A stretch of DNA of 64,000 bases from positions 62,001-126,000 of the forward strand of contig NZ_JABAHI010000006.1 in the NCBI RefSeq assembly GCF_012584445.1, read 5' to 3'. Below the pieces are notes generated by a model, which saw nothing but the letters and a program-made list of their open reading frames with translations, was not told the DNA's origin and did no database searches. Position 1 is the stretch's first letter. Each line of letters opens with the position of its first letter. The stretch is from Olsenella sp. KGMB02461 (GTDB taxonomy: Bacteria > Actinomycetota > Coriobacteriia > Coriobacteriales > Atopobiaceae). Positions 1-64,000 of this stretch are shown in pieces. The position numbers were made by a program, and so were the translations under genes.

Positions 1-778
1 ATACATCGACGCCGCGGGCCTTGGCCGCCTCGATGGCCTCGAGCCCCAACGCCGTGGAAAGATGCACCACGTTGACCCTCGCTCCGGAGAGCTCGGCCAA
101 ATAGAGCAGCCGGGAGATCGCCTCGGCCTCGCAGATGGAAGGCCTGCTCATAGGATGACCTTCAGGCCCGGTGATGCCAGCTTCGAAAACGCGTTTCTGG
201 AGGCTGTCTACCAAGTCGCCGTTCTCACAGTGCACGCAAAGGATTCCGCCGGCCGGCTTGATCGTCTCAAGGACGTCGAGCATCTGGTCGTCGGTGAGAC
301 GGAGGTGGTCATAGGCGAAGTAGGTCTTGAACGAAGTGACGCCAGCCTCGAACATGGCGGGGATGTCGGCCTTGGTCTGCTCGTTCCACTCGGCGATGGC
401 CATATGAAAGCCGTAATTGGCGGTGCAGGTGCCATCAGCGCGGCGATGCCACTCAGCCAAGGCCTCAGGCATCGTGGTGCCGCGGTCTTGAGTGGCGTAG
501 TCCACGATGGTGGTAGTGCCTCCACAGGCAGCGGCTCGAGTGCCCGTCTCGAAGGAATCGGCGGTCCAATCCATGCCGGTCCAGCATTGCATATGGGTGT
601 GAGCATCGATGAAGCCCGGATAGACATAGCAGCCCGAAGCATCAAAGACTTCCTCATACCCCTCCCGAGAAGAAACGCCGCCGGGAACCACGCTGGCGAT
701 GGTGTCACCCTCGATAACGAGGTCGCCGCTGACGAGACCGGCTGGGGTGACAAGGATGCCGTTGGCGATGAGTTTCAT
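1..778 (-). CDS. hyuA: Dihydropyrimidinase / D-hydantoinase family amidohydrolase (HyuA-like), 3' end beyond the window
   Basis: The first 259 residues read from an ATG at 778, preceded by AGGAGG about 11 nt upstream; the gene continues past the left edge. It is a cyclic-amidohydrolase TIM barrel. The metal-binding pair is His60/His62 (DAHTH), Lys151 (TSFKTYF) is the expected carboxylated bridging lysine, and His183 and His239 are the next metal ligands. Hydantoinases of this type (HyuA/PhyDH) hydrolyse cyclic imides and ureides. In the purine clusters of E. coli and gut anaerobes the gene sits beside ygeX, ygeY and ygeW, where it is thought to open a ring intermediate. It is last in the visible operon, 17 nt after the MocA fusion. 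The exact substrate cannot be read from the sequence. Confidence 0.9.
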   Translation of the reverse strand, partial: MKLIANGILVTPAGLVSGDLVIEGDTIASVVPGGVSSREGYEEVFDASGCYVYPGFIDAHTHMQCWTGMDWTADSFETGTRAAACGGTTTIVDYATQDRGTTMPEALAEWHRRADGTCTANYGFHMAIAEWNEQTKADIPAMFEAGVTSFKTYFAYDHLRLTDDQMLDVLETIKPAGGILCVHCENGDLVDSLQKRVFEAGITGPEGHPMSRPSICEAEAISRLLYLAELSGARVNVVHLSTALGLEAIEAAKARGVDV

Positions 779-795
779 AATGCGCTTGTCCTCCT

Positions 796-1719
796 TCACG
801 AACGAGTGTCAAGGCGCCGAAGCTGTTCAGGCGTGTCGATGTCTGCCACAGAGGCAGGACTGGCCGCCTCTACCAAGATCACGCGACTGGCTATATCCGG
901 GCGCGATTCGATGAGAGACGCCCCGCCCCTGTCGCCTTGCAGCCCTTCCAGCGCGCTCAAGAGGTCGCGGGGCCAGAGCACAGGATTGGCCGCCCGCCCT
1001 CTGGCAGCCAGCCGCACGACCGCTGTGGGGTGAGTGCGATGGGCAGCCACCAGCGCTTCTACGTCTGCCTGTGACAGCTGAGGCTGATCGCCGCACACAA
1101 ACAGGCAGCCCGCAGCGTCTCCTATGGCCCCAAGCCCTGCCTTCACCGAGTCTGAGATGTCAGGGCCTGCAGGAGCCACGCATCGATACCCTGCTGCCTC
1201 TGCCAGCTCGGCCACAGGGCCGGGAGCGGCGGCCACCACAGTGTCCAGAAGGCCGCCAGGCAGCGCCGCAAGGGTGTGTTCCAGCACGGGCTTGCCGTCG
1301 AGTTGAGCCAGAAGCTTCTGGGACCCAAATCGCGTGGCACGCCCGTTGGCCAGCACCACGCAGGCACAGCGAGGCACCTCGAGTAGGCCTTCGAAACAGG
1401 TAGAGAACGCAGCCTCTGCAGCTTGCTCGCAGACAGCTTCGAAATCCTGATAGCGAGTGAGGAAGTCGAGCCCCTGAGGCGTGAGCTCCGATGAGCCGCC
1501 GTCAGCCCCGCCGATGCGGCGGGTCAAAAGAGGGAAGCCCAGCGCAGACTCCGCATTCTTGATTATGCGATTGGCCTTGGAATAGCTCATGCTCATCTCA
1601 CGGGAGACGGCTGAGAGGCTTCCCAATCGGGCGACTCCTTCCAAGAGCCTCTGGGGGCCAGGGCCAAAGAAACGGGCTCCATCGTTATCAAGGATCGACG
1701 CGTGTACTGACGGCCTCAT
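796..1719 (-). CDS. ModE-like winged-helix domain fused to MocA/YgfJ-type molybdopterin nucleotidyltransferase
   Basis: The protein has 307 residues. Residues about 28-68 resemble the LysR/ModE winged helix (SLSAVSREMSMSYSKANRII, then LTRR). Residues about 117-307 are a MobA-like nucleotidyltransferase with a P-loop variant VVLANGRATRFGSQK and the acidic motif CGDQPQ. MocA/YgfJ proteins attach CMP to molybdopterin for xanthine-dehydrogenase-family enzymes, and a YgfJ family accompanies selenium-dependent hydroxylases. ATG at 1719 is chosen because it follows GAGGGGAG and begins at the HTH; the longer open frame upstream looks non-coding. The third residue of the usual LAAG motif is Asn here (LANG). 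The regulatory domain could sense molybdate or act on neighbouring promoters, but no molybdate-binding (MOP) domain is present, so any regulatory role is an inference. Confidence 0.85.
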   Translation of the reverse strand: MRPSVHASILDNDGARFFGPGPQRLLEGVARLGSLSAVSREMSMSYSKANRIIKNAESALGFPLLTRRIGGADGGSSELTPQGLDFLTRYQDFEAVCEQAAEAAFSTCFEGLLEVPRCACVVLANGRATRFGSQKLLAQLDGKPVLEHTLAALPGGLLDTVVAAAPGPVAELAEAAGYRCVAPAGPDISDSVKAGLGAIGDAAGCLFVCGDQPQLSQADVEALVAAHRTHPTAVVRLAARGRAANPVLWPRDLLSALEGLQGDRGGASLIESRPDIASRVILVEAASPASVADIDTPEQLRRLDTRS

Positions 1720-1837
1720 CTCTCTCCCCTCGTCGGTCAGGCCGGATCCATCGACTGCGGGCCGGGCACGCAAACGCACGCACCCGGCCCGCCTAGACTT
1801 CAAACGACCTCAGATCACACAGGTGTATGAACCCAGT

Positions 1838-3034
1838 TTACTTCTCCTGGAAGAGGCGGGGCTTATCGGCAGCATCGAGGGCGCGCAGGGTGGCCTGAGG
1901 GTCCTTGCACTTGGCCAAGAAGATCATGGCTGCGATGGCATAGGGCTTGTAGCTGGCCTCCTTGTACATGCCTACACGATGGGCCTCGAAGACCTCGTTG
2001 GTGACCTCGCCATGCTCGCAGGAGACGCCCTCGATGTCGGCGGGCAGGGGATGCATGTAGATGGCGTTGTTGGTGGTAGCCATGAGCTCGGGGGTGGTCA
2101 CCCAGTCCATATGCTGCTTGTTTTGCTCGAGGAGCTTCTGCTCGAGGGCGTCGATGCCGTCGAAATCGCCCGCAGCATAGAGCTTGGTGCGCTCTTCCAT
2201 GCCCACGAACGGAGCCCAGCTCTTGGGGATGACGATGTCGGCGTCCTTGAAGGCCTCGGCCATATTGTTGGTCTTGGTGAAGGAGCCGCCGGACTCCTGG
2301 GCGTTCTTGCGCGCAACCTCTTCGACCTCGGGCATGACATCGTAGCCCTCGGGATGGGCTAGGACCACGTCCATGCCAAAACGGGTCATGAGGCCGATGA
2401 TGGCCTGGGGCACGGAGAGGGGCTTGGCGTAGCTGGGCGAGTAGGCCCAAGACATGGCGATCTTCTTACCTTTGAGGTTCTCGACGCCGCCAAACTGGTC
2501 AGCGATGTAGAGGAGGTCGGCCATGGACTGTGTGGGGTGGTCGATGTCGCACTGGAGGGAGACGAGCGTAGGCTTCTGGTTGAGGATGCCGTCCTTGTAG
2601 GACTCGTCTACAGAGGCGATGACCTCTTTTTGATACTTATGGCCCTCGCCGATGTACATGTCGTCGCGCACGCCAATGACGTCGGCCATAAAGGAGACCA
2701 TGGTAGCCGTCTCGCGCACGGTCTCGCCGTGAGCGATCTGGGACTTCTTCTCGTCGAGGTCCTGGACGGTCAGGCCGAGCATGTTGCAGGCGCTCGCGAA
2801 GGAGAAGCGGGTGCGGGTGGAGTTGTCGCGGAAGATGGAGATGCCCAGACCCGAGTCAAAGATACGCGGGCTGATATTGCGCTCGCGGAGGTTGCGCAGG
2901 GCGTTTGCAACGGCGATGACGGCCTCAAGATCATCCTTGGACTTGTCCCAGGTGAGCAGGAAGTCATTCTCGTACATGTCAGAGAAGTCGAGGGTGTCGA
3001 GCTTGTCGATGAGCTTCTGAAGTTGAGCGTCCAT
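1838..3034 (-). CDS. ygeW: YgeW-type knotted carbamoyltransferase
   Basis: The protein has 398 residues and belongs to the aspartate/ornithine carbamoyltransferase superfamily. The carbamoyl-phosphate motif STRTR is at residues 72-76 and a C-terminal HPLPADIEG motif matches the HPLP signature. YgeW proteins are predicted ureido-acid carbamoyltransferases found with ygeX, ygeY, ssnA and ygfK in purine-degrading anaerobes. They probably phosphorolyse a ureido intermediate to carbamoyl phosphate, which would allow ATP formation. ATG at 3034 was chosen over an upstream in-frame start because homology begins there and AAAGG lies just upstream. The gap to ygeY is 64 nt. The substrate is inferred from the family. 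Confidence 0.92.
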   Translation of the reverse strand: MDAQLQKLIDKLDTLDFSDMYENDFLLTWDKSKDDLEAVIAVANALRNLRERNISPRIFDSGLGISIFRDNSTRTRFSFASACNMLGLTVQDLDEKKSQIAHGETVRETATMVSFMADVIGVRDDMYIGEGHKYQKEVIASVDESYKDGILNQKPTLVSLQCDIDHPTQSMADLLYIADQFGGVENLKGKKIAMSWAYSPSYAKPLSVPQAIIGLMTRFGMDVVLAHPEGYDVMPEVEEVARKNAQESGGSFTKTNNMAEAFKDADIVIPKSWAPFVGMEERTKLYAAGDFDGIDALEQKLLEQNKQHMDWVTTPELMATTNNAIYMHPLPADIEGVSCEHGEVTNEVFEAHRVGMYKEASYKPYAIAAMIFLAKCKDPQATLRALDAADKPRLFQEK

Positions 3035-3098
3035 GAGTGCCTTTCTTCGAAATCTGAAGGCGGCGGGGCCCGGTTGGTCCCGCCGCAGAGTGCCAGTG

Positions 3099-4487
3099 TT
3101 ACTCGCCGTCGTTGTCGGTGCCAAGATTGTCGGCGCGGAACTCGGTAGCCGACTCGCACACGGCGTCGCCGTCGTAGAGGTTGACAGAAGCCACGTACAG
3201 AGCAGCGGCATTCACAAGGTCGTCCTTATAGGTGACCTCGTTGGGGGCGTGGGCCTGGGACTCGGCGCCGGGGCCGTAGCCTACGCAGGGGATGCCGTAG
3301 CGGCCTTGGATGGCTACACAGTTAGTGGAGAAGGTCCACTTGTCTACCAAGGGACGGTGACGCAAGTCCATGGCGCAATCGGGTCCCTGGCGGCCGTCGC
3401 CGAAGAGGGCCTTGTGAGCCTCCACCATAGCGGCCACATGAGGCGCGGACTCTTTGTTGATCCACGTGGGGAAGTAAGCCTCGGTCTCGTAGACCTCGCC
3501 CGTCCAGCTAGGACGGTCGTAGTTGTACATAGAGACCTGGACATCGTCGCCATACTTCTTCACTGCGGGAAGGTCGCGGATCTCCTGCAGGCAGCTCTCC
3601 CAGGTCTCGCCTGCGGTCATGCGGCGGTCGATGGAGATGGAGCAAGAGTCGGCCACAGCGCAGCGGGAAGGCGAGGTATAGAAGATCTGAGAGACGGTGC
3701 AGGTTCCACGACCCAGGAAGCGGGCGTCTTCATAGTGCTCGGGGTTGTACTTGGGATCGAGCATCTTCACCAGGCCGCGGATCTCGGTGGACTCATCGCA
3801 GCCGTTGTTGTTGAGGTCGCGCACATTGTCGATGATGTCGGCCATCTTGTAGATGGCGTTGTCGCCGCGCTCGGGGGCAGACCCGTGGCAGGAAACGCCC
3901 TTGACGTCCACGCGAATCTCCATGCGGCCACGGTGACCGCGATAGATGCCGCCGTCCGTGGGCTCGGTGGAGATGACGAACTCAGGCTTGATGCCGTCCT
4001 TGTTGTAGATGTACTGCCAGCACATGCCGTCGCAGTCCTCTTCTTGGACGGTGCCCACGACCATGATCTTGTAGCCCTCGGGAATGAGGTTGAGGTCCTT
4101 CATGATCTTGGCGGCATAGGTAGCGGAGCACACGCCGCCTTCCTGGTCGGATCCACCGCGGCCATAGATGATGTCGTCGGTCTCATAGCCCTCGTAGGGA
4201 TCGGCATTCCAATTGTCGATGTTGCCGATGCCTACCGTGTCGATGTGGCCGTCGAGGGCGATGATCTTGTCGCCCTCGCCCATGAAGCCCATGACGTTGC
4301 CCAACCCGTCGACCTTGACCTCGTCGAAGCCGAGCTTCTCCATCTCGTTCTTGATGACGGCGACAACCTCGCCCTCCTCGCAGCTTTCACTGGGCTTGGA
4401 GATCATGGCGCGCAAGAAAGCCGTCATCTGGGGACGGTATGCCTCGGCAGCGTCCTTGATCTTTTGGTAGTCGAGCTCTTTGTTCAC
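3099..4487 (-). CDS. ygeY: YgeY, selenium-metabolism-linked M20 hydrolase
   Basis: This 462-residue M20 metallohydrolase has the expected metal ligands: His81 in ALDGHIDTV, Asp114 in [10 protein letters not shown] and the catalytic/metal pair Glu149-Glu150 in VQEEDCDG. The family usually removes acyl or carbamoyl groups from amino acids and small peptides; YgeY members occur in selenium-dependent purine clusters. The start is a GTG with AGGAGG 7 nt upstream. It lies between ygeX and ygeW, so the three are probably co-transcribed and act in sequence on the purine-derived ureido/diaminopropionate-like compounds. Confidence 0.93.
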
Positions 4488-4605
4488 TGCAGTTCCTCCT
4501 TGCTATGGTACCTGTGCCGTTGCGGGCCCCCTCTTTGAAGGAGGGTCGAAGGGGGCGGCAAGACCCGGCCCGCAGCCGGTCCTGCCACGCTCTGCTAAAA
4601 AGTGA
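4488..4605 (-). other. Intergenic hairpins between ygeX and ygeY
   Basis: Two GC-rich inverted repeats lie in the ygeX-ygeY gap. One pairs 4526-4532 with 4550-4556 (7 bp, CCCCC against GGGGG). The other pairs 4562-4569 with 4575-4581 (GACC(C)GGC with GCCGGTC, one bulge). Neither is followed by a clear T-tract on the transcribed strand, so they look more like mRNA-processing or attenuation elements than full terminators. Confidence 0.45.
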
Positions 4606-5835
4606 CTACCCCTCAACCTCAACCGTGGGGTATGCACCGCCCCAGACCACTTCGCGATAACGAATGGGATCGGTGTCGCCTTCGGTGGAGAAGAGCAGTA
4701 CGCGAGAGTTGCCGTCGAGGCCCAGGGCATCCCTGAGCTCGGCATAAGCCGGATCCTCCATGAGGGTGGAAATCACTCCCATGCCAACGGCTCCAGACTC
4801 GCCAGAGGTCACAGCAGGATCGCCAGCCAACGGGGCGGCGAGCATGCGCATGCCCTTGGCGCTCACCCAGTCCGGGCAGCTGATAAAAGCCGTGACATGG
4901 TTGCGCAGGATGTCCCAGCCAATGGTGTTGGGCTCGCCGCATGCCAACCCAGCCATGATGGTTTCCAGGTCGCCACCCACAATGCGCGGGTCGCCGTCTG
5001 CGGCTTTTGCGCTCTGGTAAAGGCAATCGGCAGCGCCGGCTTCCATCACCACGAAAGTGGGAGGGCAGCTGGGGAAAAGGTTGGCAAAATAACCCACTAC
5101 AGAGCTGGCCAACGAGCCTACGCCGGCCTGGACAAAGACATGGGTGGGACGGTTTACCTCAAGGGCGCGAAGCTGCTCTGCAGCCTCAGAGCTCATGGTG
5201 CCGTAACCCTGCATAATCCAAGAGGGGATCTCCTCATAGCCATCCCATGCAGTGTCTTGAACGATGACGCCATGCTCGGTCTCATCGGCCTCTTTAGCGG
5301 CCAAGCGCACGCAATCGTCGTAGTTGAGCTCTTCGATGGTGACCTGAGCGCCCTCTTTGGCGATGTTGTCCAAGCGCGTTTGGGTAGACCCCTTGGGCAT
5401 ATGCACTACCGCCTTTTGGCCAAGGCGGTTGGCTGCCCATGCGACGCCGCGACCATGGTTGCCGTCGGTGGCGGTGAAGAAGGTGGCCTGACCAAAGTCT
5501 TTTTGCAGCTCATCGCTGGTGAGATACTCAAACGTGGTGTCGGCGATGTCGCGACCGGTCTGCTGGGCAATATAGCGGGCCATGGCAAACGAGCCGCCTA
5601 ACACCTTGAAGGCGTTCAAGCCAAAGCGGTAGCTTTCATCTTTTACATAGAGGCCGCCAAGCCCCAGACGCCTGGCCATGCCTTCAAGGTCTGCCAGAGG
5701 GGTGACGGAGTACTGCGGAAAGCCCTGGTGGAAGGCGCGAGCTGCTGCAACGTTTTCCAACGACATGATGGGCAGGTTGGCGTCCTCGCTCTTAGGACAC
5801 TCGTTGAGAACCCATTTCATCTCTGGCAGCTTCAT
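4606..5835 (-). CDS. ygeX: Diaminopropionate ammonia-lyase YgeX
   Basis: This 409-residue PLP enzyme of fold type II has the Schiff-base lysine Lys77 in FGLNAFKVLGGS, a match to 2,3-diaminopropionate ammonia-lyases that convert diaminopropionate to pyruvate and two ammonia. Glycine-rich phosphate-binding and TDGNHGRGVAW motifs are present. ATG at 5835 is preferred to the ATG at 5841 because GAAGGG then sits 7 nt upstream. It is the first gene of the ygeX-ygeY-ygeW-mocA-hyuA run and has its own promoter and a dyad at 5880-5900. In purine degradation it supplies pyruvate and ammonia; this role follows from published work on the cluster family. Confidence 0.95.
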   Translation of the reverse strand: MKLPEMKWVLNECPKSEDANLPIMSLENVAAARAFHQGFPQYSVTPLADLEGMARRLGLGGLYVKDESYRFGLNAFKVLGGSFAMARYIAQQTGRDIADTTFEYLTSDELQKDFGQATFFTATDGNHGRGVAWAANRLGQKAVVHMPKGSTQTRLDNIAKEGAQVTIEELNYDDCVRLAAKEADETEHGVIVQDTAWDGYEEIPSWIMQGYGTMSSEAAEQLRALEVNRPTHVFVQAGVGSLASSVVGYFANLFPSCPPTFVVMEAGAADCLYQSAKAADGDPRIVGGDLETIMAGLACGEPNTIGWDILRNHVTAFISCPDWVSAKGMRMLAAPLAGDPAVTSGESGAVGMGVISTLMEDPAYAELRDALGLDGNSRVLLFSTEGDTDPIRYREVVWGGAYPTVEVEG

Positions 5836-5879
5836 GGACATTCCCTTCCCTAGCAGGTAAAACGCGGATTCATTGCGGG

Positions 5880-5900
5880 AACCAAACTTTTTGTTTGGTT
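5880..5900. promoter_or_regulatory. 21-bp dyad operator, ygeX copy
   Basis: Half-sites AACCAAAC and GTTTGGTT form a perfect 8-bp inverted repeat around T5. The dyad starts immediately downstream of the predicted -10 box of ygeX, near the expected transcription start. Closely related sequences occur at 24674-24694 and 36736-36756, both next to purine genes. This placement suggests a repressor site, although a transcript hairpin is an alternative. Confidence 0.7.
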
Positions 5901-5906
5901 GTCTTA

Positions 5907-5934
5907 ACTATAGTCTGTTTCTTAGGGGTTGCAA
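5907..5934 (-). promoter_or_regulatory. Predicted ygeX promoter
   Basis: On the minus strand, -35 TTGCAA (5929-5934) and -10 TATAGT (5907-5912) are separated by 16 nt, close to the sigma-70 consensus. The dyad at 5880-5900 follows directly. The start codon is about 70 nt downstream of the -10 box. Confidence 0.65.
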
Positions 5935-6042
5935 GGCTCATCCCCCGGAGTCCATCTCCCAGCACTCGTTTACCGGTAGACGGTTGTTTGATAACTGTGA
6001 GCGGGGGTTTTCGCTCTGCTCTCCCCTTCTGCCTCTTTTAAG

Positions 6043-6076
6043 AAATGGGCCCCAGGCCTTCGCCCGGGGCCCATTT
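6043..6076 (-). terminator. Terminator after the BMP transporter operon
   Basis: An 11-bp perfect stem (AAATGGGCCCC, 6043-6053, with GGGGCCCATTT, 6066-6076) lies just downstream of the BMP lipoprotein stop. On the minus strand the arm ends ATTTCTT, a short T-rich tail. Confidence 0.65.
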
Positions 6077-6114
6077 AGAACAACATGCGATGGGGCCTAG
6101 AGGGGCGAAGCGGC

Positions 6115-7131
6115 TTAGAATGTGCCGTTCTTCAACTGGTCCACGTACTCCTCGAACTTGGCCTTGGTGTCGGCATCCACGATCTTGTCAGACACAGCGC
6201 CGGCATACACGCCGCCGTTGGAGAGGTCGCCTTTGATGGTCTTCTTGCCAAAGGAGCCGCTCTCCACGTCGTCCATGACCTGGTTGGTCATCTTCACGTT
6301 GTCGGTCACCACAGAGACCAAGATAAGCTCGGGGTCCGTGTCGGTGATGTCGCCAGGCTGGCCGATGTCGTAGTGGCCAGCGCCTGCGTCCTTGAGGGCC
6401 TCGCGGGCGCCGGTGTCCACGATGGAGGCGTCGCCAAACATGACGTCGACGTTGTTGGAGTTGATCATGGTGGTGGCCAGCTCCTTGCCCTTGGCGGCAT
6501 CGGAGAAGCTGTTGGAGTAAGCGGTGGTCACCTTGATTTCAGGATTGATTTTCTGGGCGGCGTCCGTATAGCCCTTGATCTTGTTGAGGGTGGTGTCGAG
6601 CTCCATGGCGCCGATAAAGCCGATGTTGTTGGTCTTGGAAGTCAGGCCAGCCATAATGCCGGCGATCTGGCCGATTTGCACTGTGTCGGGCATGGTGCAC
6701 TCGATGTTGTCGTAATCGTCGACCTGGTCGTTGAAGATGCAGAACTTGGCATCGGGATTGGCCTTGGCGCAGTCCTCGACGGAAGCAGTGTACTGGTTGC
6801 CCGGGGCGATGATGAGATCATAGCCCTGATCCACATAGTCCTGCATGGTGGTGGTCCAGTCGGCCTGGGCGATGTTCTCGGTATAAGCCGTCTCCCAGCC
6901 ATGATCCTTGGCAGCCTGCACCATAGCGTCATAGCAGGAGGCGCCCCAGCCGCCGTCGTTCACGGGGCCGTCGAGGATCATTGCCACCTTCTTGCCGGAG
7001 CCGGCGCCCTCGGTGCCCGAGTCGCCGGAACCGGAGTCGCCGGAGCCGCCGCAGGCGCTGAGGCCCACCACGCACACCACGGCAAGCACGGAGCACATGA
7101 GTAAACCGAGCCACTTCTTGACGTTCTTCAT
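6115..7131 (-). CDS. BMP-family nucleoside-binding lipoprotein
   Basis: This 338-residue protein has a lipoprotein signal: a positive n-region (MKNVKKW), a hydrophobic core and lipobox LSAC with Cys27, then a Gly/Ser-rich linker. The mature part belongs to the BMP (PnrA/BmpA) family, which binds purine nucleosides on the cell surface. It follows two permeases and a double ATPase of matching type, so the operon is a complete nucleoside ABC importer. ATG at 7131 is preferred to the upstream start because AAAGGTG is 5 nt before it and the signal peptide begins there. The neighbourhood suggests inosine, guanosine, xanthosine or a free purine as substrate. Confidence 0.92.
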   Translation of the reverse strand: MKNVKKWLGLLMCSVLAVVCVVGLSACGGSGDSGSGDSGTEGAGSGKKVAMILDGPVNDGGWGASCYDAMVQAAKDHGWETAYTENIAQADWTTTMQDYVDQGYDLIIAPGNQYTASVEDCAKANPDAKFCIFNDQVDDYDNIECTMPDTVQIGQIAGIMAGLTSKTNNIGFIGAMELDTTLNKIKGYTDAAQKINPEIKVTTAYSNSFSDAAKGKELATTMINSNNVDVMFGDASIVDTGAREALKDAGAGHYDIGQPGDITDTDPELILVSVVTDNVKMTNQVMDDVESGSFGKKTIKGDLSNGGVYAGAVSDKIVDADTKAKFEEYVDQLKNGTF

Positions 7132-7149
7132 AGAGACACCTTTCTCTGC

Positions 7150-7197
7150 GCGCCTCTCTTTTACGAGGCGCATTCCAGAGTCCGCTGCAAGGCGGAC
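7150..7197 (-). other. Two intergenic stem-loops before the binding-protein gene
   Basis: GCGCCTC (7150-7156) pairs with GAGGCGC (7165-7171), and GTCCGC (7180-7185) pairs with GCGGAC (7192-7197). They lie between the second permease and the lipoprotein gene. Hairpins here often stabilise a processed mRNA so that the binding protein exceeds the permease; that role is an inference. Confidence 0.5.
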
Positions 7198-7224
7198 CCG
7201 TAAGGACCTAAAAGGAGGTACAGG

Positions 7225-8160
7225 TCAGCGTTCTTCTCGGAAATAGGGCTTTCCATTGGCCTTGGGACCGCCCTTCTGGGCGTTAAAGAAGAACAGGGCG
7301 ACAATGGTGAAGACGTAGGGGATCATGGCGAAGAATTGATAGGGCACCGTAGGTGCAGATACTTGAAGAGCGATCTGCACGGCATCAAAAAAGCCAAAGA
7401 GCAGCGTGGCGCCCAGGATGCCCACCGAGCTCCAGCGGCCAAAGATCACGGCGGCCAAGGCGATGAAGCCGCGGCCTGCCACCACACCGGTGGCATAGGT
7501 GCTGGTGTAACAAAGGGTAAGGAAGGCGCCGCCAATCCCCGCCAGAGCGCCACAGACGATGGAAGCAAGATACTTGGTCTTGATAGCATCGATGCCCAGA
7601 GTCTCAGCCGCCTGGGGGTTCTCGCCCACGGAGCGGAAATTCAGGCCCCCGCGAGTGCGAGCGAAATAGAACCAGCACAAAGGCACTGCAATGTAGGCCA
7701 GGTAGGCCAAGAGCGTCTGATTGAACAGGATGTCGCCCACGAAGGGAATGGCCGAGAGGCCAGGGATAGCCAGCTTGTCCATAGTGGTGCCCTGCACCAG
7801 AGTGGAGCCGTCGCCAAAGATGACCTTATAGGCGAAGGTGGCTATGCCGGGGGCCAAAATGTTGATGGCCATGCCCGTCACCGTTTGGTCGACGCGCAAA
7901 GAGACGGTGCAGAAGGCATAGATCAGATTGACGGCTATGCCCGCCACGGCGCCGCAGAGCACGCCCAGCCAGAGGTTGCCGGTTTGATAGCCCACCACGA
8001 AGCCAGTGAAGGCGCCGATGGTCATGAGGCCGTCCAGGCCGATGTTGACCAAGCCGGCGCGCTCGGAGAAGAGTTCGCCCAACGCCACAAAAAGCAGGGG
8101 CACGGTCATGCGGATGGTTGTGGCAAGCACGTCGGGCATAGAGCCGAGAAAGACGTCCAT
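7225..8160 (-). CDS. Nucleoside ABC transporter permease (second subunit)
   Basis: This 311-residue polytopic membrane protein has about eight to nine hydrophobic segments and the BPD_transp_2 motif NIGLDGLMTIGAFTGF. It also has the characteristic GENPQAAETLGI loop seen in YufQ/NupC-type permeases. The start ATG at 8160 overlaps the stop of the other permease, showing translational coupling. It should form a heterodimer with that subunit and associate with the ATPase at 9292-10797 for purine nucleoside import. Confidence 0.92.
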   Translation of the reverse strand: MDVFLGSMPDVLATTIRMTVPLLFVALGELFSERAGLVNIGLDGLMTIGAFTGFVVGYQTGNLWLGVLCGAVAGIAVNLIYAFCTVSLRVDQTVTGMAINILAPGIATFAYKVIFGDGSTLVQGTTMDKLAIPGLSAIPFVGDILFNQTLLAYLAYIAVPLCWFYFARTRGGLNFRSVGENPQAAETLGIDAIKTKYLASIVCGALAGIGGAFLTLCYTSTYATGVVAGRGFIALAAVIFGRWSSVGILGATLLFGFFDAVQIALQVSAPTVPYQFFAMIPYVFTIVALFFFNAQKGGPKANGKPYFREER

Positions 8161-9281
8161 TACTCGCTCACCTCCACTTTCTTGTCACCGGTGGCAGGAG
8201 GCATGAGGCCTTCCTGGTCCATAGGCCTGCGGTTAAGCAGGTTCTTGAAGGTGGGCAGCTTCATCAAGGCCATGCCAGACACCGCAAAGATGATGATGAG
8301 CGCGCGGATGATGTCGAGGATGGCCGAGGGGACCATGATGCCCACCTGCATGGAGGAGGCGCCAGTGGTGAGCATGCCAAAGAACAGCGCCACCACCATG
8401 GAGCCAATGGGATTGAGTTGGGCGATAAGCGCGATGGCGACGCCGGAGAATCCAAAACCAGATCCAAATCCGGTCATTAGGCGATACTGACGGCCCAGCA
8501 GGTCGACAGAGCCGCCAAAGCCTGCAATAGCGCCAGAGATGATGAAGGACAAAAGCACCAGGCGCTTGACGGGGAAGCCAGCCACTCTCGCTGCGGTGGG
8601 ATTGATGCCCACGGCGCGAATCTTGAATCCAAAGCTCGTCTTATAGATGACGTACCACACCACCACAGCCATCAAAATAGCGATGATCACGCCAAAGTGC
8701 ATGCGGTCGACGCGGATGAGGTTGACGCTGTCGGCTACGGCTGGGGTTTGGAGGTTGCCGGAGTCGGGGTCATGGAAGGGTCCCGAGTAGATGTAGTTCA
8801 TGAACAGCGTGGCCACATAGTTGAGCATGATGGTGGTGATGAGCTCGTTGAGGCCGCGGGTGATTTTCATGATGCCTGGGAGCAGGCCCCAAATGCCGCC
8901 GGCGATGATGCCCACCAGGATTCCAAGCAAAATGCCAGGCACTCCTTGGATGCCGGTGACCTGCAGCACCATCATGGTCACAGTGGCGCCCATGATGAAC
9001 TGGCCCTCGCCGCCGAGGTTGAAAACACCGCACTTGTAGGCAAACGCCACTGCCAGGGAGGTGAAGATGAGCGGGCAGGCGCTCATGAGGGACTGGGCGA
9101 CACGGCCTGGGTTGCCCAGGGCTCCCGAGAAGAGCAGCCCATAGCCCTCGATGGGGTTCTTGCCTAGGAACAAAATGATGACAGCGCCTACCACGAAGGC
9201 CAGGAGGATGGCGACGATGGGGATGACGATGCCCAAGGCTTTGTCGCGATAGCGCTTTCCAAACTTAGTGAATCTACTCAT
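8160..9281 (-). CDS. Nucleoside ABC transporter permease (first subunit)
   Basis: This 373-residue polytopic protein is of the YufP/NupB type: a cytoplasmic start, a first hydrophobic segment around residues 15-40, and the motif NLGGEGQFIMGA typical of this permease family. The loop VGINPTAARVAGFP is the coupling-helix region. The gene starts 10 nt after the ATPase stop and its stop overlaps the next permease start. It works with the partner permease as the transmembrane pore. Confidence 0.92.
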   Translation of the reverse strand: MSRFTKFGKRYRDKALGIVIPIVAILLAFVVGAVIILFLGKNPIEGYGLLFSGALGNPGRVAQSLMSACPLIFTSLAVAFAYKCGVFNLGGEGQFIMGATVTMMVLQVTGIQGVPGILLGILVGIIAGGIWGLLPGIMKITRGLNELITTIMLNYVATLFMNYIYSGPFHDPDSGNLQTPAVADSVNLIRVDRMHFGVIIAILMAVVVWYVIYKTSFGFKIRAVGINPTAARVAGFPVKRLVLLSFIISGAIAGFGGSVDLLGRQYRLMTGFGSGFGFSGVAIALIAQLNPIGSMVVALFFGMLTTGASSMQVGIMVPSAILDIIRALIIIFAVSGMALMKLPTFKNLLNRRPMDQEGLMPPATGDKKVEVSE

Positions 9282-9291
9282 AGGGTCTCAC

Positions 9292-10797
9292 CTACTTTCC
9301 TGCCATCGCGAGGCTGATCTGATCGATGGGCGGGTTCTCGCCCGAGTATTGGCCCATGATCTCTCCCTCAAAAAGCACCGCAATATGGTCGGAAAGCTTG
9401 AGGACCTCGTCGAAGTCTGCAGAAATCAGCAGCACTGCGCACCCCTTGTCGCGCTGGGCGACGATGGAGTCATGGATGAAGTTCGTTGCGCCGATGTCCA
9501 GACCGCGAGTGGGATAGACCGCTATCAATACTTCAGGGTCGCCGTCGAGCTCACGAGCGAGGATGACCTTTTGCTGGTTTCCGCCAGACAGGCTTCGGGC
9601 TGTCTGGTTGACCGAGGTGCAGCGAATGTCGTTCTGCTCGCGCTTGGCATCGGCAAACTCCTGGATCGCCTTGGACTTAAGCCAAAGCCCATGGCCAAAG
9701 GAGAAGCGGTCGGACTCGGTCTCTTTGAGGATGAGGTTCTGGGCCACGGTCATGTCTCCCACCAGGCCCATCTTGTTGCGATCCTCCGGGATGTTGCCAA
9801 GGCCTTGGTCGATAAAGTCCTCTGGCGAGAACACGGCCACCTTCTCGCCATTGCGCCAGACCTCGCCCGACTCGGGGGCGATGAGCCCGGCGACCAGGGC
9901 AGCCAGCTGTGACTGGCCGTTGCCGTCGATGCCGGCGATGCCCACGATCTCACCGGCGTGCACCGTCAGGTCGACATTCTTGAGGCCACCGTGTTTCTCG
10001 GCAGGGTGATAGGAAACATCCTTGATCTCCAAGACCGGCTTGCCACCGTCCACCTTCTTGTAGGTGCTCTCGACATAATGGTGGCCGATCATGAGGTCGG
10101 AAAGCTCCTGGCCATTGGTATCGGCCATCTCAAGGGTCTCCACCGACTCGCCGGCCCGCAGGACGGTGACACGATTGGAGATACGGGTGACCTCGCGCAT
10201 CTTGTGGGAGATGAAAATCACCGACTTGCCCTCGTCCGTGAGGGATTTGAGGATCTCGAAGAGGCCCTCCACCTCCTGATCGGTAAGGACGGCCGTGGGC
10301 TCGTCGAGGATAAGCAGCTCGGCTCCACGGTAGAGGACCTTGAGGATCTCTACGCGCTGCTGCATGCCGATGGACATCTCGCTCACCGGCAAGTCCAAGT
10401 CCACCTCAAGGCCGTAGCGGTCGGCGAGCTCCATGATGGCCTTCTTGTCCTTGGCTTCCTCGATGAGAGCCGAAGGATTGACCTTGGAGCCCAAGATGAT
10501 GTTCTCGAAGCCCGTCATGGCCTCGATGAGCATGAAGTGCTGGTGCACCATGCCAATGCCGTGCTCGACGGCGACTGCCGGAGAGGTGATGTGGACCTCT
10601 TCGCCTCCCATGAATATCTTTCCCTCAGTGGGCTGATAGAGCCCGATGAGGATATTCATGAGTGTCGACTTTCCAGCTCCGTTCTCTCCGAGGAGTGTGT
10701 GGACCTCGCCGCGCCTGATGTCGAGGTTTACGCCGCGGTTGGCGTAAAACGTCCCAAAGCGCTTGCTGATCCCCTCCATTCGCAGCATTTCTTCCAT
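9292..10797 (-). CDS. Nucleoside ABC transporter ATPase with two nucleotide-binding domains
   Basis: This 501-residue protein has two fused ABC domains, as usual for YufO/NupA and ribose-type importers. The N-terminal domain has Walker A GENGAGKST and LDEPTAVLT; its signature region is divergent (MSIGMQQRVEIL). The C-terminal domain has a degenerate Walker A (GIDGNGQSQ) but a good signature LSGGNQQKVILARE. ATG at 10797 follows AAAGGCGG. It is the first gene of a four-gene operon (ATPase, two permeases, BMP lipoprotein). Confidence 0.93.
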   Translation of the reverse strand: MEEMLRMEGISKRFGTFYANRGVNLDIRRGEVHTLLGENGAGKSTLMNILIGLYQPTEGKIFMGGEEVHITSPAVAVEHGIGMVHQHFMLIEAMTGFENIILGSKVNPSALIEEAKDKKAIMELADRYGLEVDLDLPVSEMSIGMQQRVEILKVLYRGAELLILDEPTAVLTDQEVEGLFEILKSLTDEGKSVIFISHKMREVTRISNRVTVLRAGESVETLEMADTNGQELSDLMIGHHYVESTYKKVDGGKPVLEIKDVSYHPAEKHGGLKNVDLTVHAGEIVGIAGIDGNGQSQLAALVAGLIAPESGEVWRNGEKVAVFSPEDFIDQGLGNIPEDRNKMGLVGDMTVAQNLILKETESDRFSFGHGLWLKSKAIQEFADAKREQNDIRCTSVNQTARSLSGGNQQKVILARELDGDPEVLIAVYPTRGLDIGATNFIHDSIVAQRDKGCAVLLISADFDEVLKLSDHIAVLFEGEIMGQYSGENPPIDQISLAMAGK

Positions 10798-10867
10798 ACG
10801 ACCGCCTTTCCCAGGGTGCCGTTGAACAGATGCCAAAAAATGAATGTGTCACCAGGTACATCGATAT

Positions 10868-10897
10868 ATAGGGAACTTGTAGGAGTATATTCCCTAT
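10868..10897. promoter_or_regulatory. Inverted repeat in the nucleoside transporter promoter region
   Basis: ATAGGGAA (10868-10875) and TTCCCTAT (10890-10897) are perfect inverted half-sites whose starts are 22 bp apart, two helical turns. On the minus strand a TTGAAA / TACAAG pair with 16-nt spacing overlaps the repeat. It is a plausible operator, unlike the T5 dyads elsewhere in the island. Confidence 0.45.
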
Positions 10898-10961
10898 TTT
10901 CAATTACCTTGCGATAGTGCTCTGTAGGCGTGTGCCTTAGTTCTCTAAACGGATGTCAAAA

Positions 10962-11012
10962 GGGCGTTGCTCATGCCTTTTAGCCTCAAGGGCTCGAGAG
11001 TGAGCAACGCCC
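10962..11012 (-). terminator. Terminator after the molybdenum hydroxylase operon
   Basis: A 12-bp perfect stem pairs 10962-10973 (GGGCGTTGCTCA) with 11001-11012 (TGAGCAACGCCC). On the minus strand it is followed by TTTT, and it lies 12 nt past the hydroxylase stop. The 27-nt loop contains a smaller AGCC/GGCT hairpin. Confidence 0.85.
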
Positions 11013-11023
11013 GTCGAGCTTGC

Positions 11024-13360
11024 TCACACCAATCCTGCCGCCTGGAAGCCTTCATAGAGCCGTTGAGGCGTCATTGGGGCCTCGTAGAGCTTCACGCCGG
11101 TGGCGTCAAGAATGGCGTCGCGGATGGCTGGGGCAGCCGGGATGGCCGGCGGCTCGCCCAGCGACTTGTTGCCAAAGGGTCCCGTAGGATCCCAGGTCTC
11201 CACAAACTCGGCAGTGAGGTCGGGGATGTCCAGGGTGGTGGGAATCTTGTAATCCAAGAAGTTGTCGTTGAGCGTGCGCCCGGTGGCCGGATCTTCCAGA
11301 AGCTCCTCGTAAAGGCCAAAACCAATGGACTGGGCAATACCGCCATGGACTTGGCCTGCCGCTGTGGCAGGATTGATGATCTGGCCGGAATCGTGCACCT
11401 GCACCACGTTCTTCACCTGTACCTTGCACAAGGGGATGTCAACCTCCACCTCCACGAAGGAGGCTCCCAGGCAGAAGGAGTTGAGATCGGTTTGAGCAGT
11501 GCCTTCGGCGCTGATCTGCTGGGAGTTGGTGCGCGAGTAATAGGCGATGCAAGACAGCTCGCCGAGCTCCATGAGGGGTTGGGGATTGTCGCGATCCGGC
11601 CCCCCTACGATCCAGCCGTCGCGAAGATCCAGGTTGACCCCATCGGGAATGAGCTCGGCCGCGTAGGCGAGGATCTTTTCCCTGAGCTCGGCAGCCACCT
11701 TCTTGATGGCGATGCCGGTGACGTAGGTCTGGCGGCTGGCGTAGGCGCCGGCGCCGTAGGGGCTCACATCGGTGTCCTGGGTAGACAGGATATGCACCGC
11801 CTCCAGGGGCACGCCTACGGCATCGGCGCACATCTGGCTCATAACCGTGTCGCAACCCTGCCCGATCTCAGTGGCGCCAAGCTCCAACATGACCGAGCCG
11901 TCTTCAGCCAAAAGCATTCGGGCGCTGGCGGTTTCCAGCTCCAGGCCCGCCACCGAGCATTTATAGCAGAGCAGGGCCATGCCTACGCCATGGCGGATAG
12001 GCCCGGTTTCATTGGCATAAAGCTTTTTCTTTTCTTCCCAACCGATAAGCTCCTTCCCTCGCTGGATGCATTCGGGAAGGCCGTTGGAGACGCAGACCAG
12101 AGGTGCAGGCCAGAAGGGATCGGAATATCCCAGCTTGATCGCGTTCTTGAGACGGAAATCCGCCCCATCCCAGCCCATGTCGTAGGCGATGTCGCTCATC
12201 ATGCATTCTGCCGCCCACGTGCTCTCGGGCACGCCGTAGGCACGCATGGCGCCGGCGGTGGACTGATTGGAGTAATAGGTGAGAGCCTTGGTATAGCAGG
12301 CCTTCTCTTGGCCTGAGTACATATAACGGAACGATCCCTGGCCGTTAGCCACGATGGCTTGGCCATGGCTGGCGTAGCCGCCGGAGTTTGAGTAGCCTTC
12401 GCAAGAACGGGCAACGAGGTTCATGTCGTCGTCCCATGTCGCTTTGGCCTCGAAGCGCTTGGGTTGGCGCGAACGAGTATAGGCAAAGACCTCCTCGCGG
12501 GAGAGCTCAAGCAACACGCAGCGGCCTCCCAGCTTCTTGCAGACCCAAGCATTGAGGGGCTCATAGAGAACGTCCTGCTTGTTGCCAAAGCCGCCGCCCA
12601 CACAGGGCTTGACGACACGCACCTTTCCCCAAGGAATCTCTAGTGCCAAGCCTATGGACTGCCTGATGATGTGGGGGATCTGGGTAGAGGTGACGCATAC
12701 GAGGCGGTCGCCTTCCATATAGCAATATGACAGGCATGTCTCTATATGCGCCTGCTGCTGTCGAGGGGTGCGCATGGTGTAGCTGCCATGATGGTATGCA
12801 GGATCGCCATGGATCTCCTCGATGGAGTCATAGCCAGTGCCTTCGAGACTGGTTTGGGTGTCCCACTCGGCTTGCACATTGCTGGGACACTCCTCATGGA
12901 TGGGCGGAGTGCCCGCAGGCGGCTGTACGGCGTCTTCGTAGTCGAAGATGATGGGATACTCCTCATACTCCACCTTGATACGCCGGAGGGCGCGGTCGGC
13001 AGCCACAGTGTCCTCGGCCACCACCACCGCAATATTGTCTCCATATTGACGCACGCGGGCATCAAGAATGTGGCGATCCTCAATGTCGCCGCGATGCGCA
13101 GGGTCGACCACCCAAGGATGGCCGGCAGTATAGATCTGATAGCTTGGTAGATCCGGATCAAAGCAGGTGAAGATGGCTATGACGCCTTCGACTTTCTGAG
13201 CCTCAGAAACGTCAATCGACAACACTCTGCCCGATGCGATGGCGGATCTCACGACCTTGGCCACCAAGTGCTGGTGAGGGACCAGGTCTGCCGTGAACAA
13301 TGCACGGCCAGTAACTTTGTCGACAGCATCAACGCGCGTCGCGCTTTTTCCAATGGCCAT
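11024..13360 (-). CDS. Molybdenum-binding subunit of a xanthine dehydrogenase-family hydroxylase, copy 2
   Basis: This 778-residue catalytic subunit has the CO/xanthine-dehydrogenase large-chain fold. Visible motifs are the N-terminal TRVDAVDKVTGRALF, the pterin-contacting GGGFGNKQD, AMRAYGVPE, EIGQG and, near the C-terminus, LGEPPAIPAAPA containing the catalytic glutamate. It is clearly a paralogue of the protein at 14940-17273, and both could share the FAD and 2Fe-2S subunits encoded between them. ATG at 13360 was chosen because AGGGG precedes it and homology begins there; the much longer open frame upstream is non-coding. Substrate is probably a purine or related N-heterocycle, with selenium as a likely cofactor from context. 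Confidence 0.92.
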   Translation of the reverse strand: MAIGKSATRVDAVDKVTGRALFTADLVPHQHLVAKVVRSAIASGRVLSIDVSEAQKVEGVIAIFTCFDPDLPSYQIYTAGHPWVVDPAHRGDIEDRHILDARVRQYGDNIAVVVAEDTVAADRALRRIKVEYEEYPIIFDYEDAVQPPAGTPPIHEECPSNVQAEWDTQTSLEGTGYDSIEEIHGDPAYHHGSYTMRTPRQQQAHIETCLSYCYMEGDRLVCVTSTQIPHIIRQSIGLALEIPWGKVRVVKPCVGGGFGNKQDVLYEPLNAWVCKKLGGRCVLLELSREEVFAYTRSRQPKRFEAKATWDDDMNLVARSCEGYSNSGGYASHGQAIVANGQGSFRYMYSGQEKACYTKALTYYSNQSTAGAMRAYGVPESTWAAECMMSDIAYDMGWDGADFRLKNAIKLGYSDPFWPAPLVCVSNGLPECIQRGKELIGWEEKKKLYANETGPIRHGVGMALLCYKCSVAGLELETASARMLLAEDGSVMLELGATEIGQGCDTVMSQMCADAVGVPLEAVHILSTQDTDVSPYGAGAYASRQTYVTGIAIKKVAAELREKILAYAAELIPDGVNLDLRDGWIVGGPDRDNPQPLMELGELSCIAYYSRTNSQQISAEGTAQTDLNSFCLGASFVEVEVDIPLCKVQVKNVVQVHDSGQIINPATAAGQVHGGIAQSIGFGLYEELLEDPATGRTLNDNFLDYKIPTTLDIPDLTAEFVETWDPTGPFGNKSLGEPPAIPAAPAIRDAILDATGVKLYEAPMTPQRLYEGFQAAGLV

Positions 13361-13442
13361 AGTTGCCCCTTTTAGAAAACGTGAGTAAAACGCGGGTGCT
13401 ACAGCGGGACTCAAGGTATATGCTCTGAAATTGAGGTGCGGT

Positions 13443-13482
13443 TTGGCACGGGGTTGGGTCTGCAGGCCCACTCCTGTGCCAA
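13443..13482 (-). other. Stem-loop upstream of molybdenum subunit copy 2
   Basis: TTGGCAC (13443-13449) pairs with GTGCCAA (13476-13482), with an inner TGGG/CCCA pairing. It is one of two hairpins in the 191-nt gap before copy 2. Confidence 0.5.
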
Positions 13483-13495
13483 CCAGCATCCGCGT

Positions 13496-13543
13496 GGCCA
13501 TGCGGCGCCCCTCTTCCACCAAGATCGAGGGCGCCGCATGGCC
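13496..13543 (-). other. 15-bp perfect stem-loop between the 2Fe-2S gene and molybdenum subunit copy 2
   Basis: GGCCATGCGGCGCCC (13496-13510) pairs perfectly with its complement at 13529-13543, leaving an 18-nt loop. It begins 8 nt past the stop of the 2Fe-2S gene and has no T-tract on the minus strand. A block to 3' exonucleases or a partial terminator that sets the level of copy 2 is the likely role. Confidence 0.6.
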
Positions 13544-13551
13544 GCCGTTCA

Positions 13552-14055
13552 CTAGGCTGCGTCGCCATCCTCACCAACAAAGCCGTTGACCAAGTCCACC
13601 GCACGCTCCACAGCAGTAATGATGTTTTGATAACCGGTGCAGCGGCAAAGGTGCCCAGAAAGCGCCTTGCGGATCTCGTCGCGCGTGTAGGTCTTGCCAG
13701 TACGCACAAGCTCTTCGGCCGACATGATGATGCCGGGGATGCAGAATCCGCATTGAACCGCGAACTCATCCACGAAAGCCTGCTGAACGGGGTCCAAGGT
13801 GCCATCCGGAGCCTGAAGCCCCTCTACCGTCTCGATAGTCTTGCCTTCTGCCCATGCAGTGAGATAGAGACAGGTATCTGTGGCGACGCCATCGATGAGG
13901 ACAGTGCACGCACCGCACTCCCCCACTTCGCAGCCGCGCTTGACAGAGGTGAGGCCTAGACGATCGTGCAGAGTGTCCAGGAGGCACTCGCGAACGTCAT
14001 ATCCCACCTGGACGGGTTTTCCGTTAACGGTACAGCTTAGGATTTTCATTTCCAT
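13552..14055 (-). CDS. 2Fe-2S subunit of a molybdenum hydroxylase
   Basis: This 167-residue small subunit binds two [2Fe-2S] clusters. The plant-ferredoxin-like domain has Cys42, Cys47, Cys50 and Cys62 (GCEVGECGAC and TC), and the C-terminal helical domain has Cys102, Cys105, Cys137 and Cys139 (QCGFC, LCRCTGYQ). It passes electrons from the molybdenum site to FAD. The start at 14055 overlaps the FAD subunit stop by 10 nt, with GGGAGG 12 nt upstream; the ATG at 14049 (ATGA overlap) is an alternative. Confidence 0.94.
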   Translation of the reverse strand: MEMKILSCTVNGKPVQVGYDVRECLLDTLHDRLGLTSVKRGCEVGECGACTVLIDGVATDTCLYLTAWAEGKTIETVEGLQAPDGTLDPVQQAFVDEFAVQCGFCIPGIIMSAEELVRTGKTYTRDEIRKALSGHLCRCTGYQNIITAVERAVDLVNGFVGEDGDAA

Positions 14056-14936
14056 GATGCGCTGGAACCTCCCTTGTTGGCGGCGTTCACCAGAGCGCGC
14101 TTGGTCATCTCTTTGATAAGTTGCATACGGAAGTCTTTAGAGGCACGCCAAGAGTCACGTGGATGCAGGTCTTCCAGAGCAGCATCTCCCACTAGCTCGG
14201 CGGCTTCTGCCACCGTCTTGCCTCGTGCTGCCTCCTCTGCTGCGTGAGAGCGGCAGGGAGTGGGTCCCGCTACGCCGTAGGCAAAGCGCACGTCCTCGAT
14301 GGTCTCATGGTCATCTGTGAGTTTGACCAAACAGCAGCAGCCCATGGTGGCAATCTCCAGGGCATTGCGCTTGCCATATTTGATGTAGTCACCATAGAAA
14401 CCCTCATAGTGATCGCGCGGGATTTGGATGGAGACGAGAATCTCATCGTGCTCGCGGACAGTCTTGCCCGGGCCCGCATACCACTCCTCGATAGGCACCG
14501 TGCGACGGCCGTGTGGGCCTTCGAGCACCAAGCGAGCGCCATATGCGAAGAGCGTAGAGGCTGTATCTGCCGATGTGATGCCATTAGCCACATTGCCGCC
14601 GATGGTGCCCGAGACACGCAGCTGAGGGCCGCCTGGGGTATCGCAAGCTTCACAGAGCACGGGAATGCGCTCTTGGCAGATAGGGTCTTGATTCACCGCG
14701 TGGAACCAGGTGATGGGGCCTATGCAAATAGTCTCGTCTTCATCAAGGACGACGCCCCAAAGCTCATCGCGCAATTCATGGATGGACACGAGCTCGGTAG
14801 GGCCAAAACGGCCTTCGCGAATCTGAACCAGCACGTCAGTGCCACCAGCAATCACCTTGGCCTCGGGGTGCTCTGTGAGGGCTTTCACTGCGTCTTGGAC
14901 GCTTGTAGCCTCATGGAAGTAGGTAATGTCATACAT
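14046..14936 (-). CDS. FAD-binding subunit of a molybdenum hydroxylase
   Basis: This 296-residue protein is the medium (CoxM/XdhB-like) subunit. The FAD pyrophosphate motif AGGTDVLVQIREG lies at about residues 31-43 and a second FAD motif GTIGGNVANGITSADT at about 109-124. It transfers electrons from the iron-sulfur subunit to an acceptor such as NAD or ferredoxin. Only 3 nt separate it from the upstream molybdenum subunit stop, and it overlaps the 2Fe-2S gene, so the three are translated together. A single FAD subunit serves two molybdenum subunit genes here. Confidence 0.93.
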   Translation of the reverse strand: MYDITYFHEATSVQDAVKALTEHPEAKVIAGGTDVLVQIREGRFGPTELVSIHELRDELWGVVLDEDETICIGPITWFHAVNQDPICQERIPVLCEACDTPGGPQLRVSGTIGGNVANGITSADTASTLFAYGARLVLEGPHGRRTVPIEEWYAGPGKTVREHDEILVSIQIPRDHYEGFYGDYIKYGKRNALEIATMGCCCLVKLTDDHETIEDVRFAYGVAGPTPCRSHAAEEAARGKTVAEAAELVGDAALEDLHPRDSWRASKDFRMQLIKEMTKRALVNAANKGGSSASWK

Positions 14937-14939
14937 GGG

Positions 14940-17273
14940 TTAAACCAATCCCTCCTTCTTGAATCCCTCAAAGAGCCTCTGAGGGGTCATGGGTGCCTCG
15001 TAGAACTTGACGCCTGTTGCGTTGAGAATGGCGTCGCGCACTGCAGGTGCAGCGGGGATACAGGGGGTTTCGCCGAGCGCCTTATTTCCGTAGGGGCCCG
15101 TGGGATCGTAGGTTTCCACGAAGTCTGCCCTAAGGTCAGGCAAATCCATCATGGTAGGGATCTTGTAGTCAAGCAGGTTGTTATTGCGGATGGAGCCATC
15201 CTTGGGGTTGGTGAGCAACTCCTCTGAGAGGGCCATGCCAATGGACTGCGCTATGCCGCCATGCACCTGCTGTTCTGCGGTTTTAGGATTGATAATCACA
15301 CCAGAGTCATGCACTTCCACCACATCGTTGACCGTGACTTTGGCTAAGGGGATATCTACCGTGAGATCCACGAAACAAGCGCCCATAGCAAAGGTGTTCT
15401 CTTGCACATTGACGCCGTCTTGGGCCTCGATCTGCTTGGCGTTGGTAGGATGGTAGTAGGACTGAATGGAGACGTCGGCAATGGTGGTCACCTCGTTGCC
15501 GGCGATGTCGTAGATCACACCGTCACGCATGTCGAAAGGCGTCTGATGCGTGGGATAGAGGAAGTGCGCATAGTCGAGGATTTTCTCCCGCAGCTCCTCT
15601 GCCACCTTGCGGCAAGCCGTGCCAGCCACATAGGTCTGACGGCTGGCATAGGCACCCGAGTCATAGGGCGTCACATCGGTGTCCTGCTGGCTCACGATGT
15701 GCACCATCTCGGTGGGCACGCCCACGGTCTCAGCAGCCATCTGAGAGAAGACCGTGTCGGCGCCTTGGCCAATCTCGGTGGCGCCCATCTGCAGCATGAT
15801 GGAGCCGTCCTGGGCGAGGTTCATGCGGACGTTGGAAGTCTCCAGCGAAAGTCCGGCGACTGAGGTCTTGTAAGAGAAGAGAGCCACGCCCACGCCATGG
15901 CGAATGGGGCCGGTCTGGTTCTTGTAGGCAGCACGCTTTTCATCCCACCCGATGAGCTCCTTGCCTTTGGCGACGCACTCATCGATGCCGCGAGAGTAGC
16001 AGCAGAGGGGCCCAGGCCAGAATGGGTCGCGATAACCCAACTCCATGAAGTTGTTGAGGCGGAACTCGGCGCCATCCCAGCCCATATCGTAAGCGATGTC
16101 GCTCATGAGCACCTCGGCCGCCCAATTGCCCTCGGGCACGCCGTAGGCACGCATGGCGCCGGCGCAGGTCTCATTGGAGTAGAAGGTGGTGGCGATGCCA
16201 TGATGCGCCAGCTCTTTGGCCGAGTACTCCTGGCGGAACGAATTGGCGGTGTTGGCCATAAGCGCGTGGCCATGGGCAGCATAGGAGCCCTGGTTGGACC
16301 AACCCTCAAGACTGCGGGCCTTGAGGTTCATGTCGTCATCCCATGCGGCGTCGATGTGGCACTCCTTGGGCTGGCGCGACCGTGTGTAGGCGAAGACCTC
16401 CTCGCGGGTGAGCTCGAGTAGCACGCAGCGGCCGCCGACCTTCTCGCAGAGCCAGGCATTAAGGGGCTCGTAGAGGATGTCCTGCTTGTTGCCGAAGCCG
16501 CCGCCGATATAGGGCTTGATGACGCGCACGTCGCCCCAAGGACGTCCCAGGGCTTGGGCCACGATGCGACGGCAGATGTGGGGCAGCTGGGTCGAGGAGA
16601 CGACGACGATACGGTCGCCCTCAGCGTAGGCAAAGGAGAGGCAGAGCTCGATGTGTGCCTGAGACTGGCGCGGCGTCTTCACCTCGATATGGGTGCGGTG
16701 CCATTGCGGGTCCTCGAGGATTTGCTCCACGGAGTCGTAACCACCCTTGACCTCGGTGCGGTTATCCACATGGGCGATGATGTTGTTGGGTCTGGCCTCG
16801 TGCAGCGGCGGGAAGTCCTCCGCATGATCGATCGCCTCAAGGCGCGTGAGCTCGAGCGGATACTCCTCGTACTCCACCTTCACCGCGCGCACAGCGCGAT
16901 CGGCAGCTACTGTATCCTCTGCCACAACCGCGGCGACAACGTCGCCGTACTGGCGCACGCGCTGTGTCAAGATGTTGCGGTCCTGGATGTCTTGATGGGC
17001 TGGATCGCAGGACCAGGGATGGCCTGCCGTGCCAAAAGGTTGAGTTGGCAGATCGGGATCGAAGCACGTGAAGACACCTACCACACCGGGCACCTTCTCG
17101 GCTTCGCTGGTGTCGATGGACACGACGCGGCCGTTACCCACGGTGGCGAGCACCATTTTGGCCACCAGGTGATCGGTGGGCAAAAGGTCATAGCAGTACT
17201 TTGCCCTGCCTGTAACCTTATCGAAGGCGTCCACTCGCGTGAGCGGCCTTCCTACCTCCTTGAACTCCTTCAT
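14940..17273 (-). CDS. Molybdenum-binding subunit of a xanthine dehydrogenase-family hydroxylase, copy 1
   Basis: This 777-residue catalytic subunit has the same motifs as copy 2: TRVDAFDKVTGRAKY, GGGFGNKQD, AMRAYGVPE, EIGQG and LGETPCIPAAPA with the catalytic glutamate. The two copies align over their whole length, which points to tandem duplication with the accessory subunits caught between. ATG at 17273 follows AGAAGG at 7 nt. As the first gene of the trio (molybdenum, FAD, 2Fe-2S) it is the more obvious partner of those subunits. The purine neighbourhood suggests a purine hydroxylase; the precise substrate cannot be assigned. Confidence 0.93.
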   Translation of the reverse strand: MKEFKEVGRPLTRVDAFDKVTGRAKYCYDLLPTDHLVAKMVLATVGNGRVVSIDTSEAEKVPGVVGVFTCFDPDLPTQPFGTAGHPWSCDPAHQDIQDRNILTQRVRQYGDVVAAVVAEDTVAADRAVRAVKVEYEEYPLELTRLEAIDHAEDFPPLHEARPNNIIAHVDNRTEVKGGYDSVEQILEDPQWHRTHIEVKTPRQSQAHIELCLSFAYAEGDRIVVVSSTQLPHICRRIVAQALGRPWGDVRVIKPYIGGGFGNKQDILYEPLNAWLCEKVGGRCVLLELTREEVFAYTRSRQPKECHIDAAWDDDMNLKARSLEGWSNQGSYAAHGHALMANTANSFRQEYSAKELAHHGIATTFYSNETCAGAMRAYGVPEGNWAAEVLMSDIAYDMGWDGAEFRLNNFMELGYRDPFWPGPLCCYSRGIDECVAKGKELIGWDEKRAAYKNQTGPIRHGVGVALFSYKTSVAGLSLETSNVRMNLAQDGSIMLQMGATEIGQGADTVFSQMAAETVGVPTEMVHIVSQQDTDVTPYDSGAYASRQTYVAGTACRKVAEELREKILDYAHFLYPTHQTPFDMRDGVIYDIAGNEVTTIADVSIQSYYHPTNAKQIEAQDGVNVQENTFAMGACFVDLTVDIPLAKVTVNDVVEVHDSGVIINPKTAEQQVHGGIAQSIGMALSEELLTNPKDGSIRNNNLLDYKIPTMMDLPDLRADFVETYDPTGPYGNKALGETPCIPAAPAVRDAILNATGVKFYEAPMTPQRLFEGFKKEGLV

Positions 17274-17300
17274 TGATTGACCTTCTTTCAAAAGATCCCA

Positions 17301-17322
17301 GCGCGGCGTTGTCGCGCCGCGC
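17301..17322 (-). other. Stem-loop between the Se-dependent xanthine dehydrogenase and copy 1
   Basis: GCGCGGCG (17301-17308) pairs with CGCCGCGC (17315-17322) around a 6-nt loop in the 69-nt gap between the genes. There is no T-tract, so it is likely an mRNA stability or processing element. Confidence 0.5.
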
Positions 17323-17342
17323 ATCGTAGATTGGTCGAGGGC

Positions 17343-20009
17343 CTACTCATCCGATTTGGCAGCCTTCTTTGCTGCGATGGCAGCGGCAATCTGCTCAGGC
17401 GTCATCTTCGGTGCCTTTTTGGGCTTCTTGGCATAGGGGGTGTCTTCCATTGGGAGCTTGGTGCGGGCTTTGCCGTCTCGGGCCATGTAGGCCCCTGCGA
17501 TGGCTTGAGCTGTGGGAATGGAGCTGATCTCACCGATGCCTTTGGCTCCATAGGCAAACGGCAAAAGCTCGTCCTTCTCGACGTAGATAGCATGGATGTC
17601 AGGGATGCGGTCGGCACGCAGCAGCCCCAGCGTGCCGTATTTTGCCGTAGGGACGCAGTCTTTGAGCGGGAAGTCCTCGGTAAGGCCATAGCCCATGGAC
17701 ATAAGCACGCCGCCTTCGATCTGGCCTTGAATGGCAATGGGGTTGACCACCTTGCCAGAGTCATGGGCTTGCCAGATCTCAGAAACGTAGCCGTCCTCGT
17801 CGAGGATAGCCACTGAGGTAGCAAATCCATAGGCTACATGGCTCTTGGGGTAAGGCACGTCGGCGCCCAGCTTGTCGGTGGGATCAAAGAATTCCTCGTA
17901 ATACTCGCGGCCTTCAAGGGCGGCAAGGTCGCCTGCCGCCTCGTCAAGGTCGTGCTTGAGGTCCACGCCCACCATGCGGATTGCCTCGCCGGAGATAAGG
18001 GTCTGCCGAGAGCCCGAAGTGGTGCCGGAGTCTGGCCCCAACTCGCTGCTTACGGGCATCATACGGATCTTATCAAGGGGTAGCCCTGTGGCTTCGCAGG
18101 CCATTTGGGCGAAGACGGTCTTGCAGCCCTGGCCGATGTCGGAGGCGGCGCAATAGACGCAAGCCAACCCGTCGCGCACCACGATGCGGGCGCGGCCCTT
18201 ATCGGGAAGGCCAACGCCAACGCCGGCGTTCTTCATCGCACAGGCGACGCCTGCGTGGTCTGCGTTGGCCTCGTAGACGTCGCGAACAGCCTCGAGAGTC
18301 TCTTTGAGGGCAGTGGAGCAGTCGGCGATCTGGCCGTTAGGCAGCACCTTGCCAGGCTCGATGGCGTTGCGATAGCGGATCTCCCAAGGCGAGAGGCCGG
18401 CCTTTTGAGCGAGAAGGTCGAGGCAGACTTCGAGGGCATACTCGGTCTGGCACACGCCAAAGCCGCGGAAGGCTCCCGCAGGCGGGTTATTGGTGTAGTA
18501 GCCATAACCTCGGATATCGGTGTTCTGGTAGCAGTAGGGGCCCGGGGCATGGGTGCAGGCGCGTTCAAGCACGGGACCGCAGAGCGACGCATAGGCGCCG
18601 GTGTCGAAGTAGACGTCGCAGTCCAGGCCCACAAGCACGCCGTCTGCGTCGCAGCCCACGGTGAACGTGGCCTCCATGGCATGACGCTTGGGATGGAAGC
18701 GGATGGACTCGTCGCGGGTGAGCTTGGCCTTCACCGGGCGCCTCACGGCACGGGCAGCCAGGGCGGCCAGGTGCTGCACCGAGACGTCTTCCTTGCCGCC
18801 AAAGCCGCCGCCCACCAAGGCATTTTCCACCACCACGCGCTCAGGCTCGTCGTCCCAGCCAAACATGTGCGCGACCTCTTTGCGGGTGTCGTACACGCTT
18901 TGGTCGGTGGTGACGATGCGCACGCCGTCGTCGGTAGGCCAGGCAACGGCACACTCGGGCTCAAGGAAGGCGTGCTCGGTGAAGGGAGTGGTGAATTTCT
19001 CGGTGACGGTGTAGGCAGCCTCAGCAAGCGCGGCCTTGGCGTCTCCACGCGTGATATGGCGTTGTTGGCAGAGATTGCCGCCCTCGTGGATGGCGGGAGC
19101 GCCCTCGGCGGCAGCCTCGTGCACGTTGCGCACCGGCTCGAGGACCTCGTACTCGACCTTGACGGCGCGCTTGCCCTCCTCAAGGGCGCGCTCGTTCTCT
19201 GCCACGACGAGGGCCACGGCATCGCCCACACAACGGGTGATGTCGCCTTCGGCGATCATGACGTCCCAATCCTGCTGGAGGTGGCCCACCTTATTGACCG
19301 GGACATCCTTGGCAGTGAGCACTGCCAGGACGCCGGGGACCTCAAGAGCCGCAGAGGGATCCACCGAAAGCACGCGGGCACGGGGATGCGGAGTGCGCAC
19401 CGCGCTCGCCAGCGCCATGCTGTCAGCGTAGATGTCATCAGGATACAGGCCATAGCCTAGGACCTTCTCGCGCACGTCTAAACGGAACGCGAGATCGCCT
19501 ACGCCAAAGCCGTCCTGCCCGGACTCCAAAGCCTCATCCACTGTCGCATCGCCGCGCAAGACGGCGGCGGCAAGCTGGATAGCCTCGATGATCTTCTTGT
19601 AGCCGGTGCAACGGCAGATGTTGTTCTTGATGGCCTTTTTGACGTCGTCTTCTGAGGGGTTGGGATTGGCGTCGATGAGGGCTTTGGCAGCCATGACCAT
19701 GCCTGGCGTGCAGAAGCCGCACTGCACGGCGCCTTTAGCGCCAAAGGCATATACGAAGGCGTCTTTCTCGGCAGGAGTCAGACCCTCGCAGGTGACGATG
19801 TCTTTGCCCTCCGCTTTTTCGGTAGTGAGCACGCAGGCCTTTTGCGCCCTGCCGTCGACCACGATGGTGCAGGTGCCGCAAGCCCCCTGGCTGCAGCCGT
19901 CTTTGACGGAGGTAAGGTGCAGGTCGTCGCGCAGGAAGCGAAGGAGCGGCTTCTTCTCGGTTGTGGAGACGGTCTGGCCGTTGACGGTGAAGGTGTGGGT
20001 CTCTTCCAC
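17343..20009 (-). CDS. Selenium-dependent xanthine dehydrogenase, fused 2Fe-2S and molybdenum domains
   Basis: This 888-residue protein has an N-terminal 2Fe-2S domain (Cys39, 44, 47, 59), a second 2Fe-2S helical domain (VQCGFC and CRCTGYKK), then a molybdopterin domain from about residue 180 with LVGGGFGGKEDV, GAFRGFGVCQTE and DIGQGCKT; AKGIGEISSIP supplies the catalytic glutamate. This architecture without an FAD domain matches XdhD and the selenium-dependent xanthine dehydrogenase family. The C-terminal tail of about 25 residues is Lys/Ala-rich. The start is GTG with AAGGAG 6 nt upstream. Selenium would be a labile Mo ligand, not selenocysteine, as judged from the family. It may pass electrons to YgfK, encoded just upstream. 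Confidence 0.93.
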   Translation of the reverse strand: MEETHTFTVNGQTVSTTEKKPLLRFLRDDLHLTSVKDGCSQGACGTCTIVVDGRAQKACVLTTEKAEGKDIVTCEGLTPAEKDAFVYAFGAKGAVQCGFCTPGMVMAAKALIDANPNPSEDDVKKAIKNNICRCTGYKKIIEAIQLAAAVLRGDATVDEALESGQDGFGVGDLAFRLDVREKVLGYGLYPDDIYADSMALASAVRTPHPRARVLSVDPSAALEVPGVLAVLTAKDVPVNKVGHLQQDWDVMIAEGDITRCVGDAVALVVAENERALEEGKRAVKVEYEVLEPVRNVHEAAAEGAPAIHEGGNLCQQRHITRGDAKAALAEAAYTVTEKFTTPFTEHAFLEPECAVAWPTDDGVRIVTTDQSVYDTRKEVAHMFGWDDEPERVVVENALVGGGFGGKEDVSVQHLAALAARAVRRPVKAKLTRDESIRFHPKRHAMEATFTVGCDADGVLVGLDCDVYFDTGAYASLCGPVLERACTHAPGPYCYQNTDIRGYGYYTNNPPAGAFRGFGVCQTEYALEVCLDLLAQKAGLSPWEIRYRNAIEPGKVLPNGQIADCSTALKETLEAVRDVYEANADHAGVACAMKNAGVGVGLPDKGRARIVVRDGLACVYCAASDIGQGCKTVFAQMACEATGLPLDKIRMMPVSSELGPDSGTTSGSRQTLISGEAIRMVGVDLKHDLDEAAGDLAALEGREYYEEFFDPTDKLGADVPYPKSHVAYGFATSVAILDEDGYVSEIWQAHDSGKVVNPIAIQGQIEGGVLMSMGYGLTEDFPLKDCVPTAKYGTLGLLRADRIPDIHAIYVEKDELLPFAYGAKGIGEISSIPTAQAIAGAYMARDGKARTKLPMEDTPYAKKPKKAPKMTPEQIAAAIAAKKAAKSDE

Positions 20010-20064
20010 GGCGATCTCCTTCCTACTGAAATATCTGTTCCCAACAAACGAAGTCTTAGAAGAA

Positions 20065-20096
20065 GGACCGTTCGACTAATTGAAGTCGAACGGTCC
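20065..20096 (-). terminator. Hairpin terminator or attenuator between ygfK and the Se-dependent xanthine dehydrogenase
   Basis: A 13-bp perfect stem (20065-20077 with 20084-20096) has a 6-nt loop, followed on the minus strand by TTCTTCT. It lies 10 nt past the ygfK stop, so part of the ygfK transcript probably ends here. Confidence 0.65.
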
Positions 20097-20106
20097 TCAG
20101 TTGCCT

Positions 20107-23103
20107 TTACCTGCAGAGGAGGTAGGCGTAATCCCTCCGAACTGCTTGGATGGTCCTGCGGACCCCCTCGGGAAGCCCGCATGTGCCGTCATCGGGATCG
20201 AAGATGGCCACCTGGCCGTCGAGGCGCACTTTCACACCTCCGTCTACCTCCAGGAACCCCTCGTTCTCAGAGTTCTCGAAATCCTCGTCGCTCCAGAACA
20301 CCGTGAGCTTGTCTTTGTAGGGACGACCCTCCGAGTAGGGGCAGAATACGGCGCAGTTGCCGCATTCGTTGCACATGCCATCTATATGGACGATCTGGCG
20401 TTGACGCATGCCGGGCACGCGCACAGCCACGTTTGCGCGGTTGGGGCAGACCTCGGCACAGACCTCGCAGACCGTGGGGCACTCAAGGCAGCGGCTCGGT
20501 TCGCAACGGCTGCAGTGGTGGTACACGTTGCCACGGGTGGCGAGGGTGCGATCGTACTCAGGGTCGATGTTTTGGGCCGACTGCCCATTGAAGTCGCATC
20601 CCGAGATAGCTGCAGCCACCACGGCCGCATCGGCAATGGCCTCGACGATAGTGGCAGGGCCGCGACGGGCATCGCCGGCAACCCATACGCCCTCGACGTT
20701 GCTGGCAAGGTTGTCGGACACCGCAGGAATGCCGCGGTCAGTGAGCTTGACGCCGGCAGACTCGAACAACCCGCGCTCGACCTTCTCGCCCACAGCCACG
20801 ATGACTGCGGTGGCAGGCACCTCGACGGTCTCGCCCGTGGGCTCTGGCCGGCGGCGGCCCGAGGCATCAGGCGCGCCTAGGGCCATGACATCGCAGGAGA
20901 GCATTCCGCCGCGCAGCGCGCCAGGGCTCAAAAGCTCCATGAACTCGACGCCGTCTTCCAGGGCGAAGACCAGCTCCTCCTCATCGGCCGGCATATAGCG
21001 ACGGTTGCGACGGTACACCAAGCGCACGTTTTCGACGCCAGGCACACGTTTGGCGGCACGGGCGACGTCCATAGCGGTGTTGCCGCCGCCGATGACCACG
21101 ACGTCGGTGCCAAGGTCAAGGGTTTCCGGAGACTCTTTGGCCTGGGCCAAGAACTCCAGGGCGTCGTACTCGTCGCCCTCGGCAAGAACCTTTGACGAGG
21201 GCGCCCACGCGCCGGTGGCTACCACCACATCGGTGAAGCCGTCATCTTTTAGCGACTCGATGGAGTCGACCTCCACGCCGCAACGCACCTCGGCGCCATA
21301 AGCCAGGCAAAGGTCGATGTCTTTCTGGATGTCCTCGTCAGGAATGCGGAAGCCGGGGATCACGTGGCGCACGACGCCGCCGAGGGACTCGGAGCGCTCG
21401 AAGATAGTGGCAGGCACGCCGGCGCGGGTCAAAAAGCTTGCGCAGGCAAGGCCGGCCGGGCCGCCGCCAATGATGGCGACTCGGCGGTCGGAGCTCTTCT
21501 CGGAGGGTCCAAGGGTGGGAGCCACAGCGGCAAACCCGCGCTTGGCAGCCTCAAGCTTGGCTTCGCGGATGAGCACGTGGGCGTCCACATAGTTGCGCAT
21601 GCAGGAATCGGCGCAATGGTGGGGGCACAGGGTGCCTGTCATGAACGGCAGCGCATTGCGCTCGAGGACGATGCGCAGGGCATCGGCGTAGCGGCCTTCG
21701 TCGACGGCGCGGAGGTACCCCGGGATGTCCTGGTGGATGGGGCAGTCGTGACGGCAGGGAGCCGTGAAGCAGTCGGTCATGGGCAATGCGCCAGGAATAT
21801 GGCGCTCAGGCAGCGGCTTTATAGGCTTGCGGTAGGCGTCGCCCCTCGCAGCATCATCTGCGAGCTCTGCCACACGCTCCACATTGGCGCCCTGGAAAGG
21901 CTTGCCCGGAAGCTCGGTAAGCAGGCCGGTGATCTGAGAGAGGCGCTGGTAGCCGCCGGGCTTGAGGATGGTGGTAGCAACCGTGACAGGCCAGATGCCG
22001 GCCGAAACAAGGTCTTCGATGTTGGTGGCGTCGGCGCCGCCGGAATAGGACATGCGCAGCGTGCCGTCGAACTCGTTGGCGATCTTCGAAGCCAGGGCCA
22101 TGGAGAGGGGGAAGAGCGAGCGGCCGCTCATGTACATCTCCTCGCTGGGCAGCTCAGAGCGGGTGACGTCCACGGGGAATGTATTGGTGAGCTTCACGCC
22201 AAACTCCAGGCCGCGCTCCTGGCAAAGCGCACGCAGGCGCTTGATCATAGGAACGGCATCGGCCCACTGCAGATCCTCGAGGAAGTGATGGTCGTCGAAG
22301 GCGATGTAGCCGTAGCCCAGGCCGTCGAGGGTGGTGCGGGCGAACTCGTAGCCCAGCAGCGTGGGGTTGCACTTGACGTAGGTGTTGAGGCCCTTCTCGC
22401 AAATGAGGTGCGTGGCGATCTTCTCGATCTCCTCAGGCGGGCAGCCATGGAGCGTGGACTCGGTGATAGATGCAGACACATGGGGGGTGATCGAGTCGAT
22501 AAACGCGTCATCCACCACCTGGAAGAGGTCTACGTGCGCATGGGCCCAGGCGATAGCCTCCCGGAAGACCTCGGTGCGAGAAGCGTCTTTCATGCCCTCG
22601 ATGTAGTTGTCGATCTTGGGAGTAGTGATGCCCTCGTAGTCGTAGCCCACGCTCATGTTGAAGACAAAGCCGTCAGGATCGCCAAAGCCAAACTCGCGAG
22701 CCAGGAGCTTGCAGGCCACCCAGGCCTTAACATACTCGCAGAATGCCTGAGGCACGGTGAGCTCAGTCGACCATTCGCAGTTGTAGCCCTCATCGGAAGC
22801 AAGGATGCAGGGCTTGGCCACGCAGGCCGAAAGCTCGGCGCCATCCATCTTTTGCACGGTCTTGAGCTCGAAGAAGCGTGCGCCGCACACATACCCGGCC
22901 ACGATGTTTTGGGCAAGCTGGGTGTTGGGGCCGGCAGCCATGCCGAAGGGGGTCTCGATGCGCTCGTCGAAGATGGGGAATGCGCGGTGAGGGTCGCAGC
23001 GCACTATACGCTTCTCGCCAAAGATGGTGCCTTGGGTGCGGTACTCGTCAAGAATCCAGGTCATGAGGTGGTCAAAACCAATGGGTCGCATGATATCGCT
23101 CAT
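20107..23103 (-). CDS. ygfK: YgfK, iron-sulfur flavoprotein oxidoreductase (putative selenate reductase family)
   Basis: This 998-residue protein resembles a fusion of a dihydroorotate-dehydrogenase-like barrel (residues about 1-400), a GltD-like NAD(P)/FAD oxidoreductase (about 430-850) and a ferredoxin part. Cys motifs CSRCEPSRCLECPTVC and CNECGNCAVFC supply 4Fe-4S sites; GGGPAGLACASFL and GGGNTAMDVAR are the FAD and NAD(P) Rossmann motifs. E. coli YgfK was named a putative selenate reductase, but its linkage to purine clusters suggests an electron-transfer partner of the molybdenum hydroxylases or a reductive step on a purine product. ATG at 23103 is chosen with AGGA upstream; ATG at 23091 is possible. 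Confidence 0.93.
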   Translation of the reverse strand: MSDIMRPIGFDHLMTWILDEYRTQGTIFGEKRIVRCDPHRAFPIFDERIETPFGMAAGPNTQLAQNIVAGYVCGARFFELKTVQKMDGAELSACVAKPCILASDEGYNCEWSTELTVPQAFCEYVKAWVACKLLAREFGFGDPDGFVFNMSVGYDYEGITTPKIDNYIEGMKDASRTEVFREAIAWAHAHVDLFQVVDDAFIDSITPHVSASITESTLHGCPPEEIEKIATHLICEKGLNTYVKCNPTLLGYEFARTTLDGLGYGYIAFDDHHFLEDLQWADAVPMIKRLRALCQERGLEFGVKLTNTFPVDVTRSELPSEEMYMSGRSLFPLSMALASKIANEFDGTLRMSYSGGADATNIEDLVSAGIWPVTVATTILKPGGYQRLSQITGLLTELPGKPFQGANVERVAELADDAARGDAYRKPIKPLPERHIPGALPMTDCFTAPCRHDCPIHQDIPGYLRAVDEGRYADALRIVLERNALPFMTGTLCPHHCADSCMRNYVDAHVLIREAKLEAAKRGFAAVAPTLGPSEKSSDRRVAIIGGGPAGLACASFLTRAGVPATIFERSESLGGVVRHVIPGFRIPDEDIQKDIDLCLAYGAEVRCGVEVDSIESLKDDGFTDVVVATGAWAPSSKVLAEGDEYDALEFLAQAKESPETLDLGTDVVVIGGGNTAMDVARAAKRVPGVENVRLVYRRNRRYMPADEEELVFALEDGVEFMELLSPGALRGGMLSCDVMALGAPDASGRRRPEPTGETVEVPATAVIVAVGEKVERGLFESAGVKLTDRGIPAVSDNLASNVEGVWVAGDARRGPATIVEAIADAAVVAAAISGCDFNGQSAQNIDPEYDRTLATRGNVYHHCSRCEPSRCLECPTVCEVCAEVCPNRANVAVRVPGMRQRQIVHIDGMCNECGNCAVFCPYSEGRPYKDKLTVFWSDEDFENSENEGFLEVDGGVKVRLDGQVAIFDPDDGTCGLPEGVRRTIQAVRRDYAYLLCR

Positions 23104-23182
23104 GGGAGTCCTATCTATGAGAGTTTTTATGTGGGCAGGGAGGCCCCACTAAAGAAAACGGGGCGAGGATTGAGGCAAAGGC

Positions 23183-24526
23183 TTAGTACTGCCTGTCGTT
23201 GAGCGCGCCCCAGAGCAGCTTGGACTGCTCCAGCGTCCACGCATTGATGGCCTCCTCATCGACATCCACAAACTCGCGGTCGCGATAGACCACACGGCCG
23301 TTGATGATGGTGGTGCGGCAGTTCTTGCCCATCATGCCAAAGAGCATGTGGCCGTCGACGTTCTCATCGGAGAACGGGGTGAAGACGTGGTAGTCGAAGA
23401 TCGCGACGTCTGCGGCAGCCCCTGGGGCCAGCTTGCCCAGAGTGCGGCCAAAATACTTCTCCCCCATGGCAGGGTTGTTTTGGAAGAGCATGGTCATGGC
23501 CTCGCCCCAAGCCACATTGGGCATTCCTGCGTTATGGCGTTGGATGGCGACGAAGACTTTGAGGCTCTCAAGCATGTCGTTGGTATAGGCATCGGTTCCC
23601 AGGCATACAGGGATGCCGCGGCGGAAGAACTCCAGTACCGGCGAGCAACCCACGGCATTGCCCATGTTGGACTCCGGGTTGTTCACGAGCCAAGTGCCAG
23701 TCTCTTTGATGATGTCCATTTCGCCAGGGGTGACATGGATGCAGTGCCCCAACATTGTCTTGGGCCCTAAAAGGCCATGGTTGAGCAGACGCTCTACCGG
23801 GCGTACGCCGTAATGGTTCTCAAGGGAGTCATAGACATCGTTCATGCCCTCGGATACGTGGATATGAAAGCCGGTAAGGCCGTCGTTGGCCTCACGCATG
23901 AGATCCATGGTCTCATCAGAGAGGGTGAATGTGGCATGGCCGCCAAACATGGCTGCGATCATGGAAGATCCCTGCTTGGCGCACCAACGCGCGAAGTCAG
24001 CATTCTCCTTGATACCCTGGTCGCGTTTCTCCACGCCGTCGCGGTCGGAGACCTCGTAGCACAGGCATGCGCGCATGCCCAGCTCTGCGCACACGTCTTT
24101 GATGGCGAAAAGGGAGCCTGGAATCTCCTTGAAACTCGCGTGGTGATCGAAGATGCAGGTCACGCCGTCGCGAATGGAATCGAGCACCGTGGCGTAAGCG
24201 CTCGCGCGCGTGCCGTCCAAAGTGAGGTGGCGATCGATGTTCCACCACTGCTGTTCGAGGTTCTCCAGGAAGTTGTGCGGGTTGCATCCCTTGATCGCAA
24301 GGCCGCGGGCAAGTCCGGAGTAGATGTGGGTGTGGCAGTTCACCAATCCCGGCATGATGACGCCGCCGTGGGCGTCGACGTACTCTGCGCCGGGATAAGC
24401 CCCTTTGAGAGCGGCCTCATCACCTACCTCAACAATGGTGTCGCCGTCGACAAGGACAGCGCCCCTCTCGAGATAGGGGTTGGCGACGTCGCGTGTGATG
24501 ACCTTTCCGTTACCGATGAGCAGCAT
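23183..24526 (-). CDS. ssnA: SsnA, putative aminohydrolase of the selenium-dependent purine cluster
   Basis: This 447-residue amidohydrolase/deaminase-superfamily protein carries the metal motif VNCHTHIYSGLARG near residue 65, the HIHVSEG motif, and later HCIHV and CLGTDAY segments with the expected metal and catalytic residues. SsnA occurs with ygfK and selenium-dependent hydroxylases and probably deaminates or ring-opens a purine-derived compound; its substrate is not settled. ATG at 24526 follows GAGGAG at 7 nt; the longer open frame upstream is rejected. It is first in a minus-strand operon, divergent from the PAS-HTH regulator, with a T5 dyad in the shared promoter region. Confidence 0.93.
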   Translation of the reverse strand: MLLIGNGKVITRDVANPYLERGAVLVDGDTIVEVGDEAALKGAYPGAEYVDAHGGVIMPGLVNCHTHIYSGLARGLAIKGCNPHNFLENLEQQWWNIDRHLTLDGTRASAYATVLDSIRDGVTCIFDHHASFKEIPGSLFAIKDVCAELGMRACLCYEVSDRDGVEKRDQGIKENADFARWCAKQGSSMIAAMFGGHATFTLSDETMDLMREANDGLTGFHIHVSEGMNDVYDSLENHYGVRPVERLLNHGLLGPKTMLGHCIHVTPGEMDIIKETGTWLVNNPESNMGNAVGCSPVLEFFRRGIPVCLGTDAYTNDMLESLKVFVAIQRHNAGMPNVAWGEAMTMLFQNNPAMGEKYFGRTLGKLAPGAAADVAIFDYHVFTPFSDENVDGHMLFGMMGKNCRTTIINGRVVYRDREFVDVDEEAINAWTLEQSKLLWGALNDRQY

Positions 24527-24961
24527 AGGGAATCTCCTCGTGCCGTGTCGCAGATCAGCTACGACGAAAACAGGTATGACGCAGGCCCTCTCATGCCTCG
24601 CCATCCGTGTTTGCCCCACTGAGGCCCGGACCGGATGTCCGCACTTTCAGACAAGATAAAGTTTTGGTGATGTAACCTAACTTTTTGTCTGACTATTATC
24701 TTGGCATCGACCGTCACCAGGGGCTACGCGCTCTCGGCGTGCGGTCGAAATAGGCCGCCAGCGGCCTAAAATAGCCAGCAACAAGGGCATACTCTCTTTT
24801 TCTACCGTTCCCCGCCCCTTACCCGCCGTCTGCCTAACGCACAGTCCTCTAATCATTACTTTTAGCATGGAAAAGAGTGCGGCGCAGAAAATACCTTCCC
24901 GAACCGGATCGAATGCGGTCTATACTTTGCATTCATTGTCCCTCGTTGCAAGGAGCGTGCC
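24527..24961. promoter_or_regulatory. Divergent promoter region between ssnA and the PAS-HTH regulator
   Basis: This 435-nt stretch has no gene. It holds the dyad at 24674-24694. A degenerate, reverse-oriented, gapped relative starts at 24648 (TCAGACAA, then AAAGTT and GGT). A TATACT box at about 24921-24926 could serve the regulator gene. Nothing else recognisable was seen between about 24700 and 24900. Confidence 0.55.
24674..24694. promoter_or_regulatory. 21-bp dyad operator, ssnA/regulator copy
   Basis: Half-sites AACCTAAC and GTCTGACT flank T5, in the same orientation and spacing as 5880-5900. The right half is degenerate. It lies 148 nt upstream of ssnA and about 270 nt upstream of the regulator gene. 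Confidence 0.6.
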
Positions 24962-25615
24962 GTGTCATCTGCACGAATAGAGTTTCTAAGCCGCCTCGCC
25001 AAAGGCCTAGCCTGCGAGTTTGGCTCCAACTGCGAGGTAGTGATCCACGACCTGGAGGCTGAAGACCTTCAGCACACCGTCGTGGCCATCGAGAACGGCC
25101 ACGTGAGCGGGCGCAATCTAGGCGACGGCCCTTCCAATGTGGTGCTTCAATCGCTCCGCAGGGATCCCGAGGCCCTCAAAGACCGCTACGCCTATATCAC
25201 CCGCACAGAAGATGGCCGAATCCTCAAGTCCACCACCATCTTCTACCGTGAGGAAGACGGCAATCCCTCGGCCTTGCTCTCCATCAACTTTGACATCACC
25301 ATGCTCATCGCAGCCCAGAGCTCCATCAATGCCCTTACCGCCCATGAAGCCTCGGCGGAGGAGAACGCCCCCACCATCCCCCATAACGTCTCCGACCTTT
25401 TGGACGACCTCATCGAGCAGAGCGTGAAGCTGGTAGGCAAACCCGTCGCCCTCATGAACAAGGCCGAGCGCATCAAAGCCATCGGCTTTCTCAACGACGC
25501 AGGAGCCTTCCTGGTGCGCCAATCCAGCCAGAAGGTGTGCTCCTACTTTGGCATTTCCAAATACACCCTCTACAGCTACTTGGATGAGGCCAAAGCCGCT
25601 GCCGAGCAGAGCTAG
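24962..25615 (+). CDS. YheO/DauR-type PAS-like and HTH transcriptional regulator
   Basis: This 217-residue protein has an N-terminal YheO-like PAS domain (about residues 8-115, including SNCEVVIHDLEA and LLSINFDIT) and a C-terminal helix-turn-helix (about 165-215; RIKAIGFLNDAGAFLVR and YFGISKYTLYSYLDEA). Such proteins (YheO, DauR) sense small ligands and control catabolic operons. Start is GTG with AAGGAG 6 nt upstream. It is divergent from ssnA and shares the intergenic region with one of the dyads, so it is the most likely regulator of the purine island. The ligand, and whether it activates or represses, are unknown. Confidence 0.9.
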   Translation: MSSARIEFLSRLAKGLACEFGSNCEVVIHDLEAEDLQHTVVAIENGHVSGRNLGDGPSNVVLQSLRRDPEALKDRYAYITRTEDGRILKSTTIFYREEDGNPSALLSINFDITMLIAAQSSINALTAHEASAEENAPTIPHNVSDLLDDLIEQSVKLVGKPVALMNKAERIKAIGFLNDAGAFLVRQSSQKVCSYFGISKYTLYSYLDEAKAAAEQS

Positions 25616-25659
25616 CCTTTGGCGGCTTTCACCTTTCCCCACTCCCGCTATCGCACAGA

Positions 25660-25694
25660 AAAAGACCGCGCCCTTTGTGGGGGCGCGGTCTTTT
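25660..25694. terminator. Bidirectional terminator between regulator and guanine deaminase genes
   Basis: A 14-bp perfect stem (25660-25673 with 25681-25694) and 7-nt loop is flanked by A and T runs on each strand, so it can end transcription from both convergent genes. The core arm is GACCGCGCCC. Confidence 0.9.
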
Positions 25695-25712
25695 GCGAGA
25701 GAGGAGGCGTCT

Positions 25713-26990
25713 TTAGAAGATCTGCGTGCCTGCCACGAACTTGGCATCCACGCGACCGCCGGCGTTGGCCTCATAGCAGAAGCGCTCAAGTCGATGTTTG
25801 GTGTCAAGATCGACGGTGGAGCGAATGCCGGAATCGTCAAGCACGAGGATATCGGCCTCGTAGCCCGGATCGAAAGTGCCCACGTTGCCAAAGAACGAGC
25901 CGCCGCCCACCGTGGCCATGTAAATTGCCTCGGGAATGGTGATGGGCTTGAGAGACTCGTCCACACAGCGCCAACGCAGCTTGGACACCGACACAGTGTG
26001 GGTGATGGCCGAGAACATGGACAGGTGCGGGCCGCCGGCCACGTCGGAGCCTAGAGCGAGGTTCATGCCCAAATCGAAGTACATGCGCACAGGGGCGATG
26101 CCGCTGGCGAGATCGGAGTTGGACTCGGGGCAAAGGGCGATGTAGCAGCCGGTGCCTTTGAGAATCTCCACCTCATTGGTGGTGGAGTAGACGCAATGGG
26201 CCATGATGGATTTAGCCGGGCCTGCGAGCTGGCCGGTTTGCAGGTACGTGTCGCCATAGCAGCTTGCCCAGGGACAAAGCTCTGCCACCCAGTCGATCTC
26301 CGAGAGGTTTTCAGAAAGATGGCTCTGGAGAGGCACGTTCTGCTCGGCTTTGAGGCGGCCGATTCCCTCCATGAGCTCGTCGGTGCAACTGGGGGTGAAA
26401 CGAGGGGTCAAGATAGGCTTGGTGTTCTGGTAGCGGTCCCGGGTGTCGGCCAGCCAACGCTCGGTGTCGGCCAGCGATTGGCGGGTGTCTTCCTCGAGGC
26501 CAGGGGCGCCGTTGCGGTCCATGTTCACCTTGCCCACATAGCTCTTCAGACCGGTGGCCTCAAGCTTGTCCATGAGCAGCTCAGTTGCCGGGACATGGAG
26601 GGTGCCAAATACGATGGCACGACAGGTCTCAGAGTTCTTGAGGTCCTCCGCAAAGATGCTGTAGGCGCGATCGGCGTATTCGATGTCGGCGTACTTGGCC
26701 TCCTCGGGGAAGGTATAGGTATTGAGCCAGTCGAGGAGCTCGAGGTCCAGGCCAGTGCCGCGGAAGGCGTATTGAGGAGCATGGACGTGGGCGTCGACGA
26801 TGCCGGGCATCACCAGCATGCCGGTCTTGTCGATGATCTCGATGCCCTCATACTCAGCGGGCAGCGTGGGGAACACGCCTGCCACAAGGCCGTCGACGAC
26901 CACCAGGTAGCCGTCCTTGACGGCGGTGAGCTCGGAGGGGCCGGCCGACCAGACGATGTCGCCCTTGATGGTGAAGGTCTTCTCTGCCAT
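25713..26990 (-). CDS. guaD: Guanine deaminase
   Basis: This 425-residue amidohydrolase matches guanine deaminase: PGIVDAHVHAPQYAFRGTGLD carries the first two zinc ligands, LQSHLSEN and AHCVY supply later His ligands, and ALGSDVAGG holds the catalytic Asp. It converts guanine to xanthine and ammonia, feeding xanthine to the molybdenum enzymes. ATG at 26990 follows AGGAAAGGAAG. It is 72 nt downstream of the guanine/hypoxanthine permease gene, with which it probably forms an operon. Confidence 0.94.
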   Translation of the reverse strand: MAEKTFTIKGDIVWSAGPSELTAVKDGYLVVVDGLVAGVFPTLPAEYEGIEIIDKTGMLVMPGIVDAHVHAPQYAFRGTGLDLELLDWLNTYTFPEEAKYADIEYADRAYSIFAEDLKNSETCRAIVFGTLHVPATELLMDKLEATGLKSYVGKVNMDRNGAPGLEEDTRQSLADTERWLADTRDRYQNTKPILTPRFTPSCTDELMEGIGRLKAEQNVPLQSHLSENLSEIDWVAELCPWASCYGDTYLQTGQLAGPAKSIMAHCVYSTTNEVEILKGTGCYIALCPESNSDLASGIAPVRMYFDLGMNLALGSDVAGGPHLSMFSAITHTVSVSKLRWRCVDESLKPITIPEAIYMATVGGGSFFGNVGTFDPGYEADILVLDDSGIRSTVDLDTKHRLERFCYEANAGGRVDAKFVAGTQIF

Positions 26991-27013
26991 GGTGCTTCCT
27001 TTCCTGCGGGGGC

Positions 27014-27036
27014 CCCGCGCCCACCGTGGGCGCGGG
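27014..27036 (-). other. Stem-loop between the NCS2/AzgA permease and guanine deaminase genes
   Basis: CCCGCGCCC (27014-27022) pairs with GGGCGCGGG (27028-27036) around a 5-nt loop. It lies between permease and deaminase and has no T-tract, so it is probably an intra-operon mRNA element. Confidence 0.5.
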
Positions 27037-27062
27037 AGACGTTTCCGCGATGCCGTCTAATG

Positions 27063-28439
27063 TCAGATGAAGAAGTACTTGATTATGAAGAGCACGGTGA
27101 GCACCCAAAGCAGCGGGCTTACCTTTTTGCCCCTGCCAGCAAGGGCATTGATGAGCGTATAGGAAATGATGCCCAGGAACACACCTTCGGCGATGGAGTA
27201 GAAGAACGGCATGGCAGCCAAGGTGATGAATGCAGGGACGCCCTCGGTGGGATCGTCCCAATCCACGGCGCAGCAGGCGCCGATCATCAGGAAGCCAACG
27301 ATGACCAGGGCAGGGGCGGTAGCAAAACTGGGGATGGCCAAGAAAATCGGGCTCAAGAACAGCGCGATGGCGAACATAAGCGCGCCAAAGACTGCGGTGA
27401 GTCCGGTGCGGCCGCCTTCAGCCACGCCCGCATTGGACTCCACAGCCACGCAAGTAGGGCTGGAGCCAATGAAGCCGGCGTAGATGGTGGTGACGGCTTC
27501 TGCGATCAGGCCCTTGCCGATACCGGGGATATTGCCGTCGGCATCTGCCAAGCCGGCCTTGGTGGCGGTGCCGATAAGGGTGCCCAGAGTGTCGAAGATG
27601 GAGGCAAACAGGATGGCGATGACCACTGCAATAAAGCCCACGGTGGCAAACTGGGAAAAGTCGGCCTGGAAGGCCACAGGCGCTAACGAGGGAATGGCAA
27701 GGCCGTTGGCAAAGCTGGGGAACAGCGTGTAGAACCCGGCGTCAGGGTTGGGAACGTAGAGACCGCAGACTTCGCAAATCATGCCCAAAACCCATGTGGC
27801 CACAATGCCGATGAGAATGTTGCCCTTGACGTTTTTAGCCATGAGCACCGCGGTGATGACAATGCCGGCAAGAGCCAGCAGCGCGCAGATGCCCAGGGTG
27901 GAGAAAGTGCCTTCTTGGACGGTGCCGTTGAACGAGATCATGGAGACATAGGTGGACTCGTTGGGCTGGAGCAGGCCAGAACCCTTGAGGCCGATGATGG
28001 TGATGAACAAGCCGATGCCCGCAGTGATGGCCTTCTTCAAGCCGAAGGGAATGGCGTCGGCCAGCAAATCGCGCAGCTTGGTAAGGGAGATAATGGCAAA
28101 TACCACACCTTCGATGATTACCGCTGCCAGCGAAACCTGCCAGGAGTAGCCCATGCCGATCACAATGGTGTAGGTGAAATAGGCGTTAAGGCCCATAGAC
28201 GGCACCAACAAGAAGGGGAAGTTGGTGAGAAATGCCATGAGCAGGGAGCCGATGATGCAGATCAGGCAGGACGCCGTGAAGACGGCGCCATGATCCATGC
28301 CTGCGTCGGCGAGTACCGAAGGGTTGACGGCGAGCACGTAGGCGACCGTCACAAAAGTGGTGAGTCCGGCTATGAACTCCGTTTTAACGTTCGTTCCACG
28401 CTCTTTAAGGTGGAACAAGGAGTCGAGTTTCTCTTCCAT
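27063..28439 (-). CDS. AzgA-type guanine/hypoxanthine permease
   Basis: This 458-residue protein has about twelve hydrophobic segments and matches the AzgA-like NCS2 permeases (adenine/guanine/hypoxanthine uptake): VPSMGLNAYF, FDTLGTLIGTATKAGL and SNAGVAEGGRTGLT are family motifs. ATG at 28439 is chosen because the soluble N-terminus MEEKLDSLFHLKE begins there, as in family members; the ribosome site is weak. Coupling to guanine deaminase supports guanine as a main substrate. A TATAAT box lies about 300 nt upstream. Confidence 0.92.
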   Translation of the reverse strand: MEEKLDSLFHLKERGTNVKTEFIAGLTTFVTVAYVLAVNPSVLADAGMDHGAVFTASCLICIIGSLLMAFLTNFPFLLVPSMGLNAYFTYTIVIGMGYSWQVSLAAVIIEGVVFAIISLTKLRDLLADAIPFGLKKAITAGIGLFITIIGLKGSGLLQPNESTYVSMISFNGTVQEGTFSTLGICALLALAGIVITAVLMAKNVKGNILIGIVATWVLGMICEVCGLYVPNPDAGFYTLFPSFANGLAIPSLAPVAFQADFSQFATVGFIAVVIAILFASIFDTLGTLIGTATKAGLADADGNIPGIGKGLIAEAVTTIYAGFIGSSPTCVAVESNAGVAEGGRTGLTAVFGALMFAIALFLSPIFLAIPSFATAPALVIVGFLMIGACCAVDWDDPTEGVPAFITLAAMPFFYSIAEGVFLGIISYTLINALAGRGKKVSPLLWVLTVLFIIKYFFI

Positions 28440-28922
28440 TTCGATTCCAATCAAAACGATGTAACTGACTTGCTCACGATGCACCTGAGGCATCCACAGC
28501 CCCAATGCGTGGTAAATCCCGAAGTGCCCACGAGGGCACGCGGCTCACAGCCCCGCCTTCACCTCCAGTCAAAGGGCTGCCTACAGAGGATCGGCTGTGT
28601 AAAAGCCGGGCCCGACCTGCGAGACCGTACTCTTTGTTAGTGCATATGACTTTTGGTCTGCCCCATCGTCCTCTGATCACACCGCGCTTGGAATGAGTTC
28701 TAGACAGACGGACCCTAATTGTCGATAAGTGGTATATCTGATTATATTTTGAAAGTTTTATGAAAAGAATCTGACAATGTCGTTATTATGCAGCGCTTGG
28801 ATTGGTGGCAAAAAAAGGGCTACCGTATGCCTAGCAAAAAGATAACGAGGGGCGATTCGGCCACCGGATGGGGTAGCACTAAACCACGACAATAGCCCCT
28901 GTTGCCCAACGGAGAAAACGCT
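28440..28922. promoter_or_regulatory. Divergent intergenic region between the AzgA permease and the iron-type ABC operon
   Basis: This 483-nt gap holds no gene. A degenerate relative of the purine dyad lies near 28643-28663; its core differs from the ssnA copy at 2 of 13 positions. A small hairpin spans 28592-28608 (CGGCT/AGCCG). A perfect TATAAT for the minus-strand permease sits around 28743-28748, within an AT-rich patch at 28735-28795. A stem of GGTGGC (28804-28809) with GCCACC (28860-28865) could close a structured leader of the plus-strand operon. Confidence 0.45.
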
Positions 28923-30578
28923 TTGAGACCAACCGCCTCACATATCCAGAGCATAGGTCGCCGAGTGGCCCTACAGGCCACCGGGGCAGACGGAGCGTTG
29001 GCGTTGGCGGTGGGCCTTGTAGCCGTATTCTCGGTGTGGCCCGTAGTAGCCATGCTCGCACGCAGTCTCGACGGCGGCCCCGCAACAGCAGCGGCGCGCT
29101 ACGGTGAGGTAGTAGGAGCCTCTCTCCCTCTCATAGGCAATTCTCTATTTAGTGGCATCCTTGCCTCTCTCCTCTCATGCGCGATTGCCCTTGCCGTGGC
29201 AGTAATGGGTGCGTTCGGGCCAAAGGGGTTAGGGGCAGCCTCGCGAGGCGCCGCGCTCCTCTCAATGGTCTCCCCGCCGTTTTTAGCGTCCTTGGCCTAC
29301 ATACAGCTCTTTGGGCGCAGAGGCCTGATAACCCACGGGATCCTTGGGCTTTCGGTGGACCCCTATGGCTGGGTGGGCGTCGTGCTCATGCAGGGTCTCT
29401 TCTTCTGCGCGGTGAATGTGATGCTCCTCTCTGCGAGCTTAGGACGCATCGATCGACGCCTTATGGCCGCCGCGACAGATCTAGGAGCCTCGGGGAGCCG
29501 AGTGTTCCTCGATGTGGTGATGCCCCTCATCCGCCCTACCCTTGTAGCCTGCTTCCTACTTACTTTCGTTCGCTCGATCTCTGACTACGGCACTCCTGTG
29601 GTGATCGGCGGCGCCTTCGAGACTGTGGCGTCACGCATCTATGTGCAGCTCACCGGCTACTCTGACCTTGCAGGGGCCGCAGTGCTCAACGTGTGCCTTC
29701 TTGCCTGCGCTGTGGCTGTCTACTGGGCGCGCAGGCACTTGGACGCCAAAGCAGAGCGACTGGCTGCTGGCACCATGGATGGCGGTGGAGGGACCCCCTT
29801 CACAATTACAGGGGTCCCGGCCGGATTGCTTGGAATAATAGCGGCCGCCTTCGCCGTCTTTGTAGGAGTCCTCTACCTCGCCATCCTGCGCTGCGCCTTT
29901 GTGCGCGGCATGGGGTGGGACGCCCCGTTCACACTGGAAAACTTCCAGCATCTTGTGGATTTTGACCTCGCGCCCCTTGGGCGAGGCATCGTCTATGCGG
30001 CTTTGGCGGCTCTTATAGGTTGCGCGCTAGGGGCTGCCGTGGCCTATTTCTGCCGTCGCCGACAGATGCCGGGCTCGTCGTTGTTCGCGTTCGCCGCCGC
30101 GACGCCCTATATGCTGCCAGGCACGTGCTTGGGGCTGGGATATATCCTCTCCTTCAACTCGGAGCCCCTCAAGCTCACGGGCACCGGCGCCATCATCGTG
30201 GCGGTGCTTGTGGCCAAGCAGCTCACGGTGTCGGTGGACGCGTTCTCCAACGCCCTCGCCCAAGTGCCCCGCGACCTCGACCGCGCCGCTGCAGACTTGG
30301 GCGCCGGCGAGCTCTCTCGCTTTGGCGATGTGCTATGGCCCAACCTGCGCGAAGCTGTGGCAGTGAGCCTGCTCAACGGGTTTTCCAGCGCCATGATGGC
30401 CTATGGCGCCGTGGTCTTCCTTGTGGCGCCTCGCACGAAAACCGGCATCGTCCAACTCTTCGACGCACTGGCCAGCGGCCGCTACGGCTATGCCGCTGCC
30501 ATCGCCGTCGTGCTTATCACCATCACCCTGGCCGTGAACGCTGTCTGCTGGCGGCTGGCAGGAAGGGGTCGTCGCTGA
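28923..30578 (+). CDS. Iron/spermidine-type ABC transporter permease, two fused halves
   Basis: This polytopic protein of about 551 residues has two BPD_transp_1 halves (FbpB-like architecture). Each carries an EAA-loop-like motif: MAAATDLGASGSRVFLDVVMPL in the first half and AAADLGAGELSRFGDVLWP in the second. Segments alternate hydrophobic and loop throughout. The start is a TTG at 28923 because GGAG lies 8 nt before it; TTG at 28902 in the same frame is possible and no good ATG exists near the N-terminus. It is followed 1 nt later by the ATPase gene. The family moves ferric ion, thiamine, phosphonates or similar. Confidence 0.85.
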   Translation: MRPTASHIQSIGRRVALQATGADGALALAVGLVAVFSVWPVVAMLARSLDGGPATAAARYGEVVGASLPLIGNSLFSGILASLLSCAIALAVAVMGAFGPKGLGAASRGAALLSMVSPPFLASLAYIQLFGRRGLITHGILGLSVDPYGWVGVVLMQGLFFCAVNVMLLSASLGRIDRRLMAAATDLGASGSRVFLDVVMPLIRPTLVACFLLTFVRSISDYGTPVVIGGAFETVASRIYVQLTGYSDLAGAAVLNVCLLACAVAVYWARRHLDAKAERLAAGTMDGGGGTPFTITGVPAGLLGIIAAAFAVFVGVLYLAILRCAFVRGMGWDAPFTLENFQHLVDFDLAPLGRGIVYAALAALIGCALGAAVAYFCRRRQMPGSSLFAFAAATPYMLPGTCLGLGYILSFNSEPLKLTGTGAIIVAVLVAKQLTVSVDAFSNALAQVPRDLDRAAADLGAGELSRFGDVLWPNLREAVAVSLLNGFSSAMMAYGAVVFLVAPRTKTGIVQLFDALASGRYGYAAAIAVVLITITLAVNAVCWRLAGRGRR

Positions 30579-30579
30579 C

Positions 30580-31533
30580 ATGTTCCTCAAAATCGCCGGG
30601 CTCACCAAGCGCTATGGCGCCACGTGCGTGGTGGACTCCATGGATCTTTCTGTAGAAAAAGGCGCCGTATGCTGCTTGCTCGGCCCATCGGGCTGCGGCA
30701 AGACCACGACCTTGCGCATGGTGGGAGGCTACCTTGCCCCAGATGCTGGCAGCATAGAGGTAGACGGCATCGACATCACTGGCCTCGCCCCTGAGGAACG
30801 CCCAGTATCAACGGTGTTCCAGTCCTATGCGCTCTTTCCGCATATGACGGTGCTAGAAAACGTGGCCTATGGACTCAAATGCCATGGGATGAGCCGGGCC
30901 GAGCGCACCGCAGAAGCCCGTTCCATGCTCGCCTCGGTAGCTATGGCGGGGCTCGAGAAGTCGTATCCAGGCGAGCTTTCCGGAGGCCAGCAGCAGCGCG
31001 TCGCCCTCGCAAGGTCTCTAGTGCTCCATCCCAAGGTGCTGCTGCTGGACGAACCTCTCAGCAATCTTGACACAGGGCTTAGGGCCACCATGCGTACCGA
31101 GATCCGCTCTATCCAACAAGAGTTCGACCTCACCATGCTCTTTGTCACTCACGATCGCCGGGAAGCCATGGCATTGGGCGACACGGTGGCAGTCATGGAC
31201 GGGGGCCGCATCTTGCAGCAAGGCACGCCTGAGCAGGTCTACTTTCACCCTGCAGACGAGTTTTGCGCCCGTTTTCTTGGGCCTGTGGACGAGCTTCCGG
31301 GACCCGACGGACCCATCTATGCCCGCCTGGAAGACGTCGTCGTTGCCCCCCAGGGCCCTTGGCAGGGCACCGTGAAATCCTGCACTTTTTTGGGCGACGA
31401 GCTTTCTTACGAGGTGTCGGTGCAGGGGCGCCTCATCTCCCTCAGGTCGCAGAACCGCGAGCGCTTGGATATAGGCGCTCCCGTGTCTCTCGATATCAGG
31501 CACAAGCTCACGTGGAAAGGACAGTCACTATGA
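30580..31533 (+). CDS. ABC transporter ATPase (FbpC/PotA type)
   Basis: This 317-residue ATPase has Walker A GPSGCGKTT, Q-loop FQSYALFPHMTVLENVAYGL, signature LSGGQQQRVALARS, Walker B LLLDEPLSNLD and a C-terminal TOBE-like regulatory region. Its architecture matches ferric, spermidine and aminoethylphosphonate importers. The gene starts 1 nt after the permease stop and its stop overlaps the lipoprotein start (ATGA), so the three are coupled. Confidence 0.92.
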   Translation: MFLKIAGLTKRYGATCVVDSMDLSVEKGAVCCLLGPSGCGKTTTLRMVGGYLAPDAGSIEVDGIDITGLAPEERPVSTVFQSYALFPHMTVLENVAYGLKCHGMSRAERTAEARSMLASVAMAGLEKSYPGELSGGQQQRVALARSLVLHPKVLLLDEPLSNLDTGLRATMRTEIRSIQQEFDLTMLFVTHDRREAMALGDTVAVMDGGRILQQGTPEQVYFHPADEFCARFLGPVDELPGPDGPIYARLEDVVVAPQGPWQGTVKSCTFLGDELSYEVSVQGRLISLRSQNRERLDIGAPVSLDIRHKLTWKGQSL

Positions 31534-32600
31534 AGTTCAACGTCTCGAGAAGGTCGTTCATCGCCGGCGCTGCGGCATTGGTGCCCATGGCCGTGCTCGC
31601 CGGTTGCGGCAACAACGCCTCCTCTGACGGCGCCTCTGCCAATCAAGAGGCCTCCTCTGACAAGACGCTCCAAGTAGTGTGCACCAATGAGTCTTATAAA
31701 GCGCTCTTCGACATGTTCACCAAGGACAAGGGCATGCCGGTGGAATTCGTCTCCATGTCCAGCGGCGACGTGCTCTCCAAGCTCCGAGCTGAGGGCGGCA
31801 CACCCAGCGCCGACCTATGGTTTGGCGGCGGCATCGACTCCTTCATGGCAGCCGCAAAAGACGGCCTGCTGGAGCCGGTAGACTTCCCTGCTGCCGACAA
31901 GTTCGCCGAAGGTTTCAAGAGCCCTGACAATTACTGGTTCTCAAAGGGCGTGACCGTCGTTGGCTTCATTGCCAACGACGACCTCCTCAAGGAGACCGGC
32001 GCTCCCGCACCGGCGGCCTGGACCGATCTGGTGAAAAGCGAGTACAAGGATGAGATCATCATGAGCTCGCCGGCAGTTTCTGGCACCAACTATGCCGCCG
32101 TGGCCGCCATCCTCCAGAACATGGGCGAGATCGACGGTTGGAAGTATCTCGAGGAACTCAACGCCAACATCCCCTTCTACACCAAGCGCGGAAGCGATCC
32201 GTCCACTCGCGTCTCCCAGGGAGAGGTCGCGGTGGGCATCACCTACCTCGACCGCACTTTGGACGATCTTCTCACCGACTCCATCCATACCATCCAACCC
32301 TCAGACGGCATGCCCTACATGCCCGACGGCGTGGCGGCCTTCAAGGGGGCTGCCAACGTGGATGGCGCCAAGGAGTTCATCGAGTGGCTCTTCTCCAGCG
32401 ATGAGAACCTCAAGGAGCTCGCCGCCATCGACAAGAAGAACACCATCAAACTCTGCATCCCGTCGCTTGAGGGCGTGGAGCTGGACTTCGACGAGAAGGC
32501 CCTCATGAAGGAAGATATCTCCCAGTTTGGCGAGATGCGCGACGCAGTGCTGGAGAAATGGGACGATATGACCAGCGGCAAGGAAGTCAAGGAGAAGTAA
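31530..32600 (+). CDS. Tat-type lipoprotein, periplasmic-binding-protein family 1 (iron-type)
   Basis: This 356-residue solute-binding protein has a twin-arginine-like signal SRRSFIAGAAALVPM followed by lipobox LAGC, so it is likely exported folded and lipid-anchored. The mature domain (from about residue 45) resembles AfuA/FbpA-like ferric-binding proteins and ABC-type 2-aminoethylphosphonate binders: ADLWFGGGIDSF, GVTVVGFIANDDLLKETG and VGITYLDRTLDDL. ATG at 31530 overlaps the ATPase stop. No iron-binding tyrosine pair could be assigned, so the ligand remains uncertain. Confidence 0.85.
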   Translation: MKFNVSRRSFIAGAAALVPMAVLAGCGNNASSDGASANQEASSDKTLQVVCTNESYKALFDMFTKDKGMPVEFVSMSSGDVLSKLRAEGGTPSADLWFGGGIDSFMAAAKDGLLEPVDFPAADKFAEGFKSPDNYWFSKGVTVVGFIANDDLLKETGAPAPAAWTDLVKSEYKDEIIMSSPAVSGTNYAAVAAILQNMGEIDGWKYLEELNANIPFYTKRGSDPSTRVSQGEVAVGITYLDRTLDDLLTDSIHTIQPSDGMPYMPDGVAAFKGAANVDGAKEFIEWLFSSDENLKELAAIDKKNTIKLCIPSLEGVELDFDEKALMKEDISQFGEMRDAVLEKWDDMTSGKEVKEK

Positions 32601-32638
32601 GCGGCTTCCCATCGAGCCCATGTACCATGGAGCCCATT

Positions 32639-32677
32639 GGACGGGGGCCGCGCACCGCCTGATGCGCGGCCCCGTCC
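32639..32677. terminator. Hairpin between convergent binding-protein and selD genes
   Basis: GGACGGGGGCCGCGCA (32639-32654) pairs with TGCGCGGCCCCGTCC (32663-32677), a 15-bp stem with one bulged G and an 8-nt loop. It is 3 nt past the selD stop on the minus strand and 39 nt past the lipoprotein stop on the plus strand. T-tracts are poor on both sides. Confidence 0.65.
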
Positions 32678-32679
32678 CC

Positions 32680-33732
32680 CTATCTCACAAAGATCAGCTT
32701 TTGGGCGTCGCGGGGCGCCACCATCCGCCCCACTGCGCAGGCGGCCAAGACCTTATCGGCAGCGTTGAGAGCTGTCACAAAGGCGTCGGCTTTATGAGCG
32801 GGCACGGCGAAGAGCAGACCGCCGGAAGTCTCAGGAGTGAAAAGCAGGTCGAGAAGTGCAAGCTCGGTATCGCCGCCGTCCACATAGTCTGCGGCGAAAT
32901 GCCGGTTGCGGTAGGTGCCTGCGGGCAAAAGTCCCAGCCGGGCCGCCTCAAGGGCTCCGGGCAGCAGCTGGAAGGCGCCCGCCTTAAGCTCGCAGGCAAG
33001 GCCTGCGCCTTGGACCATCTCCAGCAGGTGTCCCAAAACGCCAAAACCCGTGATGTCGGTGGCGGCATCCACCGCGAAGCCGCCCTCGAGAGCGACGTCG
33101 TGAGGCCAGCGATTGAGGCGCATCATGGCCTGCTCAGCGTATTCTAGCTGCTCAGAGGTCGCAAGGCCGCCCTTTGCCGCCGTCACCGTGACACCGATCC
33201 CCAAAGGCTTGGTGTAGACCAAGACGTCGCCTTCTTTGGCGCCCGCATTGGTCCACAGCTTGGCAGGGTCCACAAAGCCGGTGACCGACAAGCCGTATTT
33301 GGGCTCCTCATCGTAGATGGAATGGCCGCCCACGATAGAAGCTCCCGCTTCATAGACCTTCTCATAGCCGCCGCGAAGGATCTGGTGCACCACGTCTTTG
33401 GGCATATCCTCAGGCACCGCCATGATATTGAGGGCGACCTTGGGCTCTCCGCCCATAGCCCAGACGTCGGAAAGCGCGTTGGCCGCGGCAATGGCGCCGT
33501 AGGTATAGGGGTCGTCGGCGATGGGAGGAAAGAAGTCGAGCGTCTCCACGATGGCAAGATGATCTGATACTTGATAGACTGCAGCGTCATCGCTTTTGTC
33601 AAAGCCCACCAGCAGGCGCGGGTCATGGCGCACATCGAGCCCCTCAAGCAACTTCGCCAGCGCACCCGCCCCCACTTTGGCGCCGCAGCCGGCGCATTCC
33701 GCAAGCTTGGTTAGTTTGACGGTCTGGGCCAT
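32680..33732 (-). CDS. selD: Selenophosphate synthase SelD (Cys form)
   Basis: This 350-residue SelD makes selenophosphate from selenide and ATP. The N-terminal active site reads AECAGCGAKVGAG; Cys16 aligns with the E. coli catalytic Cys17 and Lys19 with its Lys20, while the second Cys (E. coli Cys19) is Ala here. Asp-rich nucleotide motifs follow (SDDAAVYQV, VETLDFFPPI). ATG at 33732 has GAGGAG 11 nt upstream; a TTG at 33765 would overlap the previous gene. With no selA or selB visible and molybdenum hydroxylases nearby, this looks like the labile-selenium-cofactor branch of selenium use. Confidence 0.94.
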   Translation of the reverse strand: MAQTVKLTKLAECAGCGAKVGAGALAKLLEGLDVRHDPRLLVGFDKSDDAAVYQVSDHLAIVETLDFFPPIADDPYTYGAIAAANALSDVWAMGGEPKVALNIMAVPEDMPKDVVHQILRGGYEKVYEAGASIVGGHSIYDEEPKYGLSVTGFVDPAKLWTNAGAKEGDVLVYTKPLGIGVTVTAAKGGLATSEQLEYAEQAMMRLNRWPHDVALEGGFAVDAATDITGFGVLGHLLEMVQGAGLACELKAGAFQLLPGALEAARLGLLPAGTYRNRHFAADYVDGGDTELALLDLLFTPETSGGLLFAVPAHKADAFVTALNAADKVLAACAVGRMVAPRDAQKLIFVR

Positions 33733-33761
33733 ATACGCTCCATCTCCTCTGGGACCGGCGG

Positions 33762-33998
33762 TCAAATCATGATCTCTTGAATATCTTCCACCACGAGACG
33801 CCCTCTGATCGCATTGGCAAACGCAGAACGGTCGCCGGGGTCCATAGACCAGGATAGACCACAGGTAGCCCGTATGGATACCGGCGTGGGAATGAGCCGG
33901 CCAGGAACGCAGGCGTCTTGACAGAGGGCCTCAGCCTCGATGGCGTCATGAGTGGACGAGAAGGTGGCTATGGCGCGCAAGCGTTTAGTCCGTGCCAT
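33762..33998 (-). CDS. DUF3343 protein, putative selenium/sulfur carrier-like
   Basis: This 78-residue protein begins MARTKRLRAIATFSSTHDA and carries the DUF3343 pattern: FSSTHDAIEAEALCQ, RLIPTPVSI and a central TCGLSW cysteine. DUF3343 proteins are commonly encoded with SelD and NifS-like genes that serve selenium-dependent molybdenum hydroxylases, and may carry Se or S. ATG at 33998 overlaps the upstream cysteine desulfurase stop by 14 nt, and its stop lies 30 nt before the selD start. Confidence 0.85.
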   Translation of the reverse strand: MARTKRLRAIATFSSTHDAIEAEALCQDACVPGRLIPTPVSIRATCGLSWSMDPGDRSAFANAIRGRLVVEDIQEIMI

Positions 33999-35172
33999 CT
34001 GCGCCTCCCTCGGCTGCCATCGCTGCCAAAGCCTCCAGCGCTCGATCGACATCTTCGGGGGTGGTAAATGCGCCAAAGGAGAAGCGCACGGCGCCCGTGC
34101 GGGCGGTGCCCAGCGCCTGATGCATGCGCGGCGCGCAGTGAAGTCCCGCGCGGACAGCGATGCCAAAGGATTGCTCCAACTCGTCGGCAGCTTCTGAGGA
34201 GTCCCATCCAGCCAGGTTCAAGGCCACGGTGGCCCCATGGTCGCAGGCAACGCCGTCCAGCTGGCCGAGGTCCCAAGGAACGTCGCCGTACACCGTCACG
34301 CCTTCCAAGGTGCGCAGGCCGCCCACAAAGCGGCGGACCAGCCCAAGGTCGTGGCGATGGACCGCTTCGACGCCCCGTTCCAACAGCCACCGGGCCGCAG
34401 CCCCCAACCCGGCGATCCCATGGCCGTTGAGGGTGCCCGCTTCCAGATGCTCAGGATAGGCGTCCGGTTGGTGGGGCAACCCCGAGGCCACGCCGGTGCC
34501 GCCGGTCAAAACCGGCTCTACCTCCACGCCAGGAGCCACTATGAGGCCACCGGTGCCCTGAGGGCCCAGCAACGCCTTGTGACCCGTGAACGCCACAAGG
34601 TCGGCGCCGGTTTCTTTCATTGAAAAAGGGACAGCGCCCGCTGTTTGGGCGCAATCCACCAGGAGCCAGGCGCCCGCAGCATGGGCTATCTGGGCGCAGG
34701 CAGCCACGTCCAGCAAGTTGCCCGTGAGATTGGAGCCATGGGTGACGACCACCAGCCGCGTGCCCGGCACGCAGAGGCGCTCGAGATCTTCCAGGTCGAG
34801 ACGGCCGCGCTTATCGGCGCCCCAAAAGGAGAGTCGCACCCCTTGGCTGCGCTGAAGGCCATAGAGCGGGCGCAGCACCGAGTTGTGGTCCCAGTCGGTG
34901 GCCACCACAGAATCGCCGGGGCGCACGCAACCCAAGATGGCCATGTTCAGCGCGTGGGTGGCGTTGGCGCAAAAGACCACGCGCTCGCTGGCAGGCGCGC
35001 CCATGAGCTGGGCCAACGCATCACGGGCGCGGGCAACGACGCGGGCAGCGCCGAGCTCGGCAGAGCCCGCTCCCCTGCCGGAGCTTCCCAGTCCGGCCAT
35101 AGCCTCCGCCACCGCCTGCGCCACGCAGGGCGGCCGGTCATAGGATGTCGCAGCGCAATTGAGATAGATCAT
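33985..35172 (-). CDS. Class V cysteine desulfurase / selenocysteine lyase-like protein
   Basis: This 395-residue PLP enzyme has the class V aminotransferase fold, with PLP lysine Lys199 in AFTGHKALLGPQGTGG and catalytic Cys346 in AGLHCAPRM. It resembles the family that accompanies orphan SelD and selenium-dependent hydroxylases (EF2568-like), which is expected to deliver Se from cysteine-bound forms. The start ATG has GGAGGGGAGG upstream. It is first in a minus-strand trio with the DUF3343 protein and selD, 68 nt after the xanthine permease, in a gap with a CTCTGG/CCAGAG hairpin (35200-35215). Confidence 0.92.
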   Translation of the reverse strand: MIYLNCAATSYDRPPCVAQAVAEAMAGLGSSGRGAGSAELGAARVVARARDALAQLMGAPASERVVFCANATHALNMAILGCVRPGDSVVATDWDHNSVLRPLYGLQRSQGVRLSFWGADKRGRLDLEDLERLCVPGTRLVVVTHGSNLTGNLLDVAACAQIAHAAGAWLLVDCAQTAGAVPFSMKETGADLVAFTGHKALLGPQGTGGLIVAPGVEVEPVLTGGTGVASGLPHQPDAYPEHLEAGTLNGHGIAGLGAAARWLLERGVEAVHRHDLGLVRRFVGGLRTLEGVTVYGDVPWDLGQLDGVACDHGATVALNLAGWDSSEAADELEQSFGIAVRAGLHCAPRMHQALGTARTGAVRFSFGAFTTPEDVDRALEALAAMAAEGGADGTD

Positions 35173-35240
35173 GGGCCTCCCCTCCTTTGGGGCATCACTC
35201 TCTGGTTTACCAGAGTTCGCCCTCTGAGGGCCCTTACGGT

Positions 35241-36641
35241 CTAGGCCCCAGCTGCAAGCCCAGGCCCATGAGGCGCAATCCCTTCCCTCTCGACGGGAGT
35301 CGCCTCCTCCTTAGCATCGGGCACTGCCTCCTCGCGGCCAGGAAGTACCAGGTTGAGCGCGATGGCGGTCAGGGTGGTGACCACCAGCGAGGATGAGCCC
35401 AACACGCTCTGGATCCACTCGGGCATGCCGGGGCCCGCCAGGGCGCCGGAGGTAAGGGCGATGCCCATCCCCAGCGCGATGGAAAGTCCGGCGATGGAGG
35501 CGGTGCGCTGGGGCAGCCCGTCTTTGGTGAGCAGGCGCACGCCCGTCATGGTGATAGTGGCAAAGACGTTGATGGTGGCGCCGCCGATGACCGCCTTGGG
35601 AATGCCCGAGAGCACGAAGGCCACCTTGGGCATGAGGCCAGCGCAGAGCATGATGAGGCAGGCGCACACCATGACGCTGCGGTTGATGACCTTGTTTTGG
35701 TTCACGATGCCGATGTTTTGGGAGTAGGTGCCGGTGGGCAGCGCGCCAAAGAGGGAGCCTATCACCGTGAGCGCGCCCTGAGACAGAATGGCGCCGGTGA
35801 CCTCGCGCTCGGTGGGTGCGCGGTCCAAAGCGCCGACGCAGGCCCCGTTGAGATCGCCCACTATCTGCACGGCGCCCACGATAAAGACGATGGAGAGCGA
35901 GGCGATGGCTGCCGGATGGAACTCCAAAGGAAACGGCAGAAGCGCGGGGAGCGCCACCCAGGCTTCCTGAGCCAGCCCGTCAAAAGACACCATGCCCAGC
36001 GCCAGCGACGCCCCATAGCCCACCAGAAGCCCCCAGAGCAACGAGCCTAGCTTGAGCACGCCCTTTCCAAAGTTCGCAAAGGCGACACAGGCTACCAGGG
36101 TCACCAGGGCCACCAGCCAGTTGCGCGCGCTGCCAAAGTCCTCGGCGCCGGCGCCTCCTGCCATATAGCCAACCGCCACTGTATAAAGGGACAGGCCTAT
36201 GGACAGCACCACGGTGCCGGTGACCACCGGCGGGAACAGCCGCCGAATATACTTGAAGAAGAGGCCGAACACCACCGCCACGATGCCGCCGATGATCTGC
36301 GCCCCAAAGATGGCTCCTATGCCGCCCATGCCGGCCACAGAGGTCAACGTGGGCACAAAGGCGAAGGCCGCCCCCATGAAGACCGGGAGGCCCGATCCCA
36401 AGCGCCCAAAAAGCGGGTGGCTCTGGAGCAGGCTCAAGACCCCGGCCATGACCAGAGACGCCTGGATGAGCAGGCTGCGATCAGCCTGGCTGAGGCCAAA
36501 GGCGTTGGCCACTATGATGGCCGGCGTGATGATTCCCACCACTGCTGCCACGACATGCTGCAGCGAGAGCGGGATGAGCTGCGAGATCTGGGGCGTGCCC
36601 TCCTGGGTGAAGAGGACCGAAGAACGATCTTCCTGCGTCAT
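35241..36641 (-). CDS. NCS2 xanthine/urate permease
   Basis: This 466-residue permease with about 14 membrane segments is of the NCS2 nucleobase:cation symporter family. QHVVAAVVGIITP near residue 25, the ALPTGTYSQNIGIV signature (about 300-315) and GATINVFATITMTG are typical of the xanthine/uric acid branch (XanQ/UacT). ATG at 36641 follows AAGGGG; a longer start is not supported. A T5 dyad is 95 nt upstream. It would import xanthine or uric acid for the molybdenum hydroxylases. Confidence 0.92.
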   Translation of the reverse strand: MTQEDRSSVLFTQEGTPQISQLIPLSLQHVVAAVVGIITPAIIVANAFGLSQADRSLLIQASLVMAGVLSLLQSHPLFGRLGSGLPVFMGAAFAFVPTLTSVAGMGGIGAIFGAQIIGGIVAVVFGLFFKYIRRLFPPVVTGTVVLSIGLSLYTVAVGYMAGGAGAEDFGSARNWLVALVTLVACVAFANFGKGVLKLGSLLWGLLVGYGASLALGMVSFDGLAQEAWVALPALLPFPLEFHPAAIASLSIVFIVGAVQIVGDLNGACVGALDRAPTEREVTGAILSQGALTVIGSLFGALPTGTYSQNIGIVNQNKVINRSVMVCACLIMLCAGLMPKVAFVLSGIPKAVIGGATINVFATITMTGVRLLTKDGLPQRTASIAGLSIALGMGIALTSGALAGPGMPEWIQSVLGSSSLVVTTLTAIALNLVLPGREEAVPDAKEEATPVEREGIAPHGPGLAAGA

Positions 36642-36735
36642 GATTCCCCTTACAAGTTGCGGTCCCGGGTGCCGATAGGTTGTCCCTAGAGAGATGCTAA
36701 GCAAAAAGCAACCTGAAACCAACATTTTTTCAGCC

Positions 36736-36756
36736 AACCGACCTTTTTGTTAGGTT
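36736..36756. promoter_or_regulatory. 21-bp dyad operator, xanthine permease copy
   Basis: Half-sites AACCGACC and GTTAGGTT around T5, in the same orientation as the two other copies. It lies between the permease (minus) and the M20 peptidase (plus). A TTGGTT / TAGCAT box pair with 17-nt spacing follows downstream on the minus strand, which would put this dyad upstream of -35. Confidence 0.6.
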
Positions 36757-36898
36757 GTGCGGCGACCGGCATGAAGCTGCCGAGAAACCCTGCCCTCCCA
36801 CTCGCCCATCCTCTGTCCTTGCAGGCTCTTAAGCCTGGGTATGAAGGTCTTTGAGAATTGCCCCGATGAGGGGCCAGCGACTCTGGGAGGGGACGTCC

Positions 36899-38158
36899 AT
36901 GGAAGGCCAACAGGAAACGCGACTCTGCGCCAAGCTCGTGCAATGTGAGAGCACAGACCCAGGCGCCTTTGAGGGAGCCATGGAGCGGCTGGTCAAAGCT
37001 TGGCTCAAAGAGCATGTAAGCCACGCCGGCTTGGATGACGTCGTGGTCTTCCAAGAACTCCAAGCGCTGCCAGGGCGCCCGTGCCTCTCTGCCACCATCC
37101 CCGACCGCAACGGCTCTTGCCAAGGTGCGCTGGTCTTCTGCTGCCACCTGGACACCGTGGTGGCAGGCGACGGATGGTCCGCCTCCATAGACCCATTTGG
37201 CGGCCAGGTGAAAGACGGGCTTCTCTATGGGCGGGGATCTTGCGACATGAAGGGAGGACTCGCCTGCGCGCTCCTGGCCTTCGACGACCTGTTGCAAGAG
37301 GTGTCCCGCGCCCGCTGGGAGGCAGGCTGCCACCAGACATGTGCCTGCTCTGGCGACGAGGACCCTCAGAAAGACCTCGGCTGGCTGCCGAGAAGAGCGC
37401 TCACCATGCTCCTCACCGTAGATGAGGAAGACTTCATGCGCGGCATCGAGGCCGTGCTTGATGCCGGCTGGCTCGATCGCAATTGCTGGGTTGTGGACAC
37501 CGAGCCCACCGACGGCTGCGCCAGGATCTCCCACAAAGGGCGCACCTGGTTTGAAGTGGACATACAAGGCGTGACCGCCCACGCCTCCACCCCTTGGAAG
37601 GGCGCCGACGCCGTAGCCGCGGCCGCTGAGTTCGTCTGCCACCTGCGCGCTGCCATCGCCGCCCTGCCCTCCCATCCGGAATTAGGGGCGAGCACGGTGA
37701 CCTTTGGGCAGATCCAAGGAGGCTACCGCCCCTATGTGGTGCCGGATCACGCGCACCTGTGGATAGACATGCGCTTGGTGCCTCCCGCCACCACCGAATT
37801 GGCCCAAAAGCTCGTAGCAAAAGCCCTGGACGAGGCATCGCAGGCAGTGCCAGGAACCCAGGGCTCGTTCACCGTCACCGGAGACAGGGCGCCTGTGGAG
37901 CGCGATCCTGACTCGCGGCTGCTCGCCTCTTTGGAGGCCGCCTCCAAAGAGGCGACCGGCGCCGCCGCGCCCATCGACATCTTCACGGGCTACACCGACA
38001 CCGCGGTCATGGCAGCCGCTACCGGCAACTTGGAATTCTTAAGCTATGGACCCGGCAGCCTGGAAGTGGCGCACAAACCCAACGAGCATGTGCCGGTGGC
38101 AGACCTTGTCCGGGTCCGCCGGGTCCTCTCGCAGCTCGCAGCCGACTGTTGCCTCTAG
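36899..38158 (+). CDS. M20 family metallopeptidase
   Basis: This 419-residue M20 hydrolase (ArgE/DapE-like) has metal ligands in CCHLDTVVAG and YGRGSCDMKGG, catalytic Glu in TVDEEDFM, then DTEPTDG and a dimerisation-domain GVTAHAS motif. A short segment of about 25 residues (SRARWEAGCHQTCACSGDED) looks like an insertion before the catalytic Glu. ATG at 36899 is chosen because GGAGGGG lies 7 nt upstream. Divergence from the xanthine permease and the dyad between them suggests a purine-related hydrolysis step, but the substrate is unknown. Its stop overlaps the convergent activase stop in the tetranucleotide CTAG. Confidence 0.88.
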   Translation: MEGQQETRLCAKLVQCESTDPGAFEGAMERLVKAWLKEHVSHAGLDDVVVFQELQALPGRPCLSATIPDRNGSCQGALVFCCHLDTVVAGDGWSASIDPFGGQVKDGLLYGRGSCDMKGGLACALLAFDDLLQEVSRARWEAGCHQTCACSGDEDPQKDLGWLPRRALTMLLTVDEEDFMRGIEAVLDAGWLDRNCWVVDTEPTDGCARISHKGRTWFEVDIQGVTAHASTPWKGADAVAAAAEFVCHLRAAIAALPSHPELGASTVTFGQIQGGYRPYVVPDHAHLWIDMRLVPPATTELAQKLVAKALDEASQAVPGTQGSFTVTGDRAPVERDPDSRLLASLEAASKEATGAAAPIDIFTGYTDTAVMAAATGNLEFLSYGPGSLEVAHKPNEHVPVADLVRVRRVLSQLAADCCL

Positions 38159-41100
38159 CTGCGTGCAGCCTCTGAGCACTCAGCCTCTGCGTCTTGCGCC
38201 TTGGCCTGTGCGCGCTGCGCAGCCTCGGCCTCGGCTGCCGCGATCATGCGCAGCTGGGCATCGGAGAGGCGAATGGGTTCTGCAGCGTTCATGTGGGCGT
38301 GGCAAAGGGAGGCGGCGCCTCGGCGCAGCTCGCGCTCATCCACCGGCTCATAGCCCAGGGTGGGGTCTTCAGGGTTCACCAGCTTGAATGCGCCTTCGCC
38401 CTTGCCCTGAGCTTGAGCAGCCCGGAAGTTCTCCTTGGCCACCGAGATCATGAGCTTGATGCGGTTGAGCTGGTTGACCTCGGAGGCGCCGGGGTCGTAG
38501 TCCACAGCCACGATGTTCGACTCCGGATACATCTGGCGCAGGCGCTTGATGACGCTCTTGCCCACCACGTGGTTGGGCAGGCAGGCGAAGGGGCTGCAGC
38601 ACACGATGTTGGGACAGCCGGTCTCGATGAGGTCCACCATCTCGGCTGTGAGCAGCCAGCCCTCGCCCATGGTGTTGCACAGGGACAGGATCTGGCTGGC
38701 CTTCTCGGCCAGCTCGAAGATCTGGGCGTAGGGCTCGAAGCGGGCAGTCTCCTCGAGCATGCGGTTGATGGGGGCGCGCAAAGAGTCGATGAGCTTGATG
38801 CCCGCCATGTGGGTGGCGCGGCGCTTGAAAGAGCTGCCCAGCTCGCCCTTCATGTTGATGGGGCTGGTGAGGCCAAAGAGGAAGAAGTCCACCAGGCCGG
38901 GCACCACCGCTTCGCAGCCCTCAGACTCGATGACCTTGACCACCTCGTTGTTGGCGGTGGGATGGAACTTCACCAGGATCTCTCCCACCACGCCCACGCG
39001 GGGCTTGGAGCGGTCGTTGACCAGCGGCAGGATCTCGAAGGCGTCGATGGTGCGCTGGCAGAGGCGGTAGAAGTCACGAGGGCCCATGGCGGGCATGGCG
39101 GCCTCAGCCTCGGCCATGATCTGCTCGAAGAGCTCGTTGGCGCTGCCAGGCACGTCCTCGTAGGGGCGGGTGCGGTAGAGCAGCTGCATGATGAGGTCGC
39201 CAAAGAGCAGCGCATAGCAGGCCTTGACCAAGATGGCCGGCTTGAGCAGGTTGAAGCCAGGGTTGTCCTCGTCCAGGCCGCCGGCCACTGCCAGAGAGAT
39301 CACGGGAATGTGGCCGTTGCCGGAGTCTTTGAGCGCCTTGCGGATGAGGGCGATGTAGTTGGTGGCGCGGCAGCCGCCGCCGGTCTGGGTGATGAGGACG
39401 GCGGTCTTGTCAAGGTCGTACTTGCCGCTCTCGATGGCCTCCATGATCTGGCCGGTCACCAGGATGGAGGGGTAGCAGATGTCGTTGTTCACATACTTGA
39501 GGCCGGCGTCCACGGCGCCGCGGTCCACCGAGGGCAGAAGCACCATGTTATAACCGGCAGCCTTGATGATGGGCTCCACCAGGGCAAAGTGGATGGGAGC
39601 CATCTGGGGCACCAGGATGGTGTAGCCCTCTTCGAACATCTCCTGGGTGTAGCGGGGCTTGGCGAAGGCCGCGCTTGCTGCCTCGCGCTCCTGCGGCAGG
39701 TGCTCGGCGCCGGGGTTTTGGGCTTCCAGCTCGGCGCGCTGCTCTTTCAGGGCCGCCATGAGGGAGCGGATGCGGATGCGGGCCGCGCCCAGGTTTGAGA
39801 CCTCGTCGATCTTCAAGACGGTATAGATCTTGCCGGCAGCCTCCAGGATCTCCTGCACCTGGTCGGTGGTGAGGGCGTCCAGGCCGCAGCCAAAGGAGTT
39901 GAGCTGGATGAGGTCCAGGTCGTTGCGGCTGGCCACAAAGCGGGCGGCGCGGTAGAGGCGGCTGTGGAACATCCACTGGTCCACCACGCGGATGGGGCGC
40001 TCGGGACGCATGTGATGGGCCACCGAGTCCTCGGTGAGCACCGCGAAGCCAAAGGAAGCCACCAGCTCGGGGATGGCATGGTTGATCTCAGGGTCGTTGT
40101 GGTAGGGGCGGCCGGCCAGCACGATGCCGTGGGCGTCGTTGGCCTCGATCCAAGCCAGAGCCTCGTCGCCCGCCACCTCCATGGCGCGCTTGAAGTCCAG
40201 GTCAGCCTGCCAAGCGACGTTCACCGCAGCGTCGATCTCGGCGCGGGTGATGTGCTCGCCGCGCACCCGGCCGCGACCCGAGGCCGCGTCGGCCTCGCGC
40301 TGGACGCTCACCACCTCGTAGAGGCGGCGCTTGAGCTCGTTCTTGTCGTCATAGGGCACGAAGGGCGCCAGATACTCCACAGAAGGATCTGCCAGCTCGT
40401 CCATGTTGAGCTCCAGCGCCTGGGGATAGCTCATGACGATGGGGCAGTTGTAGTGGTTGCCTGCGGTGGGATCCTCCTGGCGCTCCCAGCGCACGCAGGG
40501 CATCCAGATGAAGTCCACGTCTTTTTGGAGCAGGTTCACCACATGGCCGTGGGAGAGCTTGGCAGGGTAGCACACACTCTCGGAGGGCATGGACTCGATA
40601 CCCGCCTCGTAGGTGGCCTTGGTGGAATTGTCGGAAGGAATGACCGAGAAGCCCAACTCCGTGAAGAAGGCATGCCAGAAGGGATAGTTCTCGTACATGT
40701 TCAGAGCGCGGGGGATGCCTACGGTGCCGCGGGGGGCATGCTCGGGATCCAAGGAAGGACGGTCGAAGAGCAGGCGGTTCTTCACCTCGAAGAGGTTGGG
40801 GGCTTGCGACTTCTGCTTGTGGGAGCCTGCACCCTTCTCGCAGCGGTTGCCGGTGATGAAGCGGCGCCCTCCGCCAAAGTCGTTGATGGTGAGCAGGCAG
40901 TTGTTGGAGCAGCGGCCGCAGTGGGCCTTGATGTGCTTGACCTCAAGGTTGTCGATCTCGGCGCGGGTGAGCAGGCTCGAGGTGCCGTCCTTGCCGGCAC
41001 GGTCGCGGGCCAAGAGGGCGGCGCCGTAGGCACCCATGCAGCCGGCGATGTCGGGGCGGATGGCCTCGCGGCCGGTGAGCAGCTCGAAGGCGCGCAGCGT

Positions 41101-42831
41101 CGCGTCGCTCATGAAGGTGCCGCCCTGAACCACCACCGAGGCGCCGATCTCTTCTGCGTCGCGGAGCTTGATGACTTTGAAGAGGGCGTTCTTGATGACC
41201 GAGTAGGACAGGCCTGCTGCGATGTCGCCTACGGTAGCGCCCTCTTTCTGGGCCTGCTTCACGCGGCTGTTCATGAACACCGTGCAGCGGCTGCCCAAAT
41301 CCACCGGTTTGTCGGCGCCCACTGCGGCGGCGGCAAAGTCGCGCACGTCCATGCCCATGGAATCGGCGAAGCTCTCGATGAAGGAGCCGCAGCCAGAAGA
41401 GCAGGCCTCGTTGAGCATGATGGAGTCGATGACGCCGTCTTTTACCCGCAGGCATTTCATGTCCTGGCCGCCGATGTCCAAGATGAACTCCACCTGAGGC
41501 ACGAAGGCCTTGGCGCCCCGCAGGTGAGCCACGGTCTCGATCTCGCCGGAATCCGCCTGAAGCGCCTCGATGAGCAGCGCCTCGCCATAGCCGGTGGTAG
41601 TCACGTGCCCTATGACGCAGCCCTCGGGCAGCGCGTCATAGAAGTCGTCCATGATGATGGTGGCGGTGCCCAGCACGTCTCCGTTGTTGTTGCCGTACCA
41701 AGTGCGAAGCAGCTGGCCCTCCTCGCCTACCATGGCGGCTTTCATGGTGGTGGAGCCAGCATCGATGCCGATAAACACGCGTCCTTGGTAGCTGGCAATA
41801 TCTGCGGTGGGCACTACCTCGCGACTGTGGCGCTCGTGGAACTCGTCCAGGTCTTTCTGGGTGGCAAAGAGCGGATCTAGGCGCTCGACCTCAGAGCCCT
41901 GGGTGTCGCCCAGCGAGTCCAGCGCATCGATCACCTGGCTAAAGGTGGAGCGCTTAGAGGACTCGCCTGCCAGCGCGGCGCCCGTGGCGACAAAGAGATG
42001 GGCGTTCTCGGGCACGATGCGGCAGTCCTCAGGCAGCTCCAGCGTCTCGTAGAAGCGCTCGCGCAGCTGGGGCAGGTACTGGAGGGGGCCACCCAAGAAG
42101 GCCACGTGGCCGCGGATGGGATGGCCGCAGGCCAGGCCGGAGACCGTCTGGTTGGCCACCGACTGGAAGATGGAGGCAGCGATGTCTGCCGGAGCAGCGC
42201 CCTCGTTGAGCAGGGGCTGCACGTCGGATTTGGCAAAGACGCCGCAGCGAGAGGCGATGGGGTAGATGTGGGTGGCCTTCTCGGCCAGGGTGTTGAGACC
42301 CGAGGCGTCGGTATGCAAAAGGGAGGCCATCTGATCGATGAAGGCGCCGGTGCCGCCTGCGCAGGTGCCGTTCATGCGCTGCTCGATGCCGTTGTCGAAG
42401 TAGATGATCTTGGCGTCCTCGCCGCCCAGCTCGATGGCGCAGTCAGTCTGGGGGATGAGGGTCTCCACGGCGCGCTTGGAGGCGATGACCTCTTGGACAA
42501 ACTCCAGGTCCAGCCACTGGGAGAGCAGAAGGCCGCCGGAGCCTGTGATGGACACGCGCATGGGGGTGTCGCCCACCCAGGCCTGGGCCTTCAGGAAGAG
42601 GTCCTTGGCGCAGGCGCGGATGTCGGTGTGGTGGCGCTGGTAGTTGGCGTAGACCAGCTGGCCCTGAGAGTCGATGACCGCCACCTTCACGGTGGTGGAG
42701 CCCACGTCGATGCCCAGACGGAGGCCCTCAAGGGATGGCGCGGGCTTCTCGGCAGCAGCAGAGAGCGCGCAGGGCACCAGCTCGGCGCCGCGGGGCTCAA
42801 GGCCGTAGGGGTTTTCTTGGATGTCAGTCAC
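38155..42831 (-). CDS. Giant 2-hydroxyacyl-CoA dehydratase activase-related protein
   Basis: This 1558-residue protein has two BcrAD/BadFG-type ATPase domains: RLGIDVGSTTVKVAV near residue 39 and IGIDAGSTTMKAAMVG near residue 350. An ACSSGCGSFIESFADS Fe-S/dimer motif is near 470 and HCGRCSNNCLL near 650. A DUF2229 region follows (RALNMYENYPFWHAFF, about 730) and then HgdB-like segments. Activases of this class use ATP to drive electrons into 2-hydroxyacyl-CoA dehydratases. Its start overlaps the TetR gene stop by 8 nt, so the regulator probably controls it. No dehydratase subunit gene is nearby, so it might act on a partner elsewhere or be a stand-alone reductase. Confidence 0.9.
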   Translation of the reverse strand: MTDIQENPYGLEPRGAELVPCALSAAAEKPAPSLEGLRLGIDVGSTTVKVAVIDSQGQLVYANYQRHHTDIRACAKDLFLKAQAWVGDTPMRVSITGSGGLLLSQWLDLEFVQEVIASKRAVETLIPQTDCAIELGGEDAKIIYFDNGIEQRMNGTCAGGTGAFIDQMASLLHTDASGLNTLAEKATHIYPIASRCGVFAKSDVQPLLNEGAAPADIAASIFQSVANQTVSGLACGHPIRGHVAFLGGPLQYLPQLRERFYETLELPEDCRIVPENAHLFVATGAALAGESSKRSTFSQVIDALDSLGDTQGSEVERLDPLFATQKDLDEFHERHSREVVPTADIASYQGRVFIGIDAGSTTMKAAMVGEEGQLLRTWYGNNNGDVLGTATIIMDDFYDALPEGCVIGHVTTTGYGEALLIEALQADSGEIETVAHLRGAKAFVPQVEFILDIGGQDMKCLRVKDGVIDSIMLNEACSSGCGSFIESFADSMGMDVRDFAAAAVGADKPVDLGSRCTVFMNSRVKQAQKEGATVGDIAAGLSYSVIKNALFKVIKLRDAEEIGASVVVQGGTFMSDATLRAFELLTGREAIRPDIAGCMGAYGAALLARDRAGKDGTSSLLTRAEIDNLEVKHIKAHCGRCSNNCLLTINDFGGGRRFITGNRCEKGAGSHKQKSQAPNLFEVKNRLLFDRPSLDPEHAPRGTVGIPRALNMYENYPFWHAFFTELGFSVIPSDNSTKATYEAGIESMPSESVCYPAKLSHGHVVNLLQKDVDFIWMPCVRWERQEDPTAGNHYNCPIVMSYPQALELNMDELADPSVEYLAPFVPYDDKNELKRRLYEVVSVQREADAASGRGRVRGEHITRAEIDAAVNVAWQADLDFKRAMEVAGDEALAWIEANDAHGIVLAGRPYHNDPEINHAIPELVASFGFAVLTEDSVAHHMRPERPIRVVDQWMFHSRLYRAARFVASRNDLDLIQLNSFGCGLDALTTDQVQEILEAAGKIYTVLKIDEVSNLGAARIRIRSLMAALKEQRAELEAQNPGAEHLPQEREAASAAFAKPRYTQEMFEEGYTILVPQMAPIHFALVEPIIKAAGYNMVLLPSVDRGAVDAGLKYVNNDICYPSILVTGQIMEAIESGKYDLDKTAVLITQTGGGCRATNYIALIRKALKDSGNGHIPVISLAVAGGLDEDNPGFNLLKPAILVKACYALLFGDLIMQLLYRTRPYEDVPGSANELFEQIMAEAEAAMPAMGPRDFYRLCQRTIDAFEILPLVNDRSKPRVGVVGEILVKFHPTANNEVVKVIESEGCEAVVPGLVDFFLFGLTSPINMKGELGSSFKRRATHMAGIKLIDSLRAPINRMLEETARFEPYAQIFELAEKASQILSLCNTMGEGWLLTAEMVDLIETGCPNIVCCSPFACLPNHVVGKSVIKRLRQMYPESNIVAVDYDPGASEVNQLNRIKLMISVAKENFRAAQAQGKGEGAFKLVNPEDPTLGYEPVDERELRRGAASLCHAHMNAAEPIRLSDAQLRMIAAAEAEAAQRAQAKAQDAEAECSEAARS

Positions 42832-43510
42832 GGTGTTCCTCCAGGAAAGTCATCAGGGCGAGGCCGTAGAGGGGGATGTTCAAGTCGTAAGAGTTGTTAT
42901 AGAGGTCGCCGGGGCGCACGAACATAAGCAGGGTCATCAGGCGCGCCATGGCCTCGACGGGCTCGGACATGCCGCCTATGATCCAGCGTTCGAGCACGCC
43001 GCATTCGGCGCTTACGGCGAAGGTGATGTAGTAGTCGAAGAAGGTGCCTAGGGCCCGCTCGTCGATGCCGCTGAGGGCTCTCGCCGAGAAGCTCGCATGC
43101 AACTGGGCTTTGAGTCGCTCCATGAAACGGGGGTCGCCCGAGGGTCCCAAAAGGGGCGCCAGATAGCTGCCGCGCTCCTTGAAGTAGGTGAGCAGCTCTA
43201 CGGCCCCGGGCACCGGCTCCAGGTTGTCGCAGGCGGAAAAGACGTCTTCCAGATGCGTTTCGCAGATGGTCCAGGTGAGGCCTTGGATGTCTGAGAGGGT
43301 CTCGTCCTCGATGGAGCTCACCAGGTCTTGGATGTCTTTGTAGTGGGAGTAGAACGTGCGGCGGGTAAGCCCTGCGATGTCTGCCACGCAGGTGACGGTT
43401 ACCCGAGAGAGGTCCCCTTCCTGGACCACTGCCTGGCCCAGTGCAGCCCGCAGCCGCTCGCGGGTGCGCACGCAGCGAGGATCTGCGTTGGTCTGAGAGA
43501 TAGTGGGCAC
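42824..43510 (-). CDS. TetR/AcrR-family regulator
   Basis: This 228-residue protein has an N-terminal HTH (about residues 37-65; VADIAGLTRRTFYSHYKD) and a C-terminal ligand domain. GTG at 43510 follows AAAGGAG. It is translationally coupled to the activase gene downstream and probably autoregulates the pair. Palindromes at 43651-43661 and 43690-43700 are candidate operators. Confidence 0.9.
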   Translation of the reverse strand: MPTISQTNADPRCVRTRERLRAALGQAVVQEGDLSRVTVTCVADIAGLTRRTFYSHYKDIQDLVSSIEDETLSDIQGLTWTICETHLEDVFSACDNLEPVPGAVELLTYFKERGSYLAPLLGPSGDPRFMERLKAQLHASFSARALSGIDERALGTFFDYYITFAVSAECGVLERWIIGGMSEPVEAMARLMTLLMFVRPGDLYNNSYDLNIPLYGLALMTFLEEHRD

Positions 43511-43650
43511 GAAGCTCCTTTGGATCGCGGCGCGAGTCCAGGGGCAAGCCGAGGCGCTTTATGCGCTTGAGCTCGAAGGATGGCAGAAGCGCCGGCAGCG
43601 AGGGCGCGGGCTTCTCGGCAGCCGTAGCCTGAAAGCTCCCTGGACTTACT

Positions 43651-43700
43651 ACACAGTGTGTGCACTAAGTAACAGCATGAGTAGTATTGCACAGCCTGTG
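43651..43700. promoter_or_regulatory. Candidate TetR operators
   Basis: Two odd palindromes, ACACAGTGTGT (43651-43661) and CACAGCCTGTG (43690-43700), lie upstream of the TetR gene. The CACA/TGTG half-sites repeat 39 bp apart. TTACT and AAGTAA lie outside the first. They fit a TetR operator pattern but no homologue's site is known to me. Confidence 0.4.
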
Positions 43701-43833
43701 AAATAGTGGAATAGGCGCGATGTCCCCATGAGGTGCTCACAATTGCCTAGACGGGGGGGATCTCCACAAGGCAGCTGGAAGCAGCCTTGTGGACGCGTGC
43801 CACTGGGAGATGCCGCCATGGGAGAGGACGGTC

Positions 43834-43871
43834 TTTGGAGAGGCATGGCTGATTTGGAGAGGCATAGCTAA
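43834..43871. repeat. 19-bp tandem repeat, two copies
   Basis: TTTGGAGAGGCATGGCTGA (43834-43852) is followed directly by TTTGGAGAGGCATAGCTAA (43853-43871), 17 of 19 identical. It lies in the gap upstream of the lipoprotein gene. Function unknown. Confidence 0.7.
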
Positions 43872-44167
43872 AAATAACCTCAAAAGCAGAAAAATCGGCA
43901 TTCTATGCATGAGGGCGCATCTTTAAAGAAAGCTTTGCGTCCTGCTGCACAATCATAGCTATTTGATAAACGCTTTGTAACGGATGGCCCAATGGCCCTT
44001 AATGGCAGATGAAAGGTGGCACTATAGGCTCCACGCACTGGCCCCACGCCTAAAGTTTGATGGATGAGCCCACGAATGGCCAGCCATCGCCCTTTGGGAT
44101 AGGACTGCATTGGTTCTGGCCGCAGTGCGTGCGCTTTTGGCGAAGACCTACCACACAAGGAGTCCTC

Positions 44168-45034
44168 ATGAAAAAGAACGCGTTCATCAAGGTGTTTGGC
44201 TGCCTTATGGCCTGCACCCTGGCGGTAGTGCTGGCGGCCTGCGGCTCTGCCAACAACCAGTCGGCCAACCAGTCCTCCTCCACAGGCGGCGACAGCGCTC
44301 AGGCGTCCACCGACGCCGCAGCGACCGACGACTACACCCTGGTGCAGGACGGCAAGCTCACCATGATCTCCAACTTCTACTTCCCGCCCTTCGTGTCCAT
44401 GAACAGCAACGGCGGCGACTTCGAAGGCTTTGACGTGGACGTCTACAAGGCCGTCTGCGACAAGCTGGGGCTCGAGCCCAACATCTTGCCCTCGGTGCAG
44501 TTCGACACCATCGTGCCCACCATCAAGCAGGGCGGCAAGGCAGACGTCTCCATCGGCGCCATCACCATCACCGACGAGCGCCAGCAGGAGGTGGACATGA
44601 CCGACCCCTACATGGACTCCAACCAGGCCATCGTGGTGAAGAAGGACGCCACCGCCACCGACATCGACACCCTCAATGTCTCCGGCATGCAGATTGCCGT
44701 CCAGGCCGGCACCACCGGCGAGGCTTGGGCCAAGGAGAACCTGCCCAACGCCACCGTCGTGCCGCTGGACGACATCATCCAGTGCCTCACCGGCGTGCAG
44801 ACCGGCCTCTACAATGCCGTGGTCTGCGACCTGCCTGTAGCCGAGTACGAGATCAACGTGGCCTACTCCGACCTGCAGATCACCACCGAGATCCCCACCG
44901 GCGAGCAGTACGGCATCGTGGTCTCCAAGGACAACCCCGGCCTCGCCAAGGCCATCAACCAGGCCCTCCAGGAGCTGCAGGACGACGGCACCATGGACGA
45001 GCTTGAGCAGAAGTGGTTTGGCACCACCCTCTAA
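44168..45034 (+). CDS. Amino-acid-type solute-binding lipoprotein (family 3), no permease adjacent
   Basis: This 288-residue protein has a lipobox (LAAC) after a hydrophobic signal and a mature SBP_bac_3 domain: GKLTMISNFYFPPFV, EGFDVDVYKAVCDKLGL, ADVSIGAITITDERQQEVDMT. The family binds polar amino acids. ATG at 44168 follows AAGGAG at 5 nt. It is followed by a strong terminator and no permease or ATPase gene lies beside it, so it must use a transporter encoded elsewhere or act alone as a sensor. Confidence 0.9.
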   Translation: MKKNAFIKVFGCLMACTLAVVLAACGSANNQSANQSSSTGGDSAQASTDAAATDDYTLVQDGKLTMISNFYFPPFVSMNSNGGDFEGFDVDVYKAVCDKLGLEPNILPSVQFDTIVPTIKQGGKADVSIGAITITDERQQEVDMTDPYMDSNQAIVVKKDATATDIDTLNVSGMQIAVQAGTTGEAWAKENLPNATVVPLDDIIQCLTGVQTGLYNAVVCDLPVAEYEINVAYSDLQITTEIPTGEQYGIVVSKDNPGLAKAINQALQELQDDGTMDELEQKWFGTTL

Positions 45035-45114
45035 GGAGCCGCCAGCCCTAAGGTTGTAGCTGCAATCGCGATCTCTTGCTGCAACCGCGAGCTCTCAGGT
45101 TGCTGGGATATGGC

Positions 45115-45149
45115 AAGCACCCCAAAAGCCCAGGCTTTTGGGGTGCTTT
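45115..45149 (+). terminator. Terminator after the amino-acid-binding lipoprotein
   Basis: A 16-bp perfect stem (45115-45130 with 45133-45148) with a 2-nt loop is followed by TTCTT. This is a clear rho-independent terminator 80 nt past the stop. Confidence 0.9.
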
Positions 45150-45182
45150 CTTGTGGCGAGGCGCCGGGAGGCATATGGGCGG

Positions 45183-45218
45183 GCCGGGAGATGCGTGGGC
45201 CGGCCGGAAGATGCGTGG
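45183..45218. repeat. 20-bp-period tandem repeat
   Basis: Two copies of GCC-GGAGATGCGTGG-type sequence, 15 of 16 positions identical, start 20 bp apart at 45183 and 45203. The spacer is GGGC/CG-rich. Confidence 0.6.
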
Positions 45219-45232
45219 ACGGAGGCATTTCT

Positions 45233-45299
45233 CGTTATAAGCGGGTCCAGTTGCACTGGGGTTTTACAAAACCCCAGTGCAGAAAACCCACTTATAACG
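45233..45299. repeat. 67-nt imperfect palindrome
   Basis: The outer arms are 9 bp (CGTTATAAG / CTTATAACG), the inner arms 13 bp (45253-45265 / 45268-45280), and GGGT/ACCC partly pairs between them. There is no T-tract. It could be a hairpin RNA element or a small remnant of a mobile element. Confidence 0.6.
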
Positions 45300-45421
45300 T
45301 ATCAGCTGCCAAAAAACCTCTTCTGCTGCCAAAAACTCGTTATTAGCGCCTTGACTGCATGGATGCCAGATCCCAGCGCAGCCAAAAGCCACGTGACCAG
45401 GGCATCTCTTGGCCATAGGCG

Positions 45422-47533
45422 CTAGGCCCCCGCCCGAGTCATCTCTTCTGGGGTGAGCGGGGTCACCGCGGCGCCTTCGGCGATCATCTGAGGAGCTACC
45501 GCTCGAGAGATGGTGTCGAGGTAGGCGCGGGCCCCCTCAGGGCGCAGATGGGTGCCGTCGCCCCAGAGGTATTCCTGCTCGTGGCCGGCCACTGCGCTGG
45601 GCCAATCCACATAGGCAACGTTGCCGTACTTGGCGGCGCAGGCTTGAAGGTTGGCGTTTTGCTCGTCCTGGAAACCGTCGCTGTTGACCGTGCCTACCAG
45701 ATAGATCTGCACGTTCTCGCCGGCGGCAGCCACCATCTCGTCCAGCTGCTCGGGCTTGGCGGTGGAGTTGGAGAAGGTCGCCAGCACCAGGCAGTCGGAG
45801 AGCGCCCCTTGCTCCACATAGCCCTTGAGCACGCTTAAGGCCTGGGAGGGATGGCGGCCGATGTAGGCATCCATAAAGCCCGAGGGAAACCACAGGTTAA
45901 AGGGGCTGTCCCCCGGCACCGAATCGCCAATGAGCAACGGCGCGAATGCTCCGTTTTGAATCTCCTGAGCACCGGCGGCAAGCGAGAAGGGCTCTTGGGG
46001 CAGCTGGGCCGAAGGATCTGCAGCCTCGCCTTGGGCAGCCTCGCCCCCAGCGGCCTCTGATCGATCGATCCTAGAAGTATCCACTGCGGCATCGGCGGCG
46101 TCGCCGGTGGATTTGATCGCCTCCTGGGGAACCAGATAGGTCTCTGGCACCAGCGCCAAGCCCACAGCGGCCACACCCACCACCACAAGGGCCGCCAAGA
46201 CGGCTTTGCGATGGCGAGCATCGGCCAACCGCGCCACCAGCGCGCCCGACTGGAACGGGCGCTCGATAAAGCGAAACGACAGCATAGCCGCACCGCAGGC
46301 CACGCCCACCGCCGCCACGAACTGTGCCAGCTGGCCTTTGGCCAGGTTGCCGCCGATGAGCAGCAACAGCGGGTAGTGCCACAGATAGAGCCCGTAGGAG
46401 CGCGCGCCCACCCACGCAGCCGCAGGCAGCCCAAAGAAGCGCGTCACCCAAAGCCCAGGCACCACCAAGGCCCCCAGAAGCACGCAGGCAGCCACCGTCA
46501 CCAGGCCCATGCCGCCCCAGTAGAAGAAGGGGGCATCGGCAGGCACCAGCACCATGACGAGCGCCAGGAAAGCCAGGGCGCCCAGAGAGGCTCCCTGCAT
46601 GGCCTGCCGAGAAACCCGTACCGCCTGGGGTTGGGCGGCAGCGCGGGAAGTCGCGGGCTTCTCGGCAGCAGAGGCGCCGGAAGCTCTGCGGGCTTTGAGC
46701 AAAGGCAGCAGGCGCGAGGCGAAGGTGAAGCCTTGGGCCTTGGAAGCCGCTAGGTTGGGAGGCCACACCACGGCCAGCCAGGCGCCGGCGAGGAAGGAGA
46801 AGGCGCGGGTGTCGGTGCCGTAATAGACGCGGGAAGGGTCGGCGGCGGGGTTGTAGAGCAGCGCCATGGCCGCCAGCGAGGCAAGGGCTCCCAGCAAAGC
46901 GAGCCGGCGGATCCAGGCAAGCGATCGGCGGGGAGCCAGCTTGGCCGCCAGCCATACCGCCGCCGCCCACATGAGGCAGAGCTGGGCATCCAAGGACACA
47001 TACCACAGCGGGGTGAGCGGCGAGGGCGAGCCTATGGCATCGAAGTAGCTTTGGCCCGAAGCGATGTAGTGCCAGTTGTCGAAGAAGAGCAGGGAGGGCA
47101 CGATGTCGGGGCGGAGCTTGGTGAGCAGCACGTGATTGGCCACCACGCAAAGAGCGGTGAGGGCGACCACCATGGCGGCCATGGACGGCCATACGCGCAG
47201 GAAGCGGCGGCGTCCAATGGCCGCAAGCGAATAGCGCCGAGCGCGAAGGCGGCGCAGAAGCGACACAGTGAACAGGTAGCCCGTGAGCACCAAGAACATC
47301 ACCACGCCCATGTGCCCTGAGGGAAGCCAGGGGCAGTTGGCGTGATAGAGCACGATGGCCACGACAGCCAAGGTGCGAAGGCCGTCGAGGGAGGCCACGC
47401 GCGCCTGAGGACGGCGAGGCGCAGGCTGGGCGGGTCGCCCATGAGAGGGCTTGGCAGATCTATGGGGAGCGCGGCGGGAGGCTTCCCGAGCGCTGGAAGA
47501 GGCTGTGATGCGGACACGAGAAGACGAGGTCAC
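45422..47533 (-). CDS. OatA-like membrane acyltransferase with C-terminal SGNH domain
   Basis: This 703-residue protein begins with a basic leader, then an acyltransferase-3 domain from about residue 45 (SLDGLRTLAVVAIVLYH is the catalytic HxR-type start) with roughly ten hydrophobic segments. An SGNH-like domain lies near residues 520-690: LLIGDSVPGDSP contains the catalytic Ser and GDGTHLRPEGA the Asp-His pair. This architecture transfers acetyl groups to extracellular peptidoglycan or polysaccharide (OatA-like). GTG at 47533 follows AAGGAG at 9 nt. It is divergent from the UPF0210 gene. Confidence 0.9.
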   Translation of the reverse strand: MTSSSRVRITASSSAREASRRAPHRSAKPSHGRPAQPAPRRPQARVASLDGLRTLAVVAIVLYHANCPWLPSGHMGVVMFLVLTGYLFTVSLLRRLRARRYSLAAIGRRRFLRVWPSMAAMVVALTALCVVANHVLLTKLRPDIVPSLLFFDNWHYIASGQSYFDAIGSPSPLTPLWYVSLDAQLCLMWAAAVWLAAKLAPRRSLAWIRRLALLGALASLAAMALLYNPAADPSRVYYGTDTRAFSFLAGAWLAVVWPPNLAASKAQGFTFASRLLPLLKARRASGASAAEKPATSRAAAQPQAVRVSRQAMQGASLGALAFLALVMVLVPADAPFFYWGGMGLVTVAACVLLGALVVPGLWVTRFFGLPAAAWVGARSYGLYLWHYPLLLLIGGNLAKGQLAQFVAAVGVACGAAMLSFRFIERPFQSGALVARLADARHRKAVLAALVVVGVAAVGLALVPETYLVPQEAIKSTGDAADAAVDTSRIDRSEAAGGEAAQGEAADPSAQLPQEPFSLAAGAQEIQNGAFAPLLIGDSVPGDSPFNLWFPSGFMDAYIGRHPSQALSVLKGYVEQGALSDCLVLATFSNSTAKPEQLDEMVAAAGENVQIYLVGTVNSDGFQDEQNANLQACAAKYGNVAYVDWPSAVAGHEQEYLWGDGTHLRPEGARAYLDTISRAVAPQMIAEGAAVTPLTPEEMTRAGA

Positions 47534-47631
47534 CTATGAGCACTCCTTGAAGACGTCGGACATGAAAACCTGCATGGCGCTTGAGAGTTCCATTATTCCA
47601 TGGTTTGGTACCATGCAAAATGAAAGGGCGT

Positions 47632-47675
47632 TGCCGAGAAGAGCCGCAACCTGAGGATGCAAGGGTTTCTCGGCA
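47632..47675. repeat. Inverted pair of the TTCTCGGCAG motif
   Basis: TGCCGAGAA (47632-47640) and TTCTCGGCA (47667-47675) form a 9-bp inverted repeat in the 184-nt gap between two divergent genes, the only place in the window where the motif is paired as an inverted repeat. It is not positioned as a terminator for either gene. Confidence 0.6.
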
Positions 47676-47717
47676 GGAGCGCCTTGAGATGTTGGCTCGT
47701 AAAGACAAGGAGTGTTC

Positions 47718-49082
47718 ATGGCCATTACGCCAGAAGAGGTGTTTGAGACTCTCAACATGGTGTCCCAGCAGAATCTCGACATTCGCACCATCACCATGGG
47801 CATCTCTTTAGCAGGGTGCGCAGATCCTTCCATGGACGCCCTTTGCCGCAAGATCTACGACCGCATTTGCGCCACCGCCCAAAACCTGGTGCCTACCGCA
47901 GAGGCCCTGGAGCGCGAGTACGGCATCCCCATCATAAACAAGCGCATCTCGGTCTCCCCCATCGCCCAGGTGGCTGCCTGCTGCCCGGACGAGAGCTTCG
48001 TGCCGGTGGCCCATGCGCTCGATCGCGCAGCTCAGACGCTGGGCATCGATTATCTGGGCGGCTTCTCGGCCATGGTGCAAAAAGGCATTGGCGACGGCGA
48101 CCGCCGGCTCATCCACTCCATCCCTGAGGCGCTGGCCACCACCCAGAGGGTGTGCTCCTCGGTGAACGTGGCAACCCTTCGCGCCGGCGTCAACATGGAC
48201 GCCGTGGACCTCATGGCCCACAAGATCTTCGAGTGCGCCGAGCTCACCCGCGACGAGCAGTGCGTGGCCGCCTCCAAGCTGGTGGTCTTTGCCAACATGG
48301 TGGAAGACTCGCCCTTTATGGCCGGCGCCGTCCATGGCCCCGGCGAGGCAGACGCCGTCATCAACGTGGGCGTCTCGGGCCCCGGCGTCATGGCAGCCGC
48401 GCTGGAAGAACTCCCTGCCACCGCCAGCCTGGGCGAGGTGGCCGAGCGCATCAAGCAGACCGCCTTCAAGATCACCCGTGCCGGCGAGCTCATGAGCCGC
48501 GAGGCTGCCCGGCGCCTAGGCGTGGCCAAGGGCATCGTGGACCTGTCGCTGGCCCCCACCCCTGCCGTGGGCGACTCGGTGGCCCGCATCATCGAGATCA
48601 TCGGCGTGGGCCAATGCGGCGGCCCCGGCACCACGGCCGCGCTGGCCATGCTCAACGACGCGGTGAAGAAGGGCGGCGTCATGGCCAGCTCCAGCGTGGG
48701 CGGCCTCTCCGGCGCCTTCATCCCCGTCTCCGAGGACGCCGACATGATCCGCGCCGCTCAAGACGGCGCCATCTCCCTGGAAAAGCTCGAGGCCATGACC
48801 TGCGTATGCTCGGTGGGCCTGGACATGATCGCCATCCCCGGCGACACCCCCGTGGAGGCCCTGGCCGGCATCATCGCCGACGAGATGGCCATTGGCGTCA
48901 TCAACAACAAAACCACTGCCGTGCGCATCATCCCGGCCATCGGCAAGAAGGCCGGCGACACGCTGGTCTTTGGCGGCCTCTTTGGCGAGGCCCCGGTCAT
49001 GGAGGTGAACCCCCACGCGGGCACCGTCTTCGCCCACCGCGGCGGCCACATCCCCGCGCCTCTGAACTCCCTCAAAAACTGA
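47718..49082 (+). CDS. UPF0210 / PFL-family protein (DUF711)
   Basis: This 454-residue protein matches the UPF0210 family (PFL family protein, DUF711): [31 protein letters not shown] and [14 protein letters not shown] near the C-terminus. The family is widespread in anaerobes and commonly adjoins an ACT-domain protein (UPF0237), but none is beside it here. ATG at 47718 has AAGGAG 5 nt upstream and is preferred to GTG at 47712. Function unknown. The next gene starts 5 nt after its stop, so the two are probably co-transcribed. Confidence 0.9.
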
Positions 49083-49087
49083 CGGCC

Positions 49088-50413
49088 ATGAGCGACTCCG
49101 GACCCTCTCCGCACCCAGGCGCACACCCTCGCAGGCGCCCTTCCGGCTCTCGAGCCCGCGGCTACACTTCCCGCTCCGGCGACCCCGGCGATCGCTACAG
49201 CTCGCGGCGAGCTCACGGCTCTTGGCGACTTTCTCCTGCCGAGAAACGCTCGGCTGCCGCCTCGACGCCTTCCTCTCGTCCCAACCCGGCTCCTGGCGCG
49301 GCCACCCGGGGCCGCTCGGGCTCTTCGCAGCGAGAGGCCTCCGCTCGCCATAGGGCCGAGCGCCAACAGCGCAAGGCCTCCCGGCAAAGGCCTCGTCGCA
49401 GCCGGCCTATGCCCCAACTCCCCTCTTGGTCGCGGAGGGCAGGGCGCGGGTTTCTCGGCAGGAAACCCGGGCGAGCCCCTCAAGGGTCTCTGAGCCAGCG
49501 CTTTGTGAGGGAGTGGCGCAGAAGCGCGCACTTCCGCAAGCTGGCGACCAGCGCCGCCGGGCTGCTGGCAGCGTTGGCGGTGGGCTTGGCTATCCTGGGC
49601 ATACAGCACCATGGGGCGAGGGTCGCCGAGCACACGCGCGCTCAGACCAATCTGGAGGCCCTGGGGACTTTCGAAAACGCGCTCGTAGAGAGCTACAGCT
49701 CCATCGCACCTTTGTATGTGCAGGTAGGCACAGATATTGAGGCTATCCAAGCCTCGGGCAGCCAATGCGGCTTTTATATTTGCACTGCCGATGGCCAAGA
49801 GCTGACGGCCTACAACGCCCAGCAGCCTTTTTATAGCGCGAGCTCCATCAAGGGGCCCTATGTGCTCTCGGTGCTCTCGGAGCTTGAAAGCCCAAGCCAG
49901 CTGGGCTCTTTGGAAGACAGCGTGACGCTGGCCATCACCGAGTCGGACAACAACAGCTACATCGCCGCCAAGAATGCCTTTGGCACCGCCACCATCAACC
50001 AGTGGCTCACCGAGGCAGGCTCCTCCGAGACCTTGGGTGACAACTGGGGCTCCTACGTGGATCTGAGCTGCGAGCAGCTGGCGGGCCTTTGGGTGGAGTC
50101 GGCGGCCTGGTGTCTGGGCGACAGCGCGTCCGAGGACCTTCACGACTACGGGGCCGCCATCTTCTCAGAGCCGCTCAACAGCCCCATCGCCCAGCTGCCC
50201 GATGCAGTCACCTGGTCGAAGCCCGGCTGGATCGCCACCGAGTCCCAGAACTCCACAGTGGACGCCGGCCTGGTGGTTCGCGGCGGCGACGCCTACATCA
50301 TGGCGGTGATGACCAACAAGGGCGACGACTTTGACACCCTCGACCCCCTGGTAGCCTCTCTGGACACCCTGGCCCAACAGCTCATCGAGGCACGTGCTTC
50401 TCGGCTGGCCTAG
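49088..50413 (+). CDS. Membrane-anchored beta-lactamase-like serine hydrolase
   Basis: This 441-residue protein has a long Ser/Arg/Pro-rich cytoplasmic region (about 1-150), one membrane segment (LATSAAGLLAALAVGLAILGI, about 154-174) and an outer catalytic domain. The domain carries SSIK (SxxK) in YSASSIKGPYV, TESDNNS with an SDN-like motif, and KPGW, close to the class A beta-lactamase/serine hydrolase triad SxxK, SDN, KTG. It may act on peptidoglycan; beta-lactamase activity itself is not evident. The start ATG is 5 nt after the UPF0210 stop and lacks a clear ribosome site, so it is likely coupled. Confidence 0.85.
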   Translation: MSDSGPSPHPGAHPRRRPSGSRARGYTSRSGDPGDRYSSRRAHGSWRLSPAEKRSAAASTPSSRPNPAPGAATRGRSGSSQREASARHRAERQQRKASRQRPRRSRPMPQLPSWSRRAGRGFLGRKPGRAPQGSLSQRFVREWRRSAHFRKLATSAAGLLAALAVGLAILGIQHHGARVAEHTRAQTNLEALGTFENALVESYSSIAPLYVQVGTDIEAIQASGSQCGFYICTADGQELTAYNAQQPFYSASSIKGPYVLSVLSELESPSQLGSLEDSVTLAITESDNNSYIAAKNAFGTATINQWLTEAGSSETLGDNWGSYVDLSCEQLAGLWVESAAWCLGDSASEDLHDYGAAIFSEPLNSPIAQLPDAVTWSKPGWIATESQNSTVDAGLVVRGGDAYIMAVMTNKGDDFDTLDPLVASLDTLAQQLIEARASRLA

Positions 50414-50422
50414 CGGCAAGCA

Positions 50423-50561
50423 TCAACGATCCTTAGGGCCCTCGTGCTCATGGCCCTCGTGTTCGGGCTGCGCGCGGCGCCCAGGTTCGTGGCCCTCATG
50501 GCCATGCTGGCCATGCTCGCAGTAGCCGCCCTCATGGTCGCAGCGGGAATGGTCGTGCTGG
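50423..50561 (-). other. Out-of-frame His-rich tail of the CobW gene
   Basis: In the -1 frame relative to the CobW ORF, immediately 3' of the G7 run, the minus strand reads a 46-residue His-rich stretch (10 His, 2 Cys; segments QHDHSRCDHEGG and HGHEGHEP) ending at a stop at 50423, 9 nt from the serine hydrolase stop. Removing one G from the run joins it to the CobW frame. Such tails bind zinc, nickel or cobalt in the CobW/G3E family. Confidence 0.7.
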
Positions 50562-51542
50562 CCCCCCCGTCTCCTGACGGCGCTCCTCGGCATGCCACTT
50601 GAGGGGCAAGAAAGCCTCGCGCAAGAAATTGCGCTCCAAACCCTTGCCGATAAACACTGCCTTGGCTTCCTCGGCGTCGAGCTCTTCTCCCAGCTCCTCC
50701 GCACCGGTGACGGCCCAGCGGCGGGCCACCACGTCAAAGCGCAGCAGGCCGTCTGAGGTGCGCACGAAGCCCTTGGCACGCGCCACCTTGCCAAAGACCC
50801 CTGCCACCAGGGCATCCAGAAGCCACGCCAGATGAGCTGCAGTAGGCACAGAGGCATGGCCCAGGGCGAAGGTCTCAAGTCCGGGATCCTCGTCGGGTGA
50901 GGGCGCCGGCTCAGCGGCTGCCTGCTCAGGGTTGAGGTCGCGATGGAGCAACGACTCAAACCACTCATCGGGAATCTCTGAGAGCGGGACTGCCTTGATA
51001 TCGACGCCGGGCTTGGCGTCGCAGATGGACCCCACCAGATCGTCTAGGCCTTCGTCAACACCCTCTGCCTGGGCCTCATCCCGAGTGGGCACCTTGGAGA
51101 CCACCACGGTGGGAGCGGTTTCCAGCTGGTCGTTGAAGATCTCTGGGTAGGCCTCTTTCTCAGATTGCCAAGACTCCCAATCCACAATGCACACGGGCTC
51201 AAGAAGGCCGATGCGCTCGTAGGTGACCTTGTCCACGTTGTCGAGCACCGCAGAAAGCTTGGCGACGCCCGTAGGCTCGACCACCAGGTACTCAGGGTCC
51301 AAGGTGTTGGCGATGGTGAGCACGCTGGTGGCGAAATCCTGTTTGCCGGTGCAGCAAATGCAACGATCGAGCGATTCCCAGACCTCAAGACCAGTGCCTT
51401 CTTTGAGCACCTGGCTATCGATATCGGTCTGGCCGTATTCGTTCTCATAGATCACAAAGTCGCGGCGGGTGCGCCGCGCCAGCTCCTGGATAAAGGTGGT
51501 CTTGCCTGCTCCCAGAAAGCCTGAGATCACGAGTACCTTCAT
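50532..51542 (-). CDS. CobW/G3E-family GTP-dependent metallochaperone, C-terminus probably frameshifted
   Basis: This 336-residue ORF as read has Walker A GFLGAGKTT, the metal motif CICCTGK (CxCC), EPTG and a C-terminal CobW domain with SDGLLRFDVVA. The family delivers zinc, cobalt or nickel to target proteins. The ORF ends shortly after a G7 run (C7 on the plus strand at 50562-50568) with a non-conserved tail (ARPFPLRP). The missing His-rich tail is encoded one frame over (see 50423-50561). This could be programmed slippage, a phase-variable tract or a sequencing error. The start ATG lies 15 nt from a T-rich terminator of the upstream ADH gene. Confidence 0.85.
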   Translation of the reverse strand: MKVLVISGFLGAGKTTFIQELARRTRRDFVIYENEYGQTDIDSQVLKEGTGLEVWESLDRCICCTGKQDFATSVLTIANTLDPEYLVVEPTGVAKLSAVLDNVDKVTYERIGLLEPVCIVDWESWQSEKEAYPEIFNDQLETAPTVVVSKVPTRDEAQAEGVDEGLDDLVGSICDAKPGVDIKAVPLSEIPDEWFESLLHRDLNPEQAAAEPAPSPDEDPGLETFALGHASVPTAAHLAWLLDALVAGVFGKVARAKGFVRTSDGLLRFDVVARRWAVTGAEELGEELDAEEAKAVFIGKGLERNFLREAFLPLKWHAEERRQETGGPARPFPLRP

Positions 51543-51556
51543 GGTGCCTCCCCTAG

Positions 51557-51591
51557 AAAAAAGGGCGGCGCCACAGTCTGTGACACCGCCC
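51557..51591 (-). terminator. Terminator after the alcohol dehydrogenase
   Basis: A 13-bp stem (51563-51575 with 51579-51591; two positions are G-U wobbles on the minus-strand RNA) is followed by six U residues (A6 at 51557-51562 on the plus strand). It ends ADH transcripts before the CobW gene. Confidence 0.85.
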
Positions 51592-51651
51592 GCATTGCTG
51601 CAAATAGCGAGAGGCTGGCGCGCCCTCAGAGCGCATCAACCTTTATAAGAC

Positions 51652-52716
51652 CTAGTCTTCCTCGATGACCACGACGGGCTTGATGAGGTCAGCAGGCTTG
51701 TCGCGCATCAGGAAGAGGGCCTCCTCCAGGTGGTCCCAGCCATGGAAGACATGGGACAGGAGGGGCTTCAAGTCCAGACGGCCGCAGGTGACCAGGCTGG
51801 CAAGCTTCTCCATGCGCAGACGGCCACCGGGCATCAGGCCGCCATTGATCTCCTTATGCCCCATGCCAACGCCCCACTCGACACGAGGGATGTCGATGTA
51901 GTCGCCGGAGCCAAGATAATTTACATTGCCGATCTTGCCGCCGGGCTTCACCGCGATGACAGCCTCCTTGAAGGTATCCACGTCGCCGCCGGCGATGAGG
52001 ACCTTGTCGACGCCCTTGCCATCGGTCATAGCCAGCACCTGCTCGCCGATGGGGCCGTTCTTGTAGGAGATGAAGTCGGTGGCGCCATAGCCGCGAGCAG
52101 CCTCGATGCAGTTGGGACGGGTGCCCACGGCGATGATGCGGGAGGCGCCGCGGAGGGCGGCGCCGGCCACGGCCATGAGGCCCACGGGGCCGATGCCGAT
52201 GACCAGGCAGGTGTCGCCAAACTGGACGTCAGCCAGCTCGGAGGCATGGAAGCCGGTGGGGACCATGTCGGACAGCATGCAGGCCTCAGCCACACCCATG
52301 CCCTCGGGCATGAGAGCCAGGTTGCCGTCAGCGTCGTTCACGTGGATGAGCTCTGCGAAGACGCCGTCCTTGAAGTTGGAGAACTTCCAGCCAGCCAGCA
52401 TGCCGCCGGAGTGCATGGAGTAGCCGGCCTGGGCCTCCAGGGAGTTCCAATCAGGGGTGATGGCGGGAAGAAGCACGCGATCGCCGGGCTTGAAGTCGTG
52501 CACGCACTCGCCCACCTCGACGACCTCGGCGCAACCCTCATGACCTAGGATCATGTTGTGACGCTCGCCGATGGCGCCCTCCCAGAGGGTATGCACATCG
52601 GAGGTGCAGATGGCTACCGCCAGGGGCTTGACGATGGCGTCGTTGGGGCCGCAGACGGGGGCATCTTTCTCGATCCACCCCGACTCGCCGATCTTGAGCA
52701 TTGCATAACCCTTCAT
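51652..52716 (-). CDS. NADP-dependent secondary alcohol dehydrogenase
   Basis: This 354-residue zinc alcohol dehydrogenase matches the thermophilic/clostridial secondary ADH family. Zinc ligands are Cys37, His59 and Asp150; the neighbouring Glu60 is present too. Residues Gly198-Thr199-Arg200 correspond to the NADP-binding GSR motif, with Thr for Ser and Arg200 kept for the 2'-phosphate. The Rossmann motif is GIGPVGLMAVAG. It would interconvert secondary alcohols and ketones such as 2-propanol and acetone. Monocistronic, with a terminator behind and a 13-bp palindrome at 52754-52766 upstream. Confidence 0.92.
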   Translation of the reverse strand: MKGYAMLKIGESGWIEKDAPVCGPNDAIVKPLAVAICTSDVHTLWEGAIGERHNMILGHEGCAEVVEVGECVHDFKPGDRVLLPAITPDWNSLEAQAGYSMHSGGMLAGWKFSNFKDGVFAELIHVNDADGNLALMPEGMGVAEACMLSDMVPTGFHASELADVQFGDTCLVIGIGPVGLMAVAGAALRGASRIIAVGTRPNCIEAARGYGATDFISYKNGPIGEQVLAMTDGKGVDKVLIAGGDVDTFKEAVIAVKPGGKIGNVNYLGSGDYIDIPRVEWGVGMGHKEINGGLMPGGRLRMEKLASLVTCGRLDLKPLLSHVFHGWDHLEEALFLMRDKPADLIKPVVVIEED

Positions 52717-53204
52717 GACACACTTCCTCTCTTTGGTGGCACTCTAAAAGGGCGTTTGTTACAAACTAAATGCAAGCTTAAGGATAATAGCCATTTCTCG
52801 AAGCAAAACCACTGGCGGTCTGAACGGAGTGATTCTGGGCTACGAGCAGTAAATGGCATGCCAATGGCACCCTATATCCCTAAATAATAGACTATAATTT
52901 ATTTTACTTTTATGTGAAAATACTTGGCATATAACCCCATGTCAGAGCCGTAAGTTATAACAGGCTCCATATTGCTGAATATTCCTTTTATATCTATTTT
53001 CATCTATACTTTCCCTAGACCTGGTTCTTTGAGCCCTCTGCCCTCTTACACTTCCTCCACAACTAAGAGGGCGCGGCTGTCCAGTCCTACTCTATAGAGA
53101 CAGGACGGGCCAAGGAGTCTTTCTCACCCCTTGGGTACAGTCCTAGAGGCGTTCAGTAAGCAACCGAGTTTGCGGCCCTAGGCCGTGGTGGGAGGTTTTT
53201 AAAC
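52717..53204. promoter_or_regulatory. Intergenic region upstream of the ADH and Gfo-MurB genes
   Basis: This 488-nt gap is AT-rich at 52860-53015, unlike its surroundings. It contains the palindrome GTTTGTTACAAAC at 52754-52766 (6+1+6), a TATACT box near 53014 upstream of the Gfo-MurB gene, and a hairpin around CTCTATAGAG near 53089-53098 flanked by GTCCT and AGGAC. No gene is visible. Confidence 0.5.
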
Positions 53205-55073
53205 ATGAGCGAGATGGTGAAGTGGGGCATTTTGGGCTCAGGCGGCATCGCGCGCCGCTTTGCCGCATCCTGCGCGCAGGAACCCAATTGTGAACTGGTT
53301 GCCCTATGGAGTCCCACCCAAGACCATTGCGAGAAATTCGCCGCTGAATATGGCATGGAGGCTCAAAGCTCTGCCCAAGAGCTTTTGGCGCGCCAGGATA
53401 TCGATGCCATCTATATCGCCCTGCCCCCGGCTTCGCATGCACCCTATTCGTTGGAGGCCATCGAAGCCGGCAAAGCCGTCCTGTGCGAGAAGCCTTGCGC
53501 CCTTACCGCCGCAGAGTTCAGCCAGGTGGCCAAAGCCGCTCTGGAGCATGACCGCTTTTACATGGAGGCTATGAAGCCCCGCTTCACCCCTCTCTACCAG
53601 CTAGTGCGCCAGCGGGTGAGCCAAGGGGCCATTGGCGAGGTCTCAGGCGTCGAGGCATCCCTTGTCCGCAAGGTGGATCCTTCGCAGGCGCGTCCCTGGT
53701 TTACAGAACCTGTAGGCGGTGGCCAGGCGCTCGATATGGGCGTCTATGGCGCCACTTACCTCGCAGAGTATTGCTCAGGCGATATCAAGGTGCACAAAGC
53801 CAGCCATCTCTATCGCGACGAGGTGGACTGGCAGGACAGCGCCACCATGGGCATTGGCACCTATGGATGCACCCTCACCTGCGATGCCACCCAGGACTTA
53901 GGCTGCGCTGCCACCATCTTTGGCAACGAGGGATCCATTGAGATCTCCGATATAACCCGTCCGGTGCGCGCGGTGCTCCATCGCCAAGGCGGCGAGGACG
54001 AGCTTCTAAAAGCACCGCTGCCTGGCGACGACTTTAGCGCGCAGATCCAGCACTTCTGCTCCTGCTTCTTGTCGGGCGCCAAGGAAAGCCCGCTTATGGG
54101 CTTGAACGACTCCTTGCGCGAAGCCCGCATCTTAGACGCCCTTGTCAGCGGCTTCGATCGCTATGCCATCGCCCAAGAACTGGGCGATATCCTAGGCAAG
54201 GACGGCGTCACCTTGGGCGAGCCCATGAAAGATCACACCACGTTCAAGATCGGCGGCCCGGCAGACGTCTACATCACCCCTAAGAGCCGCGGCCAGCTCA
54301 TAGATTCCGTGCGCCTTCTGCGCGACAAGGAGGTCCCCTTCTTCGTCTTGGGCAAAGGCAGCGATCTTTTGGTCTCTGACGCCGGATACCGCGGCGTCAT
54401 GGTGGATGTGTCCAGCGGGCTTTTAGATGTAGCCCATGACGGCGCCCGCCTCACCTGCCAAGCCGGCGTGGCGCTCGCGGATGCCGCAGAGATGGCGGCA
54501 GCCCTTTCTCTGAGCGGCTTGGAGTTTTCCTGCGGCATCCCTGGCACCGTAGGCGGCGCCGTCTTCATGAATGCAGGAGCCTACGACGGCTGCATAGCCG
54601 ACGTGCTGGAGAGCGCAGAGGTGCTCTTCGACGACGGCCACACAGAAACCTTGGCAGTCAAAGACCTGGATTTGGGCTATCGCACCAGCCGCGTGAAGAC
54701 AGACCATCTGGTGGTCATCTCTGCCACCTTCCGCCTCACACCCGCCGACAGCGGCGACATTCGCTCCAAGATGGACGACCTCACTTGCCGCCGAGAAGAA
54801 AAGCAACCTCTTGAGATGCCCAGCGCAGGTTCGACCTTCAAGCGTCCCGAGGGCCACTTCGCCGGCAAGCTCATCAGCGAGGCGGGCTGCCAAGGGGCTC
54901 GCATAGGCGGCGCCGAGGTCTCTCCTAAGCATGCAGGCTTTGTGGTGAACGCCCACGATGCCACTGCTCGCGACGTGAAGGCATTGATCGAACGTGTCCA
55001 ACAACAGGTGCTCGAGCACTCCGGCGTAACGCTTGAGCCCGAAGTGAGATTTGTAGGGCCCTATACATCATGA
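53205..55073 (+). CDS. Gfo/Idh/MocA-type oxidoreductase fused to MurB
   Basis: This 622-residue protein is a two-domain fusion. Residues about 1-325 are a Gfo/Idh/MocA NAD(P) oxidoreductase: GSGGIARRF Rossmann motif, EKPCAL catalytic lysine, GGGQALDMGVYGATY. Residues about 340-622 are UDP-N-acetylenolpyruvoylglucosamine reductase (MurB): HTTFKIGGPADVYI, GKGSDLLVS, GIPGTVGGAVFMNAGAYDG (FAD), the active Ser in AGSTFKRPEG and the catalytic Glu in PEVRFVG. ATG at 53205 follows GGGAGG at 9 nt. MurB is essential for peptidoglycan. Its stop overlaps the beta-helix gene start (ATGA). Confidence 0.88.
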   Translation: MSEMVKWGILGSGGIARRFAASCAQEPNCELVALWSPTQDHCEKFAAEYGMEAQSSAQELLARQDIDAIYIALPPASHAPYSLEAIEAGKAVLCEKPCALTAAEFSQVAKAALEHDRFYMEAMKPRFTPLYQLVRQRVSQGAIGEVSGVEASLVRKVDPSQARPWFTEPVGGGQALDMGVYGATYLAEYCSGDIKVHKASHLYRDEVDWQDSATMGIGTYGCTLTCDATQDLGCAATIFGNEGSIEISDITRPVRAVLHRQGGEDELLKAPLPGDDFSAQIQHFCSCFLSGAKESPLMGLNDSLREARILDALVSGFDRYAIAQELGDILGKDGVTLGEPMKDHTTFKIGGPADVYITPKSRGQLIDSVRLLRDKEVPFFVLGKGSDLLVSDAGYRGVMVDVSSGLLDVAHDGARLTCQAGVALADAAEMAAALSLSGLEFSCGIPGTVGGAVFMNAGAYDGCIADVLESAEVLFDDGHTETLAVKDLDLGYRTSRVKTDHLVVISATFRLTPADSGDIRSKMDDLTCRREEKQPLEMPSAGSTFKRPEGHFAGKLISEAGCQGARIGGAEVSPKHAGFVVNAHDATARDVKALIERVQQQVLEHSGVTLEPEVRFVGPYTS

Positions 55074-57412
55074 CCAGTGGAAACCCCATGCCAGATACCC
55101 CACAACTTCACTGCCCCGCTTCCTGGAGCGACCTGGCAGAGCTGCTTGGCAGCCCTGAGGCCTCAGGCACCGTGGCGCTGCCTGCCGTGGTCTATGCCGA
55201 CGCGCCCGTGACCATCCCCGAGGGCACGCGCATCGACCTGCTCTGCTGCGCCACGCAGCTGCGCGTGGCCCCTGGCATAAAGACGCTCTTCAGCGTGCCC
55301 GCCAACGCCACGCTCCATGTGGCGGGGTCCATCCTCTTGGAGCCTCCCTTCCCGGTAGGAGAGGCGCTCTTCTCGGTAGCCCCAGAGGGGTTGCTGGAGC
55401 TGGATGTGGCCTTGTTGGCCCAGGCGCCCAAGGCAAAAGAGGAGCTTCCCCAGGGCTCGGTGGTGGAGTGCCGGGGCACGCTGGTCATGGGGCACTGCGC
55501 CGCCATCGAGGGCTGGCAGGTGAAGCCCCAAGATGACAAAGCTTCAGGGTGTGCGGTGAGGGTCAGCGGCGAGAGTGCCAAGTTCTTTATGGGTGGCGGC
55601 CGCATCACCAACTGCTCTACGGCCCAAGCCAGCTCGGCGGTGCCCGGCGCGGCCGTGCAGATTCTGGAGGGAGCCTGCTTCACCCTGTCTGGCGGCGCCA
55701 TCGCCAACAACAACCGCGGGGGTTCGGAGGCGCGCCCCTTTGGCGGCGGCGTCTACTGCGACCATGCCACCTTCAAGATGACCGGCGGCACCATCGAGGG
55801 CAACGCCGCCACCCATGGAGGCGGCGTCTACTGCGTGGGCAAGGGCTCGGTGGATGTCTCTGGCGGCCGCATCACCGCCAATGAGGCAGACCATCGCGGC
55901 GGCGGCATCTATTCCACCGGCGAAGTGATGCTTGCTGGCGGAGACGTCTCCCATAACTCTGCCGCCATGGGCGGCGGCGTCTTCAATTCCGGCCGCCTCC
56001 AGGAGGCAGGCGCGGTGATCACCGCCAACGAGGCCGACTCCGGCGCAGGCATCTACAACCGCGGCAGCCTGGCCATGGAAGGCGGCTCCATCGTGAAAAA
56101 CGCGGCCGAGGGCACGCAGGGCTCGGGTGGCGGCGTCTTCAACACTGGGCGCCTGTCTCTGGCCGACGGCACCATCGCCGGCAACTGCGCCCTCTATACC
56201 GGCGGCGGCATCTACAACACCCGCACCGGCTCCATCGAGATCGCAGGCGCCGGGCTTTCCCGCAACCGCGCCCTCTACGGAGGCGGCATTTACAACGCCT
56301 CCGGCCGCGTGCACATCACCCAGGGCGACATCGTGGACAACCAGGCCAACTCCACCCAATATGGCGGCGGCGGCATCTACAACACCGGCAAGCTGGAATG
56401 CGTGAGCGCCACTATCGTGCACAACGCCTCCCAGGGCATGGGCGGCGGCATCTACAACACCGGCACGGTGCTTTTGGGTTCCTCGGGCCTGTCGCACAAC
56501 GCCGCTCAAAACGGCGGCGGCGTCTTCAACCGCGGGCATCTGGCCACCGAGGGCGCAGTGCTTGTCTACAACATGGTGGAGGACATGGGCGGCGGCATTG
56601 TGAACACCGGCTCGCTCACCATGGCCAGAGGCACCGTGGCCCATAACACCGCCCGTCGAGGCGGCGGCATCTTGAACGCCGGCAACGCCCAAGTCCAAGG
56701 CACCCTGCTGGGCCGCAACCGCGCCGGCCGCGCCCGGGACTTCTACAACTACCGCGACGACGGGGCCAGGGGCACCTTCACCTTGACCCTTCCCGAGAAT
56801 GACCCTGCCTACCAGGGTTTTGGCTGGCTTGAGGAGGGAGCGGCCACAACCGGCGATCCCGATCCCTCAGACCAGTTTGTAGACGACCACGAGGAGCGGC
56901 TCTTATCGGCACGTCCCGTATGCGAAGTGTGCTTCTATACCTCTGACGGCGCGCTCATCGACACCCATCTGGTGGCCCCTGGCTCTCTGATCGAGAAGCC
57001 CGGCGAGCCCGGCGTGCCCTCGGGCCAGCCTTTGGCGGTCTTCAGCGGCTGGGCCAACGCCAAAGACGGAGAATCCTTTGACTTTGACACCCCAGTGGAG
57101 ACGGATTTGCAGCTGGTAGCCCTCTACGACGAGCCTGTCGCCCAGCAACCTTTGGAAGAGGATCCGCTGCCAACATTGGGCTCGGCAGCCCAAGACGGCA
57201 TCTCGGCCGCAGCGCAAAAAAACGTAGCCGCAGCCGCGGGAACCCTCCATCCTTTCCCCGCCACGGCGTTCCCTCGCGTGCCTCAAGAAAACGAGACGTC
57301 CACCGAGCTCTCCCCTATGGTGGCCGGCCTTCTCTGGGGAGCCAGGGCCATGGGCACCGTCGCGGGATTCGTGCGCTCCCGCGCTCCTCGCAGGCAGGAT
57401 TCAGCCTCTTAG
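55070..57412 (+). CDS. Right-handed beta-helix repeat protein with a Listeria-Bacteroides-type repeat, no signal peptide seen
   Basis: This 780-residue protein has roughly 15 turns of about 22-26 residues with a GGGIYNTG-like pattern (residues about 180-565), typical of right-handed parallel beta-helices. A segment near 620-685 (VCEVCFYTSDGAL...VFSGW...LQLVALYDEP) fits an InlB/Listeria-Bacteroides repeat. The N-terminus (MTSGNPMPDTPQLHC) has no signal peptide or Tat motif. A weak C-terminal hydrophobic stretch (MVAGLLWGARAMGTVAGFV) followed by RSRAPRRQ may be a tail anchor. It is coupled to the MurB fusion by an ATGA overlap. Function unknown; a surface role would be usual but export is not explained. 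Confidence 0.85.
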   Translation: MTSGNPMPDTPQLHCPASWSDLAELLGSPEASGTVALPAVVYADAPVTIPEGTRIDLLCCATQLRVAPGIKTLFSVPANATLHVAGSILLEPPFPVGEALFSVAPEGLLELDVALLAQAPKAKEELPQGSVVECRGTLVMGHCAAIEGWQVKPQDDKASGCAVRVSGESAKFFMGGGRITNCSTAQASSAVPGAAVQILEGACFTLSGGAIANNNRGGSEARPFGGGVYCDHATFKMTGGTIEGNAATHGGGVYCVGKGSVDVSGGRITANEADHRGGGIYSTGEVMLAGGDVSHNSAAMGGGVFNSGRLQEAGAVITANEADSGAGIYNRGSLAMEGGSIVKNAAEGTQGSGGGVFNTGRLSLADGTIAGNCALYTGGGIYNTRTGSIEIAGAGLSRNRALYGGGIYNASGRVHITQGDIVDNQANSTQYGGGGIYNTGKLECVSATIVHNASQGMGGGIYNTGTVLLGSSGLSHNAAQNGGGVFNRGHLATEGAVLVYNMVEDMGGGIVNTGSLTMARGTVAHNTARRGGGILNAGNAQVQGTLLGRNRAGRARDFYNYRDDGARGTFTLTLPENDPAYQGFGWLEEGAATTGDPDPSDQFVDDHEERLLSARPVCEVCFYTSDGALIDTHLVAPGSLIEKPGEPGVPSGQPLAVFSGWANAKDGESFDFDTPVETDLQLVALYDEPVAQQPLEEDPLPTLGSAAQDGISAAAQKNVAAAAGTLHPFPATAFPRVPQENETSTELSPMVAGLLWGARAMGTVAGFVRSRAPRRQDSAS

Positions 57413-57446
57413 GGGTTTGACGCCCTTTTTTGCAATGATTGTTCTG

Positions 57447-57485
57447 ACTCCTCTCGAAGGTTGCGTTTGGCCCTTTGAGAGGAGT
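57447..57485 (+). other. Stem-loop upstream of the FMN riboswitch
   Basis: ACTCCTCTC (57447-57455) pairs with GAGAGGAGT (57477-57485) with a 21-nt loop. It lies between the beta-helix stop and the riboswitch and lacks a T-tract; T6 occurs just before it (57425-57430). It may be part of the leader or a processing site. Confidence 0.45.
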
Positions 57486-57499
57486 AGAGTCTCACCTGA

Positions 57500-57623
57500 C
57501 GTTTCAGGGCGGGGTGCAATTCCCCACTGGCGGTAAGGCGTCTATGCCAAGCCCGCAAACCGCGCAAGCGGCCGATCCAGTGCAAGTCTGGAGCCAACGG
57601 TGACAGTCCGGATGGAAGAAACG
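57500..57623 (+). ncRNA. FMN riboswitch (RFN element) controlling ribU
   Basis: The conserved RFN core is present: GGGCGGGGTGCAATTCCCC, ACTGGCGGTAAGG, AGCCCGCAA, CGCAAGCGGCCGATCCAG, GGAGCCAACGGTGACAG and CCGGATGGAAGAA. The P1 helix pairs CGTTTC (57500-57505) with GAAACG (57618-57623). The 3' end is only 10 nt before the ribU start and abuts GGGGTG, so it probably blocks translation initiation when FMN is bound. It senses FMN and limits riboflavin uptake. Confidence 0.95.
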
Positions 57624-57633
57624 GGGTGTAGCC

Positions 57634-58245
57634 ATGACGTGGCAAGCTTCCTCATCTAAAACCAAATCATCTACCCAACCTGCCAACAGGCAGAGGCCCT
57701 CGGCCCACGCCACTTCAAAGGGTGCGAGTTCCTGGAACTCCAGGCGTGTGGCGATCTCGGCGCTCTTTTGCGCTGCAGCTCTGGTGGCCAGCTTCGTCGA
57801 GATCCCCATCTTTCCTTTGGCCCCCTACCTCAAGTACGATCCCTCCGGCGTGGTGTGCCTGGTGGCAGGCCTTCTGTTTGGACCGGCCATCGGCGCCTGC
57901 ACCGCAGTGCTTCCCTGGGTGATCCGCCTGTTCACAGACCCCTTTGGCGCCGTCATGGCCATGGCCTGCTCTCTGGCAGCCACCCTGCCCGCAGCCTTTA
58001 TCTACAGGCGCCATCACAGTTTCAAAGGCGCCGTGGCAGGGTTGCTTTTCGCGGCAGCCATCACCCTTGCAGTGGCCATCTTGGGAAACCTGGTGATCAC
58101 GCCCCTCTACTCGGGCATGCCGCCGGAGGCTGTGGCTTCTCTCATCGTGCCAGTGCTTTTGCCCTTCAACCTGCTCAAGATCGCCATCAACACCGCCCTC
58201 ACGCTGGCGGTCTATAAGCCCGTCTCCACCATGGTAGGCCAATGA
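57634..58245 (+). CDS. ribU: RibU-type riboflavin ECF substrate-binding S component
   Basis: This 203-residue membrane protein has about six hydrophobic segments (from about residue 37). It has an N-terminal Ser/Lys-rich tail and the S-component motifs IFPLAPYLKYDPSGV and LVAGLLFGPAIGACTAVLPW typical of RibU. It binds riboflavin; the FMN riboswitch directly upstream supports that assignment. Its stop overlaps the ecfA1 start by 4 nt (ATGA), placing it in the same operon as a full ECF module. Confidence 0.93.
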   Translation: MTWQASSSKTKSSTQPANRQRPSAHATSKGASSWNSRRVAISALFCAAALVASFVEIPIFPLAPYLKYDPSGVVCLVAGLLFGPAIGACTAVLPWVIRLFTDPFGAVMAMACSLAATLPAAFIYRRHHSFKGAVAGLLFAAAITLAVAILGNLVITPLYSGMPPEAVASLIVPVLLPFNLLKIAINTALTLAVYKPVSTMVGQ

Positions 58246-59096
58246 GCTCTGGGAAAGGCTTGCAGGTAGCCAAGCTCGAGCATGTGCGCTTTTCCTACGA
58301 CGGCGGAGCCACCTGGGCGCTTGATGATGTGTCCTTGTCGGTAGAAGCCGGGGAGCGCCTCTGCCTTTTGGGGGCGAACGGCTCGGGGAAGTCCACGCTG
58401 GCGCGCCTTTTGGCAGGCATCCTGGCGCCCGACGAGGGCACCGTGGAGCTCATGGGCCGTACCTGCTTTGTGGACGGCGCCCCTGACGGCGAGGCCTATC
58501 AGCAGGCGCGGGACAGAAGCGCCATGGTCTTTCAAACCCCCGAGGACGCCGTTTTGACCACTCGGGTGGATCAAGACGTGGCCTTTGGCCCAGAGAACCT
58601 GGGCTGGAACCCTGCCGCCATCGATCAGGCGGTCGACGGCGCCCTTGAGGCCACGCACCTGGAAACGCTGGCAAGCCAAGATCCCACTCGCCTTTCTGGC
58701 GGCCAGCAGCAACGGGTGGCCATTGCAGGGGCGCTGGCCTGCGACCCGGCGCTCTTGGTGCTGGACGAGCCTGGCGCGCGCCTCGATGTGGAGGGGCGCC
58801 GTCAAGTGGCCGCCACACTGGCCTCGCTGGGCGCTCAGCATGCCTGCGTGCTGGTGACCCACTCCATGGACGAAGCAGCCGCCGCCGACCGCATCGTCGT
58901 GCTCTCACAAGGAAAGATCGCGCTGCAGGGCGCCCCTGAGCAGGTGCTCACTCAGGCGAGCCGCCTCGCCTCGCTCTCGCTGGAGCCTCCCTTCGCCGCC
59001 TCGCTGGCATTGGCGCTGGCTCGCTCTGGCATGCCCGTGAGTCCCACCGTCTCTGCTGCGGCCCTTTTGGACCAGCTGGCGGGTGGCGCCTCATGA
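58242..59096 (+). CDS. ecfA1: ECF transporter ATPase EcfA1
   Basis: This 284-residue ATPase has Walker A GANGSGKST, Q-loop FQTPEDAVLT, signature LSGGQQQRVAIAG and Walker B LLVLDEPGARLD. It pairs with EcfA2 and EcfT to drive S components such as RibU. It overlaps its neighbours by 4 nt on both sides. Confidence 0.92.
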   Translation: MSSGKGLQVAKLEHVRFSYDGGATWALDDVSLSVEAGERLCLLGANGSGKSTLARLLAGILAPDEGTVELMGRTCFVDGAPDGEAYQQARDRSAMVFQTPEDAVLTTRVDQDVAFGPENLGWNPAAIDQAVDGALEATHLETLASQDPTRLSGGQQQRVAIAGALACDPALLVLDEPGARLDVEGRRQVAATLASLGAQHACVLVTHSMDEAAAADRIVVLSQGKIALQGAPEQVLTQASRLASLSLEPPFAASLALALARSGMPVSPTVSAAALLDQLAGGAS

Positions 59097-60046
59097 GCCT
59101 CGACTTTTCCCAGGTGACCTTTGGCTATGAGTCCCAGCCGGTAATCTCCAACCTGAGCCTTGCTGTGCCTGACGGCGCCCTCACCGTGCTGGCAGGGGCA
59201 ACTGGCTCGGGCAAATCCACGATGCTCAAACTTGCTGCCGGCCTGTTGCGTCCCAAGAGCGGCACTATCGAGGTCGACGGAGCCCCCATTTGGCGCTCGG
59301 GTATTCTGGGGCGCCCTAGGCGCGACCCTGAGCTTCCCTGGCGCCTGGGCTATGTGATGCAGCGCCCGGAGCGCCAGCTCTTCGCCGCCACCGTGCTCGA
59401 CGACGTGGCTTTTGGCCCCAAAAATGCCGGCCTCTCTGCCCAGGAGGCCGCCTGCGCCGCCACCGAGGCCCTGGAGCTTTTGGAGGTCTCGCATCTCGCT
59501 CGCCGCTCGCCCTTCGAGCTCTCCGGAGGCCAGCAGCGCCTGGTGGCCATCGCAGGCGTGCTGGCCATGAAGCCGCGCAACCTGGTGCTCGACGAGCCCC
59601 TCTCTGCGCTCGACCCTGAGGGCCGGTCCCTGGTAGAGCGCGCCCTGTCCCAGCTGGTCACCCCCACCGGCGCCCTGCTCATGGTGTGCCACGACATGGA
59701 TGCTGCCGGACGCATCGCCTCCAGGATGGCGGTGCTCGACCAGGGCGCCGTCGCCCTAGAGGGCCCTTGTGCCCAGGTCTTTTCCCACGCCAAGAAACTC
59801 CGTCGCCTGGGGCTGGGCCTCCCTGCCCCCCTGGCCTTCGCCCATCGGCTGGAAGCGCGCACCGGAGCCTCCCTAGGCGCCCCACTCACAGAAGATGCCC
59901 TGGTAAAAGCCATCCTCGCACAGCGGGATTCGATACCTGGCGCCCGTTGCGCCACCTTGGAGACTCCCGGCTCTGCGGCCTCCCCTGAGAACGCGCCCTC
60001 GAGCAGCGACACTGCCAGCGGCCCGCCTTTGGGAGGCGCCTCATGA
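59093..60046 (+). CDS. ecfA2: ECF transporter ATPase EcfA2
   Basis: This 317-residue ATPase has Walker A GATGSGKST, signature LSGGQQRLVAIAG and Walker B NLVLDEPLSALD. It partners EcfA1 in a heterodimer. The C-terminal 60 residues are low-complexity (Ala/Ser/Gly-rich), unusual for the family. It overlaps ecfA1 and ecfT by 4 nt each. Confidence 0.9.
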   Translation: MSLDFSQVTFGYESQPVISNLSLAVPDGALTVLAGATGSGKSTMLKLAAGLLRPKSGTIEVDGAPIWRSGILGRPRRDPELPWRLGYVMQRPERQLFAATVLDDVAFGPKNAGLSAQEAACAATEALELLEVSHLARRSPFELSGGQQRLVAIAGVLAMKPRNLVLDEPLSALDPEGRSLVERALSQLVTPTGALLMVCHDMDAAGRIASRMAVLDQGAVALEGPCAQVFSHAKKLRRLGLGLPAPLAFAHRLEARTGASLGAPLTEDALVKAILAQRDSIPGARCATLETPGSAASPENAPSSSDTASGPPLGGAS

Positions 60047-60834
60047 GCGCACTAGGGGAGTTTGGTCGCTACCAGAGAGGCTCCTCGCCTCTCCACAGAG
60101 CCGACGCCCGCGCCAAGATCTTGGTAACCGCGGCATTTATGACCACCATCTTCTTGATCGTCTCACCGGCGCAGGCCCTCTGGGCACTGGCAGGCTTTTT
60201 GGGACTCTGCACTCTGGGGCGCATCTCGCCGATGTCGCTTTTGGCTTCCTCGGCGCCCCTTTTGGCATTGCTGGCAGTCTTCTCGCTGCTCAACCTGTTC
60301 GTGAATCCAGAAGGCCCGCTGCTTTGGAGCTGGGGGGCGCTCGCAATTCATGAGGGCGGGCTCTTCTCGGCAGCCCTCACCGCCAGCAGGCTGGGGCTTT
60401 TGGTGGTGGACGGAGCGCTGCTCTTGGCCGTAACCGAGCCGCTGCAGCTCACCCGCGCCCTTTCGTCGCTGCTCTCGCCTCTGGGCCGCCTGGGCGTGCC
60501 GGTGGAGCAGCTGGCCTTTGTGCTGGCGCTGGCGCTGCGGTTTGTGCCCACCCTCACCTCGGAGATCCAAAGCGTCATGGATGCCCAGCGCGCTCGCGGC
60601 GCCGCCTTTGACTCCGGGAGCCCAGTGAAGCGCCTGCAGGCGCTTTTGAGCATTCTGGTGCCCACGTTCGCCGGCGCGCTGCGTCATGCCCAGGGGCTGT
60701 CATTGGCCCTAGAGGCGCGCCATTACGACCCCAACCGCCCGCGCACCATTTGGAAGAAGCCGCATCCGGGGCAGGTGGACGCGGTATTATGCATCTATGG
60801 CCTTATATATGTGATAGGGCTGTCCCTGCTTTAA
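60043..60834 (+). CDS. ecfT: ECF transporter transmembrane protein EcfT
   Basis: This 263-residue polytopic protein has the EcfT coupling motif AQRARGAAFD at about 175-184 in the cytoplasmic loop (first Ala-Arg-Gly) and a second basic motif near ALEARHYDP. It joins the ATPases to S components. Last gene of the ribU-ecfA1-ecfA2-ecfT operon. Confidence 0.92.
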   Translation: MSALGEFGRYQRGSSPLHRADARAKILVTAAFMTTIFLIVSPAQALWALAGFLGLCTLGRISPMSLLASSAPLLALLAVFSLLNLFVNPEGPLLWSWGALAIHEGGLFSAALTASRLGLLVVDGALLLAVTEPLQLTRALSSLLSPLGRLGVPVEQLAFVLALALRFVPTLTSEIQSVMDAQRARGAAFDSGSPVKRLQALLSILVPTFAGALRHAQGLSLALEARHYDPNRPRTIWKKPHPGQVDAVLCIYGLIYVIGLSLL

Positions 60835-60978
60835 TTCTCCATGGGGAGTGGACGCGAGGGCCGCAAGGGACTACCATATGTGAGCTCAAGGAATCCCCCG
60901 CTATGCATCTGGTATCCTGATTTGTAGCTTAAAGATTCTCACTACACGACAGGCACACGCAATTTGAATGGAGCCGCC

Positions 60979-62217
60979 ATGTCGCACACGCTTTCCGACG
61001 GCTCCGGCCGTCAACCGCTTTACCGTCGTCCTGTCGGAGATAGATCCGCTGTTTTCTCTCCCATGAATCAAAACTCAACCCTTTCACGCCGCTGCCTCCT
61101 CAAGGCGACCGCCATTGGCACCCTTGGCGCAGCTTTTGCATTCACGCCTTCTGTCGCTTTCGCACGGCCCTCAGCCTCTCAATCCACCCTGGACGCGTTG
61201 GCCTCCGCCCAAGAGCAGCTGGACCAAGTCCAGGGGCAGCTCGACCAGCTAGGCGAGGAATACGAAGCCATCGCCGAGAAGCTCTCGGCCACCATGGACC
61301 AAATCGAAGAGGTCAACGGCCAGATCTCTGAGACCGAGGCCACCATCGCCCAAAAAGAGGAGGAGCTCGCAGCCAAAAAAGAGGTGCTGGCTCGCCGCGT
61401 CAACGCCAGTTACAAAGCCGGCGACTCCAACCTCTTGGAAGTGCTGCTCGCCTCCTCCAGCTTTGATGAGCTGACCTCGAACATCTATTACATGAACAAG
61501 GTGACGCAAAACGACGTCTCCTTGATCGACTCTGTGACCCAGGCCAAAGAGGCTCTAGCCCGCACCAAGGCCGAGCTGGAGAGCCGCAAGAGCCAGCTGG
61601 AAGAGCTCAAAGCCCAGCAGGGCGACGATCTTGCCGCCGCCCAGGCCAAGCAGCAGGAGGCCCAACAGCTCTTAGACAGCCTCTCTGGCGAGGTCCGCGA
61701 CCTCATGGCCCAGCGCGACGCAGAGATCTTGGCCTCAGCAGAAGAGGAGAAGGCCGAGCGCGAGAAGGCCCGTGCCGCGGCCGCTGCTGCGGCCAGCCGC
61801 CCAGCCGCTTCTGGATCCAGCGGCACCACACCGAATGCCGCAGGCTCTGCCTCTGGCAAAGGCGCGGCCATCGTGGCCGCCTGCTCCCGGGTTGGCTCCC
61901 CTGGCGGCGGCCTGTGCGCCATGTGGGTGAGCCAGGTCTACCAGGCAGCCGGCTGCGGGTACCCTGGCGGCAACGCCGTGGACCAGTACTATGCCTACTG
62001 CTCTAGCTCCGATCGCTCTACCCTTCAGCCTGGCATGCTCATCGCTGTGCCTTCCCACCCCCACACCGCTGCCGGCCGCATCTATGGCCATGTAGGCATC
62101 TACATTGGCGGCGGGCTGGTGATGGACAATGTAGGTTATATCCGCACCATCAGCCTGGACTCTTGGATCTCCTACTACGAGTCCGGCGGAGTACGCGCTC
62201 GCTGGGGCTTCGCCTAA
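60979..62217 (+). CDS. Coiled-coil peptidoglycan hydrolase with C-terminal NlpC/P60-like domain
   Basis: This protein of about 412 residues has a twin-arginine-type export signal (SRRCLLKATAIGTLGAAFAF, from about residue 37), an Ala/Glu/Gln/Lys-rich coiled coil (about 75-280, PcsB-like) and a C-terminal NlpC/P60-like domain with the active Cys in GGGLCAMWVSQVY and His in YGHVGIYIGGG. It is likely a secreted cell-wall hydrolase. ATG at 60979 is chosen because GGAG lies 5 nt upstream; ATG at 61063 starts directly at the signal and is a strong alternative. Isolated gene with its own terminator. Confidence 0.85.
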   Translation: MSHTLSDGSGRQPLYRRPVGDRSAVFSPMNQNSTLSRRCLLKATAIGTLGAAFAFTPSVAFARPSASQSTLDALASAQEQLDQVQGQLDQLGEEYEAIAEKLSATMDQIEEVNGQISETEATIAQKEEELAAKKEVLARRVNASYKAGDSNLLEVLLASSSFDELTSNIYYMNKVTQNDVSLIDSVTQAKEALARTKAELESRKSQLEELKAQQGDDLAAAQAKQQEAQQLLDSLSGEVRDLMAQRDAEILASAEEEKAEREKARAAAAAAASRPAASGSSGTTPNAAGSASGKGAAIVAACSRVGSPGGGLCAMWVSQVYQAAGCGYPGGNAVDQYYAYCSSSDRSTLQPGMLIAVPSHPHTAAGRIYGHVGIYIGGGLVMDNVGYIRTISLDSWISYYESGGVRARWGFA

Positions 62218-62243
62218 GATCTCACAGGTTCATGCGTTTTCAG

Positions 62244-62281
62244 TGCCTTGCAGCACCTTCTTTGGGCTGCAAGGCATTTTT
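62244..62281 (+). terminator. Terminator after the cell-wall hydrolase
   Basis: An 11-bp perfect stem (62244-62254, TGCCTTGCAGC, with 62266-62276) is followed by five T residues. It lies 27 nt past the stop. Confidence 0.9.
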
Positions 62282-62429
62282 ATGAGGGGCGGCCTCTGCG
62301 GTTTTCCCCTGCAGACCTGGGCGCAACCCGCATTAGGCGCCCTGTTTGCACTATGTTTTGCTTACCAGCTATGCCAGGAGGCACCGCATAAAGGCGCCGC
62401 CCGGAAGGTCTCATGAAGAAAGGACCCTC

Positions 62430-63482
62430 ATGGAAGCCAAGAAGCCCGAGGACACCTGCGTCCTCGTCACCGGTGGCGCCGGTTTTATCGGCAGCCATAC
62501 CTGCATCGACCTGCTCGAGAACGGCTACCAGGTAGTCGTGGTGGACGATCTGTCCAACTCCAACCCCAAGGTGTTCGACCGCATGCGCCAGATCGTGGGC
62601 GACAAAGCCTTCGAGCGCCTAAGCTTTCACCAGGTAAACATCTGCGACCGCGCCGCCCTCGAAGAGGTCTTCGCCAACTACGACGTCGACCGCGTGATCC
62701 ACTTCGCCGGCTTCAAGGCCGTGGGCGAATCGGTGGCAAAGCCATTGGAGTACTATTCCAACAACATTGGGGGCACCCTCACCCTGTGCGAGGTCATGCG
62801 CAACGCCGGCTGCAAGGCCATCATCTTCTCCAGCTCGGCCACGGTCTACGGCGATCCTGACAGCCTCCCCCTCACCGAGCAGTCCCCCAAGAAACCTGCC
62901 ACCAACCCCTATGGCTGGTCCAAGTGGATGATCGAGCAGATCTTGACCGACCTCTACACTGCCGACCCCGAGTGGGACGTCGTCCTGCTTCGCTACTTCA
63001 ACCCCATTGGCGCCCATCCTTCAGGGCTCATCGGCGAGGACCCCAAAGGTATCCCCAACAACCTGGTGCCCTACGTGGCCCAGACGGCTGTGGGCAAGCG
63101 CGAGGCCGTGCACGTCTATGGCGACGACTACCCCACCCCCGACGGCACCGGCGTCCGCGACTACATCCACGTGAGCGACCTGGCCTCGGGCCACGTTGCC
63201 GCCTTGGCTTGGATGAACGGCAAGACCGGCGTGGAGGTCTTCAACCTGGGCACCGGCGTGGGCTCCTCGGTCCTCGACGTGATCCACGAGTTCTCCCGCG
63301 CCTGCGGCCATGAGGTCCCCTACGTCATCGATCCTCGTCGAGACGGCGACGTTGCCGAGAATTACGCCAACTGCGACAAGGCGGCCCGGGAGATGGGTTG
63401 GCACGCCAAAAACAACCTGGCCGACATGTGCCGCGACTCTTGGAACTGGCAGTCCAAAAACCCCGACGGCTTGGGAGACTAG
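62430..63482 (+). CDS. galE: UDP-glucose 4-epimerase GalE
   Basis: This 350-residue SDR epimerase has the Rossmann motif TGGAGFIGSHT, SSSATVYG (catalytic Ser) and the YGWSK catalytic Tyr/Lys pair, all typical of GalE, which interconverts UDP-glucose and UDP-galactose for surface polysaccharide. ATG at 62430 follows AAAGGA at 5 nt; the longer frame upstream is not supported. It is 1 nt from the prenyl synthase start. Confidence 0.93.
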   Translation: MEAKKPEDTCVLVTGGAGFIGSHTCIDLLENGYQVVVVDDLSNSNPKVFDRMRQIVGDKAFERLSFHQVNICDRAALEEVFANYDVDRVIHFAGFKAVGESVAKPLEYYSNNIGGTLTLCEVMRNAGCKAIIFSSSATVYGDPDSLPLTEQSPKKPATNPYGWSKWMIEQILTDLYTADPEWDVVLLRYFNPIGAHPSGLIGEDPKGIPNNLVPYVAQTAVGKREAVHVYGDDYPTPDGTGVRDYIHVSDLASGHVAALAWMNGKTGVEVFNLGTGVGSSVLDVIHEFSRACGHEVPYVIDPRRDGDVAENYANCDKAAREMGWHAKNNLADMCRDSWNWQSKNPDGLGD

Positions 63483-63483
63483 C

Positions 63484-64000
63484 ATGGACCTTGAGAGTCC
63501 CGCGCCCCGCACCGGTGCCGACGACAATCCCTTTGCCATCTATGTGGCTTCTCAGCGCGATGCCATCGACAGCGAGCTGGCCGGCTGCTATGCCCTCTCC
63601 TTCAACCCCGACGTGAAGCGCTACCTCACTCGCCCCCTGCAGGACTTTTGCGCCCATGGCGGCAAGCGCGTGCGCCCTGCGTTGGTGCTTTTGTCGGCAG
63701 AATGCCTAGGCGGCTCCAGGGCCGCCGCCCTGCCTGCAGGCGCAGCCATCGAACAGTTCCAGACGGCAGCCCTGATCCATGACGACATCGCCGACGAGTC
63801 CGACACGCGCCGCGGTCTGCCCGCCATGCACATCACCCAAGGTGCCGGGCTTGCCATCAATGACGGCGACTATGCCTTGGTTGAGAGCTTTAGCTCGGTT
63901 TTGGAAGATGAGCGCATCGACGACAGCCACAAGCTCTTGGTGCTCACCGAGATCTCCGAAATGATGCTTCGCACCGTCGAGGGCCAGGCGCTGGATTTGG
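63484..64000 (+). CDS. Polyprenyl (geranylgeranyl/farnesyl-type) diphosphate synthase, 3' end beyond the window
   Basis: The first 172 residues read from the ATG at 63484 to the window edge. Residues GGKRVRPALVLLSAE and the first Asp-rich motif DDIADESDTRRG (about residue 99) identify an IspA/IspB-type trans-prenyltransferase that makes lipid carriers. It immediately follows galE, 1 nt after its stop, and so probably shares its transcript. Confidence 0.92.
   Translation, partial: MDLESPAPRTGADDNPFAIYVASQRDAIDSELAGCYALSFNPDVKRYLTRPLQDFCAHGGKRVRPALVLLSAECLGGSRAAALPAGAAIEQFQTAALIHDDIADESDTRRGLPAMHITQGAGLAINDGDYALVESFSSVLEDERIDDSHKLLVLTEISEMMLRTVEGQALDL

Follow-up and report, generated by a model that had tools for sequence, protein, structure and literature searches.

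The GTPase gene considered here lies on the minus strand of the window (the whole 64,000-nt stretch of DNA that was analysed), where the open reading frame 51542-50532 encodes, as assembled, a short form of a COG0523/CobW-family P-loop GTPase of 336 amino acids, assigned from Pfam matches and motifs. Its upstream partner is a gene for an NADP-type zinc secondary alcohol dehydrogenase (52716-51652, minus strand) recognised by phmmer, and between the two stands a terminator-like hairpin of 13 pairs followed by T6 (51563-51591, minus strand), which the sister species keeps. A convergent gene on the plus strand encodes a serine hydrolase with a Beta-lactamase2 domain (49109-50413, its start being approximate).

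The assembled GTPase frame meets a run of seven G residues (G7; 50568-50562, minus strand) and stops nine codons on, giving a protein that ends GG-PARPFPLRP; this end with its stop (50561-50532, minus strand), made by the frameshift, is unlike the end of any homologue examined, and the outcome that the preliminary description had named as refuting its view, homologues sharing this end, did not arise. With one G fewer the frame is open to 50423, ending GG-QHDHSRCDHEGGYCEHGQHGHEGHEPGRRAQPEHEGHEHEGPKDR and adding 46 residues with 10 His and 2 Cys (50561-50423, minus strand), 9 nt from the hydrolase stop at 50413; the preliminary description had reported the run, both frames, the composition of the tail and this spacing, and its counts were confirmed. 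By chance, 45% of random 46-codon stretches in the window are open, and 0.2% (270 of 127,718 window positions) are open and hold at least 10 His. Composition alone gives modest support for the His tail, and the decisive support is homology. G7 runs are strongly avoided in the window, with 2 seen against 24.6 ± 6.4 expected from shuffles.

Family membership of the GTPase is indicated by a match to Pfam cobW (PF02492, E 1.7e-27, cut-off passed) with the Walker A motif GFLGAGKTT in the translation, by a CobW_C match (PF07683, E 2.5e-7, residues 241-311), and by the CxCC metal motif, present as CICC within LDRCICCTG. The assembled frame is without the His-rich stretch, an optional feature of the family, whereas the +1 frame, the protein of the sister species and most orthologues have it. 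Such stretches are not obligatory; some 40% of COG0523 proteins have one, often close to the C terminus (Haas 2009, PMC2770081). Since the NCBIfam scores fall well under the cut-offs for the CobW equivalog (62.8 bits against 332) and the ZigA equivalog (50.8 bits against 600), "CobW" should be read here as "COG0523 family"; the score for PRK11537 is also far below its cut-off, and the nearest solved structure by sequence is YjiA (1nij, E 1.6e-9).

The tail in the sister species and other orthologues

The one other genome of the genus compared, that of the sister species (G028, a single contig; locus L003), encodes a protein 96% identical to that of the window, whose frame runs through the tail to 372 amino acids and stops at the equivalent position. 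Across the junction the sister reads GAAGAGGAGCGCC and the window GAGACGGGGGGGCC, the window being one base longer and the G run missing in the sister. The orthologue set also took in 29 more genomes of Coriobacteriia and a metagenome-assembled genome (MAG) from the Oscillospiraceae. Tail-less exceptions are L027 and L119, both divergent copies from Coriobacteriia, and L036 from the Oscillospiraceae MAG; a further exception is the copy of an Atopobiaceae MAG (L014), which is interrupted by an internal TAG following 257 codons (L014 and L034). In all other orthologues compared, 5-33 His residues follow the core in the same frame. Given that the sister species, with a tail of equal length, and nearly all orthologues are tailed in frame, the long form is the ancestral and normal one. 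The preliminary reading of the His tail as part of an intact gene extending to about 50423 is thus supported.

None of the orthologues compared has a run of G or C of at least six within the gene. Because the run is absent elsewhere, the G run and its extra base are private either to the lineage of the window or to the assembly. Further copies of the gene of this species were found neither in viral contigs nor in plasmids, the latter yielding one Fusobacterium record of 32% identity with neither a tail nor an adjoining matching dehydrogenase.

The ratio of nonsynonymous to synonymous change (dN/dS) in the tail is about 0.41 in the long frame, compared with 0.95 and 0.81 when the tail is read in the alternative frames and 0.10 in the gene body, and control pairs with intact tails give 0.09 to 0.60. 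The tail is as lightly constrained as these intact controls, indicating a shift that is of recent date, reversible or not real. Decay of the tail was considered as proof of an old frameshift and rejected, as 0.41 lies within the control range and is uninformative on this point. The near-normal ratio means little decay after the shift, which is as compatible with an error as with a switch. The tail of the window has lost five His and that of the sister one, which is suggestive only as a sign of decay.

Origin of the extra base

Starting from what is observed directly, that is the two frames, the in-frame tails of homologues, a run found nowhere else among them and the pairing of genes described below, we favour with moderate confidence the view that an ancestral tailed COG0523 metal-chaperone GTPase has had its tail cut off here by an extra G. 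The normal form would have about 372 residues, and its His- and Cys-rich C-terminal tail would bind and buffer divalent metal ions, probably of zinc, destined for the zinc secondary alcohol dehydrogenase whose gene lies immediately upstream. Point changes may have formed the G run where the tail begins, with one G more than the tail frame allows; translation would then exit that frame and stop nine codons past the run, and the product would keep the nucleotide-binding domain, the CxCC motif and CobW_C with the tail gone. Such a tail-less GTPase would presumably still work, with less metal storage. Altogether the locus has the appearance of an ordinary frameshift of recent date, or of a sequencing error, and not of a proven genetic switch.

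We consider it likely that the indel is real, as against an assembly error, and infer that it is recent. Alignment of the window and 50 kb beyond to the sister covered about 70 kb of synteny, in which gaps that are not a multiple of three are mostly intergenic; those inside other open reading frames, as far as they were checked, fall in short unverified frames, near the ends of frames, or in compensating groups. The frame 44057-45034 (plus strand) shows two single-base differences from the sister near its start, which may precede the true start. Over the window and the 50 kb beyond, the G7 run is the sole such gap that could be assigned to a gene with a reading frame established by homology. 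Another gene has a C8 run close to its end, and there the alignment with the sister is ungapped. The assembly is 99.91% complete in 13 contigs. An assembly that is generally noisy at homopolymers is made less credible by the few other coding frameshifts in the synteny and by the unshifted C8 run, which speak against general noise and do not by themselves clear the G7 site.

An assembly or base-calling error at this one site, by which the true run would be one base shorter and the gene intact, is considered unlikely, though far from negligible. It would account for a tail that is still open, keeps most of its His and is constrained like intact tails, and for the intact state of the sister and nearly all relatives; the site is a homopolymer, and the species is represented by one assembly. 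Set against it are the same scarcity of candidate coding frameshifts elsewhere, the ungapped C8 run and the completeness of the genome.

Reversible phase variation, in which slippage at the G run would toggle tailed and tail-less GTPase in the population and so tune metal buffering, is improbable in our estimation. Neither MutS_V nor NucS was matched in the genome by a search that gives matches in control genomes, and slippage should accordingly often escape repair. The genome has about 25 G tracts of 7-11, mostly intergenic, with tracts of 9-11 among them, and one orthologous intergenic tract measures 9 in this genome (G000 C10:136167-136175, L076) and 7 in the sister (G028 C1:579787-579793, L038). 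A 7-nt poly-G in glpK of M. tuberculosis is known to be phase-variable (PMC11898584). Nevertheless, the run is lacking in the sister and in all orthologues, by which a conserved contingency tract was rejected and the run is not a maintained one; its length of seven is at the short end, and one allele is known, from one genome. The switch is unproven and, taken as a conserved device, disfavoured. A bolder form of the idea holds that a Coriobacteriia lineage with no detectable MutS or NucS toggles the chaperone tail by a new G run, cells differing in zinc storage while the GTPase is kept, and that the gene pair represents a subgroup dedicated to the dehydrogenase; we regard this as quite improbable and put it forward as speculation.

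As a separate observation on such tracts, each of the two genomes of the genus has more than 20 poly-G tracts of 7-12, the long ones mostly intergenic, which are possible slippage hot spots (for example G000 C10:25246-25256, C12:460862-460872 and C12:1128686-1128695, and sister G028 C1:142576-142587). Four poly-G loci (L075, L088, L089, L042) share similar sequence stretches and perhaps belong to a repeat element.

Programmed +1 ribosomal frameshifting, or transcriptional slippage, yielding both forms from one gene is highly improbable: GGG GGG C could allow re-pairing of tRNA-Gly one base further, CCA, which comes next in the zero frame, is the least used of the Pro codons here (9%) and AGGAG lies just upstream, but the slip site is conserved in neither the sister nor the orthologues, there is no stop codon behind the site that would promote a shift, the long form needs +1 (or -2) instead of the usual -1, and the downstream fold (z -0.17) is no better than shuffles, although a stimulatory structure is not always required at +1 sites. 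A search of the locus for structured RNA gave no Rfam match. The preliminary description had offered phase variation or programmed frameshifting alongside an assembly error, and as a programmed or conserved switch the suggestion found no support, for want of a G run in the sister, of G or C runs of six or more in the orthologues and of a stimulatory RNA structure.

The frameshift matters mainly for annotation, for it places the true end of the gene and makes the tail its normal state.

The dehydrogenase partner and comparison with known systems

The upstream gene matches 3fpc over residues 1-351 (phmmer E 5.5e-157) and also 1bxz and 1kev, and the CTSD and GHE motifs of the zinc-ligand region are kept in the alignment to solved members. 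In 32 of 32 genomes examined (Atopobiaceae, other Coriobacteriia families and one Oscillospiraceae MAG) the dehydrogenase gene precedes the GTPase gene in the same orientation (window 50532-52716, L003-L036, L115-L119), the intergenic gap being mostly 71-215 nt and about 700-955 nt in three loci. Within the Atopobiaceae the dehydrogenase is present in 26 of the 26 genomes with the GTPase and in 28 genomes overall, G001 and G017 carrying it without an adjoining GTPase gene; the hypergeometric probability of this co-occurrence is 3e-26, a value that overstates independence since the genomes are related. Hairpins similar to that at 51563-51591 were found in 14 of the 32 dehydrogenase-GTPase gaps scanned, and the terminator-like hairpin may point to much enzyme and little chaperone.

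Such constant pairing suggests a dedicated zinc-insertion partner, and the simplest reading is that the GTPase would help to supply the dehydrogenase with its zinc while the tail would hold metal in reserve. It is the gene context alone that points to zinc and to the dehydrogenase as client; storage would agree with the His stretches of HypB (PMC7055735) and of COG0523 proteins (PMC2770081), which have been proposed as metal stores. In C. glutamicum a COG0523 gene and a neighbouring oxidoreductase gene are under common Zur control (PMC2823685). The literature search returned no paper joining "secondary alcohol dehydrogenase" with CobW and zinc, and no description of a COG0523 subgroup dedicated to zinc secondary alcohol dehydrogenase was found in the literature searched. 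The conserved pairing across Coriobacteriia offers, in the dehydrogenase, a concrete candidate client for a family with few known clients and, should the pairing be functional and the truncation real, the locus would be a natural experiment on the contribution of the His tail.

With the COG0523/CobW-family G3E GTPases described previously (PMC2770081) the protein has in common the P-loop GTPase domain, CxCC and CobW_C. Their His-rich C terminus is likewise seen in the sister and most orthologues, whereas the assembled gene of the window is without it, and the link to a secondary alcohol dehydrogenase is absent from that paper (0 occurrences of "alcohol dehydrogenase"). The zinc-linked proteins YjiA, YeiR and ZigA belong to the same family, in which the window GTPase appears, by its profile scores, to belong to a subgroup separate from the ZigA, PRK11537 and CobW equivalogs. 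His tails proposed as a metal store or buffer are found also in the nickel GTPases HypB and UreG (PMC7055735), which differ in belonging to other G3E branches and in handling nickel, the His stretch of HypB being N-terminal. The likeness to glpK lies in a coding 7-nt G run with a frameshifting indel; both glpK alleles, however, are found across many isolates (PMC11898584), whereas the window gene is known from one assembly and its relatives lack the tract. Finally, the upstream gene matches over its full length the zinc NADP-dependent secondary alcohol dehydrogenases 3fpc, 1ykf and 1kev and, unlike these known members, is paired in Coriobacteriia with a COG0523 gene.
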